Shown: positions 1 through 64,000 of the stretch, piece after piece
Position numbering within the stretch: the stretch's first letter is position 1
Layout of the letters: each line of letters opens with the position of its first letter
Source of the DNA: an uncultured delta proteobacterium
GTDB taxonomy: Bacteria; Myxococcota_A; UBA9160; JAFDET01
Direction of reading: 5' to 3'
DNA: 64,000 nucleotides
Assembly: GCA_947259215.1 (NCBI GenBank)
Contig: CAMYLJ010000010.1
Location: 73,891-137,890 of the forward strand
Made by a program: the position numbers and the translations under genes
The notes under the pieces: model-generated
What the model was told of the DNA's origin: nothing
Databases searched by the model: none
The model's input: the letters and a program-made list of their open reading frames with translations, nothing else

Positions 1-917
1 GGACCGAACTGGGCGAGGCCGGTGTTGTGATGCTGGAAGTCAGAGAGCGCGCCGCCGTTGTGGCATTCGGCGCAGCCCACCTCGAAGAAGGTCAGGGCTC
101 CGCGGAGCTGGGAGGGGCGCAGCGCGCGATCGTCGCCAGCGACGAAGCGCTCCCAGCGGCTGTTGCGGGCGTCGAAGGCCGCCACCTCGAACGCCGCGAT
201 CGCGTTGGCGGCGTGGGCGAACGTCATGCCGGCGAAGCTCTCGCCGGGATAGGCGGCCTCGAAGAGGGCGACGTACTCGGGAATCGCACCGAGCCGCGCC
301 ATCAGGTCGGCCCAGATGCCGGAGAGGTCGTCGTCGGCCCGGTCGCCGATCTCGTTCTCGCCGGGGAAGCCGCGCATCTCGTGACGGGAGGTCACCGGGA
401 AGAGCGCCTGGGCCGCGACGACGCCCAGCTCGAGGGTCAGCGCCATCTCGGCGCTGAGCTGATTACCGGCGGGAGTCGACAGCTCGCCGTTCGCATCCAG
501 CTCGACGCGGCTGTCCCAGAACATGCTGTCGAAGGCGTGAAGGTTGAAGAGCGCCGGGGCGTTGCGAGGGATGACGTGCCCGCCGACCCGGCCCTCGCCG
601 AGGCCCGCCCCGCCTTCGCCGAGGGGCAGGTGCCGGTCGTCGTCGGTCCCCACGGCCGGGTGGTGGCAGGTCATGCACGAGATGTTGCGATTGCCGCTCA
701 GGATCTTGTCGAACGCGAGCGCCTGCCCCAGCTCGAACAGGGCTGAGCTGACCGACGGGGGTCCGGGCAGGGGCTCGATCCCGTACTCGTCGATGTAGGC
801 GCGGACCGAGTCCGCCAGGCGCGCCGGGTGGCCTCGCTGCCAGCCTCTTGCCGCTCCGTTGCCGGCGGGGAGCAGGAGCACGAGCGCTGCCAGAGCGGGG
901 AACCATCGTCGCTGCAT
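1..917 (-). CDS. Di-haem cytochrome c peroxidase (MauG/CcpA family), C-terminus cut by window edge
   Basis: This periplasmic di-haem enzyme would reduce hydrogen peroxide or act in MauG-like oxidation, with electrons from c-type cytochromes. Translation from the ATG at 917 gives 305 residues before the sequence ends, so the last third is missing. A signal peptide covers about residues 1-24. Two haem c sites are visible, CMTCH (81-85) and CAECH (282-286), with the family's spacing. The text between them (RNISCMTCHHP, GCAECHNGG) is typical of CCP_MauG proteins. The next gene on this strand ends at 1111, so it probably has its own promoter. MauG and BthA-type relatives cannot be separated without the C-terminus. 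Confidence 0.88.
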   Translation of the reverse strand, partial: MQRRWFPALAALVLLLPAGNGAARGWQRGHPARLADSVRAYIDEYGIEPLPGPPSVSSALFELGQALAFDKILSGNRNISCMTCHHPAVGTDDDRHLPLGEGGAGLGEGRVGGHVIPRNAPALFNLHAFDSMFWDSRVELDANGELSTPAGNQLSAEMALTLELGVVAAQALFPVTSRHEMRGFPGENEIGDRADDDLSGIWADLMARLGAIPEYVALFEAAYPGESFAGMTFAHAANAIAAFEVAAFDARNSRWERFVAGDDRALRPSQLRGALTFFEVGCAECHNGGALSDFQHHNTGLAQFG

Positions 918-1110
918 GAAAGTCTCCGTGGTCTCCGGGGTAGCATTGCAAGCGGCGTACTCGCCCCCGTTCCGTCATCCGCTTGTCCGGGCACGGAGAA
1001 GTGGCCTTTCGGCACGAATCGGTGACGCGCCGACGATGGAGATGGGGCGATGTGCCCCGTCGAGACACGACCTCGGGGTCCGGGTTTCGATCCAGTCGCG
1101 CGGTCCCGAG

Positions 1111-1809
1111 CTAGCCCGGAGTTCCGGGAGTTCCGCCGCCGGCGTCCGCCGGCCGCTCGGCCACCACCACCTCGATGGCCAGCCCGAGCGGGGCCAGCTG
1201 CGAGACGTGGCGCGGGCGCCAGCGGCTCGGGTCGAGGCGCGGTGCCAGCTGGATCGGTCGGCAGCCGCCGACCCAGGTGGGGCGGAACGCGTGGATGCGC
1301 GACCAGAGTCCGCCCACCACACCGGCGAAGCCGCTGCAGCCCGACGCCAGGCTCGTGACGCAGAGCAGGCCCCCGGGCACGAGCATGCGCTGGGCTTCGG
1401 CCAGCACGGCGTCGATGTCCGCGTCGGAGAGGAGGTCGAAGACGTAGCTCGACACGAAGCGGTCGCAGCTCGCGTCGGGCTCGCTCGTGGGCGGCGAGCC
1501 GTCGGAGTGCAGGATCTCGACCCGCTCGCCGAAGCGCGCCAGCCGCTCCCGGGCCAGCGCGACCATGCGCGGCGACAGGTCCCAGGCCCGGTAGCGCGCG
1601 TCCTCGGGCAGCTCGCCCGCGAGCAGCCGCTCGGCGAAGCGCCCCGTGCCCGAACCGAACTCGAAGACCCGGTGCGCGTGGCCGAACTCGCCGTGCTCGA
1701 CGATGCGGTCGAGGGCGCGGTCCTCGTACCAGGCGCTCATGAGATCGTGGCGCGCGCCCATGCGATCGTAGACGCGGCGCGCCTCGTCGTGGGAGAGCGT
1801 GGTCGTCAT
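1111..1809 (-). CDS. Class I SAM-dependent methyltransferase
   Basis: A 232-residue methyltransferase with the Rossmann-fold SAM site VFEFGSGTGRF at about residues 48-58, an acidic strand-2 motif (AWDLSPRMVALA) and a post-motif region VPGGLLCVTS. It resembles UbiE/BioC-type small-molecule methyltransferases; the substrate cannot be read from sequence. The ATG at 1809 is preceded by a GAGGAG-like ribosome site. It lies 25 bp downstream of the GFA gene on the same strand and could be the last gene of the menaquinone transcript. The true menaquinone methyltransferase is a different gene at 10629-11327, so this one is not needed for that pathway. Confidence 0.85.
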   Translation of the reverse strand: MTTTLSHDEARRVYDRMGARHDLMSAWYEDRALDRIVEHGEFGHAHRVFEFGSGTGRFAERLLAGELPEDARYRAWDLSPRMVALARERLARFGERVEILHSDGSPPTSEPDASCDRFVSSYVFDLLSDADIDAVLAEAQRMLVPGGLLCVTSLASGCSGFAGVVGGLWSRIHAFRPTWVGGCRPIQLAPRLDPSRWRPRHVSQLAPLGLAIEVVVAERPADAGGGTPGTPG

Positions 1810-1834
1810 GGGAGGCTCCTCTCTCCGCGGGTGA

Positions 1835-2215
1835 CTACCCGTTCCAGCCTTCGGCGCGCGCCGAGGCCTCCCAGTCACGGCCGTCGAAGACCTCGCGCGG
1901 GAAGGCGTCCAGATCCACGCCTTCCAGGCAGCGGGCGTTCACGCTCCAGCGCTCCGGGGCGATGCGCGGCCGGTGGCAGACGTGCACGCCGCAGACGCGG
2001 CAGAAGAAGTGACGCGCCGTGCCGGTGTTGAACCGGTACTCGGTCAGCTGCTCCTCCCCCGACACGATCCGGACGGCACGGATCTGGGACACCGGGAAGT
2101 AGACGGCGCCCTTCTTGTGGCAGAGGGAGCAGCTGCACTCCACCAGATGGGTGGGCTCCGCCTCCACCTCGAAGGCGACCCGACCGCAGTGACAGGTTCC
2201 GCGCCAGGTCGGCAC
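1835..2215 (-). CDS. GFA-family zinc-binding protein (CENP-V/GFA domain)
   Basis: A 126-residue single-domain protein of the GFA family, named for glutathione-dependent formaldehyde-activating enzyme, although most members have unknown substrates. The zinc-binding cysteines are visible as CHC (residues 8-10), CSCSLC (27-32) and CRVCGVHVC (72-80). Length is normal for the family. It lies 33 bp after menE on the same strand, so it is probably co-transcribed with the menaquinone genes, but nothing links it functionally to them. The function is best left as a metal-binding protein of unknown role. Confidence 0.85.
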   Translation of the reverse strand: MPTWRGTCHCGRVAFEVEAEPTHLVECSCSLCHKKGAVYFPVSQIRAVRIVSGEEQLTEYRFNTGTARHFFCRVCGVHVCHRPRIAPERWSVNARCLEGVDLDAFPREVFDGRDWEASARAEGWNG

Positions 2216-2248
2216 GGCCCCAGGGTATCGGGAGTGGGCCCGGGGTCG

Positions 2249-3850
2249 CTACGGCGACTGCGGAGTCTCGATCGCGTGCAGCTCGCGGCGCAGGAGCTTG
2301 CCCGAGGCCGAGCGCGGCAGCGCGGCGACGACGCGCAGTGCCCGCGGAGCCTTGTAGGCTGCGAGCTGCTCGCGGCAGTGGCGTTGCAGCCCTGCCAGGT
2401 CCGGCGGCTGCGCTGCGTCCCCGGGTACGACCCACGCGACGACCCGCCGGCCCAGGTCCGGATCCGGCTCGCCCGTGACCGCGGCCTCCGACACCGCCGG
2501 GTGACGCTCCAGGACGGCCTCCACCTCGGCCGGGTAGACGTTCTCGCCGCCGCTCACCACCAGGTCCGAGCGCCGGTCGAGGATCTGCAGGAAGCCGTCC
2601 GGCCCGAGGACGCCCAGGTCGCCCGTGTGGAGCCAGCCCTCGCGCAGGGCGGCCGCCGTGGCCTCCGGGTCGTCGTGGTAGCCGGCCATCAGTGCGCGGC
2701 CGCGCACGCAGATCTCGCCGGCGATGCCCGCGGGCTGATTCCGGCCCTCCGGATCGCGGATCGCCAGCTCCATCCCCGGGATGGGACGGCCCGCCACGTC
2801 GTCGCGCCGGCCGACCTCACCCACGGGCAGGGTGGCGACCTGGGAGCAGGCCTCGGTCAGACCGTAGCTGGGAAGGGCGGGGAGGCCGCACTCCCAGGCC
2901 CGGCGCAGCAGTGCCGGCGGGCAGGCGGCGCCGCCGACGAGGATCGCGCGCAGCGCGCGCGTCGGCGGCGGGTTGCCGCGCACCTCGAGCACCCGGCGCA
3001 GCATGCTGGGCACGAAGGAGGCGATGCTGATGGCGCCCTCGTCGAGTGCGTGGGCGGCGCGCTCCGGGTCGAAGCGGTCGTGCAGCACCACGGTCGCTCC
3101 GAAGAGGGTGGCCCGCACCAGGATCGAGAGGCCGCCCACGTGACAGAGGGGCAGGCATGCCAGCCAGCGTTCTTCGGGCGGAGTGCCCAGGTGAGCGGTG
3201 GAGCCGACGGCGCTCCAGAAGAAGGCGTCCGAGCTGAGCAGGGCTCCTTTGGGCTGACCGGTCGTGCCCGACGTGTGTAGCAGGGCGAGGGGCGCGTCGG
3301 GGGCCGGGGGTTCCTCCGGCGATGTCCTCGCGCGCAGCGTGGCCGTCGGACTTGCTCCCAGTCCGTCAGCGCGCTGCGGATTACGCCTCCGGAACCCCCG
3401 GCCCCCGACGCGCTGTGATTGAACGAGAGGCGGCGCTTCGGTCAGGGCTGCGGTCGAGGCGACGTCCAGGTCGCCGAGTTCTGCCGCTGCGGCGGCTGCC
3501 TGGTCCTCCAATGGTCCGCCGGCGTGGACCAGGATCCGGGCGCGGCCGTGGCCCAGGGCGAAGGCGTGCTCGGCGGTGGTGTGGCGGGGGTGGAGGGGGA
3601 GGAGGGTGGCGCCGAGGAGCTGGGCGGCGTGGAGGGCGTCGGCGGTGTCCGGGTGGTTGCCCGTGAGGGCGGCGACGACGTCACCGGGGCGGACGCCCTG
3701 GGCGGCGAGGCCGCCGGCGAGGCGGCGTGCGCGGTCAGCGAGGGCGCGCCAGGAGAGGGTCGTGCCCTCGGGTGTGACGAGGGCGGCGGCGTTCGGCGTC
3801 GTCGCCGCGCGCGCGAGGATCCAGGCGGCGCCGGGTGCGGCGGCGCTCAC
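2249..3850 (-). CDS. menE: o-Succinylbenzoate-CoA ligase MenE, carrying an in-frame palindromic insert
   Basis: An AMP-forming acyl-CoA synthetase of 533 residues that activates o-succinylbenzoate in menaquinone synthesis. Adenylation motifs are clear: LLHTSGTTGQPKG (about 190-202), YGLTEA, the HTGDLG region, and a C-terminal lysine in SASGKLLRREL. The GTG start at 3850 overlaps the menC stop (GTGA). It is longer than usual (450-490 aa is common) because residues about 147-186, just before the ATP-binding loop, are encoded by a palindromic repeat that has a second copy at 51863-51970. That segment is arginine-rich and unlike the rest of the protein. The reading frame is intact, so the enzyme may still work. 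The specificity call rests mainly on operon context. Confidence 0.9.
   Translation of the reverse strand: MSAAAPGAAWILARAATTPNAAALVTPEGTTLSWRALADRARRLAGGLAAQGVRPGDVVAALTGNHPDTADALHAAQLLGATLLPLHPRHTTAEHAFALGHGRARILVHAGGPLEDQAAAAAAELGDLDVASTAALTEAPPLVQSQRVGGRGFRRRNPQRADGLGASPTATLRARTSPEEPPAPDAPLALLHTSGTTGQPKGALLSSDAFFWSAVGSTAHLGTPPEERWLACLPLCHVGGLSILVRATLFGATVVLHDRFDPERAAHALDEGAISIASFVPSMLRRVLEVRGNPPPTRALRAILVGGAACPPALLRRAWECGLPALPSYGLTEACSQVATLPVGEVGRRDDVAGRPIPGMELAIRDPEGRNQPAGIAGEICVRGRALMAGYHDDPEATAAALREGWLHTGDLGVLGPDGFLQILDRRSDLVVSGGENVYPAEVEAVLERHPAVSEAAVTGEPDPDLGRRVVAWVVPGDAAQPPDLAGLQRHCREQLAAYKAPRALRVVAALPRSASGKLLRRELHAIETPQSP
3292..3413. repeat. Palindromic dispersed element, copy 1 (inside menE)
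   Basis: Two perfectly complementary 23-nt arms (3292-3314 and 3391-3413) flank a 76-nt core. The core shares two blocks with copy 2 on the same strand. Positions 3317-3336 match 51881-51900 at 19 of 20 bases. Positions 3360-3392 match 51925-51957 at 33 of 33 bases. The 23 nt between the blocks are not conserved. The arms are not the same sequence as the arms of copy 2. The whole unit is translated as part of MenE without a stop or frameshift. No transposase or target-site duplication was seen. Confidence 0.85.
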
Positions 3851-4848
3851 CCGGCGAGTTCCCGGTCGGGGCCCGTGCGCAGGCGCTCGATCGCTGCGGG
3901 ATCCGGCGAGACGCCGAGCCCCGCGCCGCGCGGAACGTCGAGCCCGCCGCGGCTCGGCTCGGGCAGCTCCGCCAGATCGTCGGCCAGGCGGTCGCCCGTG
4001 GCGAGGCCGGCAGCGAGGGGCGTGCCCGGAAGCGCGGCGGCTGCCGCCAGGGCCGCCGCCCGTGCGATGGCGCCGTCCAGGGCGGAGGTGATCGCGACGC
4101 CGATTCCCCGCTCCCGGGCGAGGCGCGCGACGGCGAGGGTGTCGCCCAGGCCCAGGACCGAGGGCTTCAGCACCAGCACGTCCGCCGCGTCCGCGTCGAT
4201 CACGCGCTGGGCGGCCGCTCGGGTGCAGGCGGACTCGTCGGCCGCGATGGGCACCGCGCCGATCGCGCGCAGACGCGCCAGTGCGGCGAGGTCGCTGCCG
4301 AAGACCGGCTCCTCCAGGTACTCGACGCCGAGCTCGGCCAGGGCGCGGCAGAAGGCGGCCGCGGCGGCGGGCCCGAAGCTGGCGTTGGCGTCGACCCGCA
4401 GTGCGACGCCCGCCCGCACCGCCTTGTGGACGCCCGCGACGCGGGCGAGCGCGACGTCCGGAAACCGGCCGTCCACCTTCAGCTTCAGCGTCGAGTAGCC
4501 CACCGCGACGCTGCGGCGGGCGTCGTCGCAGAGGGCTTCGCCGTCGCCGATGACGAGTCGTGCCACCGCCACGGTGGCACGCGCGCGGGTTCCGGCCTCG
4601 CGGGCCAGCGCCTCGGCCAGGGGCTCGCCCGCCGCTCGCGCGGCGGCGTCGCGCCGGGCGCACTCCAGCGCGGCGCGCAGGAAGTCGGCGTGGGTTCCGA
4701 AGCCTGCCACGGGCGTGGCTTCACCGAAGCCGCAGGTGCCCGCGTGGTCGACGCAGACGAGCTCGCCTTCGCGCGCGGGGAGCGACCCGCGTCCGCCGGC
4801 GACGCGCGCCGCAAGCGGCATCCGGAAGGGCGTCGCCCGCGCCCTCAC
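3847..4848 (-). CDS. menC: o-Succinylbenzoate synthase MenC
   Basis: An enolase-superfamily dehydratase of 333 residues that converts SHCHC to o-succinylbenzoate. Family features in order are the KxK lysine motif (TLKLKVDG), metal ligands in RVDANASF, EEPV and ADES, and the second catalytic lysine in VLKPS. The start is the GTG at 4848, which overlaps the menA stop as GTGA. Longer upstream starts would run deep into menA. Length is normal for bacterial MenC. It sits between menA and menE in an unbroken operon, which supports OSB synthase over N-acylamino acid racemase activity. Confidence 0.92.
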   Translation of the reverse strand: MRARATPFRMPLAARVAGGRGSLPAREGELVCVDHAGTCGFGEATPVAGFGTHADFLRAALECARRDAAARAAGEPLAEALAREAGTRARATVAVARLVIGDGEALCDDARRSVAVGYSTLKLKVDGRFPDVALARVAGVHKAVRAGVALRVDANASFGPAAAAAFCRALAELGVEYLEEPVFGSDLAALARLRAIGAVPIAADESACTRAAAQRVIDADAADVLVLKPSVLGLGDTLAVARLARERGIGVAITSALDGAIARAAALAAAAALPGTPLAAGLATGDRLADDLAELPEPSRGGLDVPRGAGLGVSPDPAAIERLRTGPDRELAG

Positions 4849-5750
4849 AGCAGGACTCCCAGCGCCAGGGCCAGCGAGAAGAACAGCCCCCGCTGCGCCG
4901 TCGCGGCGAGCAACGGATTCAGCGCCGCGCCGTCCCGGGTCGCGAGCTCGCGCACCAGCCCGAGCAGCCACGGCAGCGTCGCGAGGGCTGCGAGGGCGCC
5001 CGGCGGAAGCGCGCCAGCCGCGACGCACGCGACGAGCGCCAGCGGCGCCGCGACCACCAGCCCGGCCGTGTAGCGCCGCGCGGCGCGCTCCGAGAGGCGC
5101 ACCGCCAGGGTGCGCTTGCCGGCGCGCGCGTCGCTCTCGCGGTCACGCAGGTTGTTCACGGCCAGGATCGCCGTGGCCAGGAGACCCACCGGAACGGCGG
5201 CGGCCCAGGCCGCGGGCGAGGTCTGGAGCGCCTGGACGTAGTAGCCACCGACGACGCCGACGCCTCCGAAGAAGCTGAAGACCGCGACGTCGCCCAGCCC
5301 GCGGTAGGCGAGCGGCCAGGGTCCGCCCGTGTACAGGATGGCGGCGGCGAGGCTGGCGCCGCCCGCCAGGGCGATCGGCCAGCCGCCCCGCCACACCAGC
5401 GCGGCGCCCGCGGCAGCAGCCAGCAGCGCGGCGATGGCGGTGGCGCGTCGCATCGCCCGCGGCGAGACGAGGCCCCGCTGGGTGACCCGCGCCGGCCCGA
5501 GGCGGTCGCCTGCGTCGGCGCCGCGCTCGAAGTCGAAGACGTCGTTGGCCAGGTTGGCGGCGACCTGGAGCAGCAGGGCGGTCGCCAGCGCGACGATCGC
5601 CGTCGCCGGGTGCGCCATTCCCTCGCTCGCCGCGATCGCCGTCGCGACCGCGATCGGCCCGATCGCGGCCGGGAGGGTGCGCGGCCGCACCGCGTCCAGC
5701 CAGAGCCGCCAGCCCGCGGGCGGCGGGGTCGCCGTCTCTACGGCCGCCAC
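4845..5750 (-). CDS. menA: 1,4-Dihydroxy-2-naphthoate polyprenyltransferase MenA
   Basis: An integral-membrane UbiA-family prenyltransferase of 301 residues that attaches the polyprenyl tail to DHNA. The first aspartate-rich motif is [14 protein letters not shown] (about residues 66-79) and the second is [16 protein letters not shown]. Hydrophobic stretches account for eight or nine membrane segments. The GTG start at 5750 lies inside the end of menB, giving a 13-bp overlap; later starts would remove the conserved [11 protein letters not shown] segment. Its stop overlaps the menC start. It belongs to the men operon. Confidence 0.93.
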
Positions 5751-6565
5751 GGGTAGGGCGAGAAGTCCGGCTGGCGCTTCTCGACGAAGGCGTCGCGTCC
5801 CTCCTGCGCCTCCTCGGACATGTAGAAGAGCAAGGTGGCGTTCCCGGCCAGCTCCTGGAGGCCGGCCTGCCCGTCGCAGTCGGCGTTGAAGGCGCTCTTC
5901 AGGCAGCGGATCGCGAGCGGGCTGTGCTCGAGGATCCGCCGCGCCCAGGCCACGCCCGTGGCCTCGAGCTCCGCCAGCGGCACCACCGCGTTCACGAGAC
6001 CCATGTCGAGGGCTTCGTCGGCTCCGTACTGGCGACAGAGGTACCAGATCTCGCGCGCCTTCTTCTGGCCCACGATGCGGGCCATGTAGGCCGCGCCGAA
6101 GCCGGCGTCGAAGCTGCCCACCCGCGGCCCGGTCTGTCCGAAGCGCGCGTTGTCGGCGGCGAGGGTGAGGTCGCACACGAGGTGCAGCACGTGGCCGCCG
6201 CCGATGGCGTAGCCGGCCACCAGCGCGATCACCGGCTTCGGCAGGGTTCGGATCACGCGCTGCAGATCGAGCGCGTTGAGGCGCGGCACGCCGCGCTCGT
6301 CCACGTAGCCGGCGTTCCCGCGCACCTTCTGGTCCCCGCCGGAGCAGAAGGCGTCGGGCCCCTCGCCGGTGAAGAGCACGACTCCCACCTCCGGGTCGTC
6401 GCGCACGATCCCGAAGGCCTCGATCAGCTCGAAGAGGGTCTTCGGCCGAAAGGCGTTGCGCACCTCCGGGCGGCAGATGGTGATGCGCGCGATGCCCTCG
6501 GACTCCGCCTTCTCGAAGCGGATGTCCTCGTAGTCGCGCACGGTCTTCCAGTCGACGGCACTCAT
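5738..6565 (-). CDS. menB: 1,4-Dihydroxy-2-naphthoyl-CoA synthase MenB
   Basis: A crotonase-fold enzyme of 275 residues that closes the second ring of the naphthoquinone from o-succinylbenzoyl-CoA. The MenB signatures are [10 protein letters not shown] (74-83, oxyanion hole), [11 protein letters not shown] (118-128) and the aspartate loop VGSFDAGFG (149-157, D153). Typical MenB length is 270-285. The ATG at 6565 overlaps the menH stop as ATGA. The aspartate in the SFD loop rather than a glycine fits type II enzymes; otherwise the assignment is unambiguous. Confidence 0.96.
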
Positions 6566-7431
6566 GCTCTCGGGCTCCTCTCGGTTGCGGGCGTGGCGGG
6601 GAGACCGACCGCGGCCTCCGCTCCCGCCAGGAAGGCGCGGGTCGCGGCGTGGAATGCCGCGGGGTTCTCCAGATGGGCTGCGTGTCCGGCGCCGGGGATC
6701 AGACACAGCCGGCCGCGCGGGAGGCGCCTCACCAGTGCGCGCGCGATGCCCAGGAACTTCGGGTCCTCGGCGCCGACGACGGCCAGCACGGGCGCGGCCA
6801 GGCGCGGGAGGTGGGTGTGGAGCGGCGGCTGTGCGCCGGAGCCCAGGCCGCGCAGGGAGAGGGCGAGCCCCTGCGGGCGATTGCGCAGGCGCTGGGCGCG
6901 GGCCCCCTCCCAGAAGGCGACGCCGAGGCGGCGCTGACTCTGGAACAGCGGGTTCGCGAGCCAGCGCTCCACGAAAGCGGGGACTCCGCCCGCCAGGATC
7001 GACTCGGCCAGCGCCTCGTCGGCGCGCACCCGCGCGGCGCGCGCCTCCGGATCCTCGATCCCGGCCGAGGCGCCCACCACGACCACGCGGTCCACGCGCT
7101 CCGGGCGCAGGGCCGCCAGGCCGAGCGCCAGCCGGCCGCCCATGGAGTAGCCGAGGACGTGGGCGCGCGGGACTCCGAGCGCGTCGAGCACGTCCTCGAG
7201 CGCGTCGAGGGTGGCCTCCATGCGGTAGGCGCCCGCGTCCGCGGGGCTCTCGCTGGCTCCGTGTCCCGGGAGGTCCAGCGACACGACCCGGTGCGCGTCG
7301 GCCAGTGCCTCCGCCGTGCCCGCGAGCGTGTCCGCGCAGCCGGTGAAGCCGTGCAGCAGCAGCAGGGGCGGCCCCTCGCCGGTCTCGCGCACCGCCAGGC
7401 GATGGCCGGCCGCGTCGACGAGGCCGCTCAT
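6562..7431 (-). CDS. menH: SHCHC synthase MenH (alpha/beta hydrolase fold)
   Basis: An alpha/beta-hydrolase of 289 residues that eliminates pyruvate from SEPHCHC to give SHCHC. The sequence shows the oxyanion HGFTG (27-31), the nucleophile elbow GYSMGG (S96) and a C-terminal histidine in GAGHAAHLE. It lies between menD and menB with 4-bp overlaps at both ends (ATGA with menD upstream and with menB downstream). The context makes MenH much more likely than a generic hydrolase. The C-terminal tail after the last helix is alanine/proline-rich and probably not conserved. Confidence 0.92.
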
Positions 7432-9230
7432 CGCGAGGCCTCCGCCACGGCGCGCCAGAGCGCGCGATGGTGGGCGACGCTGTCGTCCGCGTCGATCGGC
7501 ACCTCGACCAGCGTCGTCCGGCGCGCGGCCAGCGCGGACGTCACGGCGACCCGCAGGGCGACCGCGTCGTCGGCGCGCTCGTAGCCGAGGCCGAAGAGGG
7601 TCGCCGCGGCGTGGAGGTCCAGGTCGTGGGGTCCCACGAACTGCTTGCGGAACGCCACCTCGGGACCCGCCTCCGCGATGGGCAGGTAGGAGAAGATCCC
7701 GCCGCCCTGGTTCTGGAGCACCACGATCACCAGTCGCAGGCCGTGCCGACGCGCCGCCAACAGACCGCCCAGGTCGTGGAGCAGGGCCAGGTCGCCGGTC
7801 AGGAGGACCACGGGCTCGTCGCCCGCCGCCGCCACGCCGAGTGCCGTGGAAACGATGCCGTCGATGCCGTTGGCGCCGCGGTTGCCGAGCACGCGCAGCC
7901 GGCGCGCCGAGGCGGGCAGGAAGCCGTCCGCATCCCGCACCGGCATGCTGTTGGACACGAAGAGGGTGGCCCCGTCGGGGAGGAGCGCCCCGAGCTCGCG
8001 GACCACGCGCGGTTCGAAGAGCGTGGGCTCCGCCTCCAGCTGCCGCGCCACGGCGCCGGCTGCCCGCTCCTCGCCGGCGAGCCACGTCTCGAGCCACGGG
8101 CTGCGGGTGGCCCTCGCTGCGGACACCTCCAGTCGCTCGGCGACCGCCGCCGCCAGCCGGGTCGGATCCGCGCGCACGATCTCCGAGGCGCGGAAGTCCG
8201 GGTCGTGCCAGGCGCCCGCGCCGTCGATCACGATCTGGCGCGCGTCGCGGGCCCGGGCCAGCCACTGGCGGGCGGCCTTGCTGGTGGGCGTGTCGCCGAA
8301 GCGCACGATGCAGTCCGGGGTCGCCTCGCAGGCCGCGCCGTCGGCACGCAGCAGCGCATCGAAGTGCGTGACGAGCGGCGCCTCCTTCGTGTGGGGGCCG
8401 CGACGCACGCCGGCCAGCACGTCGGGCAGGATCGGCCAGCCCGCGGCCCGGGCGAGGCGTACGACGGCCTCGGCGAACCCGGCGTCGGGCTTCTGCGGCC
8501 CGCACAGCAGGACGCCGCGCTCGCTGTCGCGCATGGCGGCTGCTACCCGCTCGACGACGGCGCAGTCCGGCTCGTCGGGTGCGGCGTGGATGAGGGTGTA
8601 GGGTCCGTCGCCGCGACCCTGCACGGCATCCGGCTCGCGGCGCGCCTCGCTGGCCAGTGCTTCCACGTCGCTGGGTTCGGGGTGGAGCGGCTCGCGGAAC
8701 GGCAGGTTCAGGTGCACGGGGCCCGCCGGCGGGCCGGCTGCCAGTGCGGCTGCGCGCGCGGCCAGCACCCGCGCGTGGCGAAGGATCTCGGCCCGCGGCT
8801 CCGGCAGGGGCGCCTCGGCGAACCAGCGCAGGTGCCCGCCGTAGATCCCCGCCTGCGTCAGCGTCTGTCCGGCTCCCCAGTCGCGGAGCTCGGGCGGCCG
8901 GTCGGCCGTGAGCACCACCAGCGGGACGCGACCGGTGAACGCCTCCGCCACCGCGGGTGCGAAGTTCGCGGCTGCGGTACCGGAAGTGCACACCAGCGCC
9001 GTCGGGAATCCGGTCGCCCGCGCCAGGCCCACGGCGAAGAAGCCAGCCGCGCGTTCGTCCACGTGGGTCCACGTCCGCAGCCCGACCCGCTCGGCCGCCA
9101 CGGCCAGGGGCGCCGAGCGGGAGCCGGGGCAGGTGCAAACGTGCGCGACGCCGGCGCGCGCCAGCTCGTCGAGCAGCGCGTGGGCGAACGCGAAGTTCGC
9201 GTTGGCCGCTTCCGGGGCCACGGGCTTCAC
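7428..9230 (-). CDS. menD: SEPHCHC synthase MenD
   Basis: A thiamine-diphosphate enzyme of 600 residues that adds a 2-oxoglutarate-derived succinyl semialdehyde unit to isochorismate. The N-terminal Pyr domain starts with [11 protein letters not shown] (32-42). The C-terminal PP domain carries the ThDP/Mg motif [12 protein letters not shown] and the preceding RGANGIDG. It starts at a GTG (9230) that overlaps the menF stop as GTGA; a second GTG lies one codon upstream. Slightly longer than the E. coli enzyme. Part of the men operon. Confidence 0.95.
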
Positions 9231-10624
9231 CACGCGCCCTCGGCCAGGGCGGCCTGCGCCATCCCCAGCTTGAGGCGCGTCTCCCGCAGCTCGGCCTCGG
9301 GGTCCGAGTCCGCGACGATGCCGCCTCCGGCGAAGAGCCGCGCTTCGCTTCCCCGCACCCAGGCGGAGCGCAGCGCCACGGCCAGTTCGCCCTCGCCGGC
9401 CAGGTCGAGCCAGCCGACGCCGCCAGCGTACCAGCCGCGGTCGAGCCCTTCGTTGCGGCACAGCCACGCGAGCGCCGCGTCTCCCGGTGAGCCCGATACG
9501 GCCGGGGTCGGATGGAGCCGCTGCGCGACCCGCAGCACCGGGGCGCTCGTCCCGGGCGGGAGTGTGCCGCGCGCGCGGGTGTGGAGGTGCTGGATGCGGT
9601 GGAGGCGTCGCAGGCGGGGCGCTTCGTCCAGCTCGAGGGTTTTGCACAGCGGTTCGAGAGCCTCGCGCACCGCGCGCACCACGACGGCGTGCTCCTCCTG
9701 CTCCTTCTTGCTCTCCAGTAACGCCCGCGCGAGAGCGCGGTCCTCGGCAGGGTCCCGGCCGCGGGGCGCGGTGCCGGCGAGGGCGTCGGCACGCACCACG
9801 CCGCCCCGGACCGCCACCAGGCGCTCCGGCGTCGCACCCAGGAAGGTCACATCGCCGCGGGCGACGGCGAAGATCCGACACCCCGGATGTCGCGCCCGCA
9901 GGCTGGCGAGGACGCGCTCCAGGTCCAGCCCCCCCGGCGCGTGGCAGCGGAGCTCGCTCGCCACCACCAGCTTCTCCGCCTCACCCCGCCGCACGGCGTC
10001 GAGGGCCAGCCGGATCCGCGCCAGGTAGTCGGACTCGTCCAGCTCGCTGCGCAATCGCGCGCCGCGGGTGGCCGCTGCGGCTGCGGTCGGCAGCTCGCGG
10101 GGCAGCGCCAGCCGCGCCAACACGTCGGCAGCGTGCGCTCCCGGATCCACCTGGACGGCGCGATGCGCCCAGGCGGCGTCGTCGTCGCGGACGTCGAGCC
10201 AGGCGGGCAGCACGAAGCGCGCGGCGGGGAAGTCGCGCCAGGGGCCGATGGGCGGCGCGTCGTCGAGGAAGCCGAAGCCCCCCAGCCAGGCGGGACGCAG
10301 CCCGGACTCGCCGAGCTCGTCCGCCAGCCAGGTCGCGTCCGCCACGCTGCGGGCCTGCTCGGCCAGCGCGCGGAAGCGTTCCGGGCCCGAGGCCTCGATC
10401 TCGGCCGCCACGCCGTCAGCGGCGAGGGCGAATCCCTGCTCGGGCAGCTCCCAGCGGAAGCGATCGCTGGCTCCAGCCACGGCCAGACCGGGGAGAGACG
10501 CAGCGGGCGCGAGCGCGTGGCGCCAGACGAGCCAGGCGGGTGCGCCGCGCCGGGTTGCGTCCGAGCACGCTCGCCGAGCGGCCTCGCGAACCGTCGCGGA
10601 AGGAGTCGGGGAGGTCGGGTCCAT
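9227..10624 (-). CDS. menF: Isochorismate synthase MenF
   Basis: A chorismate-utilising enzyme of 465 residues that makes isochorismate, the committed step to menaquinone. Visible motifs are KLVVASELRC, GATPERLV, the GTAPRG loop, HPTPAVSGSP and the Mg-binding AGGGIVADSDPEAE near the C-terminus. The start ATG at 10624 is 4 bp from the end of the methyltransferase gene upstream. Its position between menG and menD supports isochorismate rather than salicylate or anthranilate synthesis. Confidence 0.93.
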   Translation of the reverse strand: MDPTSPTPSATVREAARRACSDATRRGAPAWLVWRHALAPAASLPGLAVAGASDRFRWELPEQGFALAADGVAAEIEASGPERFRALAEQARSVADATWLADELGESGLRPAWLGGFGFLDDAPPIGPWRDFPAARFVLPAWLDVRDDDAAWAHRAVQVDPGAHAADVLARLALPRELPTAAAAATRGARLRSELDESDYLARIRLALDAVRRGEAEKLVVASELRCHAPGGLDLERVLASLRARHPGCRIFAVARGDVTFLGATPERLVAVRGGVVRADALAGTAPRGRDPAEDRALARALLESKKEQEEHAVVVRAVREALEPLCKTLELDEAPRLRRLHRIQHLHTRARGTLPPGTSAPVLRVAQRLHPTPAVSGSPGDAALAWLCRNEGLDRGWYAGGVGWLDLAGEGELAVALRSAWVRGSEARLFAGGGIVADSDPEAELRETRLKLGMAQAALAEGAW

Positions 10625-10628
10625 GGTG

Positions 10629-11327
10629 CTAGCTCCGCACTCCCGTCCAGATCTGGGCCGTGCCGAGGAGGAGACGTCGCTGCTCCACCTCCGCGAAGCC
10701 CGCCTTCTCGATCAGGGCGCGCAGCTCGTCCGCCGCAGGCAGGTAAGCGGTCGAGCGGGGCAGGTAGCGGTAGGCGGCGGCGTCGGAGAGCAGGGCGCCG
10801 AGCCGCGGCACCACCCGGTCGAAGTAGAAGCCGTGGGCCGCGCGGACGACGCCGGAGTCCGGGCGGTCCACCTCGAGCAACGCGATGCGGCCGTCCGGGG
10901 CGACGACGCGCGCGATCTCGGCGAAGGCGTCGGGAAGGGACACGAAGTTGCGCAGGGCGAAGCCGCACACGAGCCCCGTGGCCGCCGCGTCGGGCAGGGG
11001 CAGGGCCGAGGCGTCGCCGTGCACCCAGTGCGCGTCAATTCCGCGGCGGCGTCCGCGCACCAGCATCTCGCGCGCGAAGTCAATGGCCAGCGTGCGCGCG
11101 CCGCGCGCGGCCACCTGCTCCGCCAAGTCGCCCGTGCCGCAGGCCAGGTCCACCGCCAGGGCGCCCGGCGCCAGGCGCAGCGAGTCCACCGCCGCCGCGC
11201 GCCAGCGCTGGTCGAGCCCGCCCGTCATCAGGCGGTTCACCAGGTCGTAGCGCGGCGCGATGCGGTCGAACATCGCGCGCACCGCCGGGCCCTTGGCCGC
11301 GCCTTCGGGCAGGGTCGCTAGCGCCAC
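10629..11327 (-). CDS. menG: Demethylmenaquinone methyltransferase (MenG/UbiE)
   Basis: A SAM-dependent methyltransferase of 232 residues for the last step of menaquinone synthesis. UbiE/COQ5 signatures are RYDLVNRLMTGGLD near the N-terminus, the SAM site VDLACGTGDLAEQ, the CGFALRN segment, and the C-terminal GTAQIWTG. The chosen start is the GTG at 11327, inside the last codons of the MerR gene, so the two genes overlap by 10 bp. It is the first enzyme gene of the operon after the regulator. Because only menaquinone genes are around it, MenG is preferred to a dual UbiE role. Confidence 0.92.
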   Translation of the reverse strand: MALATLPEGAAKGPAVRAMFDRIAPRYDLVNRLMTGGLDQRWRAAAVDSLRLAPGALAVDLACGTGDLAEQVAARGARTLAIDFAREMLVRGRRRGIDAHWVHGDASALPLPDAAATGLVCGFALRNFVSLPDAFAEIARVVAPDGRIALLEVDRPDSGVVRAAHGFYFDRVVPRLGALLSDAAAYRYLPRSTAYLPAADELRALIEKAGFAEVEQRRLLLGTAQIWTGVRS

Positions 11328-12067
11328 TTGACCTCCAGCTGCGACGACTCCACCGCCGCCAGCGCCTCTGCCAGCGCATCGTCCTCGTCGCGTCGTTCCA
11401 GGCGCTCGAGCGCCTGGGTCACGAGCGTTCGCTGGAAGTGCAGGGCCACCAGCCGGGTCACGGCCGGCAGCAGGTCGCGGAAGGCGAGGGTGACGGTCTC
11501 GCTCTCGATGCCGTCGTCCGAGGGGCGGCGCACGTGGCGATCGAAGAGCTCGATGGCCCGTTCGCTGACGTCGCGCACGTGCTCCGCGTGCTGCACGGCG
11601 AGGGCGAGCAGGGCGTCCATGGGGAAGCCCGCCGAGAGAATGGAGAGGCCCGCGCGCGCCATGGCCAGGTCCGACTCCGCGAAGCGCTCCTCCCCGCCCA
11701 CGCGCAGCGGCGTCAGCAGGCCGGCGCTCTGGGCGGCGGCGAGCAGCGGCTCCGGCACGCCGGACTCCGCGGCCAGCTCGGCGCGGGTGAAGGTGCGCTC
11801 GCCGGTCCACTCCGCGGCCAGCGCCTCCAGCAGGGCCTCGTCGGCCTCGCCCTCGGAGCGGTCCAGCAGGCGCCGGATCACGGCCAGGGTGAGACCCGCC
11901 TTCAGCCAGGAGCGGATGCGCCGCAGCCGCGCCAGGTGGGCGTCGTCGTAGATGGCCACCCGGCCCCGCCTCCGCGGCGCCGGCAGCAGCCCCCGACCCT
12001 GGTAGAAGCGGACCGTGTCCACCGAGACGCCGGCCCCGGCGGCCAGCTCTTCGACCCGATACTCCAT
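11318..12067 (-). CDS. MerR-family transcriptional regulator, first gene of the men operon
   Basis: A 249-residue regulator with an N-terminal MerR winged helix-turn-helix (EYRVEELAAGAGVSVDTVRF then YDDAHLARLRRIRSWLKAG, residues 2-70). The C-terminal helical domain of about 170 residues lacks the cysteine pattern of metal sensors. The ATG at 12067 gives the usual MerR N-terminus; another ATG lies 6 bp upstream. It is translationally coupled to menG. A perfect dyad (12073-12085) lies 6 bp upstream of the start, overlapping a probable promoter, which suggests autoregulation and control of the operon. The ligand is unknown. Confidence 0.85.
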   Translation of the reverse strand: MEYRVEELAAGAGVSVDTVRFYQGRGLLPAPRRRGRVAIYDDAHLARLRRIRSWLKAGLTLAVIRRLLDRSEGEADEALLEALAAEWTGERTFTRAELAAESGVPEPLLAAAQSAGLLTPLRVGGEERFAESDLAMARAGLSILSAGFPMDALLALAVQHAEHVRDVSERAIELFDRHVRRPSDDGIESETVTLAFRDLLPAVTRLVALHFQRTLVTQALERLERRDEDDALAEALAAVESSQLEVKWR

Positions 12068-12071
12068 GCAC

Positions 12072-12102
12072 ATACTCTTAGAGTAATTGCTCGAATCGTC
12101 AA
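12072..12102 (-). promoter_or_regulatory. Probable men operon promoter with MerR-type operator dyad
   Basis: On the minus strand a TTGACG -35 hexamer occupies 12102-12097. About 16-19 bp downstream there is a perfect 6-1-6 palindrome, TACTCT-A-AGAGTA, at 12085-12073, covering the expected -10 area. MerR proteins classically bind a dyad lying between a widely spaced -35 and -10, so the layout fits autoregulation by the adjacent MerR gene. The region is clearly AT-richer than its surroundings. The exact -10 is uncertain (AAGAGT at 17 bp or GAGTAT at 19 bp). Confidence 0.55.
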
Positions 12103-12160
12103 GCCGTAGCCGTATCACGTCTTCAACGTGCCGATAACAATGACTTTTTGGATTTGGGAG

Positions 12161-14530
12161 CTAGCTCTCGATGCCGGCCCGACGGGCGGCCGCCAGGGCC
12201 TCGACGGCCTCGACGCGCCGGATCGCGTCGCGGACTTCCGTGGCCAGGGCGCGCCGGAGTCCCGCGAGCCCGGGGAGCCCCGGATCCAGCAGGCGCCGGT
12301 TGCGGGCGACGCGGATCCCCACCTCGAAGAGCGGCTTCGAGACCGACTCGGGACTCCGCACCCGGCCCTGGAGCACGTACTGGCGACCGAGCCGCAGGCA
12401 CTCGTCCAGGAACGCGGATTGCTCGAACTCGGCGGTGGCGGGGCGGCGCGCCAGCGCGTCCGCCACCACGTCGTAGGCGTCCAGGAAGGGGCGCAGCACG
12501 CGGTGGGCGCTGTAGGGCCGGATGCCCCGCAGCAGGCGCCAGACGGCGGCGTTGCCTTCGGCCAGGCGCTCGGCCCAGGCCGGGTCGTGGCCCGCCAGCT
12601 CGTCCTCGAGCTCCCGCCGGAACTCGTCGCGCTCGGCGAAGAAGAACTCGAACTTCAGCAGGTCGCGCAGTGCCATGGCCTCGTTCCAGAAGGCGGCCGT
12701 CGGATCCTCGCTGGCGCTCTCGCCGGCGCGGATCAGCGCCAGCTCGACGATGGCGCCGTTCACGAAGAAGTGGGCGATCGAGTTGCGGTAGTAGGCGGCG
12801 GCGTGGTGCTGGTCGCGCTCGATGGCGTAGACCGCTTCCGGCCCCTCGTCGAAGCAGGACACCACGCCGCTCTGCCGCAGCGCTTCGAGGGCGCGGCGCG
12901 CGCCGTCCGGGACCTCCAGGTCGTCCAGCTCGGTCGTGGTCGGGAGCTTCCGCCGGCGCACGTACCCGAGCAGGTTGCGCATGCCCACCAGCAGCTCGTC
13001 GACGCTGAGGGCGCGGTTTCCGGTCCCGAGCAGGGTGAGGGCGACCAACGAGGTGGGCGTGATGGGCGTGACCCGGTTCACCCGCACGCAGACCTCGAAG
13101 GCGAGCTTCTGGATCTCGATCTCCGGCGCCTCGGCGTCCGGCTCCTCGCCGGGCTCGGGTCGGCCCAGGGCCGACGCCAGGGAGAGAGGCTCCCCGAAGC
13201 GGATGTGCACGTCGCCGTAGCGTCGGCGCAGGCGCCGGATCACGCCGATGAACCAGCCGAGACTCTCTTTCTCCTTGGCGCCGCCCTTCTGCTCCGCCGC
13301 GTAGTCGCCCACGTCGGAGATCTGGTCGTAGGCGATGGAGACAGGGATCAGGAAGACGTCGTCGGACTTGCCGCGCCGCCAGGAGTCGACGACCCAGGCC
13401 AGCAGGCCGAAGCGGGGCGGGAGCAGCTTGCCCGAGCGCGAGCGCCCGCCCTCCACGTACCACTCCAGCGAGAAGCGCTTCTCGATCAGATAGTCCACGT
13501 ACTGGCGCAGGACGAACTTGTAGACCTCGTTGTCCCGGAAGCTGCGGCGAATGAAGAAGACGCCGCTGCGCCGCACCAGCGGACCCAGCGGGAAGAAGTT
13601 CATGTTGATGCCGCCCGCGGTGTGGTTGGGCGGCAGGCCGCAGCCGTAGAGCGCGTACTGGAGCACCAGGTGATCGAGGTTCGACTTGTGCGAGGGCAAG
13701 AAGACGACCGGATGGCGCTGGCCGATGGCAGAGATCCCCTCGAGCTGCTGGGGATCGAAGCGCAGGTCGCGGTAGCCCTGCTGGTACATGGCCCGGATCA
13801 GCGAGGCGGACAGGTCGATCACGTAGGGGCTCTGCTTGGCAGCGATCTCGCGCAGGTAGCGCGAGGCCTGCTTCAGCAGCGCCTCTTCGCGGCGGCCCTG
13901 CTCGCGCGCCAGGCGCGCCAGGCCGCCCCGCACCGCGGGCCGCGCCAGGATGTCCTCGCGCACGAAGCGCGCCACCTTGTAGCGGGGGCCGCGCAGCCGG
14001 CGCTCGGCGCGCTCGAGGGCCAGGGCCGCCTGGCGCGCCACGAACTCCGCCAGCCCCATGGTCGCGCCGGCGTCGGTCCCGCCGGTCTCGCGCCAGCGCC
14101 GGCGCAGGTCCGAGAGCGGCGCCGGCTCGCCCGCCACGATCCGGCAGCGGTCCGGATGCCGGCGCAGGGTCCAGCGCTGGCGCCAGCGGCCGGGGTCGCG
14201 CGGGTCGCCCAGGGTGAGCAGATCGCTCCAGCGCGCCACGCGCACGCCGTCGCGCTTGGCCGGCAGCCAGGCGATCCGCAGCGGGCACATCAGCGCGTTT
14301 TCGCCGCTGGCGACGGCGTCCTCGAGGTGCGGGTCGACGCCGGCGCGGGTGCGCCGGCGGGAGGGCGGGATCGGGATCGTCTCCACGTCCGCCGCCGGCC
14401 AGCCCTCGGGACACTGGCGTTCGATCCAGTCGTGGAGGAGCCGCGCTTCGAGCGGACTCGAGGCGTCCAGCAGGAACGCCAGCGTGCCGGGCTCGGACGC
14501 CGGCCAGGCGGGCTCGTCGCGGAGGGGCAC
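12161..14530 (-). CDS. plsB: Glycerol-3-phosphate 1-O-acyltransferase PlsB
   Basis: The membrane-bound acyltransferase that starts phospholipid synthesis by acylating position 1 of sn-glycerol-3-phosphate. At 789 residues it is close to the 807 of the E. coli enzyme. The acyltransferase core (about 270-440) contains the HxxxxD box LPSHKSNLDH, the substrate block GGINMNFFPLGP, GVFFIRRSF and EGGRSRSGKLLPP. Large N- and C-terminal regions match the PlsB layout rather than the small PlsC type. It begins at a GTG (14530) and is 93 bp beyond the men operon start on the same strand, separated from it by the men promoter region. Confidence 0.93.
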   Translation of the reverse strand: MPLRDEPAWPASEPGTLAFLLDASSPLEARLLHDWIERQCPEGWPAADVETIPIPPSRRRTRAGVDPHLEDAVASGENALMCPLRIAWLPAKRDGVRVARWSDLLTLGDPRDPGRWRQRWTLRRHPDRCRIVAGEPAPLSDLRRRWRETGGTDAGATMGLAEFVARQAALALERAERRLRGPRYKVARFVREDILARPAVRGGLARLAREQGRREEALLKQASRYLREIAAKQSPYVIDLSASLIRAMYQQGYRDLRFDPQQLEGISAIGQRHPVVFLPSHKSNLDHLVLQYALYGCGLPPNHTAGGINMNFFPLGPLVRRSGVFFIRRSFRDNEVYKFVLRQYVDYLIEKRFSLEWYVEGGRSRSGKLLPPRFGLLAWVVDSWRRGKSDDVFLIPVSIAYDQISDVGDYAAEQKGGAKEKESLGWFIGVIRRLRRRYGDVHIRFGEPLSLASALGRPEPGEEPDAEAPEIEIQKLAFEVCVRVNRVTPITPTSLVALTLLGTGNRALSVDELLVGMRNLLGYVRRRKLPTTTELDDLEVPDGARRALEALRQSGVVSCFDEGPEAVYAIERDQHHAAAYYRNSIAHFFVNGAIVELALIRAGESASEDPTAAFWNEAMALRDLLKFEFFFAERDEFRRELEDELAGHDPAWAERLAEGNAAVWRLLRGIRPYSAHRVLRPFLDAYDVVADALARRPATAEFEQSAFLDECLRLGRQYVLQGRVRSPESVSKPLFEVGIRVARNRRLLDPGLPGLAGLRRALATEVRDAIRRVEAVEALAAARRAGIES

Positions 14531-14566
14531 CGGCAGCTTCAGGGTCTCGCGCCTCCCGGTCCCATA

Positions 14567-15934
14567 CTACAACGGCCCACCCGCTCCAGGCCCACCCCCG
14601 GCCTGGTAGTCCAGGGCCAGGCTGGCGAGGGCCCGCACCCCCAGGCCGAGCGCGCTCTCGTCGATGGTGAAGCGCGGCGAGTGGTTGGGGACCGCGTCGG
14701 CGAGGTCCAGCGCCGGCTCCCGGATCCCCAGCCAGAAGTACAGGCCCGGGACGCGCTCCGCGAAGTAGGCGAAGTCCTCGGCGCCGGTGCGCGGCGGGAG
14801 CTCCAGCACGTTCGAGGCCCCCGCCACGCGCTGCAGGGTCGGCAGCATGCGCCGGGTGAGCTCGGGATCGTTGAAGGTCACGGGGTAGCCGAGTTCGATG
14901 CGCACGTCGGCCTCGGCACCGTCCAGCGCGGCCGCTGCGCCCGCCACCTCGCGCACGCGTTGGTGCAGGATCGGGCGCAGATCCGGGTCGAGGGAGCGGA
15001 TGGTGCCGAGCAGCTCCACCTCGTCGGGAATGATGTTGTGGCGCACGCCGCCGTGGATGGCGCCCACCGACACCACCGCCGGAACGCGCACGTCGACCCG
15101 TCGCGCCGGGATCGCGTGCAGCGCCAGCACCACGCGGGAGGCGGCGGCGATGGGATCGATCCCGCGCCACGGGTAGGCGGCGTGGGTCTGGCGGCCGCGC
15201 ACGCTGATCTCGAGCCGGTCGCTCGACGCCATGGCGCCGCCGGCGCGGTAGCCGATCTCGCCGGCGGCCACGTCGGGCACGACGTGCAGGCCGAAGACCG
15301 CCTCCGGGCCTGCGTCGAACGCGCCCTCCGCCAGCATCAGGTCGGCGCCGCCCTCCTCGCCGGGCGGCGCGCCCTCTTCGGCGGGCTGGAACACGAAGAG
15401 CACGTCGCCAGTCAGGTCGTCGCGCATGCCGGACAACACCCGGGCCACGCCGAGCAGGATGGCGACGTGGGCGTCGTGGCCGCAGGCGTGCATCACGCCG
15501 ACCTCGCGCCCCAGATAGCTGGTGCGCCGCGTCGACGCGAAGGGCAGGCCGGTGTCCTCGACGACGGGCAGGGCGTCCATGTCGGCGCGCAGCGCCACCG
15601 TCGGCCCGCCGCCGGCTCCCCGCAGCAGCGCCACCACGCCGGTGTGGGCGACGCCGCGGCGCACCTCGAGGCCGAGCGCGTCGAGCTCCCCCGCCACCAG
15701 CTCGGCCGTCGCGAACTCGCGGTTCGAGAGCTCCGGGTGCTCGTGCAGGTGCCGGCGCCACGCCACCACCTGGGGCTCGACCTCGGCCGCCCGCCGCGCC
15801 ACCTCGGCCGCGCGGGGGGACATCGCGGGCGTCGCCCTTCTGGGGGCGGCCGTGGTCTCCGGCAGCGGCTCCGACGCGTCGCAGGCGGCCAGTCCGACGA
15901 CGAGGGCGGTGCAGACGAGGCAGGTGCGGATCAT
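14567..15934 (-). CDS. Secreted M20-family amidohydrolase (lipoprotein)
   Basis: A zinc-dependent amidohydrolase of the M20D group (hippurate hydrolase/IAA-amino-acid hydrolase-like), 455 residues. A lipoprotein signal peptide ends in GLAAC (lipobox cysteine near residue 21), so it should be anchored in the envelope. Metal ligands appear in HACGHDAHVA, QPAEEGAPP and TGAEDFAYF, and the dimerisation domain lies between them. Most M20D enzymes are cytoplasmic, so lipidation is a little unusual. It lies 36 bp before plsB on the same strand. The substrate is an N-acyl amino acid or similar amide by family; not resolvable here. Confidence 0.9.
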   Translation of the reverse strand: MIRTCLVCTALVVGLAACDASEPLPETTAAPRRATPAMSPRAAEVARRAAEVEPQVVAWRRHLHEHPELSNREFATAELVAGELDALGLEVRRGVAHTGVVALLRGAGGGPTVALRADMDALPVVEDTGLPFASTRRTSYLGREVGVMHACGHDAHVAILLGVARVLSGMRDDLTGDVLFVFQPAEEGAPPGEEGGADLMLAEGAFDAGPEAVFGLHVVPDVAAGEIGYRAGGAMASSDRLEISVRGRQTHAAYPWRGIDPIAAASRVVLALHAIPARRVDVRVPAVVSVGAIHGGVRHNIIPDEVELLGTIRSLDPDLRPILHQRVREVAGAAAALDGAEADVRIELGYPVTFNDPELTRRMLPTLQRVAGASNVLELPPRTGAEDFAYFAERVPGLYFWLGIREPALDLADAVPNHSPRFTIDESALGLGVRALASLALDYQAGGGPGAGGPL

Positions 15935-16015
15935 GGCTCCCTCCCGGTGCTGGCCTGGGCTGTCGGCCGGCGGACATTGGGCCCCCGGATCGACGCAGGG
16001 TATCTTAGGGACGCG

Positions 16016-17473
16016 ATGCCGGATGCCATGCCCGATTTCACCCGCCGGCGCCCGGAAGCGCTGGTTCCCCTCGCGGCCGGTCTCAGCTGGCTGTGGCTGG
16101 CTGCGAGCTTCGGCGTGGTGGGCTTCCTGTTCTCGCTGATCCCGGGCTGTCTGCTGCTGTCCTCCGGGGTGGCGATGCTGCTCTGGCCCGGCGATCTGCG
16201 GATTCCGCAGTTCGCCGCCGTGGGCGGGCTGCTCGGGGTGCCCTTGGCCGTGCCCGCCATCTGGGTGGCGGGCCCCGGCGTGGCCCTGGCGCTGATCGCC
16301 CTGTCCGTCGCTTCCTTCCTGACTGCGGGCAGGGTGTCCGTGCATCAGGAGCCGCGCTGGTCCGAGGTCCCCGAGCCGCGTGGGTCACTCGGCCTCTACG
16401 CCCAGGTCGCGGTCGACGATGCCCTGCTGGCGTGGATGCAGATCACGCTCGACGTGCGCAGCGGCGAGCACCTGCCCCGCATCGCGCGCGAGGTGCGCGA
16501 CGCCGCCGAGCTCTTCGGCGCGCGGGGCTGGCTCGAGAAGCCGGCGGACTACCACCAGGCGCCGCCGGAACTCTCCGAGCCCGAGGCGCGCACGAAGCGG
16601 GTGCGCCGGATTCCCTACGAGCACCTCGTCTTCGAGAGCGGCTACGAGCCGCATCCCGACGAGCCGGGCCGCGAGCGCTGGCTCGGCTACGCGCCGAACC
16701 GCACCGCTCACGCCTGGGTGGTGCGGCACCCGGGCGCGCCGCGGCCCTGGATCGTCTGCCTGCACGGCTTCCAGATGGGCTGGCCCGGCATGGACCTGCT
16801 GGCCTTCGCGCCCGAGTACTTCCACAAGCACCTGGGTCTCAACCTGGCGGTGCCGGTGCTCCCGCTCCACGGGCCGCGGCACGAGGGCAAGCGCAGCGGC
16901 GACGGGTTCCTGGCCGGCGACCCCCTGGACTCGATCCACGCCGAAGCCCAGTCCATGTGGGACGTGCGCCGTCTGCTCTCGTGGATCCGGGCCCAGGGCG
17001 CGCCCGGCGTGGGCGTGATGGGGCTCTCCCTCGGCGGCTACCAGACGTCGCTGCTGGCCTGCCTCGACGACGAGCTGGCCTGCGCCATCCCGGGGATCCC
17101 GCTCACGGACATCGCCCGCGCCGTCTGGCGCCACGGACCGAGCCTCCACCTGACCCACGCGGAGCACCACGGCGTGGTGCACGACGAGGTCGCCGAGATC
17201 CTGCGCGTGGTGTCGCCGCTGGCGCTGGAGCCGAAGGTGCCTCACGCGCACCGGGCGATCTTCGGCGGGACCGCCGACCAGCTGGTGCCGCCCGACCAGG
17301 TCCGCGACCTGTGGGAGCACTGGGACCGGCCTCGGATCGAGTGGTACCATGGTGCGCACCTGACCTTCCGGGCCCACCGCAACGTGCGGCGGCTGATCCC
17401 GGAGACGCTCGAGGGCGCCGGCCTGCTGGATCCCGACCGGCCCCGCGGCGCCCTGCCGCGCCTCGGGCTGTAG
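16016..17473 (+). CDS. Membrane-anchored alpha/beta hydrolase
   Basis: A 485-residue protein with two or three N-terminal membrane segments (about residues 15-105, rich in Leu/Ala/Val/Gly) followed by a cytoplasmic or periplasmic alpha/beta-hydrolase domain. The catalytic region shows IVCLHGFQMG (oxyanion), nucleophile elbow GLSLGG, and a late acidic GGTADQLVPPDQ and histidine YHGAHLTF consistent with the triad. The first of two in-frame ATGs (16016 and 16028) is used; neither has a strong ribosome site. It stops one base before the convergent MltF gene. The substrate is unknown. Confidence 0.85.
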   Translation: MPDAMPDFTRRRPEALVPLAAGLSWLWLAASFGVVGFLFSLIPGCLLLSSGVAMLLWPGDLRIPQFAAVGGLLGVPLAVPAIWVAGPGVALALIALSVASFLTAGRVSVHQEPRWSEVPEPRGSLGLYAQVAVDDALLAWMQITLDVRSGEHLPRIAREVRDAAELFGARGWLEKPADYHQAPPELSEPEARTKRVRRIPYEHLVFESGYEPHPDEPGRERWLGYAPNRTAHAWVVRHPGAPRPWIVCLHGFQMGWPGMDLLAFAPEYFHKHLGLNLAVPVLPLHGPRHEGKRSGDGFLAGDPLDSIHAEAQSMWDVRRLLSWIRAQGAPGVGVMGLSLGGYQTSLLACLDDELACAIPGIPLTDIARAVWRHGPSLHLTHAEHHGVVHDEVAEILRVVSPLALEPKVPHAHRAIFGGTADQLVPPDQVRDLWEHWDRPRIEWYHGAHLTFRAHRNVRRLIPETLEGAGLLDPDRPRGALPRLGL

Positions 17474-17474
17474 C

Positions 17475-19001
17475 TCAGCCCCCCAGCAGGTTCTCCTTGG
17501 TCCGCTTCCTGCGCTGGTAGAGCTCGTACTGGAGGCTCAAGGCGAAGTAGTACTTGTTGATGCTCGCCACGTACCTCACGGGCTCCCAGCCCACCTCCTG
17601 CAGCATGATCTGCTCGACGTTGGCGAACCACACGTCCGGGTCGTAGCCCAGCTCGGGCGCCTTGCGCCGCAGGCGCCGCACCCGGTTCGGCCCGGCGTTG
17701 TAGGAGGCCAGGGCGAAGTCGACCTGGGCGCCCGGGCGCACTCCGGGATCGTCGAAGTAGTGCTCGCGCATCCAGTCCAGGTATTTCGCCCCCGCGTGGA
17801 TGTTGCTCTCCAGGTTCTCCGGGTCCTGGATGCCCATGGCCGCGGCGGTCTTCGGCAGCACCTGCATGATGCCCACGGCGCCGGCGCGGCTGCGGGCGTT
17901 GTGGTCGAAGCGCGACTCCTGGAACGCCAGCGCCGCCAGGGTGAGCCAGTCGATGTCGTAGCGCTCGCCGTACTTGCGGAAGAGATCTTCCAGCTCGAGC
18001 AGCCGTGCGTCTTCTCCTACGGACGGCCCGCGAACCCAGCGCGCATCCTTGAAGTAGCGCTTGAAGAGCACGTTCCCGATCAAGGTGCCTTGACGATGGG
18101 CGCGCGCGAAGGCGTTCAGGTCGGCCAGGAGCTCCGGGTTGCCCGGGCGCACCGCCCAGGCGATGTCGCCGCCCTCGTGGACCACCAGATCGTCCCGGAT
18201 CACGAGCTCCGGAAAGACGCCGGACCAGATCTGGGCCACGTGCCGATCGGACACGGTGAAGGGGATCACCTCCCCCTGCACCAGCTCCAGCAGGTCTTCG
18301 ACGGTCAGCTGCTCCGGTGCCTCCCTCACGTCGGCCTCGGGGACGGCGGTGGACAGGTGGTCGAAGTGGCTGCTGCCCCGCGCCACGTACACCGTCTGGC
18401 CCGCAAGCTCGTCCAGTGACTCCAGCTCGACGTCGGCGCGCGTCACGATCACCTCGTTCACGCCCCTCAGGTACGGCTCGCTGAACGCCACCAACTTCGC
18501 GCGCTCGGGGGTGACGGTGAGGCCTGCGGCTGCGATGTCACCTTCTCCAGCCAGGAGCGCCGGTAGTACCTCGTTGAAGGGAACCGGGAGGAAGAGCATC
18601 TTGAAGCGCCGGCGCCCGTTCTTCTCGTCCAGCCGCTTCTCGTACTTCCCGAGCAGCTCGTACTCGAAGCCACGAAGGCGGTTCTGGATGAAGAAGAAGT
18701 TGGTCCGGCTCGGCGTGACGATCACGCCGATCGAGCCGCGCCCGAGGATCTCGGGCAGGTCCGAGAAGTCGGGGAGCCGGGCGCGGCGGATCAGGGGGGA
18801 GTCGCGGCGCTCGTCGAACTCCGCCTGGTTCGGATGCGGGTCGTCGGACGCCTCGATCGGGCCCGGTACTGCGGGATCCGACTCGGCCGTGGCTTCGGCG
18901 AGGGGTGCGTCCAGCTCCGGGACCGGGACCCCGCGATCCTCGTCCGAGCAGGCCAGGATGAGCGAGGCGAGCACGGCGGCGAGCGGCAGCGTTCGGCGCA
19001 T
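17475..19001 (-). CDS. mltF: MltF-like membrane-bound lytic transglycosylase
   Basis: A 508-residue lipoprotein (lipobox LILAC, Cys18) with two domains. The first is a periplasmic solute-binding-like (SBP_bac_3) region of about residues 75-310. The second is a C-terminal SLT lysozyme-like domain with the catalytic glutamate in AFQESRFDHNARSRAG followed by GIMQVLP and YNAGPNRV. This is the MltF architecture (E. coli MltF is 518 aa), a peptidoglycan-cleaving outer-membrane enzyme. The start ATG at 19001 is well placed before the signal peptide. It is convergent with the hydrolase gene at 16016-17473. Confidence 0.92.
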   Translation of the reverse strand: MRRTLPLAAVLASLILACSDEDRGVPVPELDAPLAEATAESDPAVPGPIEASDDPHPNQAEFDERRDSPLIRRARLPDFSDLPEILGRGSIGVIVTPSRTNFFFIQNRLRGFEYELLGKYEKRLDEKNGRRRFKMLFLPVPFNEVLPALLAGEGDIAAAGLTVTPERAKLVAFSEPYLRGVNEVIVTRADVELESLDELAGQTVYVARGSSHFDHLSTAVPEADVREAPEQLTVEDLLELVQGEVIPFTVSDRHVAQIWSGVFPELVIRDDLVVHEGGDIAWAVRPGNPELLADLNAFARAHRQGTLIGNVLFKRYFKDARWVRGPSVGEDARLLELEDLFRKYGERYDIDWLTLAALAFQESRFDHNARSRAGAVGIMQVLPKTAAAMGIQDPENLESNIHAGAKYLDWMREHYFDDPGVRPGAQVDFALASYNAGPNRVRRLRRKAPELGYDPDVWFANVEQIMLQEVGWEPVRYVASINKYYFALSLQYELYQRRKRTKENLLGG

Positions 19002-19031
19002 CCGGGTCTCCGTGGGAGGAACGCGCGTAGG

Positions 19032-20258
19032 CTAGCGCTCCCCGGCCGGCACGCGCAGGGCCGCGATGGAGATCGCCGCGATCACGAACGCCAGGCCGTA
19101 GACCCGGAAGGCCCAGTCGTAGGACCCGGTGACGTCGAACACCCAGCCGCCGAAGGGCACCCCGATCGCGTTCAGCGGCACCTGGAAGGGGCGCAGCAGG
19201 CCCATCGCCTTGCCGTAGGACCAGCGGCCGAACGCCTGCCCGGTGAGGGTGGCGCTGAGCGGCACCATCCCGCCCATTCCGAAGCCGAAGACGGCGGCGG
19301 CGCCGTACAGTCCGGCCAGGCCTGACGCCGAGGCCAGCCCGGTCAGTCCCAGGATCTGGGCGGCGAGCGAGGTCCAGACCGCGAGGCGGCCGTCGTAGCG
19401 GTCCGCCAGCGCGCCGAACACGAACTTCCCCGCGATGCCGCAGCCCGCCGTGACCGCGAGCACCGCCGCCGCCCGGTACGGGTCGACCCCCTGGTCGGTC
19501 ACGTGGGGGACCATGTGGGTGAGCACGCCCGAAAGCGCGAACATCCCGAGGCCGAAGGTCGCGACCAGCGACCAGAAGCTCGGCGCCCGCAGGAGCTCCC
19601 GGGTGCGCCAGGTACGCTCGTCGACCGGCACGTGATCGGCGGGAGGCGGAGGCGCGCCATCCGGGCGCAGGCCCATGTCCTCGGGCCGCTTCACCACGTA
19701 GAGCGCGACGATGGGCGTCACCAGGAGCAGCGTGCCCAGTGCGTAGACCTGGTAGGTGCCGCGCCAGCCCACCTGGGAGACCAGCCAGGTGGCGACGGCC
19801 GGCATCACGACGCCCGAGAGCGAGACGCCGATGGTGGCGATTCCCAACGCGAGCCCGCGCCGGGCCACGAACCAGTTGGCGACCAGGGTGGCGGCAGCGA
19901 GGTTGCCCATGGCCAGGTTGCCGAGCCCGATGAAGATCCCGAAGACGGCGTAGTACGCCCACAGGCTCTCCACCTGGGAGAGCAGCGCAAACCCGGCCGC
20001 GCTGGTCACGGTGCCGGCGAGCATGAAGGTCCGGATGGAATGCCGGTCGATGGCGCGGCCCAGGAACGGCGCCGCCAGCCCGCCGACGATGTTCACCACC
20101 ATCAGTCCCGCGCCGACGCCCAGCCGCGAGCCGCCGAAATCCGCGGCCACCGCCTTGAAGAGCACGCCGTAGGAGTAGAAGAGGAAGCCCGTGGCGACGA
20201 AGTCGCACACGAACGCGACGCCGACGATGCGCCAGCCGTAGAAGCCGCGCTCGTTCAC
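19032..20258 (-). CDS. MFS transporter (monocarboxylate/oxalate-type)
   Basis: A 408-residue, 12-segment major facilitator protein. The N-terminal [19 protein letters not shown] and the GRAIDRHSIR loop resemble the monocarboxylate-porter (MCT/OFA) group, as does the cytoplasmic ADRYDGRL loop in the second half. It starts at a GTG (20258) that overlaps the stop of the other MFS gene (GTGA), so the two are translated together. The substrate is probably a carboxylate by family, but this is inference. Confidence 0.86.
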   Translation of the reverse strand: MNERGFYGWRIVGVAFVCDFVATGFLFYSYGVLFKAVAADFGGSRLGVGAGLMVVNIVGGLAAPFLGRAIDRHSIRTFMLAGTVTSAAGFALLSQVESLWAYYAVFGIFIGLGNLAMGNLAAATLVANWFVARRGLALGIATIGVSLSGVVMPAVATWLVSQVGWRGTYQVYALGTLLLVTPIVALYVVKRPEDMGLRPDGAPPPPADHVPVDERTWRTRELLRAPSFWSLVATFGLGMFALSGVLTHMVPHVTDQGVDPYRAAAVLAVTAGCGIAGKFVFGALADRYDGRLAVWTSLAAQILGLTGLASASGLAGLYGAAAVFGFGMGGMVPLSATLTGQAFGRWSYGKAMGLLRPFQVPLNAIGVPFGGWVFDVTGSYDWAFRVYGLAFVIAAISIAALRVPAGER

Positions 20259-21643
20259 GGCTTCGCCCGGCGCGCCTCGAGCTCCGCCAGGATCGCGTGA
20301 TGCACCTCCCGCGAGAGCGGGTAGCTGCGCGCCACCGAGATCGAGATGCTGAGCATGGCGATGGGCACGACGGCCATCAGCACGCGCATGGCGCCGATGG
20401 CGGACTCGGACTGGGTATCTGCGGCCCCGTCGTAGCCCGAGATCCGCAGGGTCACGCCCATCATGAAGATCGCCAGGGCACCGCCGATCTTGCGCAGGAA
20501 CGTGAACATGCCCGAGTACAGCCCCTCGCGGCGTTGGCCCGTGTTGCGCTCGTCCTCGTCGATCACGTCGGGGAGCATGGCCCAGGGCATGAAGTCGGCG
20601 ACGGCGTAGCCGACGCCGGCGAAGCCGGCCACGGCGAAGAGCGCCCAGCGGGGCCAGTCCGGCCCGCCAAGGCCGATCACCGCCTGAGCGACGATCCACC
20701 ACGCCATTCCGGCGATCAGCACGGCGCGTTTGTCCAGGCGGCGTGCCAGGGCCAGCCAGAAGGGCAGGGCCAGGATCACGACGACGATGAAGAGGCCCAG
20801 CGCCTCTTCGAAGTCCTCGCGCCGGCCGATCACCCAGGCGATGTAGTAGAAGAACATCGCGCTCACGAGGTCGATGGCGATCCGACCCGGGATGTAGATG
20901 GCGCACAGGTGCTGGTAGGTCCGGTGGCGGGCGAGCAGCTTCAGGCCCTCGACGACGCCCACCGTCGGTGTCTCGGCCGCCAGCGGTCGCTCCCAGGTGA
21001 AGCGGTGGACCAGCAGCCACGGCACCACGAGCCACACCGAGATCACGAGCGCGGCCTGCGCCCAGGCTGCGGCGTCGTCGCCGCGCGAGCGGGCCATCAC
21101 GCTCATGGAGATCGTCACGAAGACGGCGATGAGGCCCGCGGCCGCCCGGTACGTGTTGAGCGAGGTGCGCTCGTCGTAGTCCCGGGACATTTCGGGGATC
21201 AGCGCCAGATAGGGCACCGACACGACGGTCATCGTGATGCTGAGCACGGTGTAGACGGATGCGTAGTAGGCGAAGCGGGTCCAGTCGGACGCGATCGGTA
21301 CGTCCCACCAGAGCAGGGCGAAGCTCGCCCCGAACGGGAGGCAGCCGAGCAGCATGTAAGGGCGCCGGCGCCCCCCACGCCAGCGGGTGTGGTCGGAGAT
21401 GCGCCCCATCAAGGGATCGGTGAAGGCGTCCACGAAGCGTCCCACCAGGGGCACGGCGCCGGCCAGGTGCGCGGGGAAGTGGACGACGTCGGTCAGGTAG
21501 CGGATGTAGAGCAGGGTCATCGACGTCAGGACGACGTTCACCGTGTGGTCGCCGAGGGAGTAGATGACCTTGATCGGCGCGGTCAGTCGGTGGTCGCGCG
21601 AGGCGGCCGGCGGGGCGGAGGCTTCGGCCATGGGGCGCGACAT
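20255..21643 (-). CDS. GPH-family (glycoside-pentoside-hexuronide) cation symporter
   Basis: A 462-residue MFS/GPH transporter. Signs of the MelB-type family are the N-terminal [14 protein letters not shown], the [27 protein letters not shown] motif region, and the central [19 protein letters not shown] block. Twelve membrane helices can be drawn. The ATG at 21643 lies near the divergent start of the AGCS symporter (21724), leaving a short shared promoter region. Substrates in this family range from sugars to sulfonates and lipids, so the cargo is open. Confidence 0.88.
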
Positions 21644-21723
21644 TGTACGTCTTCTTGACCCGCGTCCGGGCGGCGCCTAGGCTGCCCGCGAGCCCTCCCG
21701 CCCCCCTCCGGCGGTGCACCCGT

Positions 21724-23259
21724 ATGGGCGATTCGTCCGCGTTCGAAGCCTTCCTGAGCCAGGCCTCCGACGTCGTCTGGGGGCCGCTCTTGATCCCGCT
21801 GCTGGCGGCGACCGGCATCTACCTCACCCTGCGTCTGCGCGGCCTCCAGTTCCGCGAGCTCGGGCGTTCGCTCTGGCTCGCGTTGGTCGTGCGCAAGGAG
21901 GAAGGCGCCGAGGGCGACATCTCCCACTTCCAGGCGTTGATGACGGCCCTCGCCGCCACGGTGGGGACGGGCAACATCGCCGGGGTGGCGACGGCGATCG
22001 CGGCCGGCGGCCCAGGTGCGCTCTTCTGGATGTGGATGACCGGGCTGGTGGGAATGGCCACCAAGTATGCGGAGGCCCTGCTGTCGGTGCGCTACCGCAC
22101 CATCGACTCCCGGGGTCACGCGGCGGGTGGGCCCATGTACTTCCTGGCGCTGGGGCTGCCGCGGCACGGTGGGCGCTGGCTGGGTGCCGCCTTCGCGTTC
22201 TTCGCCGCCATCGCGGCCTTCGGGATCGGCAACGGCGTGCAGTCCGCCGAGGTGGGACGCGCCCTCGAGGCCACCTTCGGCTGGAACCCGCTGCGGGTGC
22301 AGATCGTGCTGGCGCTCGCGGTGGGCGGGGTGATCCTCGGCGGGATCCGGATGCTCGGGCGCGTGGCGGCGGTGCTGGTGCCGCTGATGATCGTCTTCTA
22401 CGTGGTCGCCGCGCTGGTGATCCTGGTGCTGAACGCGGCCGAGATTCCGACGGCCCTGGCCGCCGTGTTCCGCGGTGCTTTCGGCGCAGAGGCGCTCGGC
22501 GGCGGGCTCGCGGGGGCGGGCGTGCGCGCCGCCGTGCGCTTCGGTGTGGCTCGCGGGATCTTCTCCAACGAGAGCGGCCTCGGCTCGGCGGGCATCGCGG
22601 CCGCCGCGGCCCAGACGCGCGAGCCCGTGCGCCAGGCCCTGGTCTCGATGACCCAGACCTTCATCGACACGCTGGTGATCTGCACCCTCACCGGCCTCGT
22701 CATCCTCACGACCGTGGCGCGTGACGCGGAGCGCGCCGCATCCGCGGACACGCTTCCGCTTGCGGAGGTGGTCGAGCGACTGGCGCCCGCGGTGGCAGAC
22801 GGTCGCCTCGACCTGGCGGCGCCGGATCTTCCCGAGCGCGCCGACGAGCTGGCGCCCGGCACCGGGTCAGCGGCTCGCCTGGCCCGCTGGCGGCTCGTCT
22901 CCGGCTCGGAGTCCACCGCGCTGGCCTTCCGCGAGGGCCTGCCAGGCGGCTTCGGCGGCGCCGTCGTCTCGATCGGACTGGCGCTCTTCGCCTTCTCCAC
23001 CATTCTCGGCTGGAGCTACTACGGCGAGAAGTCGGTGGAGTACCTTCTCGGCGTGCGGGCCGTCGTGCCCTATCGCCTGCTGTTCGCGGCGATGGTGGTC
23101 GGCGGGCCGGTCTGGCTGGGCACGACCGCGGTGTGGACCTTCTCGGACGTGATGAACGGGCTGATGGCGATTCCCAACCTGATCGGGCTGCTGCTGCTCT
23201 CCGGGGTCGTGGTGGCCGAGACGCGCGCGTGGCTGGCGGCTCACGAGGAGGCGGAGTGA
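21724..23259 (+). CDS. Sodium:alanine symporter (AGCS family)
   Basis: A 511-residue membrane symporter for alanine or glycine with Na+ or H+. The family signature is [21 protein letters not shown] (about 78-98), followed by the conserved [18 protein letters not shown] and [13 protein letters not shown] hydrophilic insertion of about 70 residues (roughly 340-410, rich in Asp/Glu/Ala) lies between late helices and is longer than in characterised members. The stop overlaps the GTG of the HAD gene. Translation probably starts at 21724, since the open frame upstream lacks membrane segments. Confidence 0.92.
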
Positions 23260-23852
23260 TCCGCGCGGTGCTCTTCGACCTCGACGGCGTGCTGGTGGAC
23301 AGCTACGAGGTGTGGTTCCAGGCCATGAACGCCGTGGCGCAGGATCTCGCGTGCCCCCCGATCTCGCGCGAGGCGTTCGCCGACTCGTGGGGCCAGGGCA
23401 TCGAGCAGGACGTCGAGCGCTTCTTCCCCGGTCGCACGATCCCGGAGCTCGAGGAGCGCTACGAGCGCGCGTACCCGCGTCATCTGGAGCACCTGCGGGT
23501 GGATCCGGACGCGGCAGGGCTGCTGGCCGCGCTGCGGGAGCGGGGTCTCGGAACGGCGCTGATCACCAACACGCCCGGCGGGCTCGCCCGCAGCGTCCTG
23601 GAGTGCGCGGGTCTGACCTTGGATGCGGTCGTGGGCGGCACCGACGTGCCGCGGGGCAAGCCCGCGCCCGACATGGTGCTGCGTGCCTGCGCGCTGCTCG
23701 AGGTGCCGCCGGAGGCGGCCGTGGTCGTGGGCGACACCGCCTACGACCGCGACGCGGCAGCGGCCGCCGGCGTGCCGTTCATCGGCGTGCGCTGCGAGGG
23801 CGCGCAGCGGGTCGAGGTGCTCGGCGCCGTGGCCGAACGACTCAGCGCGTGA
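23256..23852 (+). CDS. HAD-superfamily phosphatase (phosphoglycolate phosphatase-like)
   Basis: A 198-residue HAD hydrolase with all four motifs: [10 protein letters not shown] (motif I, nucleophile Asp), TNTPGG (II), RGKPAPDMV (III) and [11 protein letters not shown] (IV). The alpha-helical cap after motif I (about 15-75) places it with Gph/PGMB-type enzymes acting on small phosphate esters. The GTG start at 23256 overlaps the AGCS stop, and its stop overlaps the next gene, so three genes form one coupled unit. The substrate is unknown. Confidence 0.88.
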
Positions 23853-24376
23853 GCGCCAACGTCGAGCTGAAGGCGCGCTGTGCGGATCTGGCGGAGGTGC
23901 GGCGGCGCGCGCAGGCGCTGGCGACCGAGAGCGTCGGTCTCGACCGCCAGCTGGACACCTACTTCCGGGCGCGGGAGGGCCGGCTCAAGCTGCGTGAGTC
24001 GAGCCTCTCGGGCGGCCAGCTGATCCCCTACCTGCGCCCGGACCGGACCGACGCCCGGCGCTCGGACTACCGGGTCGTGCCGGTGCCGGACCCGAAGGGC
24101 ACCCGCGACCTGCTGGCGCGCATCCTCGGCGTGCAGCGGGTGGTGCGCAAGCAACGCGAGATCTTCCTGTACGAGAACGTCCGCATCCACCTCGACCGCG
24201 TGGAGGGCCTCGGGAGCTTCGTCGAGCTGGAAGCAGTCTGGGACGGAGCCCCTGCGGGCGAGGCGGAGCAGTACCGCAAGATCCGCTTCCTGGTCGAGGC
24301 GCTCGGGATCGAGGACGCCGATCGCGTCGCGTGCTCCTACGAGGGCCTGCTCGCGGGGAACGAAGGCGAATCGTGA
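23849..24376 (+). CDS. CYTH-domain protein (class IV adenylate cyclase/thiamine-triphosphatase-like)
   Basis: A 175-residue CYTH tunnel-fold protein. The N-terminal ExExK-like strand reads NVELKAR (first acidic residue replaced by Asn). Later charged strands are RLKLRES, IPYLRPDRTDARRSDYR, VVRKQREIFLYENVRIHLDRVEGLGSFVELE. This pattern is closest to the small CyaB-like group that binds triphosphates or phosphorylated nucleotides. It starts with a GTG overlapping the HAD stop. Its tie to a HAD phosphatase suggests a joint role in nucleotide or triphosphate turnover, which is inference. Confidence 0.82.
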   Translation: MSANVELKARCADLAEVRRRAQALATESVGLDRQLDTYFRAREGRLKLRESSLSGGQLIPYLRPDRTDARRSDYRVVPVPDPKGTRDLLARILGVQRVVRKQREIFLYENVRIHLDRVEGLGSFVELEAVWDGAPAGEAEQYRKIRFLVEALGIEDADRVACSYEGLLAGNEGES

Positions 24377-24419
24377 ATTCGTCGCGGCGCCGTCGGCGCC
24401 GCCGGTGGAGGTGAACGAC

Positions 24420-25097
24420 ATGGCAACCTGGCTGACGATCTTCATCTGGTGGCTCGCATTCGCCGCGTCGCACATGACGCTCTCGTCCGTGCGCGTGCGC
24501 ACGCCCATGATCGCCATGCTGGGCGCTCGGGGCTTCCAGGGGCTCTACTCGCTGGTGGCCTTCGCCACCTTCATCCCCTTCGTGTCCATCTGGGTCGGCG
24601 ACATCCACGGGGGGCCGCTCTTCTGGAACCTGCGGGGCGTTCCGGGCCTGCGCATCCTGTGCATCGCGCTGTCGCTGGCGGGCTTCGTGCTGATGTTCCT
24701 GGCGCTGCTCCAGCCGAGTCCCACGAGCCTGGTGCCCGGCGGCGCAAAGCGCGCCTACGGGGTGAATCGCGTCACCCGGCACGCGCTCTTCATGGGCGTG
24801 GTCCTGTGGACCGTGCCCCACCTGCTGCTGAACGGCTGGGCGTCGGACGTGGTCTTCTTTGGAGGTCTCGCGGTCTTCAGCGTGATGGGGAGCCTGCACC
24901 AGGACGCCCGCAAGCGCGCCGCCGACGACGAGGGCGCCCTCGTCGCCTTCTACGAGGAGACCTCGGTCGTGCCCTTCGGCGCGATCCTGGCCGGTCGCCA
25001 GAAGCTGGCCCTGGGAGAGCTCTCGTGGGTCGCGGTCGCGCTCGGCCTGGGCGCCGGCATCGCGCTCTACCTCTTCCACGACGGCATCTTCCGCTAG
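24420..25097 (+). CDS. NnrU-family membrane protein
   Basis: A 225-residue protein with five or six hydrophobic segments and the NnrU-type features AFAASHMTLSS near the N-terminus and GVNRVTRHALFMGVVLW in the centre. NnrU-like proteins are often found with denitrification or isoprenoid genes, but their activity is not well defined. The ATG at 24420 follows a strong GGAGGTG ribosome site, so it was preferred over the GTG 15 bp upstream. It lies 43 bp after the CYTH gene and may be in the same transcript. Confidence 0.8.
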   Translation: MATWLTIFIWWLAFAASHMTLSSVRVRTPMIAMLGARGFQGLYSLVAFATFIPFVSIWVGDIHGGPLFWNLRGVPGLRILCIALSLAGFVLMFLALLQPSPTSLVPGGAKRAYGVNRVTRHALFMGVVLWTVPHLLLNGWASDVVFFGGLAVFSVMGSLHQDARKRAADDEGALVAFYEETSVVPFGAILAGRQKLALGELSWVAVALGLGAGIALYLFHDGIFR

Positions 25098-25105
25098 AAA
25101 AGAAC

Positions 25106-25128
25106 GGGGCGGCCCGACGGGCCGCCCC
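25106..25128 (-). terminator. Intrinsic terminator of the 25-28 kb minus-strand operon
   Basis: A perfect 10-bp GC stem (25106-25115 with 25119-25128) closes a 3-nt loop. Read on the minus strand it is followed directly by GTTCTTTTC, the T-rich tail expected of a rho-independent terminator. It lies 27 bp past the stop of the SDR-MaoC gene. On the plus strand no T-run follows, so it should act mainly on the minus-strand transcript. Confidence 0.75.
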
Positions 25129-25155
25129 AGGATCGATTCCGATCGCGTGCGTGGG

Positions 25156-26946
25156 CTAACGCAGGCGTAGCGCCGCGTTGGTGATGACCGGCGTGCCGCG
25201 CTCCTTCGTCTGAGCGGAGACGAGAAGCTGGTCGTCGCCTTCCTTCCAGATCGAGGTCACGAGCGTCTCGCCCGGGAAGACGACGCCGGCGAAGCGGGCC
25301 TGGTAGCCCGCCACCTTCGTCACGTCCCCGCCGAGGGCCGCGTCCACCGCCGCCTTGCACACGATTCCGTACGAGCACAGCCCGTGCAGGATCGGGACGT
25401 CGAAGCCGCCCAGCTTGGCGAACTCCGGATCCGCGTGGAGCGGGTTCTTGTCGCCGGACAGGCGGTAGAGCAGCGCCTGGCTCGGGCGCGTCGCCGACTC
25501 CGCCACCAGGTCCGGATCGCGATCCGGCGGCGCGTGGCCCGCCTTGGGGCCGGAGTCGCCCCCGAATCCGCCCTCGCCCCGCAGGAAGAGCGACGACCGG
25601 TTCACGAACAGCACGTTGCCGTCCTCGTCCTTGGTCTCCGCCTCGAGGATCACGAGCGCCGCCTTGCCCTTGTCGTAGATCTCGGCGACGCGGGCGTCGG
25701 TGGTGGAGTTGGCGGCGGTCGGGATCGGCCCATTCAGCTGGATCTCCTGCTCTCCGTGCAGCAGCAGCATCGGGTTGAACGAGATTCCCTCGACGCTCCC
25801 GATCCCCATCAGGGCCCCGAACGACGGGATCGTCGCGAAGCTCGGCAGCACCTTCAGGTTCTTCTCGTAGGCGTACTCCAGCTCGCCGGCATCGGTCTGG
25901 TCCGGCTCGCCGGCTCCGACGCCCAGGGCGTACAGGATCACCGAGTCGGGGTTCCAGGCGTGGGTCACCGGCGGCAGCTGGGCTCCCAGCGCCTTCGACG
26001 GATCGATCGGCACGGCGGCTAGCCCCGCGCCTTCAGGGATTCCATCACCGCCTGCATCTCGCCGGCGATGCTGTCCGGCACCGTGTAGCCGTCCTGGTCG
26101 CGGATCGTGCTGGTCGCGGATCGTGTCCAGGTTCGCCTGGATGTCCTCGGCCGAGGGCACCTCCGGCGTCGGCGTCGTCCAGCCCTTGGCCATGCCCACG
26201 AAGATCCGCGCGTAGCGGCCGCCGCCCACGTCGAAGAGCTCGTGGGTCAGGTCACAGGACTCCGAGCACAGGTAGGTGACGAGCGGCGTCACGTACTCCG
26301 GGTTCAGGTGCTCTGCCATCGGCCCGAGCAGATCCTCGGTGAGCCGCGTCTTGGCGATCGGCGCGATGGTGTTGCACTTGATGTCGTACTTCGCGCCCTC
26401 CACCGCCAGGACGTTCATCAGCCCCACCAGGCCCATCTTCGCCGCGCCGTAGTTGGTCTGGCCGAAGTTGCCGAAGACGCCCGCGCCCGACGCGGTGAGC
26501 AGGATCCGGCCGTAGCCGTTCTCCTTCATGCTTCGGAAGGCCGGCTGGGTGACGTAGAACGCGCCCTTCAAGTGCACATCGATCACGGCCTCGAGGTGCT
26601 CCGGCTCGAGCTTCACGAAGGTCTTGTCGCGCAGGATGCCCGCGTTGTTGATCACGACGTCGAGCCGTCCGAAGTTGTCGAGCGCGGTCTGGACGATCCC
26701 CTGGCCGCCTTCGGGCGTCGCCACGGAGTCGTAGTTGGCCACGGCCTCGCCGCCGGCTTCGACGATCTCCTTCACGGTCTGGTCGGCCATGCTGCTGCCG
26801 CCGCCGGTCCCGTCGGACGAGCCGCCGAGGTCGTTCGCGACGATCTTGGCGCCGCGGCTCGCGAGCTCCAGGGCGTAGGTCTTGCCGAGGCCGCCGCCGG
26901 CCCCGGTGATCACGGCGACGCGGCCGTCGTAGCGGATTTCGCTCAT
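25156..26946 (-). CDS. SDR dehydrogenase-MaoC hydratase fusion (MFE-2-like), fused by a 16-bp duplication
   Basis: One open frame of 596 residues. Residues 1-270 are an SDR like the (3R)-hydroxyacyl-CoA dehydrogenase unit of peroxisomal MFE-2: TGAGGGLGKTY (14-24), NNAG (100-103), catalytic Ser153, Tyr166 and Lys170. Residues about 313-596 form a double-hotdog MaoC/hydratase-2 unit with the SGD..NPLH motif (Asp499, His504). The linker 279-312 is out-of-family text created by a 16-bp tandem duplication. With one repeat removed, the SDR would end at 26019 and a separate hydratase would start at the GTG at 26013. The ATG overlaps the epimerase stop (ATGA). Either a real recent fusion or an assembly/sequencing error. 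Confidence 0.82.
   Translation of the reverse strand: MSEIRYDGRVAVITGAGGGLGKTYALELASRGAKIVANDLGGSSDGTGGGSSMADQTVKEIVEAGGEAVANYDSVATPEGGQGIVQTALDNFGRLDVVINNAGILRDKTFVKLEPEHLEAVIDVHLKGAFYVTQPAFRSMKENGYGRILLTASGAGVFGNFGQTNYGAAKMGLVGLMNVLAVEGAKYDIKCNTIAPIAKTRLTEDLLGPMAEHLNPEYVTPLVTYLCSESCDLTHELFDVGGGRYARIFVGMAKGWTTPTPEVPSAEDIQANLDTIRDQHDPRPGRLHGAGQHRRRDAGGDGIPEGAGLAAVPIDPSKALGAQLPPVTHAWNPDSVILYALGVGAGEPDQTDAGELEYAYEKNLKVLPSFATIPSFGALMGIGSVEGISFNPMLLLHGEQEIQLNGPIPTAANSTTDARVAEIYDKGKAALVILEAETKDEDGNVLFVNRSSLFLRGEGGFGGDSGPKAGHAPPDRDPDLVAESATRPSQALLYRLSGDKNPLHADPEFAKLGGFDVPILHGLCSYGIVCKAAVDAALGGDVTKVAGYQARFAGVVFPGETLVTSIWKEGDDQLLVSAQTKERGTPVITNAALRLR
26094..26125. repeat. Perfect 16-bp tandem duplication at the SDR/MaoC junction
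   Basis: Two identical 16-bp units lie head to tail (26094-26109 and 26110-26125). Because 16 is not a multiple of three, the second unit shifts the reading frame by one. Reading with a single unit gives a natural SDR ending (TIRDQDGYTVPDSIAGEMQ and a TAG at 26021-26019). Reading both units removes that stop and enters the MaoC frame. This is a textbook replication-slippage product. Confidence 0.9.
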
Positions 26947-27965
26947 GTTTCGCTCTCCTGATTGTGACTGTCGTTCCTGTCTTCGGACCGGTCGGCACCC
27001 TCGAGCCCGCTGGCGAGCCTTGGGGTAGCAGACCCGGATTCGATACGCCGGGCGCTGGAGCCCGCCGCCTCCGCGGCGACCGCGGCGCGCATGCCGTCGA
27101 GCAGCGGGCAGTTGTCCCAGCCCAGCTCCTGCTTCGCGCGCTCGATGCGGTAGGTCATCCGCACGGGAACCGGGATCGGAATCACGATTCGCGAGGTTCG
27201 CCCTCCGGCCGCGCGCCACGCGCGCAGCATGTCCCAGGCCGTGGTTCCTTCACCGGCCAGGTTGTAGGCGCGCCCGATCGAGGCATCGCGCTCCAGGCAG
27301 CGGGCAATGGCGTCGCCGACGTCGCCCGCATAGACCGGGTTGATGTGGAAGAAGACCGGGTACACGCCCACCGGCAGGCTCAGGAAGGCCTTGTGCGAGC
27401 GCATCAGGTTCTGGTCGAAGGCGCCGTAGATGCCGGTCGGCCGGACCGTGCTGAGCCGTATGCCGAGCTGCTCGGCGAGACGCCAGGCCTCCTGCTCCGA
27501 GAGCGCCTTGCTGGCGGCGTAGACCTTCCACGGCCACATGAAGCGCGGGCGCGTACGTAGCGGCGCTTCCTCCGGGATGGGCTTCGTGGCTCCGGGCGCG
27601 TAGACGACGGACGACGAGACCTGCACCACCCGCTCGACGCCGGCCTTGGCCGCGGCCTCCAGCACGTTGCGCGTGCCCTGGATGTTCGTGTCCAGGTACT
27701 TCGCCGGGCTGTGGTAGCTCAGGGCGAAGAGGCCCGCGTTCGAGACCACGCCGTCGCAGCCCCTGAACCCGGCGGCCAGCGCCTCGGGCTCGGCCAGGTC
27801 GGCCCGGCGCAGCTCCACGCCCTGGTCCGCCAGCTCGGGCGCCTTGCCCGGGTTGCGCACGACGGCCACCACCCGGGTGCCGCGCGCCAGCAGCACTTCG
27901 ACCACGTAGCGGCCGAGGAAGCCGGTGGCGCCGGTGACGGCGATGGTCGCGTTGGCGAGATCCAA
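26943..27965 (-). CDS. NAD-dependent epimerase/dehydratase (extended SDR)
   Basis: A 340-residue extended SDR with IAVTGATGFLGRYV at residues 8-21 (NAD(P) site), SSSVVYAPG (catalytic Ser) and VYAASKALSE (Tyr and Lys). It resembles 3-beta-hydroxysteroid dehydrogenase/NAD-epimerase proteins often found in steroid and isoprenoid degradation. A TTG at 27965 is the only start that keeps a normal N-terminus; no clear ribosome site is seen. The C-terminal 35 residues are hydrophilic and probably unstructured. The stop overlaps the SDR-MaoC start. Confidence 0.82.
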   Translation of the reverse strand: MDLANATIAVTGATGFLGRYVVEVLLARGTRVVAVVRNPGKAPELADQGVELRRADLAEPEALAAGFRGCDGVVSNAGLFALSYHSPAKYLDTNIQGTRNVLEAAAKAGVERVVQVSSSVVYAPGATKPIPEEAPLRTRPRFMWPWKVYAASKALSEQEAWRLAEQLGIRLSTVRPTGIYGAFDQNLMRSHKAFLSLPVGVYPVFFHINPVYAGDVGDAIARCLERDASIGRAYNLAGEGTTAWDMLRAWRAAGGRTSRIVIPIPVPVRMTYRIERAKQELGWDNCPLLDGMRAAVAAEAAGSSARRIESGSATPRLASGLEGADRSEDRNDSHNQESET

Positions 27966-27982
27966 GGGGGGTGGGCGCGGCG

Positions 27983-28006
27983 CCCGGCGCCCTTTCGGGC
28001 GCCGGG
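27983..28006 (-). terminator. Strong GC hairpin between thiolase and epimerase genes
   Basis: A perfect 10-bp inverted repeat (27983-27992 with 27997-28006) encloses a TTTC loop, 14 bp past the thiolase stop and just before the TTG start of the epimerase. There is no T-tract after it on the minus strand, so it may lower transcription or protect an mRNA end rather than terminate fully. Confidence 0.4.
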
Positions 28007-28019
28007 GGGTTCGCGCGAT

Positions 28020-29219
28020 CTACGCGATCTCGGCCTTCTTGTAGAGCGCCACCACCGCGGCGCCGCCGAGACCGAGGTTGTGCTGGAGCGCCACCTTGGC
28101 GCCGTCCACCTGACGGGCGTCCGCCTGGCCGCGGATCTGCCAGCTCAGCTCGGCGCACTGCGCCAGGCCGGTGGCTCCGAGCGGATGGCCCTTGGAGATC
28201 AGCCCGCCCGACGGGTTCACCACCACCTGGCCGCCGTAGGTGTTGGCGCCGGAGTCGACGAACTCGCCGGCCTTGCCCTCGGGGCAGAGGCCCAGGCCCT
28301 CGTAGGTGATCATCTCGTTGGCGGAGAAGCAGTCGTGCAGCTCCACCACGTCCACGTCCTCGGGCCCGCAACCGGACTGCTCGTACACCTTCCCGGCCGC
28401 GGACCGGGTCATGTCGTAGCCCACGAGCTTGATGCAGCTCTTCTCGTCGAAGGTGCTGGGGTAGTCGGTCGTCATGGCCATGCCGGCGATCTCGACCGCC
28501 TGCTCCTGGAGGCCGTGCTGCTTCACGAACTCCTCGCTCGCGAGGATGGCGGAGCCCGAGCCGTCCGACGTGGGGCAGCATTGCAGCTTGGTGAGCGGCT
28601 CGTACACCATGGGGGCGTTCAGGATGTCCTCGAGCGAGTACTCGTCCTGGAACTGGGAGTACGGGTTGTTCACCGAGTGCTTGTGGTTCTTCCAGCCGAT
28701 CTTGGCGAACTGCTCGGCCGTGGTGCCGTACTTCTCCATGTGCTCGCGCCCGGCGTTGCCGAAGAACTGAGGCGCCGGCGGGGCCTTGGCGAACCCGCGG
28801 GTCTCGATCATCAGCTTGGCGTGGTGGTCCATCGGGTTGGTGCGGTCCGTGTACTTCACACCGAGGGAGCCCTTCTCCATCTTCTCGAAGCCGAGCGCCA
28901 TCACGCAATCCGCGAGGCCGCCCTCGATGAACTGCTTGGCCATGTAGAGTGCGGTGGAGCCCGTCGCGCAGTTGTTGTTGACGTTGTAGATCGGGACGCC
29001 CGAGAGGCCGATCTCGTAGACCGCGCGCTGGCCGCAGGTGGAGTCGCCGTAGCAGTAGCCGACGGCCACCTGCTCCACCGCGTCGTAGGGGATCCCGGCG
29101 TCTGCGAGCGCCCTGGTTCCGGACTCCTTGGCCATCTGGGGGTAGTCCCAGCCCTCCTTCGAGCCAGGCTTCTCGAACTTGGTCATGCCCACGCCGACGA
29201 CGTACACCTTCCGGCCCAT
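28020..29219 (-). CDS. Acetyl-CoA acetyltransferase/thiolase (SCP-x lipid-transfer type)
   Basis: A 399-residue thiolase of the sterol-carrier-protein-x subgroup, which cleaves branched or bulky 3-ketoacyl-CoA. The nucleophilic Cys84 lies in [13 protein letters not shown], the conserved His in [10 protein letters not shown], and the C-terminal block is [13 protein letters not shown], where the second cysteine of classical thiolases is replaced as in SCP-x enzymes. The ATG at 29219 follows an AAGGAGA ribosome site. It is the first gene of a minus-strand group with the epimerase and the SDR-MaoC fusion, consistent with side-chain beta-oxidation. Confidence 0.9.
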
Positions 29220-29338
29220 GCGCGCGGATTCTCCTTGCCCCGTGGTGAGTGGGGGAGCGCCAGGTCCGGAGGGGCCCCGGGGGGCGGCGCCGATCGATTC
29301 CAGAGTCAACCGAGCGTAGCCCAGGCGCGGCGGAGGCG

Positions 29339-30109
29339 TCAGGGCGTGGGCGGCGTCGCGGGGCCGAAGGCTTCCGCCAGGAAGTCGGCGATGCGTCCGA
29401 CGAGCTCCGGCCGGGGAGCGAAGAGCCGGGTCCCGTGGCCGCCGCTCGGGAAGATCTCGACCTGCGAAGGCCCCGTGCGCGCCGCGGCCAGCGCGCGCGC
29501 GGCGGCGGCCGCGTTGGCGTCGTCCTCGGCAGCCACCAGCAGCACGGGTCCGGTGAAGCCGCTCGCCGCGTCGGTCACCGCCACGCCGAAGTACGCCTCG
29601 CCCGGAGAGAGCAGGACCAGGGCCCGCACGCCCTCGACCTCCCCCGCCGAGAGCAACGCCACCGAGCAGCCGTAGGACGCGCCCACCAGCGCCAGCCGGT
29701 CGCCGCGGAAGCCGCGCCTCGCGAGGAAGGCGCGCGCCGCCGCCACATCGCGGGGCCCGGCGCGCACCACGTCGCCGAACCCGTCGCGCGGGACGTCCGC
29801 CACGCGCACGTCCTTCTCCCCCTGACGGGTGGACTGGCCGTGGGTGCGCTGGTCGATCGCCAGCACCGTGATGCCCCGGGCCGTGAGGGCCGGCACCAGC
29901 GGCTGCCACGCCGAGCGGTCCTGCTGGTACATGTGCAGCAGGATCGCGATCGGGCTCTCGGTGCTCCCCGCCGAGACCAGGTCTCCGTGCAGCACGAAGC
30001 CGTCCCGGGTCTCGAAGGAGACGGGGAACGAGACGGGCTCCCGCGCCTGGGCCCCGCTCGCCAGGGCGAGTCCGAGCGCCAGCAGCGCGAGTCGGGTCGG
30101 CTGTCTCAT
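29339..30109 (-). CDS. Secreted alpha/beta hydrolase
   Basis: A 256-residue alpha/beta-hydrolase with a Sec signal peptide ending near ASGAQA (about residue 22). Catalytic elements are [11 protein letters not shown], the elbow GASYGC with the nucleophile Ser, VAAEDDANA and the late histidine GGHGTRLF. It is dienelactone-hydrolase-like in overall layout, but the serine nucleophile points to an esterase or peptidase. The ATG overlaps the stop of the thioesterase gene, so the two are co-translated. The substrate is unknown. Confidence 0.83.
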
Positions 30110-30966
30110 CGCGATCCTCCGCGGTAGCGCTTCCAGCTCTCCGGCGCGGCCTCGGGGCCGCGCACCAGCAGCGACTGGCTGGCGAAGCCGATGGGCCCGC
30201 CCGCGTCGTAGAGCCGGGCGCAGGCGGTGGCAGCGCCCATCCCGTCCACGCTGGTGCGGGTGTCGAGGCACACCCACTCGCCCTCCAGCGGGCGGTGCAG
30301 GTTGAGCGTGGTGTCCGGGTTGATGGCCACGAAGGGCTGGCGCAGGAAGTACTTCGGGTCGAGCTGGTGGCGTCGGATCACCGCCACGCCATAGACGAAG
30401 TCGGAGGCTGCGGTGACGCGCACCAGTGGCGAGAGCGGCTCGCCCCGCACCAGGGGAACGTCCAGCCGGAACCAGGCGGTCGGCGTTTCGAAGCCAGGTA
30501 CCGGGCGCACCTCGAAGGCCTGGTGCAGCGCCTCTTCCCGGTCTTCGGTCCGCGACCCCCAGGCCAGGTCGGCCGCGTCCGGCGGCAGGGGAGGATGGGG
30601 TTCGCTGCGGCCGTCCACGTCCGGTGGCACCGCCACCTCGCCCACGCGCGTGCGCATGGCGGTCGCGCGCGCGTACTCGGCTCCCTCGCATAGGAGCGAA
30701 GCGTCGACGTACTCCACGTTGCGGCCGGCGCGACGCAGGCGCGCCTCGGTGCGCACCGGGCGCAGCGGTGCGGCGCGCATGAGGTCGACGGTGAGGCGCG
30801 TCACCTGCATGGGCCGCTCGCACGGCAGCGACTCCACGGCCCGGGCCAGCAGCCCGAGCATCGGCGTGCCGTGCTGCGTGTCCGGATACCAGGGTCCGCT
30901 GCAGAGCGGCGTCGGCACGAGATCGTCGCCTTCGCGCTCGAACAGGACGCGCTCATCGGGGGGCAT
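30106..30966 (-). CDS. Thioesterase-family protein (double hot-dog acyl-CoA thioesterase)
   Basis: A 286-residue double hot-dog protein. The N-terminal half has [22 protein letters not shown] followed by [16 protein letters not shown], the pattern of the TesB-like acyl-CoA thioesterase group. The second half has [13 protein letters not shown] and [22 protein letters not shown] with conserved Asn, His and Thr of the fold. It would hydrolyse acyl-CoA or polyketide-type thioesters. It is coupled to the secreted hydrolase (ATGA) and lies 43 bp from the next SDR on the same strand. Confidence 0.84.
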
Positions 30967-31009
30967 CGCGCGCAGGCTAGCGAAGCGCCGGTGGGGTCGC
31001 TCCAGGCCG

Positions 31010-31771
31010 CTAGCGCGCGATCGCGCCCCCGTCGACGAGCAGCGAGCTTCCGGTGACGAAGGACGCGCGGTCCGAGCAGAGCCAGACCACCGACTCGGCG
31101 ATCTCCTCGGGGGTGCCGAGGCGGCCGCCAGGCTGGCCCGCGCGGATCATCTTCTCCACCTCCGGCGCGATCGACATGTACCCGCGCAGCATGGGCGTAT
31201 CGATGCTGCCCGGACAGACGGCGTTCACCCGCACGCCGGTGGCGGCGTTCTCGAGTGCGGCGGTCTTCGTGAGCCCGAGGATCGCGTGCTTGCTGGCGGC
31301 GTACGGCGCCAGGCCTGGGACGCCGATGAAGCCGGCGCCGGAGGAGGTGTTGACGATGGCGCCGCCGCCGTGCTTCAGCATGTAGGCGATCTCGTGCTTC
31401 AGACACAGGAAGACGCCGGTCAGGTTCACCGCCAGGGTCTCTTCCCAGGCGGCGAGGTCGATCTCGTGCAGCCCGCCCATGGCTCCGGTGATGCCCGCGT
31501 TGTTGTGGGCGCAGTCGAGGCCGCCGAAGTGAGAGACGGTCTCGGCCACGAGCGCCTCGACCTCGGTCTCGTTCGTCACGTCGCCGGCGAGGAAGGCAGC
31601 CTCGCCGCCCGCCTGCCGGATCGCCACGACCGTCTCCTCGCCGCCGCCGGCGTCCCGGTCCGACGCCACCACCCGCGCGCCTTCCCGCGCGAAGGCCAGC
31701 GCAGACGCCCGGCCGATGCCCGACGCCGCTCCCGTCACCAGGGCGACCTTGCCCTCGAGGATTCCGCTCAC
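31010..31771 (-). CDS. Short-chain dehydrogenase/reductase
   Basis: A classical SDR of 253 residues: TGAASGIG (NAD(P) site, 14-21), NNAG, catalytic Ser in NTSSGAG, YAASKHA (Tyr and Lys), and a C-terminal CPGSIDTPM. The aspartate in VVASDRDAGG suggests NAD preference. It uses a GTG (31771) overlapping the stop of the amidohydrolase. Operon partners suggest it oxidises or reduces an intermediate in the same degradation route; the substrate is not known. Confidence 0.9.
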   Translation of the reverse strand: MSGILEGKVALVTGAASGIGRASALAFAREGARVVASDRDAGGGEETVVAIRQAGGEAAFLAGDVTNETEVEALVAETVSHFGGLDCAHNNAGITGAMGGLHEIDLAAWEETLAVNLTGVFLCLKHEIAYMLKHGGGAIVNTSSGAGFIGVPGLAPYAASKHAILGLTKTAALENAATGVRVNAVCPGSIDTPMLRGYMSIAPEVEKMIRAGQPGGRLGTPEEIAESVVWLCSDRASFVTGSSLLVDGGAIAR

Positions 31772-32865
31772 GTCCGCTCCACCGTCCGGAAGTCGTCAGG
31801 CGTCGCCACGCCGTAGAGCGCCGCGGCGTTGCGCCAGGTGATCGCGTCGACCGCGTCCTGGGGCACGCCCCGGAACTGCTCCTCCAGCACTTCGCGCGAC
31901 TTCGGGAAGGTGCCCTCAGGGTGCGGGTAGTCGGATCCCCAGAGCAGGCAACGGTCCCCCGTCTGCACCCGGTTGGCGATCCCGACGGGGTCGCGCTGGA
32001 ACGTGACCGCGCCCTGACGCCGGAAGTACGCGCTCGGCAGGTCGGCCAGCTTCGGACGCACGAACATGTGATGCTCGCGGTAGGCGTCGTCCATCGCCTC
32101 GAGGGCCCATGCCAGCCAGCCCGCGCCGCACTCGACCATCACCACCCGCAGCGCCGGATGGCGTTCCAGGATGCCCGCGGCGCACAGCAGCGAGGCGGTC
32201 TCCAGCGGGCCCGAGACCGTGACGACGTAGTTGGCGACGGCCCCGCCGGCGCCGCGCAGGGGCGTCTGGCTGCGGCCCGAGCCGGCATGGAAGGAGAGAC
32301 TCACCGCGAGCCCCGCCGCCGTCTCCCACAGGGGCTCCCAGGCCGGTTCGTTGTAGGTCAGGGCATCGGAGTGGGCAGGCAGGAGACCCGCCCGCACGCC
32401 CCGCGGCGCCAGGCGCTCGAGCTCGCGCGCGCAGGCGTCGGGCTGGGCGGCCGGCAGCAACGCCACGGGGGCGAAGCGCTCGCCTGCGAAGCGGTCGAAG
32501 ATCCAGTCGTTGTAGACCGCACACACGGCGCTCTCGAGGGCGTGGTCCTGGATGGAGTAGGTCGTGAAGAAGGCGAGGTTGGGGTAGAGCACCTCGCCCC
32601 AGACGCCGTCGCCCGCCAGCGCCTCCAGGCGCGCCGCCGGGTCGTGCTCGCCCCATTTCTCCAGGCCGGGGACCGCGCCGTCGGGCATTCCCTCCGGCGC
32701 ACGGGTGAGCTTGCGCACGAGCCGGTTCTCCACCAGCAGCGCGATCATGCCGTCGCGCACCTCCACCCGCGGGCCGTCCTCGCGCAGCGCCGGCGGCAGG
32801 TTGGCGCTCCAGAGGTCCGCGGGCTCGCTCACGTGCCCGTCGGCGGAGATGGCCAGCCGGATCAT
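31768..32865 (-). CDS. Amidohydrolase (ACMSD/amidohydrolase-2 family)
   Basis: A 365-residue TIM-barrel metal enzyme of the amidohydrolase-2 group. Metal-site candidates are the N-terminal SADGHVSEP (HxH reduced to DGH, as in many members), FHAG, and WGSDYPHPEGT near the C-terminus, whose Asp is typical of this family. Such proteins decarboxylate or hydrolyse cyclic carboxylic acids. The ATG overlaps the stop of the LLM oxidoreductase and its own stop overlaps the SDR start. Confidence 0.88.
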   Translation of the reverse strand: MIRLAISADGHVSEPADLWSANLPPALREDGPRVEVRDGMIALLVENRLVRKLTRAPEGMPDGAVPGLEKWGEHDPAARLEALAGDGVWGEVLYPNLAFFTTYSIQDHALESAVCAVYNDWIFDRFAGERFAPVALLPAAQPDACARELERLAPRGVRAGLLPAHSDALTYNEPAWEPLWETAAGLAVSLSFHAGSGRSQTPLRGAGGAVANYVVTVSGPLETASLLCAAGILERHPALRVVMVECGAGWLAWALEAMDDAYREHHMFVRPKLADLPSAYFRRQGAVTFQRDPVGIANRVQTGDRCLLWGSDYPHPEGTFPKSREVLEEQFRGVPQDAVDAITWRNAAALYGVATPDDFRTVERT

Positions 32866-33746
32866 CCCGCCCCCTCGTCCCGCAGCTTCGGGAAGACGTC
32901 CTCGGCGAAGCGCCGGATGCCTTCCTGCTTCTGCGCCAGGTCGTCGCTGAAGCCGCCGTAGAAGAGCCAGGGCATCGTCTGGACGCAGGTGACCCCGACG
33001 TCCCGCACCCGCCGGTAGCCGTCCACGTCCAGGGCGTCGGTGCAGGCCGCCACCACCTCGAAGGGCTCGTCGGCCCGGCCGCACTCCGCGCGCAGCGAAG
33101 CCAGCCGCGCGCAGATCTCTCGCAGCTCCTCGCTGGTGTGCATGTCCGAGATCCAGCCGTCGCCGAGGCGCGCGGCCCGCTTCAAGGCCGGCTCCGACAG
33201 GCCGCCCACCACGATGGGGATCGGCTCCGGCGGCGCCGGCTGCATGGAGAGCGGCGCGAAGTCGTAGAACTCGCCGTGGTGCTCGACGACCTCCCCCGTC
33301 CAGAGCTTCTTCAGGACCTCGAGCATCTCGTCGGCGCGCTTGCCGCGCCGGGCGAAGGGCTGCTCGAGCAGCTCGAACTCCTCCTTCATCCAGCCCATGC
33401 CGATGCCCAGGCTGACCCGACCGCCCGCGAAGACGGCGGCGGTGCCGACGGCCTTGGCGACGACGAAGGGATTGCGCAGGGGGAGGATGTAGATGCCCGT
33501 CATGAAGCGCACACGGCGCGTGGCGGCTCCCATCGCCCCGACCGCGACCCATACGTCGGGCCACGGCGTGGGCGCGTCCCAGCGGGGCGATCCGTCCTCG
33601 GTATAGGGGTAGGGGGAGTCGATCTTCTCCGGATGGACCACGTGGTCCGACACCAGGACCACGTCCCACCCGCACTCGTCGGCGGTGCGCGCCAGGGGCA
33701 GCCAGTGGTCCGGCGGGCTGAAGGCGAGGGAGACGGCGAACTTCAT
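32862..33746 (-). CDS. LLM-class F420-dependent oxidoreductase
   Basis: A luciferase-like monooxygenase-fold protein of 294 residues. It shows the family's N-terminal FAVSLAFSPPDHW, SDHVVHPE, the loop GIYILPLRNPF, LGIGMGWMKEEFE (flavin-binding region), IVVGGLSEPALKRAARLGDGW. These match the Rv2161c/F420-dependent subgroup rather than FMN luciferases. Its presence implies that the organism makes coenzyme F420. It is the first gene of the coupled group LLM oxidoreductase-amidohydrolase-SDR. Confidence 0.88.
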   Translation of the reverse strand: MKFAVSLAFSPPDHWLPLARTADECGWDVVLVSDHVVHPEKIDSPYPYTEDGSPRWDAPTPWPDVWVAVGAMGAATRRVRFMTGIYILPLRNPFVVAKAVGTAAVFAGGRVSLGIGMGWMKEEFELLEQPFARRGKRADEMLEVLKKLWTGEVVEHHGEFYDFAPLSMQPAPPEPIPIVVGGLSEPALKRAARLGDGWISDMHTSEELREICARLASLRAECGRADEPFEVVAACTDALDVDGYRRVRDVGVTCVQTMPWLFYGGFSDDLAQKQEGIRRFAEDVFPKLRDEGAG

Positions 33747-33908
33747 GGGCAACTCTCCGCGCAGACGGCCGATCGGGCGGCCGTAGGGTAGCGGGTCGCC
33801 GCCTGCGGATCGCACCCGGCGGCCCGGGGTCCTCGCGCGGCAAGGGCTCGTGGCAGCGAACCTCGAGGCCCCCCGGCGCGTAGCACCCGGAGCCGGATGC
33901 CGGCCGCC

Positions 33909-33937
33909 TTCCACACCGGGGAGTGGCGGCGTATGAT
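33909..33937 (+). promoter_or_regulatory. Possible sigma-70 promoter for the small lipoprotein gene
   Basis: A good -10 hexamer, TATGAT (33932-33937), lies 17 bp downstream of a weak -35, TTCCAC (33909-33914). The start codon of the lipoprotein at 34006 follows 68 bp later with a GGAGGG ribosome site. Only the -10 is convincing. Confidence 0.35.
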
Positions 33938-34005
33938 GTGGCGCTCGGGACGGGGGTGGTCGGCAGGGCGGCTCGTCGGGGGCGGGCCGCCCAGGAGGGA
34001 CGAGA

Positions 34006-34188
34006 ATGAAGGGATTGACGCTCGGGATCGCCGTGCTCGCGCTGGCAGCCTTCGGCTGCGGTGGCGAGGACACGCCGTCGGTATCGGCGGCGGGCGAGCA
34101 GATCGAGGACGCCGCCAAGGACGCGGGCGAGGCCACAGGGAAGGCCCTCGAAGACGCGGGCGAGAAGTTGCAGGAGGCGTCCGAGTAG
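34006..34188 (+). CDS. Small entericidin-like lipoprotein
   Basis: A 60-residue lipoprotein. The signal peptide ends in the lipobox AAFGC (Cys18), and the mature part of 43 residues is an acidic, alanine-rich amphipathic helix (EDAAKDAGEATGKALEDAGE). This matches the layout of entericidin-like small lipoproteins, though the similarity is by composition. A GGAGGG site precedes the ATG. The BON-domain lipoprotein follows 69 bp later, separated by a strong hairpin. Confidence 0.75.
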   Translation: MKGLTLGIAVLALAAFGCGGEDTPSVSAAGEQIEDAAKDAGEATGKALEDAGEKLQEASE

Positions 34189-34197
34189 CGGACCGTC

Positions 34198-34226
34198 GGG
34201 GCGGCGCCGGGCAGCGGCGCCGCCCC
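34198..34226 (+). terminator. GC-rich hairpin between two lipoprotein genes
   Basis: A perfect 11-bp stem (34198-34208 with 34216-34226) with a 7-nt loop starts 9 bp after the small lipoprotein stop. There is no T-run on either strand. It may be a partial terminator that sets different levels of the two lipoproteins. Confidence 0.4.
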
Positions 34227-34257
34227 GTACACATTGTGCGCCCGAAGGAGGACACGG

Positions 34258-34782
34258 ATGAGGCGGAATGGAATGCTTGCCGGGGTCGCGCTGCTGGCGT
34301 TGCTGGCGACGCCCCTGGCGGGCTGCGGCGGTGGCGACGACGAGGTCGCAGCTCTCGAGGACGCGATCGGCCAGCTCGAGCAGGCGCGCGAGGCCGTCGA
34401 GGAGGCGAGCGCCGTGCTCGAGGAGCGCCAGAAGGCTGCGGACGAAGCCCGGGGGGCGCTCGGCGAGGCGCGCGAGACGCTGGCCGAAGCCGAGCAGCAG
34501 CTGGCTTCCGCCCAATCAGAGGTGAGCGAGCGCGCCACCGACGACGTGCTGTTCCGGACGATCCAGAAGCGGCTGCTCGATGACGAGGATCTCACCGACG
34601 TGGCCATCTCGGCCCGGGTGGCCGAGGGCGTGGTCGTGCTCTCGGGCAAGGTGCCGGACGCGGACCTGCGCGACCGCGCCCTCGAGATCGCGGGCGCCGT
34701 GCCGGGATCCGTGGCCGTGGAGAGTCGGATCAGCGTCGTTGGCGGTGAGCCGCCGCCGGTGGCCGAGGGCCCCGCGGAGTAG
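34258..34782 (+). CDS. BON-domain lipoprotein with coiled coil
   Basis: A 174-residue lipoprotein: lipobox LAGC (Cys23), then an acidic coiled coil of about residues 30-95 with repeated LEQAREAVEEA-type heptads, then a BON domain (about 98-160) that includes LLDDEDLTDVAISARVAEGVVVLSG split across its strands. BON domains bind phospholipid or outer-membrane partners, as in OsmY. A strong AAGGAGG site precedes the ATG. It probably acts in envelope maintenance together with the small lipoprotein upstream. Confidence 0.82.
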   Translation: MRRNGMLAGVALLALLATPLAGCGGGDDEVAALEDAIGQLEQAREAVEEASAVLEERQKAADEARGALGEARETLAEAEQQLASAQSEVSERATDDVLFRTIQKRLLDDEDLTDVAISARVAEGVVVLSGKVPDADLRDRALEIAGAVPGSVAVESRISVVGGEPPPVAEGPAE

Positions 34783-34797
34783 GCCGCGCGGCCGGTG

Positions 34798-35112
34798 TCA
34801 GTTGCTCGCCAGGCGCGAGCGGTAGCGCCCGGCCTCGTAGGCCTCGAAGTACTCTCCCAGCAGCGGGTGCCGCACGGGCTCGTCGCCCGGGTCGGGCTCC
34901 AGGTTGCGCTCGGCCACATAGGTGGTGTGCTGGGCGTCGTGCACCAGCACGTGGTACCAGGGCTCGTCGCGGGGCGGTCGCGAGCGGGCCACCTCCTCGT
35001 ACCACTCGTCGCTGCCGGCGAAGACGGGGTCGACGTCGAAGATGACGCCCCGGTAGTCGAAGATGCGGTGATGGATGCGCTGGCCGACCGCGAACCGCGC
35101 TTCGGAAGGCAT
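34798..35112 (-). CDS. hspQ: Heat-shock protein HspQ (YccV-like hemimethylated-DNA-binding fold)
   Basis: A 104-residue YccV/HspQ-type protein. The fold signature is FAVGQRIHHRIFDYRGVIFDVDP, then PWYHVLVHDAQHTTYVAERNLEP. In E. coli, HspQ is an adaptor that enhances Lon-dependent proteolysis and affects DnaA stability. Length is typical. It lies 23 bp from the divergent start of the broken racemase-fold gene, so the two share a short upstream region. Confidence 0.87.
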   Translation of the reverse strand: MPSEARFAVGQRIHHRIFDYRGVIFDVDPVFAGSDEWYEEVARSRPPRDEPWYHVLVHDAQHTTYVAERNLEPDPGDEPVRHPLLGEYFEAYEAGRYRSRLASN

Positions 35113-35135
35113 GCCAGGAGGCTACCCTGGACCCC

Positions 35136-36051
35136 GTGAGCTTGCGAGACGCCACGACTCCCGCGCTCTGCGTCGACGCCGCCGCGCTCGAGCACAACCT
35201 CCACGCCATGGCCGCCGCGCTGCCGGGCGCCCGCATGCGGCCTCACGTGAAGGCCCACAAGTGCACGGCCCTGGCGCGGCGGCAGGCCGAGGTCGGCCAC
35301 CGCGGCTTCACCTGCGCGACCATCCGCGAGATGGAGGGGCTGGCCGCGGCGGGCCTGGGGGAGGACCTGCTGCTGGCCAACGAGGTCCTGGACGCGCGCC
35401 GGCTGGGCGGCCTCGATGCCCGCGTCAGCGTGGCCGTCGATTCCCAGCAGACCATCGCGGCGGCGGCCGAGGGCGGTGTGCGCGAGGTGCTGGTCGACGT
35501 GAACGTGGGGCTGCCGCGTTGCGGCTGCCCGCCGCAGGAGGCCGGCCGGCTGGCGGACGCGGCGCGCCGCGCCGGGCTCGAGGTGCGCGGGGTCATGGGC
35601 TACGAAGGCCACGCCATGCCGATTCGCGACCCCGTCGAGCGTGCGGCGGCCGTCGAGAAGTCGATGCGGCTCCTGCTGCGGGCGCACGCCGAGGTCGGCG
35701 GCGAGCTACGCGCTGATGGACTCGACCTACGCCTATCCCGAGCTGCCCTTCCGGCCGTCCCTGTGGATCGAGTCCACGGTCATCTCCGTCTCCGAGGCCT
35801 ACGCGGTCGCCGACTGCGGCCTGAAGGCCCTGGCGATGGATCACGGCAATCCGACCATCGAGGGAGCGCGGGTGCTCTTCTGCTCCGACGAGCACGTGAC
35901 CTTCGTGCCCGACGCGCCGGTCGCGCCCGGCGACCGCGTGCGCGTGCTGCCGACCCACGTGGATCCGACGGTCGCCAAGCACGAGCGCCTGCTGGTGGTG
36001 GACGGGGAGGCCGTGCGCGACGTCTGGGCGGTGGACCTGCGCGGCTGGTGA
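35136..36051 (+). pseudogene. D-threonine aldolase/alanine-racemase-fold enzyme, broken by internal deletion and frameshift
   Basis: Frame one (from the GTG at 35136) encodes the N-terminal TIM-barrel part with the PLP lysine motif PHVKAHK and VDVNVGLPRCG up to about position 35702. The rest of the family protein, from SYALMDSTY through ISVSEAYAVADCGLKAL to SDEHVTF and VLPTHVDPTVA, continues in the next frame up to 36051. About 30-35 residues that normally link these blocks (the GGGTGT phosphate-binding region) are absent. An internal deletion of a length not divisible by three explains both facts. The metal site residues remain in the C-terminal part. It is probably nonfunctional unless the sequence is in error. 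Confidence 0.78.
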
Positions 36052-36054
36052 CGC

Positions 36055-37086
36055 TCAGGGCTCCACGTCGCGAGGCCGGACGGCGTAGAAGAGGCAGTCG
36101 GCCGACGCCACGTCGGAGTCCGTGGTCATCATGATCGGCACCAGGTCGCGGGCGATCTCGAGCCGGCCCTCGCGCTCGCGGAAGAACTCGCGCGACACGT
36201 CCGAGCCGTTGGCGCCGTGGGCCTCGAGCGGCCAGCTCGCCGGGTCGCGCAGCCAGCCGACCGGCGTGCCCGGAGCCACCGCCTGGAAGTTGTGCCGGTC
36301 GATGTCGCCGGCCACGGTGAGATCTGCGTCGGGCCGCGGGCCGCCCTCGCCGAACGCCACCCGCACGCCGTCCCGCAGGCACACGCGGACGGGCTCGTGC
36401 AGGATCACCAGGTGGCGTCCGGGCTTGGTCGGGAGCTCGGGCGTCGCGAAGAACGCGTCGAGCACGGCGCGGGCCGTGGCGTCCGCCGCCGGGTCGCCGG
36501 CGCGACCGCACTCCAGGGTCAGTCCCGGGAAGTCGCCCTCGGTCGCCTCGATCAGGGTGCCCAGGTGGAGATCGCAGTGGATGAAGCGCTCCGCGAAGAG
36601 CGCCGCCAGCGCCAGCCGCTCCGGATCGATGCGGGTGGCCACGGCGTAGGGCGGGTTGTGCCCGGTGTTGTTGTGGACGTCGACGAGCGCCTCGCAGCCC
36701 GCGTCGCGCAGGGCGGCGAGCATCGCCTCGGCCAGGGCCCCTTCCGCTTCGAGGAACGGTGGATGGAAGCAGCGGTTCAGGTCCCGCTCGCCGGGCAGCA
36801 TGCGGTGGGCGAAGCCCGGCCCGGCGCGGGCGGCAGCGACGGAGCCGACGAGACACAGCGCGTCGACGGCGGGCTCGGGACCGTCGCGCAGCCAGCCGTG
36901 GAGCCCGCGGAGGCCCGACGGCTCGTTGCCGTGCAGAAGGGTCGTGAAGGCGCGTGCGCGCGAGCGATCGCGACCCGGCACGCGCAGCAGGGTCGGCCCG
37001 TGGAGCGATGCCAGGAACGCCTCGGGCGTGGCGGGCAGCGAGTCCGGCGGCGGCGCCTCGATCCGGTGCAGCGGTGCCCGGCTCAC
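36055..37086 (-). CDS. Succinylglutamate desuccinylase/aspartoacylase-family metalloprotein
   Basis: A zinc carboxypeptidase-like protein of 343 residues. Zinc ligands are H52 and E55 in LLHGNEPSG and H138 in DVHNNTG; the arginine motif GERDLNRCF (99-107) and the late glutamate in GLTLECG complete the AstE/aspartoacylase signature. It cleaves an amide or peptide bond of an acylated amino acid by family. It starts at a GTG overlapping the GCS2 ligase stop, so the ligase and the hydrolase are made together. A C-terminal domain of about 120 residues follows the catalytic part. Confidence 0.87.
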   Translation of the reverse strand: MSRAPLHRIEAPPPDSLPATPEAFLASLHGPTLLRVPGRDRSRARAFTTLLHGNEPSGLRGLHGWLRDGPEPAVDALCLVGSVAAARAGPGFAHRMLPGERDLNRCFHPPFLEAEGALAEAMLAALRDAGCEALVDVHNNTGHNPPYAVATRIDPERLALAALFAERFIHCDLHLGTLIEATEGDFPGLTLECGRAGDPAADATARAVLDAFFATPELPTKPGRHLVILHEPVRVCLRDGVRVAFGEGGPRPDADLTVAGDIDRHNFQAVAPGTPVGWLRDPASWPLEAHGANGSDVSREFFREREGRLEIARDLVPIMMTTDSDVASADCLFYAVRPRDVEP

Positions 37087-38624
37087 GGCCGCTCCTTCGG
37101 CCAGGTGTGTACCGGCTCGCCCGACGCCGAGTGCGCCTGGTAGCGCTCCACCATCGCGGCCAGCGCCTCGTCCCGCGAGCCGTGGGCCTCGAACGCCTCG
37201 ACGGTGTCGCGCTGCCAGCGCGAGCCGGTCTGGCCCGTGTCGGTGCGGGCGGCGATCACCGCCAGCAGCTCCCGTGCCTCGTCGGTGTCCACCCCCGCGC
37301 TCTCCAGGCCCGCCTGCGCCACCGGCAGCAGGCGGTGGATCAAGGTGCCGGCGCGCACGGGCTGGGGCGAGGGCGGAATCCGCGAGGGCCAGAGCAGCAT
37401 GGCCTCGAGGCCGTGCTGCGCCGCCCGGTAGAAGTTGCGCTCGGCGTGCACGAAGGGAAGCGCCGTCGTCATCCAGTTCACCTGCTCGCGCAGGCCGAAG
37501 ACGAGGCCCACCGCGAAGGCCATGTTGGCCTGCATGTCCAGCAGCGAGGGGCCCGACGGCAGGCAGCGCAGCTCGATGCGCAGGTGTCCCCCGCCCTTGG
37601 GGTCGTAGATCGCGCGGTTCCAGCGCCACACCGTGCCGTGGTGCAGGCGCACCTCGCGCAGCTCGGGGACGCCGCCGGCGCGCACGCAGGCCAGGGCGTC
37701 CTCGTGGCCCGCGATCGGCAGCAATGGCGCGTGCAGCGCCGCGGTCTCGGCGAAGAGCTCGAGCGCGCCCTCGCGCACCCAGCCGTTGCCGAAGGAGACG
37801 CGCGCCGGGCGCCAGGCCTCCGACACCTCGTCGCGCTCGTCCACCGCCTGCTTGAAGAGCGCGATCCGGGTCTCCTCCCACAGGCCGTGGCGCAGGAAGA
37901 AGGGCGAGTTGCCCGCCACCGCCAGCAGCGGGGCACTCGCGATCTGGGCCGCGTTGTAGCTGTCGGCGAAGGCCGCGGGCTCGACGCGCAGGTGGATCTG
38001 CATCGACGTGTTGGCGCCCTCGAAGGTGACGTCGTCGCAGGTGATGGAGAGCGGGTCGTTGCCGTCGATCTCCACGTCGAAGCGTGAGTGGCGCAGGTGC
38101 CGGATGCCCTTGGAGAGGGCGCGGTAGCGCGGCAGATCGGTCATGGCGTCGGACTGCACGTCGGCCGGGCCGAGGGTCGGCAGGATCCCGATCGGCAGCG
38201 GCCGCCCGCCGTGGGGCTCCGCCGCCCGGCCCACGCACTCCAGCAGCTCGCGGAACTGATCCCCCAGGCACGCGAACGGGCGGCCGGCCACCCGGCACGG
38301 GTGGGTCATGAACTCCAGGTTGAAGCGGTTCAGCTCCACCGTGACGCGGGGATCGCCGCATGCCTCCACGACCTCGAGGTTTCGCAGCACGGGGCGGCTG
38401 CCCGGTCCCACCAGGCAGAGCTCGAGCTCGGCGCCCAGCGAGGGCGGGCCCGCGCCGAAGCCGGGGCGGGCGAGCAGCTCCGCCAGGGCCCGCAGGCCCC
38501 GCTCGAGCTGGTTGCCGAAGGCCCGGTAGTCCTCGGGCTCGAAGGATTCCTTGTCGATCTCGAGGCCCATGGTCGGGTCTGGAGATAGCACCGGGGCGCG
38601 TTCTCGGAAGGTCCGAGAGCTCAT
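37083..38624 (-). CDS. Glutamate-cysteine ligase-like amide ligase (GCS2 family)
   Basis: A carboxylate-amine ligase of the GCS2 (YbdK-like) fold, 513 residues from the ATG at 38624. Family blocks are GAELELCLV (nucleotide/metal acidic strand), VTVELNRFNLEFMTHP, DVTFEGANTSMQIHLR and HLRIELRCLPSGPS. The conserved family N-terminus (MGLEIDKESF) begins at an internal ATG at 38570. The upstream ATG has a GGGGAG ribosome site and is reported here. It joins an amino acid or amine to glutamate or another carboxylate, and is co-translated with an aspartoacylase-like hydrolase. The acceptor is unknown. Confidence 0.84.
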   Translation of the reverse strand: MSSRTFRERAPVLSPDPTMGLEIDKESFEPEDYRAFGNQLERGLRALAELLARPGFGAGPPSLGAELELCLVGPGSRPVLRNLEVVEACGDPRVTVELNRFNLEFMTHPCRVAGRPFACLGDQFRELLECVGRAAEPHGGRPLPIGILPTLGPADVQSDAMTDLPRYRALSKGIRHLRHSRFDVEIDGNDPLSITCDDVTFEGANTSMQIHLRVEPAAFADSYNAAQIASAPLLAVAGNSPFFLRHGLWEETRIALFKQAVDERDEVSEAWRPARVSFGNGWVREGALELFAETAALHAPLLPIAGHEDALACVRAGGVPELREVRLHHGTVWRWNRAIYDPKGGGHLRIELRCLPSGPSLLDMQANMAFAVGLVFGLREQVNWMTTALPFVHAERNFYRAAQHGLEAMLLWPSRIPPSPQPVRAGTLIHRLLPVAQAGLESAGVDTDEARELLAVIAARTDTGQTGSRWQRDTVEAFEAHGSRDEALAAMVERYQAHSASGEPVHTWPKERP

Positions 38625-38641
38625 CCCAACTCCCCGCGGGT

Positions 38642-38681
38642 GTATCACATTGTGATTGACCTGAATCACAGTCCGTGATAC
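38642..38681. promoter_or_regulatory. Paired dyad operators between the GCS2 ligase and RHH genes
   Basis: Two inverted repeats lie 22 bp apart centre to centre, about two helical turns. Site 1 is ATCACA-T-TGTGAT at 38644-38656. Site 2 is ATCAC-5-GTGAT at 38665-38679. The outer edges also pair (GTATCAC at 38642-38648 with GTGATAC at 38675-38681). The region is AT-rich against a GC-rich background and sits between divergent starts at 38624 and 38692. Tandem half-sites are what ribbon-helix-helix repressors usually bind, and the adjacent gene encodes one. Confidence 0.65.
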
Positions 38682-38691
38682 ATGGTGATCC

Positions 38692-39309
38692 ATGAGCCAT
38701 CACGACTTCGAGCGCAGGCAGCGCGACCGCGAGGAGCGGCAGCGCGAACGGGCGGAGCGCCAGCGCGAACGAGCCCGACGGCGGGCGGAGCGCGAGCGCC
38801 ATCACGGCGAGCGGAAGGAGAAGGTCTTGCACACGCGCATCTCCGAGCAGCTTTCGGACGACATCCGCCGCATGGCGGAGGAGCTTCGGGTGCCGGTCTC
38901 CAACCTGGTGCGCAACGTTCTCGAGGAGACGTTCAGCGTGGTGGAGACCGTCAGCGAGAACGTGGGCGAGCTGCTGGAGGAGGTGCTGGACGAGACCGAG
39001 GTGGCGCGCAGCCGCTACCGTGGCCGCCGCCGGCGGCACCGCCGACACTGGCACCACGACGAGGCGGGCCCCGTGGATGCGGAGGAGGCAGCCGATGCCG
39101 CCGAGGCGGCCGACGCCGAGCCGGACGCGGCGCCCCGGCCGGAATTCCCGGACGTCCTGGGCTGGCAGCCGCTGCTGCTGAACCGCGACGCCGACTGCGG
39201 CGACTGCGGTCGCGGCGTGCCCCGGGGCGAGCGCGCCTTCGTCGGCGTGGGCGCCCAGGGCCTCTCCTCCACGGTCCTGTGCCGGGAGTGCACGGAGGCT
39301 CGGGGCTAG
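38692..39309 (+). CDS. Ribbon-helix-helix protein with C-terminal zinc ribbon
   Basis: A 205-residue protein with three parts. Residues 1-43 are a highly charged Arg/Glu helix. Residues about 44-80 form a ribbon-helix-helix DNA-binding unit (strand KVLHTRI, helices SEQLSDDIRRMAEEL and VSNLVRNVLEE). After an acidic alanine-rich linker there is a zinc ribbon with C169-x2-C172 and C197-x2-C200. It starts only 11 bp from the dyad operators, so it probably represses itself and the divergent GCS2 ligase/aspartoacylase genes. I do not recognise this domain combination as a named family. Confidence 0.75.
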   Translation: MSHHDFERRQRDREERQRERAERQRERARRRAERERHHGERKEKVLHTRISEQLSDDIRRMAEELRVPVSNLVRNVLEETFSVVETVSENVGELLEEVLDETEVARSRYRGRRRRHRRHWHHDEAGPVDAEEAADAAEAADAEPDAAPRPEFPDVLGWQPLLLNRDADCGDCGRGVPRGERAFVGVGAQGLSSTVLCRECTEARG

Positions 39310-39415
39310 CCGCGGCGGGCGCCACCGCGCGCGAGCCACCTGCCACCCCCGGCGCGGTCGGGCCCCTCCGAGCGGCCGGGCGCTACACTCCCACATTCGC
39401 AAGGAGAACGTGCGG

Positions 39416-40588
39416 ATGCGCCGAGTCGCGGCGGTGGCCGTCTTTCTCACGCTCCTGTCCGGGGTCGTGGTGGGCGGCCACCTCTACATCCTCCAACGCC
39501 TGGTGGACGAGCCTGGCCTGCCGGAGCCCTGGCGGGGCTGGGCCGCGGCCGCGGTGACCCTGCTGGCCGCCAGCCTGGTGCTCCAGCCGATCTCCGAGCG
39601 CCTGCTGCGCCCGCCGATCTCGCGGCTCCTCGCCTGGCCCGCCGCCCTCTGGATGGGCTTCGCCTTCCTGCTGCTGATCCTGCTGGCAGCGACGGACCTG
39701 ATCCTCGGTCTGGGTGGGGCCGCCGCCTGGGCGGCCGGCGCCGAGGCCCCCGATCCCGTGGCGGCTGCGCGCACCCGGGCGGGCGCGGTGCTGCTGGTGG
39801 CGCTCCTCGCCGGTGCGGCCGGCGTGCGCGGCGCCCTGCGACCGCCGCGAGTGCGCCGGGTCGAGATCCTGCTGGCGCGCTGGCCCCGCGCCCTCGACGG
39901 CCTGCGCATCGTGCAGATCTCGGACATCCACATCGGCCCGCTGCTCGACGGCGCCTTCGCGCGCACGCTGACGGAGCAAGTGAACGCGCTCCAGCCGGAT
40001 CTGGTGGCCGTGACCGGCGACCTGGTGGACGGAAGCGTGCGCAGCGTGGGCGATCAGGTGGAGCCCTTCGCGGACCTGCGCGCGCGCCACGGCGTCTTCT
40101 TCGTGACCGGCAACCACGACCACTACTCCGGGGCGCGCTCCTGGGTCGGGCGCGTGCAGGAGCTCGGCATGCGCCCGCTGCGCAACGAGCACGTCGCGAT
40201 CGAGCACGGGGACGGCGTCTTCGACCTGGCGGGCGTGGACGACCACCACGGCTCCTGGGTGAGTCCCGACGGCGGCGAGGATCTGGACGCGGCGCTGTCC
40301 GAGCGCGATCCCGCGCGCCCGTGCGTGCTCCTGGCCCACGATCCGTCCACCTTCAAGCGTGCGGCCGGGCGCGTGGACCTCCAGCTCTCCGGCCACACCC
40401 ACGGTGGGCAGATCTGGCCCTTCAAGTACCTGGTCAAGCTGGCGGTGCCCTTCGTGGCCGGGCTCTACGAGCGTGACGGGTCGCGGCTGTACGTGAGCTG
40501 CGGGACGGGCTTCTGGGGACCGCCGATGCGGATCGGCGCCCCCGCCGAGATCACGGAGATCACGCTGCGCGCCGGCGCCGAGGCCTGA
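39416..40588 (+). CDS. Membrane-anchored metallophosphoesterase
   Basis: A calcineurin-like phosphoesterase of 390 residues. The N-terminal 140 residues hold four membrane segments. The catalytic domain then shows the full metal-ligand series ISDIHIG, GDLVDG, GNHDH, and SGHTHGGQIWP. This is the YkuE/YaeI type; the B. subtilis and E. coli relatives act on membrane lipids or have unknown substrates. The ATG at 39416 sits 9 bp after an AAGGAG site and is preferred to the GTG two codons upstream. DAHP synthase follows after 2 bp. Confidence 0.89.
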   Translation: MRRVAAVAVFLTLLSGVVVGGHLYILQRLVDEPGLPEPWRGWAAAAVTLLAASLVLQPISERLLRPPISRLLAWPAALWMGFAFLLLILLAATDLILGLGGAAAWAAGAEAPDPVAAARTRAGAVLLVALLAGAAGVRGALRPPRVRRVEILLARWPRALDGLRIVQISDIHIGPLLDGAFARTLTEQVNALQPDLVAVTGDLVDGSVRSVGDQVEPFADLRARHGVFFVTGNHDHYSGARSWVGRVQELGMRPLRNEHVAIEHGDGVFDLAGVDDHHGSWVSPDGGEDLDAALSERDPARPCVLLAHDPSTFKRAAGRVDLQLSGHTHGGQIWPFKYLVKLAVPFVAGLYERDGSRLYVSCGTGFWGPPMRIGAPAEITEITLRAGAEA

Positions 40589-40590
40589 GC

Positions 40591-41658
40591 ATGCTGTACC
40601 AGACCGACGACCTGCGCATCCAGAACATCCGGCCGCTGCTGCCGCCGGCCATCCTGATGGAGGAGCTCCCGATCACGGAGAAGAGCTCCACCACCATCGC
40701 CGAGGGCCGCAACCAGGCGGCGGCCATCCTGCACGGGAGCGACGACCGGCTGCTGGTGGTGGTCGGGCCCTGCTCGATCCACGATCCCGAGGCGGCCGTC
40801 GAGTATGGCGAGCGGCTCCACGCCCTGGCCGACGAGCTGGCGGGCGACCTGCTGCTCTTCATGCGCGTCTACTTCGAGAAGCCGCGCACCACCGTGGGCT
40901 GGAAGGGGCTGATCAACGACCCGAACCTGGACGAGAGCTTCGTGATCAACGAGGGCCTGCGACACGCCCGCGGTCTGCTCTGCCGGCTCGGAGAGCTGGG
41001 TCTTCCGGCGGGCTGCGAGTTCCTGGACCCGATCACGCCCCAGTTCATCGCAGACCTGGTCTCCTGGGGCGCCATCGGTGCGCGCACGTCCGAGAGCCAG
41101 GTGCACCGGGAGCTGGCCTCGGGACTGTCCATGCCGGTGGGCTTCAAGAACGCCACCGACGGCGGCGTCCAGGCCGCCATCGACGGCATGGGCTCCGCGG
41201 CGCATCCCCACCACTTCCTGTCGGTCACGAAGCAGGGCGTCGCGGCGATTGTCGGCACCGCCGGGAACCCCGACACCCACGTCATCCTGCGCGGAGGCGC
41301 GAGCGGCCCCAATTACGACGCCGCCAGCCTCGAGGCCGTCGCGGATCAGCTCCGCGCCGTGAACCTGCCCCACCGCATGATGGTCGACTGCAGCCACGGC
41401 AACAGCCGCAAGGACCACGCGCGCCAGCCCGAGGTGGCCGGCGAGGTGGCCCGTCAGGTGGCCGCGGGAAGCGATCTCGTGATGGGCGTCATGCTCGAGA
41501 GCTTCCTGGTGGAGGGCCGCCAGGACATCCAGCCCGGTCGCGAGCTGACCCACGGACAGAGCGTGACCGACGCCTGCATGAACTGGGAGCACACCGTGCC
41601 CGTGCTCCAGCAGCTGGCCGACGCCGTCCGCAGCCGCCGCGCGGCCCGCGGCTCCTAA
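40591..41658 (+). CDS. aroF: 3-Deoxy-7-phosphoheptulonate synthase (DAHP synthase, class I-alpha)
   Basis: The first enzyme of the shikimate pathway, 355 residues, condensing phosphoenolpyruvate with erythrose-4-phosphate. Signatures of the AroFGH group are VVVGPCSIHDPEAA, MRVYFEKPRTTVGWKGL, GARTSESQVHRELASGL, GFKNATDG and MVDCSHGNSRK. Length is typical. The symbol is a family label; which amino acid inhibits it cannot be read from sequence. Its product ultimately feeds chorismate to the men operon at 2-11 kb. Confidence 0.95.
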   Translation: MLYQTDDLRIQNIRPLLPPAILMEELPITEKSSTTIAEGRNQAAAILHGSDDRLLVVVGPCSIHDPEAAVEYGERLHALADELAGDLLLFMRVYFEKPRTTVGWKGLINDPNLDESFVINEGLRHARGLLCRLGELGLPAGCEFLDPITPQFIADLVSWGAIGARTSESQVHRELASGLSMPVGFKNATDGGVQAAIDGMGSAAHPHHFLSVTKQGVAAIVGTAGNPDTHVILRGGASGPNYDAASLEAVADQLRAVNLPHRMMVDCSHGNSRKDHARQPEVAGEVARQVAAGSDLVMGVMLESFLVEGRQDIQPGRELTHGQSVTDACMNWEHTVPVLQQLADAVRSRRAARGS

Positions 41659-41674
41659 GGACAGACGCCGCCGC

Positions 41675-43567
41675 GTGGTGGCCCGCGTGCGACGCGTCCT
41701 GCTCGTGGCCATGGGGGGGCTGGGGCTCCTCCTCGTGGTCGCGCCGAAGCCGTGGAGTGCCACGACCGGCCCGGGGTTCTTCGCGACCCCGGAGCGCAGC
41801 ATCGCGGAGACGGTGCTGGTGGCGGGCTGGTGGGCGGGCGTCGCCAACCTCGTGCTGCTGGCCGCGCTGTGGGGGACGGCCCGCCGCTGGCTCGCGCGGT
41901 CCTCGCCGCCGCGCCCCGGGCCGGCGCCGCCGCGGGTCGGTCGCGCGTTCGTCGCGCTGGTGCTCGCCGCCGTGGCGCTGGCCGCGGCGCTGCGCCTGCC
42001 CCTGGCCGGGAAGAGCCTCTGGTGGGACGAGCTCTGGTCGCTGAAGCGCGTCATGGTCGGCTACCACGAGCCGGACCCGGACGATCCGGAACAGCTGGTC
42101 TTCCACGCGGTGCGTCCCCACTGGACGCTCTGGCACTACAAGAAGCCCACCAACCACGTGCTGTACAGCGCGGCGGCGCGGGTCTCCAACGCGGGCTGGC
42201 GCCTCGCGACGGGTGCCGAGGCGGGCGCCTTCGACGAGCTGGCCCTGCGGCTGCCGGCGCTGCTGGCCAGCCTGCTGGCGGTTGCGGGCGTGGCGTTCCT
42301 GGCGCGCGAGTGGGGCTACCCGCGCGCCGGCGTGGCGGCGGCCTTCCTGCTGGCGCTCCACCCGTGGCACGTGCGTCACGGGAGCGAAGCGCGGGGCTAC
42401 GGCTTCGTGGTGCTGGGCACCATCGCCGCCTGCTGGCTGCTGACGCGCGCGCTGGCCAGCGACCGCTGGCGCTACTGGGGGCCCTACGCGGTCGTGGTGT
42501 GGCTGCTCTTCTGGACCCATCCCTTCACGGCCTATCTCTCGGGGTCGCTGGCCATCTTCGCCGGCGCGGGAATCGCCACGGCGCCGCGCGGGCGGCGGGC
42601 GGGCGGACTGGCGCGGCTCGCCGCGGTCCACGTGCTGGCGGCGGTGGCGGTGCTGGTCGTGATGGCGCCGAACCTGGCGCAGACGCCGCTCTTCACCGAC
42701 ATCAACGCGCCTTCGGCCGGGCGCGTGGTGCGGCCCGGGCAGGTGAAGATGGTGGTGGCGGGGCTCATGACCGGGCTCCCGCGCTCGAACCCGAAGCGCG
42801 AGCCCGACCGCGCGGGCTTTCCCAGCCTGCGCGACCGCGCCGAGGCGCACGCGTGGCTCACGCCCGTCGTCTACGCGGGCCTGCCGCTGCTGCTGGGGGT
42901 CGGGCTCTTCGGGGTCGTGCGCAGGCGCGGTCCCGGGCGCTGGGTCGCCCCGGGCCTGGTGGCGGCCGCGCCCCTGGCGCTGGGGGCAGCCTGGGTCGGA
43001 GATCAGTTCTTCCACCCGCGCTTCGTGATGTACGGGCTCGTGCCGGTGGCGCTGCTTCTTCCCATCGGGATCGAGACGCTGCTCGCCGCTGCGGCGCGCG
43101 GCCGGCCGCAGCGCGAACGGATCCTGGTCGTCGTCGGACTCGCCGCGGGTGTGGCGGCGTTCGCCGCCTTCGTGGCGGCCCAGGACGCGCTGCTGGTGCG
43201 CCGACCGATCGCCCCCATGCGCGACGCGGCGGCGCTGGCGCGCGGCGACGCCGGCGCTGCTCCGGGCGACCCCCTGCGCATCGGCTACGGCCTGGGCGGC
43301 GACCTGCTGCAGCTCTACGATCCGTGGATCGTGCACGTCTCGAGCGCCGAGGCCGTGGCGGAGCAGGTGGCCCGGGCGCGCGCCGAAGAGCGGCCCCTCT
43401 ACGTGATCTACGGCCATCCGGGTCACAACCGCACCCGCTTCGGCGACGGCTTCCGCTATCTGGACGACCCGGCGCTCTTCCAGGAGCTGGGTCGCTTCGA
43501 CGGCGTCGAGCCGCGCTTCACCTTCCGCGTGCTGCGCTACACGGGCGCCCCGCTGGACGCGTCGTGA
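41675..43567 (+). CDS. GT39-like membrane glycosyltransferase
   Basis: A 630-residue polytopic protein of the GT-C class with about 12 membrane helices. The first external loop carries the catalytic acidic pair in SLWWDELWSLKR, typical of ArnT/PMT-like enzymes using lipid-linked sugars. A large C-terminal soluble region (about 520-630) follows the last helix. It starts at tandem GTG codons (41675 and 41678). Its stop overlaps the SGNH gene, so it is the first gene of a three-gene surface-glycan unit. The acceptor is unknown. Confidence 0.84.
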   Translation: MVARVRRVLLVAMGGLGLLLVVAPKPWSATTGPGFFATPERSIAETVLVAGWWAGVANLVLLAALWGTARRWLARSSPPRPGPAPPRVGRAFVALVLAAVALAAALRLPLAGKSLWWDELWSLKRVMVGYHEPDPDDPEQLVFHAVRPHWTLWHYKKPTNHVLYSAAARVSNAGWRLATGAEAGAFDELALRLPALLASLLAVAGVAFLAREWGYPRAGVAAAFLLALHPWHVRHGSEARGYGFVVLGTIAACWLLTRALASDRWRYWGPYAVVVWLLFWTHPFTAYLSGSLAIFAGAGIATAPRGRRAGGLARLAAVHVLAAVAVLVVMAPNLAQTPLFTDINAPSAGRVVRPGQVKMVVAGLMTGLPRSNPKREPDRAGFPSLRDRAEAHAWLTPVVYAGLPLLLGVGLFGVVRRRGPGRWVAPGLVAAAPLALGAAWVGDQFFHPRFVMYGLVPVALLLPIGIETLLAAAARGRPQRERILVVVGLAAGVAAFAAFVAAQDALLVRRPIAPMRDAAALARGDAGAAPGDPLRIGYGLGGDLLQLYDPWIVHVSSAEAVAEQVARARAEERPLYVIYGHPGHNRTRFGDGFRYLDDPALFQELGRFDGVEPRFTFRVLRYTGAPLDAS

Positions 43568-44595
43568 GCGGACTCCTGGGACGACTCGCGCTCGCGCTGG
43601 CGGCGACCGCGTTCGCGCTCGGCCTGGGCGAGGCGTACCTGCGCGTCGCCGCTCCCGAGTGGGCGCCGCAGCACGCCGAGCGAGTGTTCTGGAGCCACGA
43701 CCCGCTCCTCGGCTGGGCGCATCGGCCCGGCGAGAGCGGCGTGCTGCGGCATCCGGACTTCGCGGTCGCGGTGACGATCAGCGCGCGGGGACTGCGCGAT
43801 CGCGACTACCCGCTGGAGCGCGTGCCGGGTCGCCGGCGCATGCTGGTGCTCGGCGACTCCTTCGCTTGGGGCTTCGGGGTCGAGCAGCGCGAGATCCTGT
43901 CGGAGCGCATCGAGGCGCGGCATCCGCAGTGGGAGATCATCAACGCGGGCGTGAGCGGCTACGGGACCGACCAGCAGCTGCTCTGGCTGCGCGAGCGCGG
44001 GCTGGCCTTCCGGCCCGACTGGGTGCTGCTCCTGCTGCACCCGAACGACGTGGACGACAACGCGGCGGCGCGCCGTTACGGCTACCCGAAGCCGCACTTC
44101 GTGCCAGGGCCCGACGGGCTCGAGCTCGCGGGTGTCCCGGTGCCGCCCCTCGGCTGGCGGGAACGCGCGCGGCGCTTCCTGAAACAGCGGTCCTACCTGT
44201 GGAACCGGGTGCAGCACCTGCGGCTCGTGAACGACGCGGCGGCCGCGGTGCCACCGGACCCGGCGCCGGCGAGCTTCGCCGTGACGGCCGCGCTGCTGGA
44301 GGCGCTCCACGAGCTGGTGGCGGCGAACGGCGCGCGCCTCGCCGTGGCGAGCACGCCGGGCGAGCCCTGGCTGCGCCGCGCCCTGGCCGACACCCTGGCG
44401 CCGCTCGGGGTGCCCTATCTTTCCCTCGACGACGCGTTCCGCGGCCAGCCGCGGGACGCGGTCAAGTTCGCCCACGACCCCCACTGGAACGCGGCGGGTC
44501 ACGCGCTGGCGGCCGACGCGGTGGAGGCGTTCCTGCAGACGCAGGGCATCCTCGCCGGCGCGGCTCTGGCGTCGCCGCAGCAGGAGTCCCCGTGA
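43564..44595 (+). CDS. SGNH-hydrolase-fold protein (possible glycan O-acylesterase/acyltransferase)
   Basis: A 343-residue protein with an N-terminal signal anchor (residues 1-25). Its SGNH-type catalytic blocks are MLVLGDSFAWGFG (Ser), NAGVSGYG (Gly), LLHPNDVDDN (Asn) and the C-terminal DPHWNAAGH (Asp and His). This arrangement is seen in extracytoplasmic O-acetyl-transfer or esterase domains such as AlgX-like proteins. The GTG start overlaps the GT39 stop and its own stop overlaps the GT2 start, suggesting that it decorates the same glycan. Confidence 0.84.
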   Translation: MSGLLGRLALALAATAFALGLGEAYLRVAAPEWAPQHAERVFWSHDPLLGWAHRPGESGVLRHPDFAVAVTISARGLRDRDYPLERVPGRRRMLVLGDSFAWGFGVEQREILSERIEARHPQWEIINAGVSGYGTDQQLLWLRERGLAFRPDWVLLLLHPNDVDDNAAARRYGYPKPHFVPGPDGLELAGVPVPPLGWRERARRFLKQRSYLWNRVQHLRLVNDAAAAVPPDPAPASFAVTAALLEALHELVAANGARLAVASTPGEPWLRRALADTLAPLGVPYLSLDDAFRGQPRDAVKFAHDPHWNAAGHALAADAVEAFLQTQGILAGAALASPQQESP

Positions 44596-45335
44596 CGAGC
44601 GTCGCCATCTTCATTCCGTCCTACAACGCCGCCAAGACGCTGCCGAGCGTGGTGGAGCGGATTCCCGAGGAGCTGTGGCCGGCCATCGCGGCCGTCTTCG
44701 TCATCAACGACGGCAGCCAGGACGACACCGACTCCGTGGTGGAGAGCCTCGCCGAGCGCTTCCCGAAGCTGCGGCTCGTGTCGCGCCAGCCCAACCGCGG
44801 CTACGGGGCCGCGGTGCGCGAGGGCCTGCGCCGCTGCGTGGAGGAGACCGACGCCGAAACCGTCACCTGCCTGCACGCCGACGGCCAGTACCCGCCGGAG
44901 TCGATCGCGGCCTTCGTGGCCCACATGGCTGCGAACGGGGTGGACGTCCTCCAGGGCTCGCGCCACAAGGCGGGCACCGCCCTCGAGGGCGGCATGCCGA
45001 AGTACAAGTGGCTGGCGGGGAAGGTCCTGACCTGGCTGGAGAACAAGACCTTCGGGCTCCAGATGACCGACTACCACTCGGGCTTCATGCTCTACAGCCG
45101 GCGCGCCGCCACGCAGATCCCCTTCGAAGAGTTGTCCCACTACTTCGACTTCGACCTGGAGGTGATCGCCAGCGCGCGGTCCCGCGGCCTGGTGGTGGAC
45201 GAGCTGGGGATCCCCACCCGCTACGCCGACGAGGAGTCTCACCTGAACCCGATCTGGTACGGGCTCCGCTGCCTGCGGGTGATGCTGCGCTACCGGCTGG
45301 GGCGCTACCGGCCGGCCCTGGCGCCGAGCTCGTGA
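44592..45335 (+). CDS. Family 2 glycosyltransferase (DPM/DPG synthase-like)
   Basis: A 247-residue GT-A fold enzyme without membrane segments. It shows IPSYNAAKTLPSV at the N-terminus, the nucleotide-binding VINDGSQDDT, LHADGQYPPE (DxD-equivalent) and the late YADEESH. It is like the polyprenyl-phosphate mannosyl/glucosyltransferases that make lipid-linked sugar donors for GT-C enzymes, which fits the GT39-like gene in the same operon. Starts at a GTG overlapping the SGNH stop. It ends one base from the convergent epimerase gene. Confidence 0.89.
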   Translation: MTSVAIFIPSYNAAKTLPSVVERIPEELWPAIAAVFVINDGSQDDTDSVVESLAERFPKLRLVSRQPNRGYGAAVREGLRRCVEETDAETVTCLHADGQYPPESIAAFVAHMAANGVDVLQGSRHKAGTALEGGMPKYKWLAGKVLTWLENKTFGLQMTDYHSGFMLYSRRAATQIPFEELSHYFDFDLEVIASARSRGLVVDELGIPTRYADEESHLNPIWYGLRCLRVMLRYRLGRYRPALAPSS

Positions 45336-45336
45336 G

Positions 45337-46407
45337 CTAGCTGCCCCAAGCGTCGTGGAAGTACTGCATGGTCAGCCGGAGCGTGTCGCGCAGATCGTAC
45401 TTCGGGTCCCAGTCGAGCAGGCGCTCGGCCTTGGACACGTCGGGCACCCGGCGGTCGCAGTCCTCGTAGCCCGGGCCGTAGAACTTCTCGGAGCTCACGT
45501 CCTCGATCGGATGCTCCTTGAAGCGGCTGTCGCCGGTGATCTCGGCGTAGACGTCGCGCATCATGCGGGCCAGCTCCGCCACGGTGCACTCGTTGGCCCG
45601 GTTGCCGATGTTGAAGGTCTGGTTGCGGGCCTTCGGCACGTCGAGCATCCGGGTGAGCGCGTCCACCGAGTCCTGGATGTAGGTGATCGTGCGGTGCGCC
45701 CCGCCGCCGTCGACCAGCTGCAGGGGCTGGCCGTCGAGGAGCGCCTTCATGAAGCAGGCCAGCACTCGCGGCACGCCCTCGCCGTCGCGGCCCGGGATGT
45801 AGTCCATGCGCGGACCGAACCAGTTGTAGGGGCGGATGATCGTGAAGGGCAGGCCGTTCTCGGTGTGGTTGGCGTAGATGTACCGCTCGAAGAGCGCCTT
45901 GGCGGCCGCATAGGTCCAGCGCTGGTTCACGATCGGACCCATCACGAGCGGCGTCTCGTCCTCGCGCTGCTCGTAGAGGTTCGCGTCCGTGTACTCGTCG
46001 CCCGGGATGTAGCTGGCGATCGTGCGGCCGTAGACCTCGCAGGTCGAGGTGTGGATCAGCCAGGTGCCGGCCTTGGTGCACAGGTCCACCAGCTTGTAGG
46101 CGTGGATGAAGTTCGAGTTGATGGTGAAGACCGGGTTCTTCACGTACTCGGCCGGGTTGCAGACCGCGGCCAGGGAGAAGATGGCCTCCACGTCCCCGAT
46201 CTTGTCGCCGAGGATCTCTTCGGTGTTGGAGGAGTCGACGTAGCCCTCGCGGAAGTGGAAGTCCGGGTTGTCCAGGTGCTGGGCGCACTTCTTGGAGGTG
46301 AGGTCGTAGCCGAAGATCTCGAACTCGCCGCTCGCCAGCAGCCGGTCCGTCAGGTGGCTCCCCACGAAGCCGCCACAGCCGAGAATGATCAAGCGCCTCT
46401 TCGCCAT
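45337..46407 (-). CDS. NAD-dependent nucleotide-sugar epimerase/decarboxylase (ArnA/UDP-xylose synthase-like)
   Basis: An extended SDR of 356 residues with LIILGCGGFVGSHLTDRLL (NAD site), STCEVYG (catalytic Ser/Thr region), TYAAAKALFERY (Tyr and Lys) and IIRPYNWFGPRMDYIP. These match the group of UDP-glucuronate decarboxylases and UDP-apiose/xylose synthases, including the ArnA dehydrogenase domain. It probably supplies a modified sugar donor for the glycosyltransferases around it. The gene is convergent with the GT2 gene. Confidence 0.88.
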   Translation of the reverse strand: MAKRRLIILGCGGFVGSHLTDRLLASGEFEIFGYDLTSKKCAQHLDNPDFHFREGYVDSSNTEEILGDKIGDVEAIFSLAAVCNPAEYVKNPVFTINSNFIHAYKLVDLCTKAGTWLIHTSTCEVYGRTIASYIPGDEYTDANLYEQREDETPLVMGPIVNQRWTYAAAKALFERYIYANHTENGLPFTIIRPYNWFGPRMDYIPGRDGEGVPRVLACFMKALLDGQPLQLVDGGGAHRTITYIQDSVDALTRMLDVPKARNQTFNIGNRANECTVAELARMMRDVYAEITGDSRFKEHPIEDVSSEKFYGPGYEDCDRRVPDVSKAERLLDWDPKYDLRDTLRLTMQYFHDAWGS

Positions 46408-46796
46408 GACTCGCGCCCCTCGCTTCGCGACGCCCGGACGCGTGGTCCGGGTTGGACGTCGCCTGGTTCCCTGGGAATCTCACCCCCCTTGGGGACAGCG
46501 CTCTGCCGGACGCAGCCTATCACGCCCGCTGAGCCGCTTGGCTGCTGATTAGCAGAATCGGGGTCCGCCGCACGGCCGGCTCCATCCGGCCTTCATGCTG
46601 CCCCGGCGTCCCGCTCGCTGCGGCGCTGCATTCTGCCTCCATCGCGTCCCCAGGGGAGGCGGGCCTTCGCAACTCGCCGAAATCGAGCGGGAATCTGGCG
46701 TCCCCAACGTCGTTCGAACGCGGACGGAACTCGCGCCAATCGTTGTCCCCGGCTCGACTCCGCGCCCGTGCAGCTCGGCGAGGTGTCGAGCGCAGG
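46408..46796. other. 389-bp intergenic region without a convincing gene
   Basis: The region between the epimerase and the second GT39-like gene is less GC-rich than its neighbours. It must hold the epimerase promoter, but I cannot place a clear -35/-10 pair. A short perfect dyad (CTGCTGATTAGCAG, around 46542-46555) is present. Short open frames here have no recognisable protein features. Confidence 0.5.
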
Positions 46797-48344
46797 CTAG
46801 GGAGGAGGCGAGGCCGGCGCGACCCGGAGGACCTGGATCGTGAAGAAGCGCTCCGGCTCCGCGCGCTCGGCCAGCGCGCGCGCGATGCGGGTGTGCGCAG
46901 GCGTGTCGGCCCTCGACGGATTGTAGGCGCAGCGGACCTCGTCGTGCTGGCGCGCCCACGCCTCGAACGCCTCCTCGGAGGGCGGCACGAAGACCGGGCG
47001 GGTGGCGTACCAGGCGTAGAGGTGGGGCCCGAGGCCGAGCCCGCAGGCGCCCACCCGCAGCCCACCCGCCGGCGCGTCCAGCGCGGCGACCGCCTCGCGG
47101 AAGCCGCCCGTCGTCGGCACGTTGGACCACGGGCGCGAAGCCCAGGCCCCGGCGATCGCGGCTCCCAGGAACGCGGCAGCGACGACCGCGATGGCCGGAC
47201 GCCGCGGCAGCCGCGCGCGCAAGGTATGCGCCACTGCCCTCGGCGCCACGGCGAGCCCGAGCGCGTAATAGGGCAGCACGAATAGGAAGAAGCGGCCGCG
47301 CAGGTACTCCGGGCGGGCGAGCCACGCGGCCGTCAACGGGAGGCCGAAGAGGAGCGTCACGTAGAGAGCCTCGAGCCGTACGTGGCTGCTGCGCCGCGCG
47401 CACCAGGCCCATCCGGCGACGACGGCGGCGGCCAGGAAGAGGCCGACCGCCTGCTCGGCGTAGCCGGCCAGGTAGGCGAGCACGTCGAGCGGCAGGAGCG
47501 GTCGAAAAGCGCTTGCCGGTCCTCCGGCGAGGTTGTTCAAGATCTGCCGCAGGACGGGCGCGTAGCAGAGCGCCGAGAGGAAGCCGATCGTCGCGAAGGC
47601 GCACCAGACGGCGAAGAGCCGCCCGGCTCGCAGTCGGCCGGCCCGGGCGAGGACGAGCAGCAGCAGGACCTGCACGCCGACGACCACCGCGGCGTAGAGG
47701 TGCGTGTAGATGCCGAGGACGCTCGCCGCCACGTAGCCGACGACGAGGCTCCGGCTTGCACCGTCGCGCAGCCAGCGCAGGAAGAGCGCGCTCGATACGA
47801 GCGAGAGGAGCACGAGACCGGTGTAGCCGCGCGCCGATGCGCTGAATCCGACGTGGATCGCCGAGGTCGCGATTCCGAAGGCGGCCCCGATCGCCGGGAC
47901 CGCCCCGAAGCGCCACCGCGCTGCGAGCCACAGCGCGGGCACGGTCGCCAGCCCGAAGAGCAGCGCCGGCAGGCGCAGCGCCCACTCGGCGCGGCCGAAC
48001 AGCGCCGAGGAGGCGCGCGCCGAGAGCGAGTAGAAGACGTGGTTGTTGTACTCCCGGAAGCTCGAGACCGTCTGCCAGGTCGACTCGGCGCCGATGAACT
48101 CGACGGCGCTCCAGAGCTCGTCGTACCCGAAGCCACGGGTCATGAGCGGCAGCCGCAGGCCGACGGCCAGCGCGAAGACGACGACGAGGGCCCCGATCTC
48201 CGCTCGGCCGGGTCCGCGTCGCGGTCCGGTCGGGGCCAGCGGGCTCGCCTGGGGAGGAAGCCAGCGGAGCGCGTACCGCCCTGCGGCAACCCACGCGATC
48301 GCGGCCACCCCGCCCAGCAACACGACGGCGACCATGAACTTCAC
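46797..48344 (-). CDS. GT39-like membrane glycosyltransferase, second copy type
   Basis: A 515-residue GT-C protein with about 11-12 helices and the acidic loop motif GFGYDELWSAVEF after the first full helix. It shares the (W/Y)DELWS motif and overall layout with the protein at 41675-43567, but the remaining sequence is clearly different. The start is a GTG (48344), with an ATG nine bases inside as an alternative. It probably transfers a sugar from a polyprenyl donor outside the membrane. Confidence 0.84.
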   Translation of the reverse strand: MKFMVAVVLLGGVAAIAWVAAGRYALRWLPPQASPLAPTGPRRGPGRAEIGALVVVFALAVGLRLPLMTRGFGYDELWSAVEFIGAESTWQTVSSFREYNNHVFYSLSARASSALFGRAEWALRLPALLFGLATVPALWLAARWRFGAVPAIGAAFGIATSAIHVGFSASARGYTGLVLLSLVSSALFLRWLRDGASRSLVVGYVAASVLGIYTHLYAAVVVGVQVLLLLVLARAGRLRAGRLFAVWCAFATIGFLSALCYAPVLRQILNNLAGGPASAFRPLLPLDVLAYLAGYAEQAVGLFLAAAVVAGWAWCARRSSHVRLEALYVTLLFGLPLTAAWLARPEYLRGRFFLFVLPYYALGLAVAPRAVAHTLRARLPRRPAIAVVAAAFLGAAIAGAWASRPWSNVPTTGGFREAVAALDAPAGGLRVGACGLGLGPHLYAWYATRPVFVPPSEEAFEAWARQHDEVRCAYNPSRADTPAHTRIARALAERAEPERFFTIQVLRVAPASPPP

Positions 48345-48472
48345 GAGGGCGCAAGCCTAACGCGTCGCATTCCTCGGCTTGTCCCCAGCCGACGCCGAGG
48401 TTCGCAAACCCTCGAAAACGCGCCGCAATCGGGCGGATTGCCACAGGCCCGACGCGGCTACCACGTACCCTC

Positions 48473-49048
48473 GTGCGTTTCCGGCGCCTCGTCCTCCTCC
48501 ACGGGCTACTCCTCGCGACGGCGCCCCGCGCCGCGCTGGCGACGCCGATGTCCCAGGTCTACGAGGTCCTGCCTGGAAACACCGTGGAGAAGTGTGGGGG
48601 GTTCATTGGGACTTGTTCGCTGGAATCGATCGAAGGGCGGATCGCCTTCGACTTCGACCCGGACGCGGGCTCGGCCGCGATCACGGCTTGGGACGTGAGG
48701 ATCGGCGGGTTCTCCTTCCCCTACACCTTTGCGGGTCCGCAGCTCGACGATCTCACAGGCATGGCGCAAGGGACGACGCTCCGCTTCACCCATTCCTCGC
48801 CCGTGGTCGACTGGACCTTCACCCCGATCGGAACGAATCCCGGCGACCAGCTGCTCTGGTCGGGCAGCTACGACATGGGGTGCTGCGACCTGTTCAGCTT
48901 CTCCTTTGGCCGGTTCCCGTTCGTCGCTCCCGTCTCCCTCGGGCTGGTCCCGGAGCCCTCGACGGTCGCGCTCCTCAGCGCGGGGTTCGGCGCGCTGGCG
49001 GCGCGGAAGCGAAGGGGGCCCCGAGCGCGCCGGGGGAACGCGGCGTAG
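48473..49048 (+). CDS. PEP-CTERM sorting-domain protein
   Basis: A 191-residue exported protein with an N-terminal signal peptide (cleavage near RAALA at about residue 23). The C-terminal sorting tail reads VPEPSTVALLSAGFGALAA followed by an RKRR basic cluster, the exact layout recognised by exosortase. The mature domain of about 135 residues is beta-rich with two cysteine pairs and has no other recognised family. The GTG start at 48473 is the first that keeps a full signal peptide. No exosortase gene lies in this window. Such proteins are exported with exopolysaccharide systems, consistent with the glycan genes just upstream. Confidence 0.85.
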   Translation: MRFRRLVLLHGLLLATAPRAALATPMSQVYEVLPGNTVEKCGGFIGTCSLESIEGRIAFDFDPDAGSAAITAWDVRIGGFSFPYTFAGPQLDDLTGMAQGTTLRFTHSSPVVDWTFTPIGTNPGDQLLWSGSYDMGCCDLFSFSFGRFPFVAPVSLGLVPEPSTVALLSAGFGALAARKRRGPRARRGNAA

Positions 49049-49139
49049 TGGGGCCTCGAACTCCCTGCGCACGATCGGAGTAGAGCGGGTTCCACGCCAA
49101 CGGGCCGTTCACGCACCCACATGCGTCGCCAGCCTTGCG

Positions 49140-51788
49140 CTAGCTGCGCTCGGCGAAGACCGCCGAGGCCACCGACACGCTGCTCGGGTCCGCGTCCGTG
49201 ACGGGCTCGAGCCGGTGGCTCGCGACCCGGGCGGCCGCCAGCACGTCGGGCAGGAGCGGGCCCAGGGCTTCCAGGGTGGCGGGCGCGGCGGCCAGCACCA
49301 GCTCCGCCACCTCGCGCCCGGCGGCCACCTCGGCGTCGGCCTTGGCCTTGTTGATGGCGCTCCAGGCGGTGACGGCCAGCTCCAGGCTGTCGGCGCTGGC
49401 GGGCTCGTCGATCCCGGCGAAGTCCGCGGCGCCGGGCCAGGGTGCGCGGTGGATGCTCGGGTGACCCGTCTCCGCGGCGAAGCACCAGCTCCACACCTCC
49501 TCGCTGATGTAGGGCAGGGTGGGGGCGAAGAGCCGCAGCAGCACCGACAGGCCCCCGCGGAGGCTCGCCAGCGCCGAGCCCTGCTGCTCCGGGGAGCTGC
49601 CGTCGCCGCGGGCGCGTCCCTTGGCGAGCTCCAGGTAGGTGTCGGTGAAGCGGGTCCAGAAGAAGGTCTCGGTCTCCTGGAGGGCGCGTCCGAACTCGAG
49701 CTCCGCGTAGGCGGCCGTGGCGCGCTCCACCAGCGCGCGCAGCTCGCCCATGAAGGCGCGGTCGAGCTCGCTCGTGATCGGGTGGAGGTCGCCGCCCTGG
49801 GCCAGCACGAACTTGCCGGCGTTGAAGAGCTTGGTGACCAGGCGCTTGCCCACCTTGATCACCTTCTCGTCGAACGCCGTGTCGGTGCCCAGGCGCGCGC
49901 TGCCGGCCCAGTAGCGGCAGGCGTCGGCGCCGTACTTCTCGATCCAGGGCTTGGGGGTCACCACGTTGCCCACGCTCTTCGACATCTTCTTGCGGTCGGG
50001 ATCCAGCACCCAGCCCGAGATCACCACGTGCTTCCAGGGGATGCGGTCCTCGTGGAGCAGCGCCTTGGCAATGGTGTAGAAGGCCCAGGTGCGGATGATC
50101 TCGTGGCTCTGGGGGCGCATGTCGCCCGGGAAGAGGCGCCTGTGGCGCTCGCGGTCGAACTCCCAATGGGACCCGATCTGCGGCGAGAGCGAGCTGGTGA
50201 ACCAGGTGTCGAAGATGTCTGCTTCGCCCACGAAGCCGCCCGGCTTGGCGCGCTCGTCCTCGCGGCGGCCCGGCGGGAGGTCGATCATCGGATCGACGGG
50301 GAGCTGGTCCGCTTGAGGCAGGATCGGCTGCTCGTACTCGGGGTTGCCGTCGCGGTCGAGCGGGTACCAGACCGGGATCGGGACGCCGAAGTAGCGCTGG
50401 CGCGACACGCACCAGTCGAGGCTCAGCCCCTCGGTCCAGTCCCGGTAGCGGATCCCCATGTGGGCCGGGTGCCAGCGCACCTCCGCGCCCTTGGAGAGCA
50501 GCGCCTCCTTCTTGTCGAGGAGCCGCACGAACCACTGGCGGGTCGGCACCAGCTCGAGCGGCCGCTCGCCGCGCTCGTAGTAGCGGACGGAGTGCTGGAT
50601 GGACTCGGGCTCGCCCTGGAGCGGTGCGCCCGCGCCGGTGGCGCTGCCCGCCGGTTCGCCCAGCAGCTCGACCACGGCCTTGCGCGCCTGGGAGACGGAT
50701 TTCCCCGAGAGCTCCGCGTAGGCGCGGTTCGCCGCCGCGGGGTCGAGGCTTTCGAAGCCCTCGCTGCCGAACTCAACCTCGCCCAGCCGGCCGCTGCGCC
50801 CGACGAGCTGGCGCAGGTCGAGGCTGTGCTCGCGCCACCAGAAGACGTCGGTGGCGTCGCCGAAGGTGCACACCATCAGGATGCCGGTGCCCTTCTCGGG
50901 ATCCGCCAGCTCGCTCGAGAAGATGGGCACCGGCACGCGGAAGAGCGGGGTGACGGCACGCTTGCCGAAGAGGTCGCGGTAGCGCTCGTCCTCGGGGTGC
51001 GCCGTGACGCCCACGCAGGCCGGCAGCAGCTCCGGCCGGGTGGTGGCGATCACGAAGCCGCGGTCGCTGCCCTCGACGCCGAACTCGATGTGGTGGAAGG
51101 CGCCGGGCACCTCCCGGTCCTCCATCTCCGCCTGGGCCACGGCGGTCTGGAAGTCCACGTCCCACATGGTGGGCGCGAAGCTGTTGTAGACGTGCCCCTT
51201 CTGGTGCAGATCCAGGAACGAGAGCTGCGAGAGGCGCCGGCAGTGCTCGTCGATGGTGGCGTACTCCTCGCGCCAGTCGACGGACAGGCCCGCCCGCTGC
51301 CACAGGTCCTTGAAGGCCTGCTCGTCCTCGTCGGTGACCCGCTGGCAGAGCTCGATGAAGTTCCGGCGCGACACCAGCCGCGCGCGGCCCTTGCGCACCT
51401 TGGCGCTGGCCGGCTCGATCGCCAGGTCCGCCTGGTAGGGCTCGGCCGGGTCGCAGCGCACGTGGAAGAGATTCTGCACCCGGCGCTCGGTGGGGAGCCC
51501 GTTGTCGTCCCAGCCCATGGGGTAGAAGATGTTCTGCCCGAGCATGCGCTGGTGACGCACCTGGATGTCGGTGTGCACGTAGCTGAAGATGTGGCCCACG
51601 TGGAGCGAGCCGGAGACCGTGGGCGGCGGCGTGTCCACCACGAAGGTCTCCTCGCGCGGCCGCTCGGGGTCCCAGTGGTAGATCCCGCTCTTCTGCCAAG
51701 CCTCGCCCCAGCGCGCCTCGGCGCCTTCGACGTCGAAGTGCTTCGGCAGCGAGCCGGGGTCGATGGGCTCTGCTCGGCGCTGGCTCAT
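49140..51788 (-). CDS. valS: Valine-tRNA ligase
   Basis: A class I aminoacyl-tRNA synthetase of 882 residues that charges tRNA-Val. The HIGH motif is SGSLHVGHIFSY (about 57-68), the editing domain includes FVIATTRPELLPACVG, the catalytic tail has SGWVLDPDRKKMSKSVGN with KMSKS, and an anticodon-binding helical domain follows. The ATG at 51788 is right for the family N-terminus (KHFDVEGAEARWGEAW). The form with ILMVCTFGDATDVFWWREH resembles the archaeal/alphaproteobacterial-like ValS type. Upstream lies a palindromic repeat copy. Confidence 0.95.
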   Translation of the reverse strand: MSQRRAEPIDPGSLPKHFDVEGAEARWGEAWQKSGIYHWDPERPREETFVVDTPPPTVSGSLHVGHIFSYVHTDIQVRHQRMLGQNIFYPMGWDDNGLPTERRVQNLFHVRCDPAEPYQADLAIEPASAKVRKGRARLVSRRNFIELCQRVTDEDEQAFKDLWQRAGLSVDWREEYATIDEHCRRLSQLSFLDLHQKGHVYNSFAPTMWDVDFQTAVAQAEMEDREVPGAFHHIEFGVEGSDRGFVIATTRPELLPACVGVTAHPEDERYRDLFGKRAVTPLFRVPVPIFSSELADPEKGTGILMVCTFGDATDVFWWREHSLDLRQLVGRSGRLGEVEFGSEGFESLDPAAANRAYAELSGKSVSQARKAVVELLGEPAGSATGAGAPLQGEPESIQHSVRYYERGERPLELVPTRQWFVRLLDKKEALLSKGAEVRWHPAHMGIRYRDWTEGLSLDWCVSRQRYFGVPIPVWYPLDRDGNPEYEQPILPQADQLPVDPMIDLPPGRREDERAKPGGFVGEADIFDTWFTSSLSPQIGSHWEFDRERHRRLFPGDMRPQSHEIIRTWAFYTIAKALLHEDRIPWKHVVISGWVLDPDRKKMSKSVGNVVTPKPWIEKYGADACRYWAGSARLGTDTAFDEKVIKVGKRLVTKLFNAGKFVLAQGGDLHPITSELDRAFMGELRALVERATAAYAELEFGRALQETETFFWTRFTDTYLELAKGRARGDGSSPEQQGSALASLRGGLSVLLRLFAPTLPYISEEVWSWCFAAETGHPSIHRAPWPGAADFAGIDEPASADSLELAVTAWSAINKAKADAEVAAGREVAELVLAAAPATLEALGPLLPDVLAAARVASHRLEPVTDADPSSVSVASAVFAERS

Positions 51789-51862
51789 AGGGGGGCAGCA
51801 TAGGGGTTGCAGCGTGGGGGCTGCACCTGTCGGGTCGGTGCTGCGGTGGGGGGGCGCGCGCC

Positions 51863-51970
51863 GGGGGCGGGGCAGCCCTGCGGCGATGGCCTCGCGCGCA
51901 TCGCTGCCCCCGGGATCCCCCGGAAGTCCGTCAGCGCGCTGCGGATTACGCCTCCGGGCTGCCCCGCCCC
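51863..51970. repeat. Palindromic dispersed element, copy 2 (valS upstream region)
   Basis: Arms 51864-51877 and 51957-51970 are perfectly complementary over 14 bp and enclose the same core as copy 1 at 3292-3413, in the same orientation. The 33-nt block 51925-51957 is identical to 3360-3392, and 51881-51900 differs from 3317-3336 at one base. The arms here are GC-rich in a different sequence from those of copy 1. The element lies between the divergent valS and membrane-protein genes, so it would be in the 5' leader of valS, where it could form a hairpin. Confidence 0.85.
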
Positions 51971-52058
51971 GCCGCGCTCGTGCCGGCCGTGCGGCGCCAG
52001 ACCGTCGGGCACGGGGGTTGCAATCCCCTTGCTTTGGGACGGTGTTGGAGGAGATGCC

Positions 52059-52733
52059 ATGACGGTTTCGCAGGATCTGTCCGAGGAGCTGGAACTCGTC
52101 GGGGTGCCGGAGCCCGGGCTGCTCCGGTGCTATCGGGAGGCGTTCGGCGCGCTGTTGGACTATCCCCTGCCCATCCTCTGCATGGCGCTGCTGGCGTTCG
52201 GGGCAGTGGTGGTGGCGTGGCATCCGATGCAGTACGGCGGGGCGCTCGGGCTGGTCGGGTGTGCGCTGGGCGTGTTCGTGGCGGTGCCCGTGGCCTGGAC
52301 CCTCGACTACCTGTGCTTGCAGGCGGTGCGGGGCGAGCCGATCCGGGAGCGGGACCTCCGCTTGCTGCGGCGCCGCTACGCGGATCTGGTGATCGCCGGC
52401 GCGGCGGTCTCGTTGGCGGTCGTGGCAGGGCTCTTCCTGCTGGTCGTGCCGGGGATCGTGCTGTACTGCCGGTTGCGCTTCGTTCCCTATCTGGTGCTGG
52501 ACGAGGGACTGTCGGCCCGCGAGGCCTTGCGGGCGAGCCTGGAGCTCACCCGGGGCAGCACCTGGCCGATCTTCGGGGTCTCCCTCGTGGGCGCGCTGCT
52601 CCGGAGCCTGGGCCTGGGCCTCTTCGGGGTGGGGGCCGCCGTGGGCGACGCCATGGGCCGCCTCGCCACGGCCAGCCTGTACCACGCCACCGTGGAGCCG
52701 ACCCGCGAGCTGGGAGGTCGGGTCGTCTCCTAG
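52059..52733 (+). CDS. Polytopic membrane protein of unknown function
   Basis: A 224-residue protein with a short N-terminal cytoplasmic region and about five hydrophobic segments (around 40-60, 64-86, 110-138 and 170-200). The amphipathic stretch LSAREALRASLELTRGSTWPIF is like one seen in DUF975/YciC-like and glycerophosphodiesterase membrane domains. No catalytic motif is visible. The ATG follows a GGAGGAG site. It ends in a stop that overlaps the stop of the convergent lipoprotein gene. Confidence 0.7.
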   Translation: MTVSQDLSEELELVGVPEPGLLRCYREAFGALLDYPLPILCMALLAFGAVVVAWHPMQYGGALGLVGCALGVFVAVPVAWTLDYLCLQAVRGEPIRERDLRLLRRRYADLVIAGAAVSLAVVAGLFLLVVPGIVLYCRLRFVPYLVLDEGLSAREALRASLELTRGSTWPIFGVSLVGALLRSLGLGLFGVGAAVGDAMGRLATASLYHATVEPTRELGGRVVS

Positions 52734-53266
52734 TCGGGCCTGCGGACGCCGCGTACGGTGGTCTTCGTCGGGATGTAGCTCTCGCCCTCCGCGGCGCGGT
52801 TCTCGATCTGCAGCGTGATGCTGCCGTCGTCGTTCACGGTGCCGACGGAGGTCGAGACGATCCGCACGCCGAAGGTCGCCGGGATCAAGGTGAAGTGGGA
52901 GTCGATGCCGGGGACGCGCGACGCCACGATCTGCGTCTCGGCGGAGCCCTCGAGCTCGCTGCCGGAGATGGCTCCGCCCCCCGTGCCGACCACCTGGGCC
53001 GGCACCGGACCGTCCGGGCCCGGATACAGCGTCTCCAGCTCGAAGCTCGCCGCCCAGCTGCTGCCTTCCTGGGTCATCACGACCGTGCCGCTGATCTTGC
53101 GGCTCTGGTCCTCGTGCCCGATCACTGCGGTCACGCCCTCGAACTCGTAGGTGCCGGCGACGGAAGCCGGGCTCGCGTCCGGAGGCCGGGTGGCCACCTC
53201 GGGCTCGCCGCCGCAGGCGAGGGACCCGGCCAGCAAGAGGATCGCGGTGCTGGTGCGCGAGGACAT
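52730..53266 (-). CDS. Hypothetical lipoprotein
   Basis: A 178-residue lipoprotein with signal peptide and lipobox GSLAC (Cys18). The mature part is beta-rich (KISGTVVMTQEGSSWAASF, SITLQIENRA) with no known domain or cysteine motif. I do not recognise it. The AGTYEFEGV opening and the repeated strands suggest a lipocalin-like or small beta-sandwich fold. It lies between the membrane-protein gene (convergent, 4-bp overlap) and the histidine kinase upstream. Confidence 0.72.
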   Translation of the reverse strand: MSSRTSTAILLLAGSLACGGEPEVATRPPDASPASVAGTYEFEGVTAVIGHEDQSRKISGTVVMTQEGSSWAASFELETLYPGPDGPVPAQVVGTGGGAISGSELEGSAETQIVASRVPGIDSHFTLIPATFGVRIVSTSVGTVNDDGSITLQIENRAAEGESYIPTKTTVRGVRRPD

Positions 53267-53365
53267 CGGTCGGCCACCTCCGCTCTCCCCCCCCGGTTCA
53301 GTCTACGCTGCTTCGGGTCGTCCGTGGAACCGATTTTCGCGCCGGCGCGGAGGGGGCCGAAGCCC

Positions 53366-55915
53366 TCAGGAAGGCTCCTCGGGCGCAGCGTCGAAGGGCA
53401 GGTCGATCACGAAGGTGGCGCCGCCTCCGGGCTGCGAGTCGACCCGGATGCTGCCGCCGTGTCGCTCCACGATACCGTGGGAGAGCGACAGCCCGAGGCC
53501 CGTGCCCTTGCCTACGTCCTTGGTGGTGAAGAAGGGCTCGAAGAGGCGGTTCTGGATCTCCGGCGGGATGCCCGGTCCGTCGTCGCAGAACTCGAGGCGC
53601 ACGCCGCTGGGGGTCACGCCGGTGCGCACGCGGATGCTGCCGCCGCCCCCGCCGGAGTCCAGGGAGTCGCAGGCGTTCACCAGCAGGTTCATGAAGACCT
53701 GGTTCAGCTGGCCGGCGTAGCAGCGGACCTCCGGTAGCTCGCCGTACTCGCGCTCCACCTGGATCCCCTGCTTGAGGCGCGGCTCCATCAGCGACAAGGT
53801 GCGGTCGATGGCCTCGTTCAGGTCGACCTGCTGCACTTCGGCCTGGTCGAGGCGTGAGAACGTGCGCAGGTCGGCCACGATCTGCTTCACCCGGTCCGTG
53901 CCCTCGCGGCTGCGGGAGAAGAGCTTCTCCAGGGCTTCGCGCATGCGCACCAGCTTGGGATCGTCGACCGGCGCCAGCTTGATCAGCTTCTCGGCGTAGC
54001 CCTCGATGAGCTGCAGGTTGGCGTGCACGAAGCCGATCGGGTTGTTCAGCTCGTGGGCCACGCCGGCCACCAGCTGGCCGAGCGAGACCATTTTCTCGTT
54101 CTGAACCAGCTGCGCCTGGGTGCGCTGGAGCTCCTCGGTGCGCTCCTCCACCCGCGCCTCCAGGGTCTCGTTCAGCTGGGCGATCTCGTCGAAGGCCTTG
54201 GCGTTCTCGATCGCGATCGAGCTCTGGTTGGCCAGGGTGCGTAGGAGCTGGCGGTCGTCATGGCTGAGGCGCTCGCCGGAGACCTTGCGCCCGACGGCGA
54301 TCAGGCCGATCAGGTCCACCCCGAAGAGCACGGGCACCAGGATCCCCACCTCCAGGGTGTCGAAGATCTCCTGGCAGGCGTCGCGCACCTCCGGGTCCGG
54401 CTCGTCGGTGAAGTCGCTGCGCGCCAGCTCGTCGCGGCGCATCCACAGCTGCTTCACGATCGGGTGGTCCCCCGGGATCCGCATCTCCAGATTCTCCTCG
54501 TCCCAGTCGCCCCGGGAGGCGGCCAGGGTGAGGGCGCGCTGGTCGTCGTCGAGGAGCAGCACGAACGCGCGCTCCACGCCCATGGTGTCGGTCAGCGCCA
54601 CCAGGATGCGGTCCACCACCTCCTTGATGGAGAGCATCGAGACCATGGCGTCGGAGATCTCGCGCACCGCGTGGCGGTAGCGGGCGCGGTCGCGGTCGAA
54701 GGTGCGGTCCACCAGCGACTGGAGCCGGTTGCGGATCGGGTTGAAGATCAGGATGGCGAAGAAGACGAAGATCGAGGAGACCAACGGCGAGCGGGTGTCG
54801 ACGCCCCAGCGCCAGCCCACGATGTCCGTGAACGCCACCGTGGCGGCGAACAGGCCCGTCACGCCCAGGGTCACCAGGCCGTAGATCACCGACGAACGCG
54901 CGGCCAGGCGGATGTCGAAGAGCTCGCGGCGCAGCACGCCGTAGGCGACGATCAGCGGAAAGACCACGAACCAGAGCAGCACCGGATACACGGGGAAGGA
55001 CGCCCGGAACAGGACCTGGGCCAGCAGGACGGCGATCACGGGCAGGAAGCCCAGGGCGAAGCCCAGCAGCACCACGTCGGCCCGCTGCGCCGTGGCCTCG
55101 TCGCGCAGGCGCAGGCGCCCGGTGGCGAGCATGGCGAAGCCGAGGAGCGCCGCCCCGATCGAGCAGAAGAACGCGAGGGCGCCGACCACGCCTGGCGGCA
55201 CGCCGAGCGGCACCTCCAGCAGGGCGAAGAGCCCGATCATGGCCGCCGCGATCCAGGGCAGGAGCCGGATGCGCCGGTGGCGCACGATGACGGGCGGCTC
55301 CACCGGGAAGAGGGTGAAGAAGTGGAACGACGACGCGCCGATCAGGCCCAGGGTGAGCATGATCCGCTCGTACGCGGCGGGCTGCAGGTCGGACTCGGTG
55401 GAGGAGAAGAGCATCGCTGCCAGGAAGCAGCACAGCAGCAGGAAGGCCCACGACTCGTCGCGGTCCGGTCGCAGGCGCCACACCAGGAGGCCCACGACCA
55501 GGTACACCCCCCCGGCGAAGAGCATCGCCAGGTAGAGCGGGACCTCCACCACGTTGGGCGCGCCTGACGCATCCAGGGGCAGCAGGTCCACGTGCAGGTC
55601 GCTGCCGTCGTGGCGGTTGAAGACCCAGCGATTGGCGACGCCCGCCTCCAGGGTGTTCCGCCAGGAGAAACGGATGGCGGGGGTGCCGTCGATGCTCGTG
55701 ATCCGCTGCCCGGCCGCGACGCCCGCGGCCTCGGCCGCGGGGCTCGCCCACTGGACGGTCATGACGCCGGCCAGGGCCGAGTAGCTGACCGGCGGCACCA
55801 CGGCGGGCCGCAGCGCCACCTGCGCGCCGAGAGACAGGACGGCCGCGCTGAGTGCCCACGCGACCGCCAGCCAGGCGGTGATGCGGCGGAACCGCTGGGT
55901 CGCGCTCGGGTCCAA
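53366..55915 (-). CDS. Membrane sensor histidine kinase with PDZ-like and GAF domains
   Basis: An 849-residue kinase. In order it has a membrane segment (about 17-38), an extracytoplasmic PDZ-like stretch (SPAAEAAGVAAGQRITSIDG), about eight membrane helices (roughly 130-370), a GAF domain (about 430-570), a coiled coil, a HisKA domain with VAGVAHELNNPIGFVH (phospho-His) and a HATPase domain with NACDSLD, DDGPGIP and GTGLGLSLS. The TTG at 55915, five bases after GGAGGG, is the only start that precedes the first helix with a ribosome site. No response regulator is adjacent. Confidence 0.85.
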   Translation of the reverse strand: MDPSATQRFRRITAWLAVAWALSAAVLSLGAQVALRPAVVPPVSYSALAGVMTVQWASPAAEAAGVAAGQRITSIDGTPAIRFSWRNTLEAGVANRWVFNRHDGSDLHVDLLPLDASGAPNVVEVPLYLAMLFAGGVYLVVGLLVWRLRPDRDESWAFLLLCCFLAAMLFSSTESDLQPAAYERIMLTLGLIGASSFHFFTLFPVEPPVIVRHRRIRLLPWIAAAMIGLFALLEVPLGVPPGVVGALAFFCSIGAALLGFAMLATGRLRLRDEATAQRADVVLLGFALGFLPVIAVLLAQVLFRASFPVYPVLLWFVVFPLIVAYGVLRRELFDIRLAARSSVIYGLVTLGVTGLFAATVAFTDIVGWRWGVDTRSPLVSSIFVFFAILIFNPIRNRLQSLVDRTFDRDRARYRHAVREISDAMVSMLSIKEVVDRILVALTDTMGVERAFVLLLDDDQRALTLAASRGDWDEENLEMRIPGDHPIVKQLWMRRDELARSDFTDEPDPEVRDACQEIFDTLEVGILVPVLFGVDLIGLIAVGRKVSGERLSHDDRQLLRTLANQSSIAIENAKAFDEIAQLNETLEARVEERTEELQRTQAQLVQNEKMVSLGQLVAGVAHELNNPIGFVHANLQLIEGYAEKLIKLAPVDDPKLVRMREALEKLFSRSREGTDRVKQIVADLRTFSRLDQAEVQQVDLNEAIDRTLSLMEPRLKQGIQVEREYGELPEVRCYAGQLNQVFMNLLVNACDSLDSGGGGGSIRVRTGVTPSGVRLEFCDDGPGIPPEIQNRLFEPFFTTKDVGKGTGLGLSLSHGIVERHGGSIRVDSQPGGGATFVIDLPFDAAPEEPS

Positions 55916-56027
55916 CGAGCCCTCCGTGTCCCCGCGGGAGGGTAGCCGAGCTGCGGCGGGACTGGCAGCGGCCGCCTGCGGCGGCGAGACTCCGACCGCC
56001 GGCGGATCGCGAGCGAGGAGACAGGCG

Positions 56028-57275
56028 ATGATCGAGTGGAGCGAGCAGCACCAGATGATCCGCGACGTAGTCCAGCGGTTCATCCGGGAGGAGGTGGTCC
56101 CCCATCTGGAGGATCTCGAGCACGGGGACCTGCCCCCCTACGACATCCTGCGCAAGATGTTCGCCACCTTCGGCATGAGCGAGCTCGCGCGCCAGCGCTT
56201 CGACCGCCAGGTCGCCAAGGCCGAGCAGGCCGAGGCCGGCGAGATCCCGAAAGAGGAGGCCCGCAAGCGCGAGGGCGACGGCACGGGTGACGGCGCCGCC
56301 ATGCAGCTCATCCCGATCATCGAGCTGTGCAGGTACTGCCCGGGCATGGTGACGGCCCTGGGCGTCTCGACCGGGCTGACCGGCGCCGCCGTGATGGGCA
56401 AGGGCACGGTCGCCCAGAAGAAGCGCTGGGGCCTCGACCTGCTGACCCTGGACAAGATCGGCGCCTGGGCCATCACGGAGCCGGGCTCCGGCTCCGACGC
56501 CTTCGGCGGCATGAAGTCGAGCGCCCGGCGCGAGGGCGACGAGTTCGTGCTGAACGGCAGCAAGACCTTCATCACCAACGGCCCCTACGCCGATACCATC
56601 GTCTTCATCTGCAAGCTGGACGAGCCGGGCGTCGATTCCCGCGACCGCAAGATCCTGCACTTCGTGCTGGAGAAGGGCATGCCCGGACTCACCCAGAGCA
56701 AGCCGATGAAGAAGATGGGCCTGCACTCGTCGCCCACCGGCGAGCTCTTCCTCCAGGACGTGCGCGTCGGCATGGACCGGCTGCTGGGCGAGGAGAAGGC
56801 CCTCGAGAGCAAGGCGGGCGAGGGACGCCAGGCGTCCAAGGCCACCTTCCAGATGGAGCGCTCGGGCGTGGCCGCCATGGCGCTCGGGATCGTGGAGCGC
56901 TGTCTCGAGCTGTCCGTGAAGTACGCCAAGGAGCGCGTGCAGTGGGACCAGCCCATCGGCGAGTACCAGCTGATCCAGGAGAAGCTGGCGCGGATGGAGG
57001 TGGCGCGCATGAACCTCCAGAACCTGGTGTTCCGCACCGTGGAGCTCTCGGCCCAGGGCAAGTCCATGAGCTTCGGCGAGGCCTCGGCCATGAAGCTCTA
57101 CGCCGCGCGAGCGGCGGTGGAGGTGGCGATGGAGGCCGTGCAGGTCTACGGCGGCAACGGCTACATGGCCGAGTACCACGTGGAGCAGCTGGCCCGCGAC
57201 GCCAAGGTGCTCCAGATCTACGCCGGCACCGACGAGATCCAGATCCGCGCGATCGCCCGGGACTTGTTGGCGTAG
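56028..57275 (+). CDS. Acyl-CoA dehydrogenase
   Basis: An FAD-dependent dehydrogenase of 415 residues for 2,3-oxidation of an acyl-CoA. It shows AWAITEPGSGSDAFGG, NGSKTFITNG, the helix MERSGVAAMALGI, and YGGNGYMAEYHVEQLARD near the end. The place of the MCAD catalytic Glu is Ala in IYAGTDEIQ. Glu277 in QMERSG lines up with the base of isovaleryl- and long-chain-type enzymes instead. The ATG at 56028 follows a GAGGAG site. It is a single gene, divergent from the kinase. Confidence 0.9.
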   Translation: MIEWSEQHQMIRDVVQRFIREEVVPHLEDLEHGDLPPYDILRKMFATFGMSELARQRFDRQVAKAEQAEAGEIPKEEARKREGDGTGDGAAMQLIPIIELCRYCPGMVTALGVSTGLTGAAVMGKGTVAQKKRWGLDLLTLDKIGAWAITEPGSGSDAFGGMKSSARREGDEFVLNGSKTFITNGPYADTIVFICKLDEPGVDSRDRKILHFVLEKGMPGLTQSKPMKKMGLHSSPTGELFLQDVRVGMDRLLGEEKALESKAGEGRQASKATFQMERSGVAAMALGIVERCLELSVKYAKERVQWDQPIGEYQLIQEKLARMEVARMNLQNLVFRTVELSAQGKSMSFGEASAMKLYAARAAVEVAMEAVQVYGGNGYMAEYHVEQLARDAKVLQIYAGTDEIQIRAIARDLLA

Positions 57276-57649
57276 GCAGGGCTCGTCGGGCCGCGGGCTG
57301 CTCGGGGTTCGCGAGGCTCAGCGGCTCTTCATCCTCAGCCCTCGCCGGGCTTGGCCCGGCGGCTCGGCCTTCGCTCGCCTGCGGCTCGCTGCGCGCGCCG
57401 CCTCGCGGCGCTTGCGGCCTCGACCTCCGGTGGCGTGTTCGCCCCTGAGTGCGGCAAGTGACGGTCTCTAGCCCTGACCGGGACCGAACGCGCTGTCGGA
57501 GGTGGGGGCTGCAAGCGCGGCGCCTTGCGCCGCGCGCGCAGCGAGCCGAAGGCGAGCGAAGCCCACGATAAATGAGAGCGCACGGGCAACGCGAACCCGG
57601 AGGCGCCCCGCGGCCAGACGGGCCCCGCCTCGCCCCGAGCCGCGTAGCC
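57276..57649. other. 374-bp intergenic region with a long inverted repeat
   Basis: No gene is seen between the acyl-CoA dehydrogenase stop and the esterase stop, which converge here. The space is dominated by the inverted repeat listed separately. The downstream part has additional GC dyads close to the esterase stop. Confidence 0.6.
57369..57561. repeat. Long imperfect inverted repeat between convergent genes
   Basis: A left arm of 47 nt (57369-57415) pairs with a right arm of 51 nt (57511-57561). Blocks such as CTTCGCTCGCCT, CGGCTCGCTGCGCGCG and CGCTTGC match with only small differences and a short indel. The loop is 95 nt. It lies between two convergent genes and could stop transcription from both sides as a long hairpin. 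Alternatively it may be two inverted copies of a species-specific dispersed repeat. Confidence 0.7.
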
Positions 57650-58576
57650 CTACGCCTTCAGCGCCCCCCGCAGCGCCGCCCCGGCCTGGCCCATCGCTTC
57701 CTTCGCCTTGTCCACGAAGTCCGCGAACGAGAAGAAGCCGTGGATCATGCCGTCGTAGCGGGTGCAGGTGACCTTCACGCCCGCGGCCTGGAGCGACTCG
57801 GCGTAGGCCTCGCCTTCGTCGCGCAGCGGGTCGTACTCGGCGGTGATGACGAGCGCAGGCGGCAGGCCGGCGAGATCGGCGCTGAGCGGGCGAACGTACG
57901 GGTCGCGGCGCCGGCTCTCGTCGGGGACGTACTGGTCCCAGAACCACATCATCACGTCGCGGGTCAGCAGGTAACCCTCGGCGTTCTCCAGGAAGGAAGG
58001 GCGTTCGAAGTCGCAGTCGATGACCGGGTAGACGAGTACCTGCTGGGCCACCTCGGGGCCGCTGCGGTCGCGCGCCATCAGGGCGGTGACCGCCGCCAGG
58101 TTGCCCCCGGCGCTGTCGCCCACCAGCGCGATCGGTCCCGGTCGCGCGCCCAGCTGCTCGGCGTGGTCCGAGACCCACTGCGCGGCGGCGTAGCAGTCCT
58201 CGGCGGCCGCCGGGAACGGGTTCTCCGGCGCCAGCCGGTAGTCGACGGAGACGACCGTGCAGCCCGAGGCGTTGGCCAGCTTGCGCGCGGCGCCGTCGTG
58301 GGTATCCAGGTTGCCGATCACCCAGCCGCCGCCGTGGAGGAAGACGACGGGCGGGCCCGCTGCGTCGGCGTCCGGCGCGTACACGCGCACGGGGACGTTC
58401 CCGGCAGGCCCCGGCGCGCTCCGTTCCTCCACCCGGGCCACCGGCTCGGCGGGGAAGGGCAGCTCGGTCGAGTTCTCGTAGAGCTTGCGCAGCTCGATCG
58501 GGGTGGTGCTGTGGACGTCGAGGAGCCCGCTGGGCAGGTTGTCGAGCACGAGCTTCGCCTGGGGATCGAGGGGCAC
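57650..58576 (-). CDS. Alpha/beta hydrolase of the HSL (acetyl-esterase) family
   Basis: An esterase of 308 residues with the hormone-sensitive-lipase signature VVFLHGGGWVIGNLDTHD (oxyanion HGGG), nucleophile elbow GDSAGG, an acid residue in EYDPLRDEG and the triad His in DGMIHGFFSF. A cap region occupies about residues 1-45. The start is a GTG at 58576. It hydrolyses short-chain acyl esters by family. It faces the sigma gene upstream across a 247-bp divergent region. Confidence 0.9.
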   Translation of the reverse strand: MPLDPQAKLVLDNLPSGLLDVHSTTPIELRKLYENSTELPFPAEPVARVEERSAPGPAGNVPVRVYAPDADAAGPPVVFLHGGGWVIGNLDTHDGAARKLANASGCTVVSVDYRLAPENPFPAAAEDCYAAAQWVSDHAEQLGARPGPIALVGDSAGGNLAAVTALMARDRSGPEVAQQVLVYPVIDCDFERPSFLENAEGYLLTRDVMMWFWDQYVPDESRRRDPYVRPLSADLAGLPPALVITAEYDPLRDEGEAYAESLQAAGVKVTCTRYDGMIHGFFSFADFVDKAKEAMGQAGAALRGALKA

Positions 58577-58823
58577 GGTGCGCGAATCTCCATTGGAAGT
58601 GGGGGCAGGCGAGTATAGCGGCGCGTTCCTCCAGGCCCGGTTCGGGCGTGCCGATCCCCTGGGGAGGAACCTCCATCGGCGAAGCAGGCATCAAGGGCTC
58701 GGGCTTCGAGTTGGCTCGGGTAGTGGCGACGAGTCGGCGCGAATCCCCCACCAAGGTCGTGTTCGATGTGGAGCTGGACTAGACTCTCCACTGGACGCGA
58801 CGGGATCGGGGGGTGTCGCCGCG

Positions 58824-59405
58824 TTGTCTCTTCGGACCGAGTCTCGTGAGCTTCTGCTGCCGCGCGTCGCCAAGGGCGATGCGGCGGCCGCGCGGTTGTG
58901 CGTCGAGCGCTGGGGCGACCGCCTCGGCGGTCTCGTGGCGCGATTCGGGCTCTCCGGCGAGGCTGCGGAACGCGCCCTGCGGGCCATCTTCTCGCAGCTC
59001 TGGGACACCGCCCCGAGCTGGCGACCCCGGGACGGGCCCGAGTTCCTCTTCGCGGTGCGGCTGGCCCGTCGCTGGCTGCTGGACCACCGCGAAGCACCGC
59101 CTCCCGCGCCCGATGCGGCCGGCCTGGCCGGCGCTCGCGGGCCTGCGGCGCAGACGGACCTCTTCGGCGAATCCGCCCGCGTGATGCGCGCCGTGGGCGG
59201 CTTGGCCGCGCAGGAGCGCCTCGTGCTGGGGCTCTGCATCCTCCACGCGCAGACCTACGCGCGGATCGGTGAGCTGCTCGGCTGCGACGCCGACGAGGTG
59301 CGCACCGCCGCGCGGCGGGGGCTCCTGCGCGTGCGCGAGCGGCTGCACGCCGACGCGCCGGCGCGCCCGCCGTGGGAACGGCCCCCGGCCGAGGCGCGGC
59401 CGTGA
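58824..59405 (+). CDS. ECF-like RNA polymerase sigma factor
   Basis: A 193-residue protein resembling sigma-70 regions 2 and 4. Region 2 is a diverged helical block (about 20-80, ending in FLFAVRLARRWLLDHRE). Region 4 is clear (about 115-170), with AAQERLVLGLCILHAQTYARIGELLG split by the helix-turn-helix and RGLLRVRERL. No ATG or GTG precedes the conserved part in this frame. The TTG at 58824 is proposed. The stop overlaps the GTG of the next, membrane-anchored gene, the classical sigma/anti-sigma layout. Confidence 0.68.
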   Translation: MSLRTESRELLLPRVAKGDAAAARLCVERWGDRLGGLVARFGLSGEAAERALRAIFSQLWDTAPSWRPRDGPEFLFAVRLARRWLLDHREAPPPAPDAAGLAGARGPAAQTDLFGESARVMRAVGGLAAQERLVLGLCILHAQTYARIGELLGCDADEVRTAARRGLLRVRERLHADAPARPPWERPPAEARP

Positions 59406-59848
59406 CGGCGTCGGCGCCCGATCTCCGCCGCGTCGTCGCCCTGCTGGCGGACCGCGCCCTCGAGGGCCTGGACCCGGGAGAGCAGCAGGAGCTGGACGGG
59501 TTGCTGGAGGCCTTCCCGGACCTCGACGCCGGCGTCCTCGACCGCACCGCGGCGCAGGTCGAGGTCGTCCTCTCGCGCTCCGGCTCGCGCCTGGCAGCCC
59601 CGGTGCGCCGGGTCCTGCTGGAGGACGTCGCGGCGCGCTTCGGCCGGCCGGTCGCCGCCCCGCCCGCTCGCGCCGAGCCGACCCCCACCCGGGTCGAGCC
59701 GGCACGGGGGCAGTCCGCACCGCCGGTCCGGCAGACGGCGCCCGCGCCCTCGCGCCCCTGGACCTGGTTCGGGCTCGCCGCTGCGGTCGGAGCGCTCGTG
59801 ACCCTCGCCGTGCTCTGGCTCGCCGGACTGCTCTCCGGATCGGGATGA
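59402..59848 (+). CDS. Putative membrane-anchored anti-sigma factor
   Basis: A 148-residue protein with an N-terminal cytoplasmic helical region (about 1-80), a proline/alanine/threonine-rich linker and one membrane helix (about 120-143) with almost no periplasmic tail. It starts at a GTG overlapping the sigma-like gene (GTGA), the usual arrangement for an anti-sigma partner. The zinc-binding HxxxCxxC motif of ZAS anti-sigma factors is absent. Role assigned by context only. Confidence 0.6.
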   Translation: MTASAPDLRRVVALLADRALEGLDPGEQQELDGLLEAFPDLDAGVLDRTAAQVEVVLSRSGSRLAAPVRRVLLEDVAARFGRPVAAPPARAEPTPTRVEPARGQSAPPVRQTAPAPSRPWTWFGLAAAVGALVTLAVLWLAGLLSGSG

Positions 59849-60270
59849 ACGAGGCGGACACGCTGGTCGCCGCGTTGGGACTCGAGCCGCATCCCGAGGG
59901 CGGCGCCTACTGCGAGACCTGGCGCCACGCGCCGGGCGGAGGCGGGCGCGGAGCCGGGACCGCGATCTACTACCTGCTGCGCGCGGGCGAGCGGTCGGCG
60001 TGGCATCGCGTCGACGCCACGGAGATCTGGCACTTCTATCGGGGCGCGCCGCTGGTCCTCGAGATCGCACCGGCCGGGGGCCCGCCGCAGCGCCAGACCC
60101 TGGGCCCGGACCTGGCGGCGGGGGAACGCCCGCAGCTCGTCGTGCCCGCCGACGCCTGGCAGAGCGCCCACAGCACCGGCGACTACACACTCGTGGGATG
60201 CACCGTCTCACCGGCGTTCGAGTTCGAGGGCTTCGAGCTGGCCCCGACGGGCTGGAGTCCCCCCGGCTGA
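59845..60270 (+). CDS. Cupin protein of the DUF985 family
   Basis: A 141-residue cupin with the DUF985 layout: N-terminal LGLEPHPEGGAYCETWR, then TAIYYLLRAGERSAWHRVDATEIWHFYRG split over two strands and a second cupin motif near HSTGDYTLVGC and PAFEFEGFEL. The histidines could bind a metal. The ATG overlaps the stop of the anti-sigma-like gene (ATGA), so it may be under the same control. Its enzymatic activity is unknown. Confidence 0.85.
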   Translation: MNEADTLVAALGLEPHPEGGAYCETWRHAPGGGGRGAGTAIYYLLRAGERSAWHRVDATEIWHFYRGAPLVLEIAPAGGPPQRQTLGPDLAAGERPQLVVPADAWQSAHSTGDYTLVGCTVSPAFEFEGFELAPTGWSPPG

Positions 60271-60290
60271 GGGCGCCGGGTGGCCTGGCG

Positions 60291-61337
<1,047 letters not shown>

Positions 61338-61427
61338 TCCGGACTCTCCCGTCGCTTCGTGGCCCGCATCGGCCAGTCGCGGCCGGCACTTGAGCCTCCC
61401 GGTTGCGCCCTGGAGTACCCTCGCTGC

Positions 61428-62540
61428 ATGTCGACGGGCGCGAGCGGTCCGGACGAGACCTACACGGGGGTCGTGGCCCGCCTCGGCGGCGCCATCCTGG
61501 ACGCCCTCGGCGGCCTGGACGAGGCCCAGCGCCGGCTGCACCCGCCGGAGCTGCCCGCCCTGCGGGAGCGGCTGGCCCCGCTGGCCGAGCGCCTCGACGC
61601 GGCCCGCGAGGCCTTCGCCGAGGCGGCGGTGCCCGCCGGCCTCGAGCCGTTCCAGCGCCAGCTCCTGGAGGGGGCGGAGCATGCGAGCGCCGCGGCGCGC
61701 ATGTTCGTCGCCGCGGCCGACCCGGCTTCCGGCGTGGCCCGGGTGCTGGGAAGCCTGCGCCTCCACTGCCGCGCCCAGGAGTCGCTCTACCCACTGCGCC
61801 AGGCGCTGGCGCCCCTGGGTCGCTACTTCGCCGAGGCGTCCTGGCACGAACGGCTCGCCGAGCTCGACCCGGAGCCCGTGGCGGGCGTGGGCGTGGGGAT
61901 CCACGTCGCCGGCGACCCGGAGCGGCCGGACGCCCGCGGTGGCTTCCATCTCTACGTTCCGGAGCGCTACGACCCGCGTGTGGCCTGGCCGCTGGTGGTG
62001 GCGCTCCACGGCGGCTTCGGGCACGGGCGCGACTTCCTGTGGACCTGGCTCCGGGAGGCGCGCTCCCGCGGCGTGCTGCTGCTGGCGCCGACCTCCCGCG
62101 GAACCACCTGGTCGCTCCAGGGACCCGACGTCGACGAGCCCGCCCTGCGGTCCATGATCGAGTACGTCGCGGAGCGCTGGAACGTCGCTGCGGACCGCGT
62201 GCTCCTCACCGGGCTCTCGGACGGCGGCACCTACAGCCTGTTGGCCGGGCTGGCGGAGGCCGCGCCCTACACGCATCTGGCGTGCATCTCCGGCGTTCTC
62301 CACCCGGACAACGCGGCGAACGGCAACCTCGGGCGCGCTGCGGGCCGGCCCGTCTACCTGGCCCACGGGGCCCTCGACTGGATGTTTCCCGTCGGAGTGG
62401 CGCGCGCGGCGCAGGCCGCGCTGACCGAGGCGGGCGCCGACGTCCGCTATCGCGAGATCGCCGACCTCTCCCACACCTATCCCCGGGAAGAGAACGCGCG
62501 CATCCTGGCCTGGTTCGCGCCCGAGCCTTCCGCGGCGTGA
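61428..62540 (+). CDS. Alpha/beta hydrolase (phospholipase/carboxylesterase or PHB-depolymerase-like)
   Basis: A 370-residue protein. The N-terminal 150 residues are helical, and the hydrolase domain follows: VVALHGGFGHGRDF (oxyanion), nucleophile elbow TGLSDGGTYS, then VYLAHGALDWMFP (Asp) and ADLSHTYPR (His). The elbow and the LH-GG pattern match the esterase/PHB-depolymerase group. It is coupled to a downstream M14 carboxypeptidase (GTGA overlap). The substrate is not identifiable. Confidence 0.84.
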   Translation: MSTGASGPDETYTGVVARLGGAILDALGGLDEAQRRLHPPELPALRERLAPLAERLDAAREAFAEAAVPAGLEPFQRQLLEGAEHASAAARMFVAAADPASGVARVLGSLRLHCRAQESLYPLRQALAPLGRYFAEASWHERLAELDPEPVAGVGVGIHVAGDPERPDARGGFHLYVPERYDPRVAWPLVVALHGGFGHGRDFLWTWLREARSRGVLLLAPTSRGTTWSLQGPDVDEPALRSMIEYVAERWNVAADRVLLTGLSDGGTYSLLAGLAEAAPYTHLACISGVLHPDNAANGNLGRAAGRPVYLAHGALDWMFPVGVARAAQAALTEAGADVRYREIADLSHTYPREENARILAWFAPEPSAA

Positions 62541-63610
62541 ACGTGTCCGGCCTCCTCGCTGGCTGCCTGCGGCGGGTGGTGCCGGACCTGTCCCGGAGCG
62601 CGTATCCCTCGCCCGAGCAGGCCCGGCGCGAGGTGGCCGAGCTGGTGGAGCGGCATCCCGAACGGGCGCGGCTGGAGCGGATCGGCACGTCGCGCGAGGG
62701 GCGATCCGTGGATGCGCTCTGCCTCTCGGCGGGGAGTGCGGACGGCCGGCCGCGACTGCTGGTGACGGCGCACATCCACGCCTGCGAGTTCGTCGGCAGC
62801 TACGTGGCCCGGGTGCTCGTCCGGCACCTGCTCGAGGCGTACGGGCGCGATGCCGTGGCGACCCGGGTGCTCGACGAGGCCGCGGTCTGGGTCGCGCCCC
62901 AGCTGAACCCGGACGGCGCCGAGCGGGTGTGGCGCAAGCGGGGCGTGTCGGGGCTCGCTTGGGCGCGATTCACCGCCTCCGGCGTCGACCCGAACCGCAA
63001 CTTCCCCTTCGTCGAGGCCCCCCACGGACCCCGCGCCTGGAACAGCGCTCGCGCGAAGCCCGGCTCGGCCTGGTACCGCGGTCCGGAGCCGCTTTCGGAG
63101 CCGGAGTGCGCTGCGCTGGCACGCCTCGCGCGTCGGGAGCGTTTCTGCGGTGCGCTGAACTTCCACTCGTTCGGCGGCGTCGTCTACATGCCCGAGCCGC
63201 TCGGCCCCGACGCCGAGCGCGTGCGCGAGGCCCTGGCCGCGTTCCAGGGGCCCTTCCAGGCCCAGCAGCGCCACCTGCGCTATCGGCCGGTGCCCGAGCG
63301 TCGCGCCGCCATCGTGGCCCAGCTCGACGCCTTCCTGCTCTACGGCCTCGGTACGCCGAGCGTCACCGTCGAGGTGAGCCGGCCCGGGGCGCACCTGCTC
63401 CAGCCCTGGCACGCAGCCAACCTCTTCTGGTGGGCGAACCCGCCGGACCCGGAGCGCTGGGCGGCCAACGACGTGCCGGCTGCCGCCGTCGCCCTGGACG
63501 AGCTGCGGACCCGCACCGGAGGCGCCCCCCTCACCCCAGCCCACCCCGAGCTGGCAGACGCCATCCCCGACGCCTCACCGCCGCCGGAGCGGCCCCCCGA
63601 GCTGCGGTAG
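62537..63610 (+). CDS. M14-family zinc carboxypeptidase
   Basis: A 357-residue metallocarboxypeptidase. Zinc ligands are His81 and Glu84 (AHIHACEF) and His210 (LNFHSFGG). Substrate-binding Arg154 lies in DPNRNF, and the general base Glu279 in TVEVSRPG. There is no signal peptide, so it is probably cytoplasmic. The C-terminal 50 residues are proline-rich. It starts with a GTG overlapping the esterase stop and may finish degrading the same ester/amide substrate, which is inference. Confidence 0.9.
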   Translation: MNVSGLLAGCLRRVVPDLSRSAYPSPEQARREVAELVERHPERARLERIGTSREGRSVDALCLSAGSADGRPRLLVTAHIHACEFVGSYVARVLVRHLLEAYGRDAVATRVLDEAAVWVAPQLNPDGAERVWRKRGVSGLAWARFTASGVDPNRNFPFVEAPHGPRAWNSARAKPGSAWYRGPEPLSEPECAALARLARRERFCGALNFHSFGGVVYMPEPLGPDAERVREALAAFQGPFQAQQRHLRYRPVPERRAAIVAQLDAFLLYGLGTPSVTVEVSRPGAHLLQPWHAANLFWWANPPDPERWAANDVPAAAVALDELRTRTGGAPLTPAHPELADAIPDASPPPERPPELR

Positions 63611-63640
63611 ACTCCGCCGGTCGAACCGTCCGGAGGCTCC

Positions 63641-64000
63641 ATGGCGACCCCCTTTGTGCACCGCGTCTTCCATCCCACCGATTTCTCGGAGGCGAGCGAG
63701 CGGGCCTTCGCCCATGCGCTGGCCATCGCCCTCGGCCGCCAGGCCACCCTCACCATCATGAACGCGAGCAAGGGCTTCGAGGGCGCGGACTGGACGCGCT
63801 TTCCGAGCATCGTGAAGACGCTCGAGCGCTGGGGAATGCTCGAGAAGGGGAGCGACCGCGCGCAGGTCTTCGAGCGCTTCAAGATGAAGGTGAAGAAGGT
63901 CGGGATCGACGCCGGCGCCCCGGTCGATGCGATCCTCGAGTACCTGGCCAACAACCCGACGGACCTGGTGGTGATGGCGACCGAAGGCCGCGAAGGCATC
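63641..64000 (+). CDS. Universal stress protein (UspA family), C-terminus beyond window edge
   Basis: The first 120 residues of a UspA-type protein: RVFHPTDFSEASERAFAHAL (nucleotide-contacting Asp) at the start, helix and strands, and PTDLVVMATEGREG, which leads into the ATP-binding GxxGxxxxxxxxxGS motif that would lie beyond the window. It is preceded by a GGAGG ribosome site and follows the M14 gene by 30 bp, possibly in the same transcript. Confidence 0.9.
   Translation, partial: MATPFVHRVFHPTDFSEASERAFAHALAIALGRQATLTIMNASKGFEGADWTRFPSIVKTLERWGMLEKGSDRAQVFERFKMKVKKVGIDAGAPVDAILEYLANNPTDLVVMATEGREGI

Follow-up and report, generated by a model that had tools for sequence, protein, structure and literature searches.

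The locus at positions 51,863 to 51,970 raises the question of how a repeated element can keep the same core from copy to copy while its arms differ in sequence and still pair perfectly. The window, which is the whole stretch of 64,000 nucleotides analyzed here, carries two such copies. An earlier note on this DNA proposed that the element copies its neighboring flank in inverted form whenever it inserts, or that a stem is held by selection, and considered that the mechanism may be new. The answer depends on three points: whether the arms belong to the element or to the host, whether the element moves, and what keeps the two arms complementary.

Structure of the Element

The core is conserved between the two window copies as the earlier note described, in blocks of 33/33 and 19/20 bases. 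The arms likewise differ between the copies and yet are perfectly complementary within each; the 23 bp given for copy 1 are correct, and the 14 bp given for copy 2 proved to be 15 bp (Table 1). Copy 1 is placed in frame within the MenE-like gene, in the opposite orientation, where it occupies the variable linker that precedes the LLHTSGTTG motif. Upon folding, the copy at 51863–51970 is far below its shuffles on both strands (z −3.2 and −3.5). Rfam covariance models gave no match, and a permissive threshold gave chance matches only.

Table 1. Parts of the two window copies and the gene that carries copy 1.
Feature	Position in window	Strand	Remarks
Copy 2 left arm	51864..51878	+	GGGGCGGGGCAGCCC, 15 bp
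Copy 2 core	51879..51955	+	A type, 77 nt
Copy 2 core parts			T-S-C loop, P2 GGCG/CGCC, ATG/TTA loop, P3, P4 GCGCGC, ~25-nt variable tip
Copy 2 right arm	51956..51970	+	Perfect complement of copy 2 left arm
Copy 1 left arm	3292..3314	+	23 bp
Copy 1 core	3315..3390	+	A type, 76 nt
Copy 1 right arm	3391..3413	+	23 bp, perfect pairing
OSB-CoA ligase (MenE-like) gene	2249..3850	-	Carries copy 1

The hairpin is built of the arm (P1), a TSC/TSC loop, P2 (GGCG/CGCC), an ATG/TTA loop, P3 (TCC/GGA), a TC/TGC loop, P4, and the tip, which beyond P4 is variable in sequence and nearly constant in length; the tip loops of the copies in the own genome of the window are mutually unrelated. The T/C and C/T mismatches adjoining P1 are invariant in 31/31 copies. 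Among the P1 pairs of these 31 copies, 484/496 (97.6%) are Watson–Crick, 2 are G-T, 6 are A-C, and 4 are other combinations, and each position from the third outward shows three or four pair types. Differences affecting both sides of P1 are mostly transversions (459:147, in pairwise counts over related rows, which are not independent events). P2 covaries as well, with GC in 24 and CG in 6 of the 31 copies. Covariation counted over 17 copies is 0.479 versus 0.108 in shuffled data (0/500), and 0.05–0.08 when slid. P1 and P2 of G013, G027, and G048, read by eye, are wholly different yet complementary. A separate observation concerns the G009 loci L230–L268, where many young copies have C, T, or G in place of the A of the tip's GGATTA; this site is strikingly variable although the G009 core is otherwise constant.

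Copy Number, Types, and Distribution

The own genome (G000) is a 5.7 Mb draft, sampled in 20-kb stretches, and all the compared genomes are also drafts. About a dozen clear copies came out of a DNA search in the own genome, pattern searches added a few, and at least 22 are recovered by a covariance model constructed from 17 copies. The model also matches in G009 (~46 copies), G027, G048, G013, G023, G036, G035, and G040, all from the same order of uncultured Myxococcota, across which more than 100 copies occur. With at least 22 copies in the own genome, the element is no product of chance. An exact-core scan of named genomes matched one Myxococcota MAG (of the family); six further exact-core matches, devoid of the 5′ block, were discarded, as they look like chance in coding DNA. 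No flanking genes common to different genera were found.

The element is short (about 107–180 bp), non-coding, and dispersed. Over 1.24 Mb of the own genome, all perfect inverted repeats whose arms reach 13 bp were compiled. Nearly all of those whose arms reach 19 bp and whose spacer is 60–150 nt enclose the family core, the exception being a member of the GGGGACGTTGGTT repeat family. Once that family and the short-loop plain hairpins are set aside, the core between arms of this length is of one of three types: A (~76 nt), B (which is 125 nt long or B-like), and E (~76 nt). The E-type core has GCGCGC...GTCCGTCAGCGCGCT in common with the A type. Types A and C, together with a B-like form, are present in G002 and G003, which belong to another genus of the same family.

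Several arrangements accompany the B and C types. In the B-like copies L171:16033-16200, L171:16315-16475, and L196:3570-3681, the normally mismatched loop beside P1 is fully paired. B copies occur as convergent pairs between convergent genes. C-type elements (G002/G003 loci L087, L091, L090, and L076) form tail-to-tail pairs with the 3′ blocks 56–57 bp apart, and such pairs, having two different arm types, make up a composite unit.

Origin of the Arms

Copying of the host flank in inverted form at each insertion would make the arms copy-specific by mechanism, and A-type arms do stop abruptly at copy-specific lengths (15–33 bp). Over their first 20 nt, however, the between-copy identity of A-type arms is 0.59 versus 0.38 in shuffled data (maximum of 2,000 shuffles 0.44), compared with 0.96 for the two arms within one copy. 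This consensus signal comes from the core-proximal part. Past about 15 nt, the likeness between copies is no higher than in shuffled data, yet the arms are still complementary, and flank copying may therefore contribute at the outermost arm. An alignment of MenE homologs, intended to tell the host arm from the element arm in copy 1, was set aside, since the linker is too variable.

Sharing of arms between loci also argues against flank copying. L007 of the own genome and L031 of G002, from another genus, have arms identical at 15/16 pairs, with the 16th compensated. E-type copies of the own genome have GGGCGGAGCGGGnnCTCGC-type arms in 4/5 cases and the left flank GCGGGGCGG, or nearly so, in 4/5. 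Among the G009 arms, three types are matched (7, 5, and 8 copies) and one, the C/A type, is one-sided (8 copies), so that in this genome the copies share arms as those of a normal MITE do. The G009 arms sit inside longer terminal repeats, the terminal inverted repeats being CTSACAGGSTTGCCGARAATCGGC ends, and in the own genome the terminal inverted repeats are the arms only. In G022, which belongs to the genus of G009 but to another species, the site orthologous to G009 L231 is empty and shows a single TGA without arms or a palindrome. The expectation that one arm equals the host sequence of the empty site is contradicted here by the absence of either arm. Against this consensus, the common and cross-genus arms, and the armless empty site, the claim that each insertion inverts its own flank is very unlikely to hold, and for G009 and the E type it is already contradicted.

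The sequences show that the arms belong to the element, with which they are inherited, and not to the host. Since the two arms are element-borne and change in concert, their differences require no new insertion mechanism. In the own genome the arms presumably look copy-specific because the copies are old and diverged.

Mobility and Position Relative to Genes

The element has moved. The mobility implied in the earlier note is borne out by the G009 insertion that is absent at the orthologous G022 site and by the 3-bp target duplications of young G009 copies, which are TCA/TCA in 14/28 and TGA/TGA in 11/28 (TSA in 25/28). No target duplications were seen by eye in the own-genome copies.

Insertions are concentrated at the ends of genes. 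Within 1.16 Mb of the own genome, in which gene calling relied on a simple codon score with two window genes as its training set, 12/16 A/B copies begin no more than 60 nt after a called stop on the same strand, against a null of 7.3%; a further two come after an uncalled stop. The exceptions are both window copies, one lying between divergent genes and the other, copy 1, antisense in its gene. In G009, the insertion falls exactly on a TGA stop in 12/28 cases (coding score >15) versus 3.3% of other nearby TGAs, in a small null (n = 61). The gene in G009 keeps its stop because the duplicated triplet, TGA/TCA, is often the stop codon itself. A preference for a stop-codon type was considered for the own genome and rejected; TAG at many copies is background, since TAG makes up 49.5% and TGA 47.9% of the stops.

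A plain hairpin, GCCGACCCAAGAC-loop-GTCTTGGGTCGGC, recurs at L139:7605, L154:2214, L157:15658, L167:399, L167:12578, and L195:15181, and is perhaps a common terminator. The position after stop codons, together with the occurrence after stops of a small number of plain hairpins whose left arms are G-rich, is what would be expected if the core inserted into the loops of existing terminator hairpins, whose old stems would then be the arms. This origin is extremely unlikely: the plain hairpins of the own genome are mostly shorter, with arms of 10–17 bp, one copy is in a gene, arms are common to several loci, and for G009 it is contradicted by the G022 empty site, which has no hairpin.

Maintenance of the Pairing

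Arms that are near-perfect within copies and diverged between copies could also result if every transposition used one arm as the template for the other, in the manner of LTRs, which would make them identical at birth. The same one-sided difference is present in 8 G009 copies; thus, an arm mismatch survives transposition, unless these copies are recombinants, which they could be. Copying at transposition is accordingly quite improbable. The one-sided C/A type also means that mismatches are not repaired at once.

A further possibility is that the elements are mobile and that selection on the transcribed RNA, as a 3′-UTR hairpin, terminator, or structured RNA, is all that holds the stem, acting through compensatory mutations. 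The sense-strand position right after stop codons, the conserved internal loops, and the covarying P2 are consistent with it, as is the excess of A-C over G-T in the arms (6:2), A-C being G-U on the opposite strand. On the other hand, G-U is nearly absent (2/496) in highly diverged stems and most differences that affect both sides are transversions, so there is no sign of the usual wobble route. From one copy to another, about 40% of the arm positions differ, and divergence of this extent with so few G-T pairs and mostly transversions is unlike drift through G-U intermediates. The antisense copy inside a coding gene, the copy between divergent genes, and the lack of an Rfam match also speak against selection on RNA as the sole cause, which is a possible account, albeit a somewhat unlikely one.

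The explanation favored here, and probably the correct one, is an order-wide, non-autonomous, MITE-like hairpin family with inherited arms, moved in trans, whose arms are matched mainly at the DNA level. The copies would have been moved by a transposase acting in trans, and the tip would have been retained because mobility, or else a function at gene 3′ ends, requires it. In a GC-rich hairpin of 15–33 bp, a mismatch may be repaired or spread by template switching, and selection on the stem is a possible helper in this process. The concerted change of the arms around a conserved hairpin tip suggests a stem that is upheld by template switching during replication or by selection. In E. coli, quasi-palindromes are known to become perfect through template switching within the hairpin (PMC7202029), and the same process has been put forward as a means of maintaining RNA hairpin stems (PMC8794818). 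In the present family it would be the main force keeping the arms matched, in which case the tip mismatches must be held by selection. In a variant of this scheme, judged unlikely, the family consists of 3′-end hairpins that insert harmlessly at stop codons and have a host-serving tip (transcript end formation or stability), and the arms drift freely, their perfection being due to template switching and not to selection.

Search for a Mobilizing Enzyme

Neither G009 nor the own genome yielded a transposase with matching ends. The 95 end matches in the G009 draft assembly belong to short elements only, none of them an autonomous parent. Many described MITEs are likewise without a known parent. 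The earlier note had looked to a matching RAYT or reverse transcriptase, and neither could be assigned: the own genome has three Y1_Tnp genes, no GGATTACG core is found within 1.5 kb of them, and no RVT_1 match was obtained in the own genome. The 3-bp TNA-type duplication is reminiscent of some IS5-family elements, which offers a lead.

Another hairpin family of the own genome, AGGGGACGTTGGTTCAGTAGTTCAGAAACTG, has arms of 28–33 bp and mostly tiny loops (L148:1064-1129, L158:6811-6875, and L182:18517-18588). The sequence GGGGACGTT and its complement stand on either side of one Y1 transposase gene (L198), and this hairpin and gene therefore look like a REP/RAYT pair.

Comparison with Known Systems

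Prokaryotic MITEs, among them Correia, ERIC, QMITE, and Chunjie, have been reviewed (PMC10969869). The present family resembles them in being shorter than 500 bp, non-coding, bounded by inverted repeats, multi-copy, and mostly intergenic, with target duplications in the young G009 copies. It differs from them in that its arms diverge between copies yet stay matched, its constant part is the mismatch-bearing hairpin tip, its association with stop codons is strong, and it is GC-rich.

ERIC copies share their arms. The family is similar to ERIC in being an intergenic, imperfect palindrome of similar size, and would be set apart by arms that differ between copies. ERIC insertions at gene 3′ ends alter transcripts in some cases (PMC10969869).

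As with the Rickettsia palindromic elements, a palindromic repeat is tolerated in frame in a gene (copy 1 in menE). In-frame insertion is not the rule here, in contrast to those elements: this is the one in-gene case in the window genome, most copies follow stop codons, and the lineage is another one. REP/BIME sequences with RAYT are likewise short hairpins, and the C and B types form inverted pairs; in contrast to that system, the Y1 transposases of the own genome are not flanked by the core, and one adjoins the GGGGACGTT hairpin family instead. Quasi-palindrome template switching is known to convert inverted repeats from imperfect to perfect, whereas here it is proposed for a mobile family whose tip mismatches are conserved.

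With its many copies, conserved tip mismatches, and arm changes that are mostly paired and hardly ever involve G-U, the family represents a natural experiment on the persistence of long perfect stems. It also suggests a strategy of harmless insertion, in which the stop codon itself is the duplicated target, and it serves as a warning that covariation in a mobile hairpin is by itself no proof of a functional RNA. Set beside the systems above, it is called here a stop-codon-associated, MITE-like hairpin family, i.e., a known kind of element with new traits.
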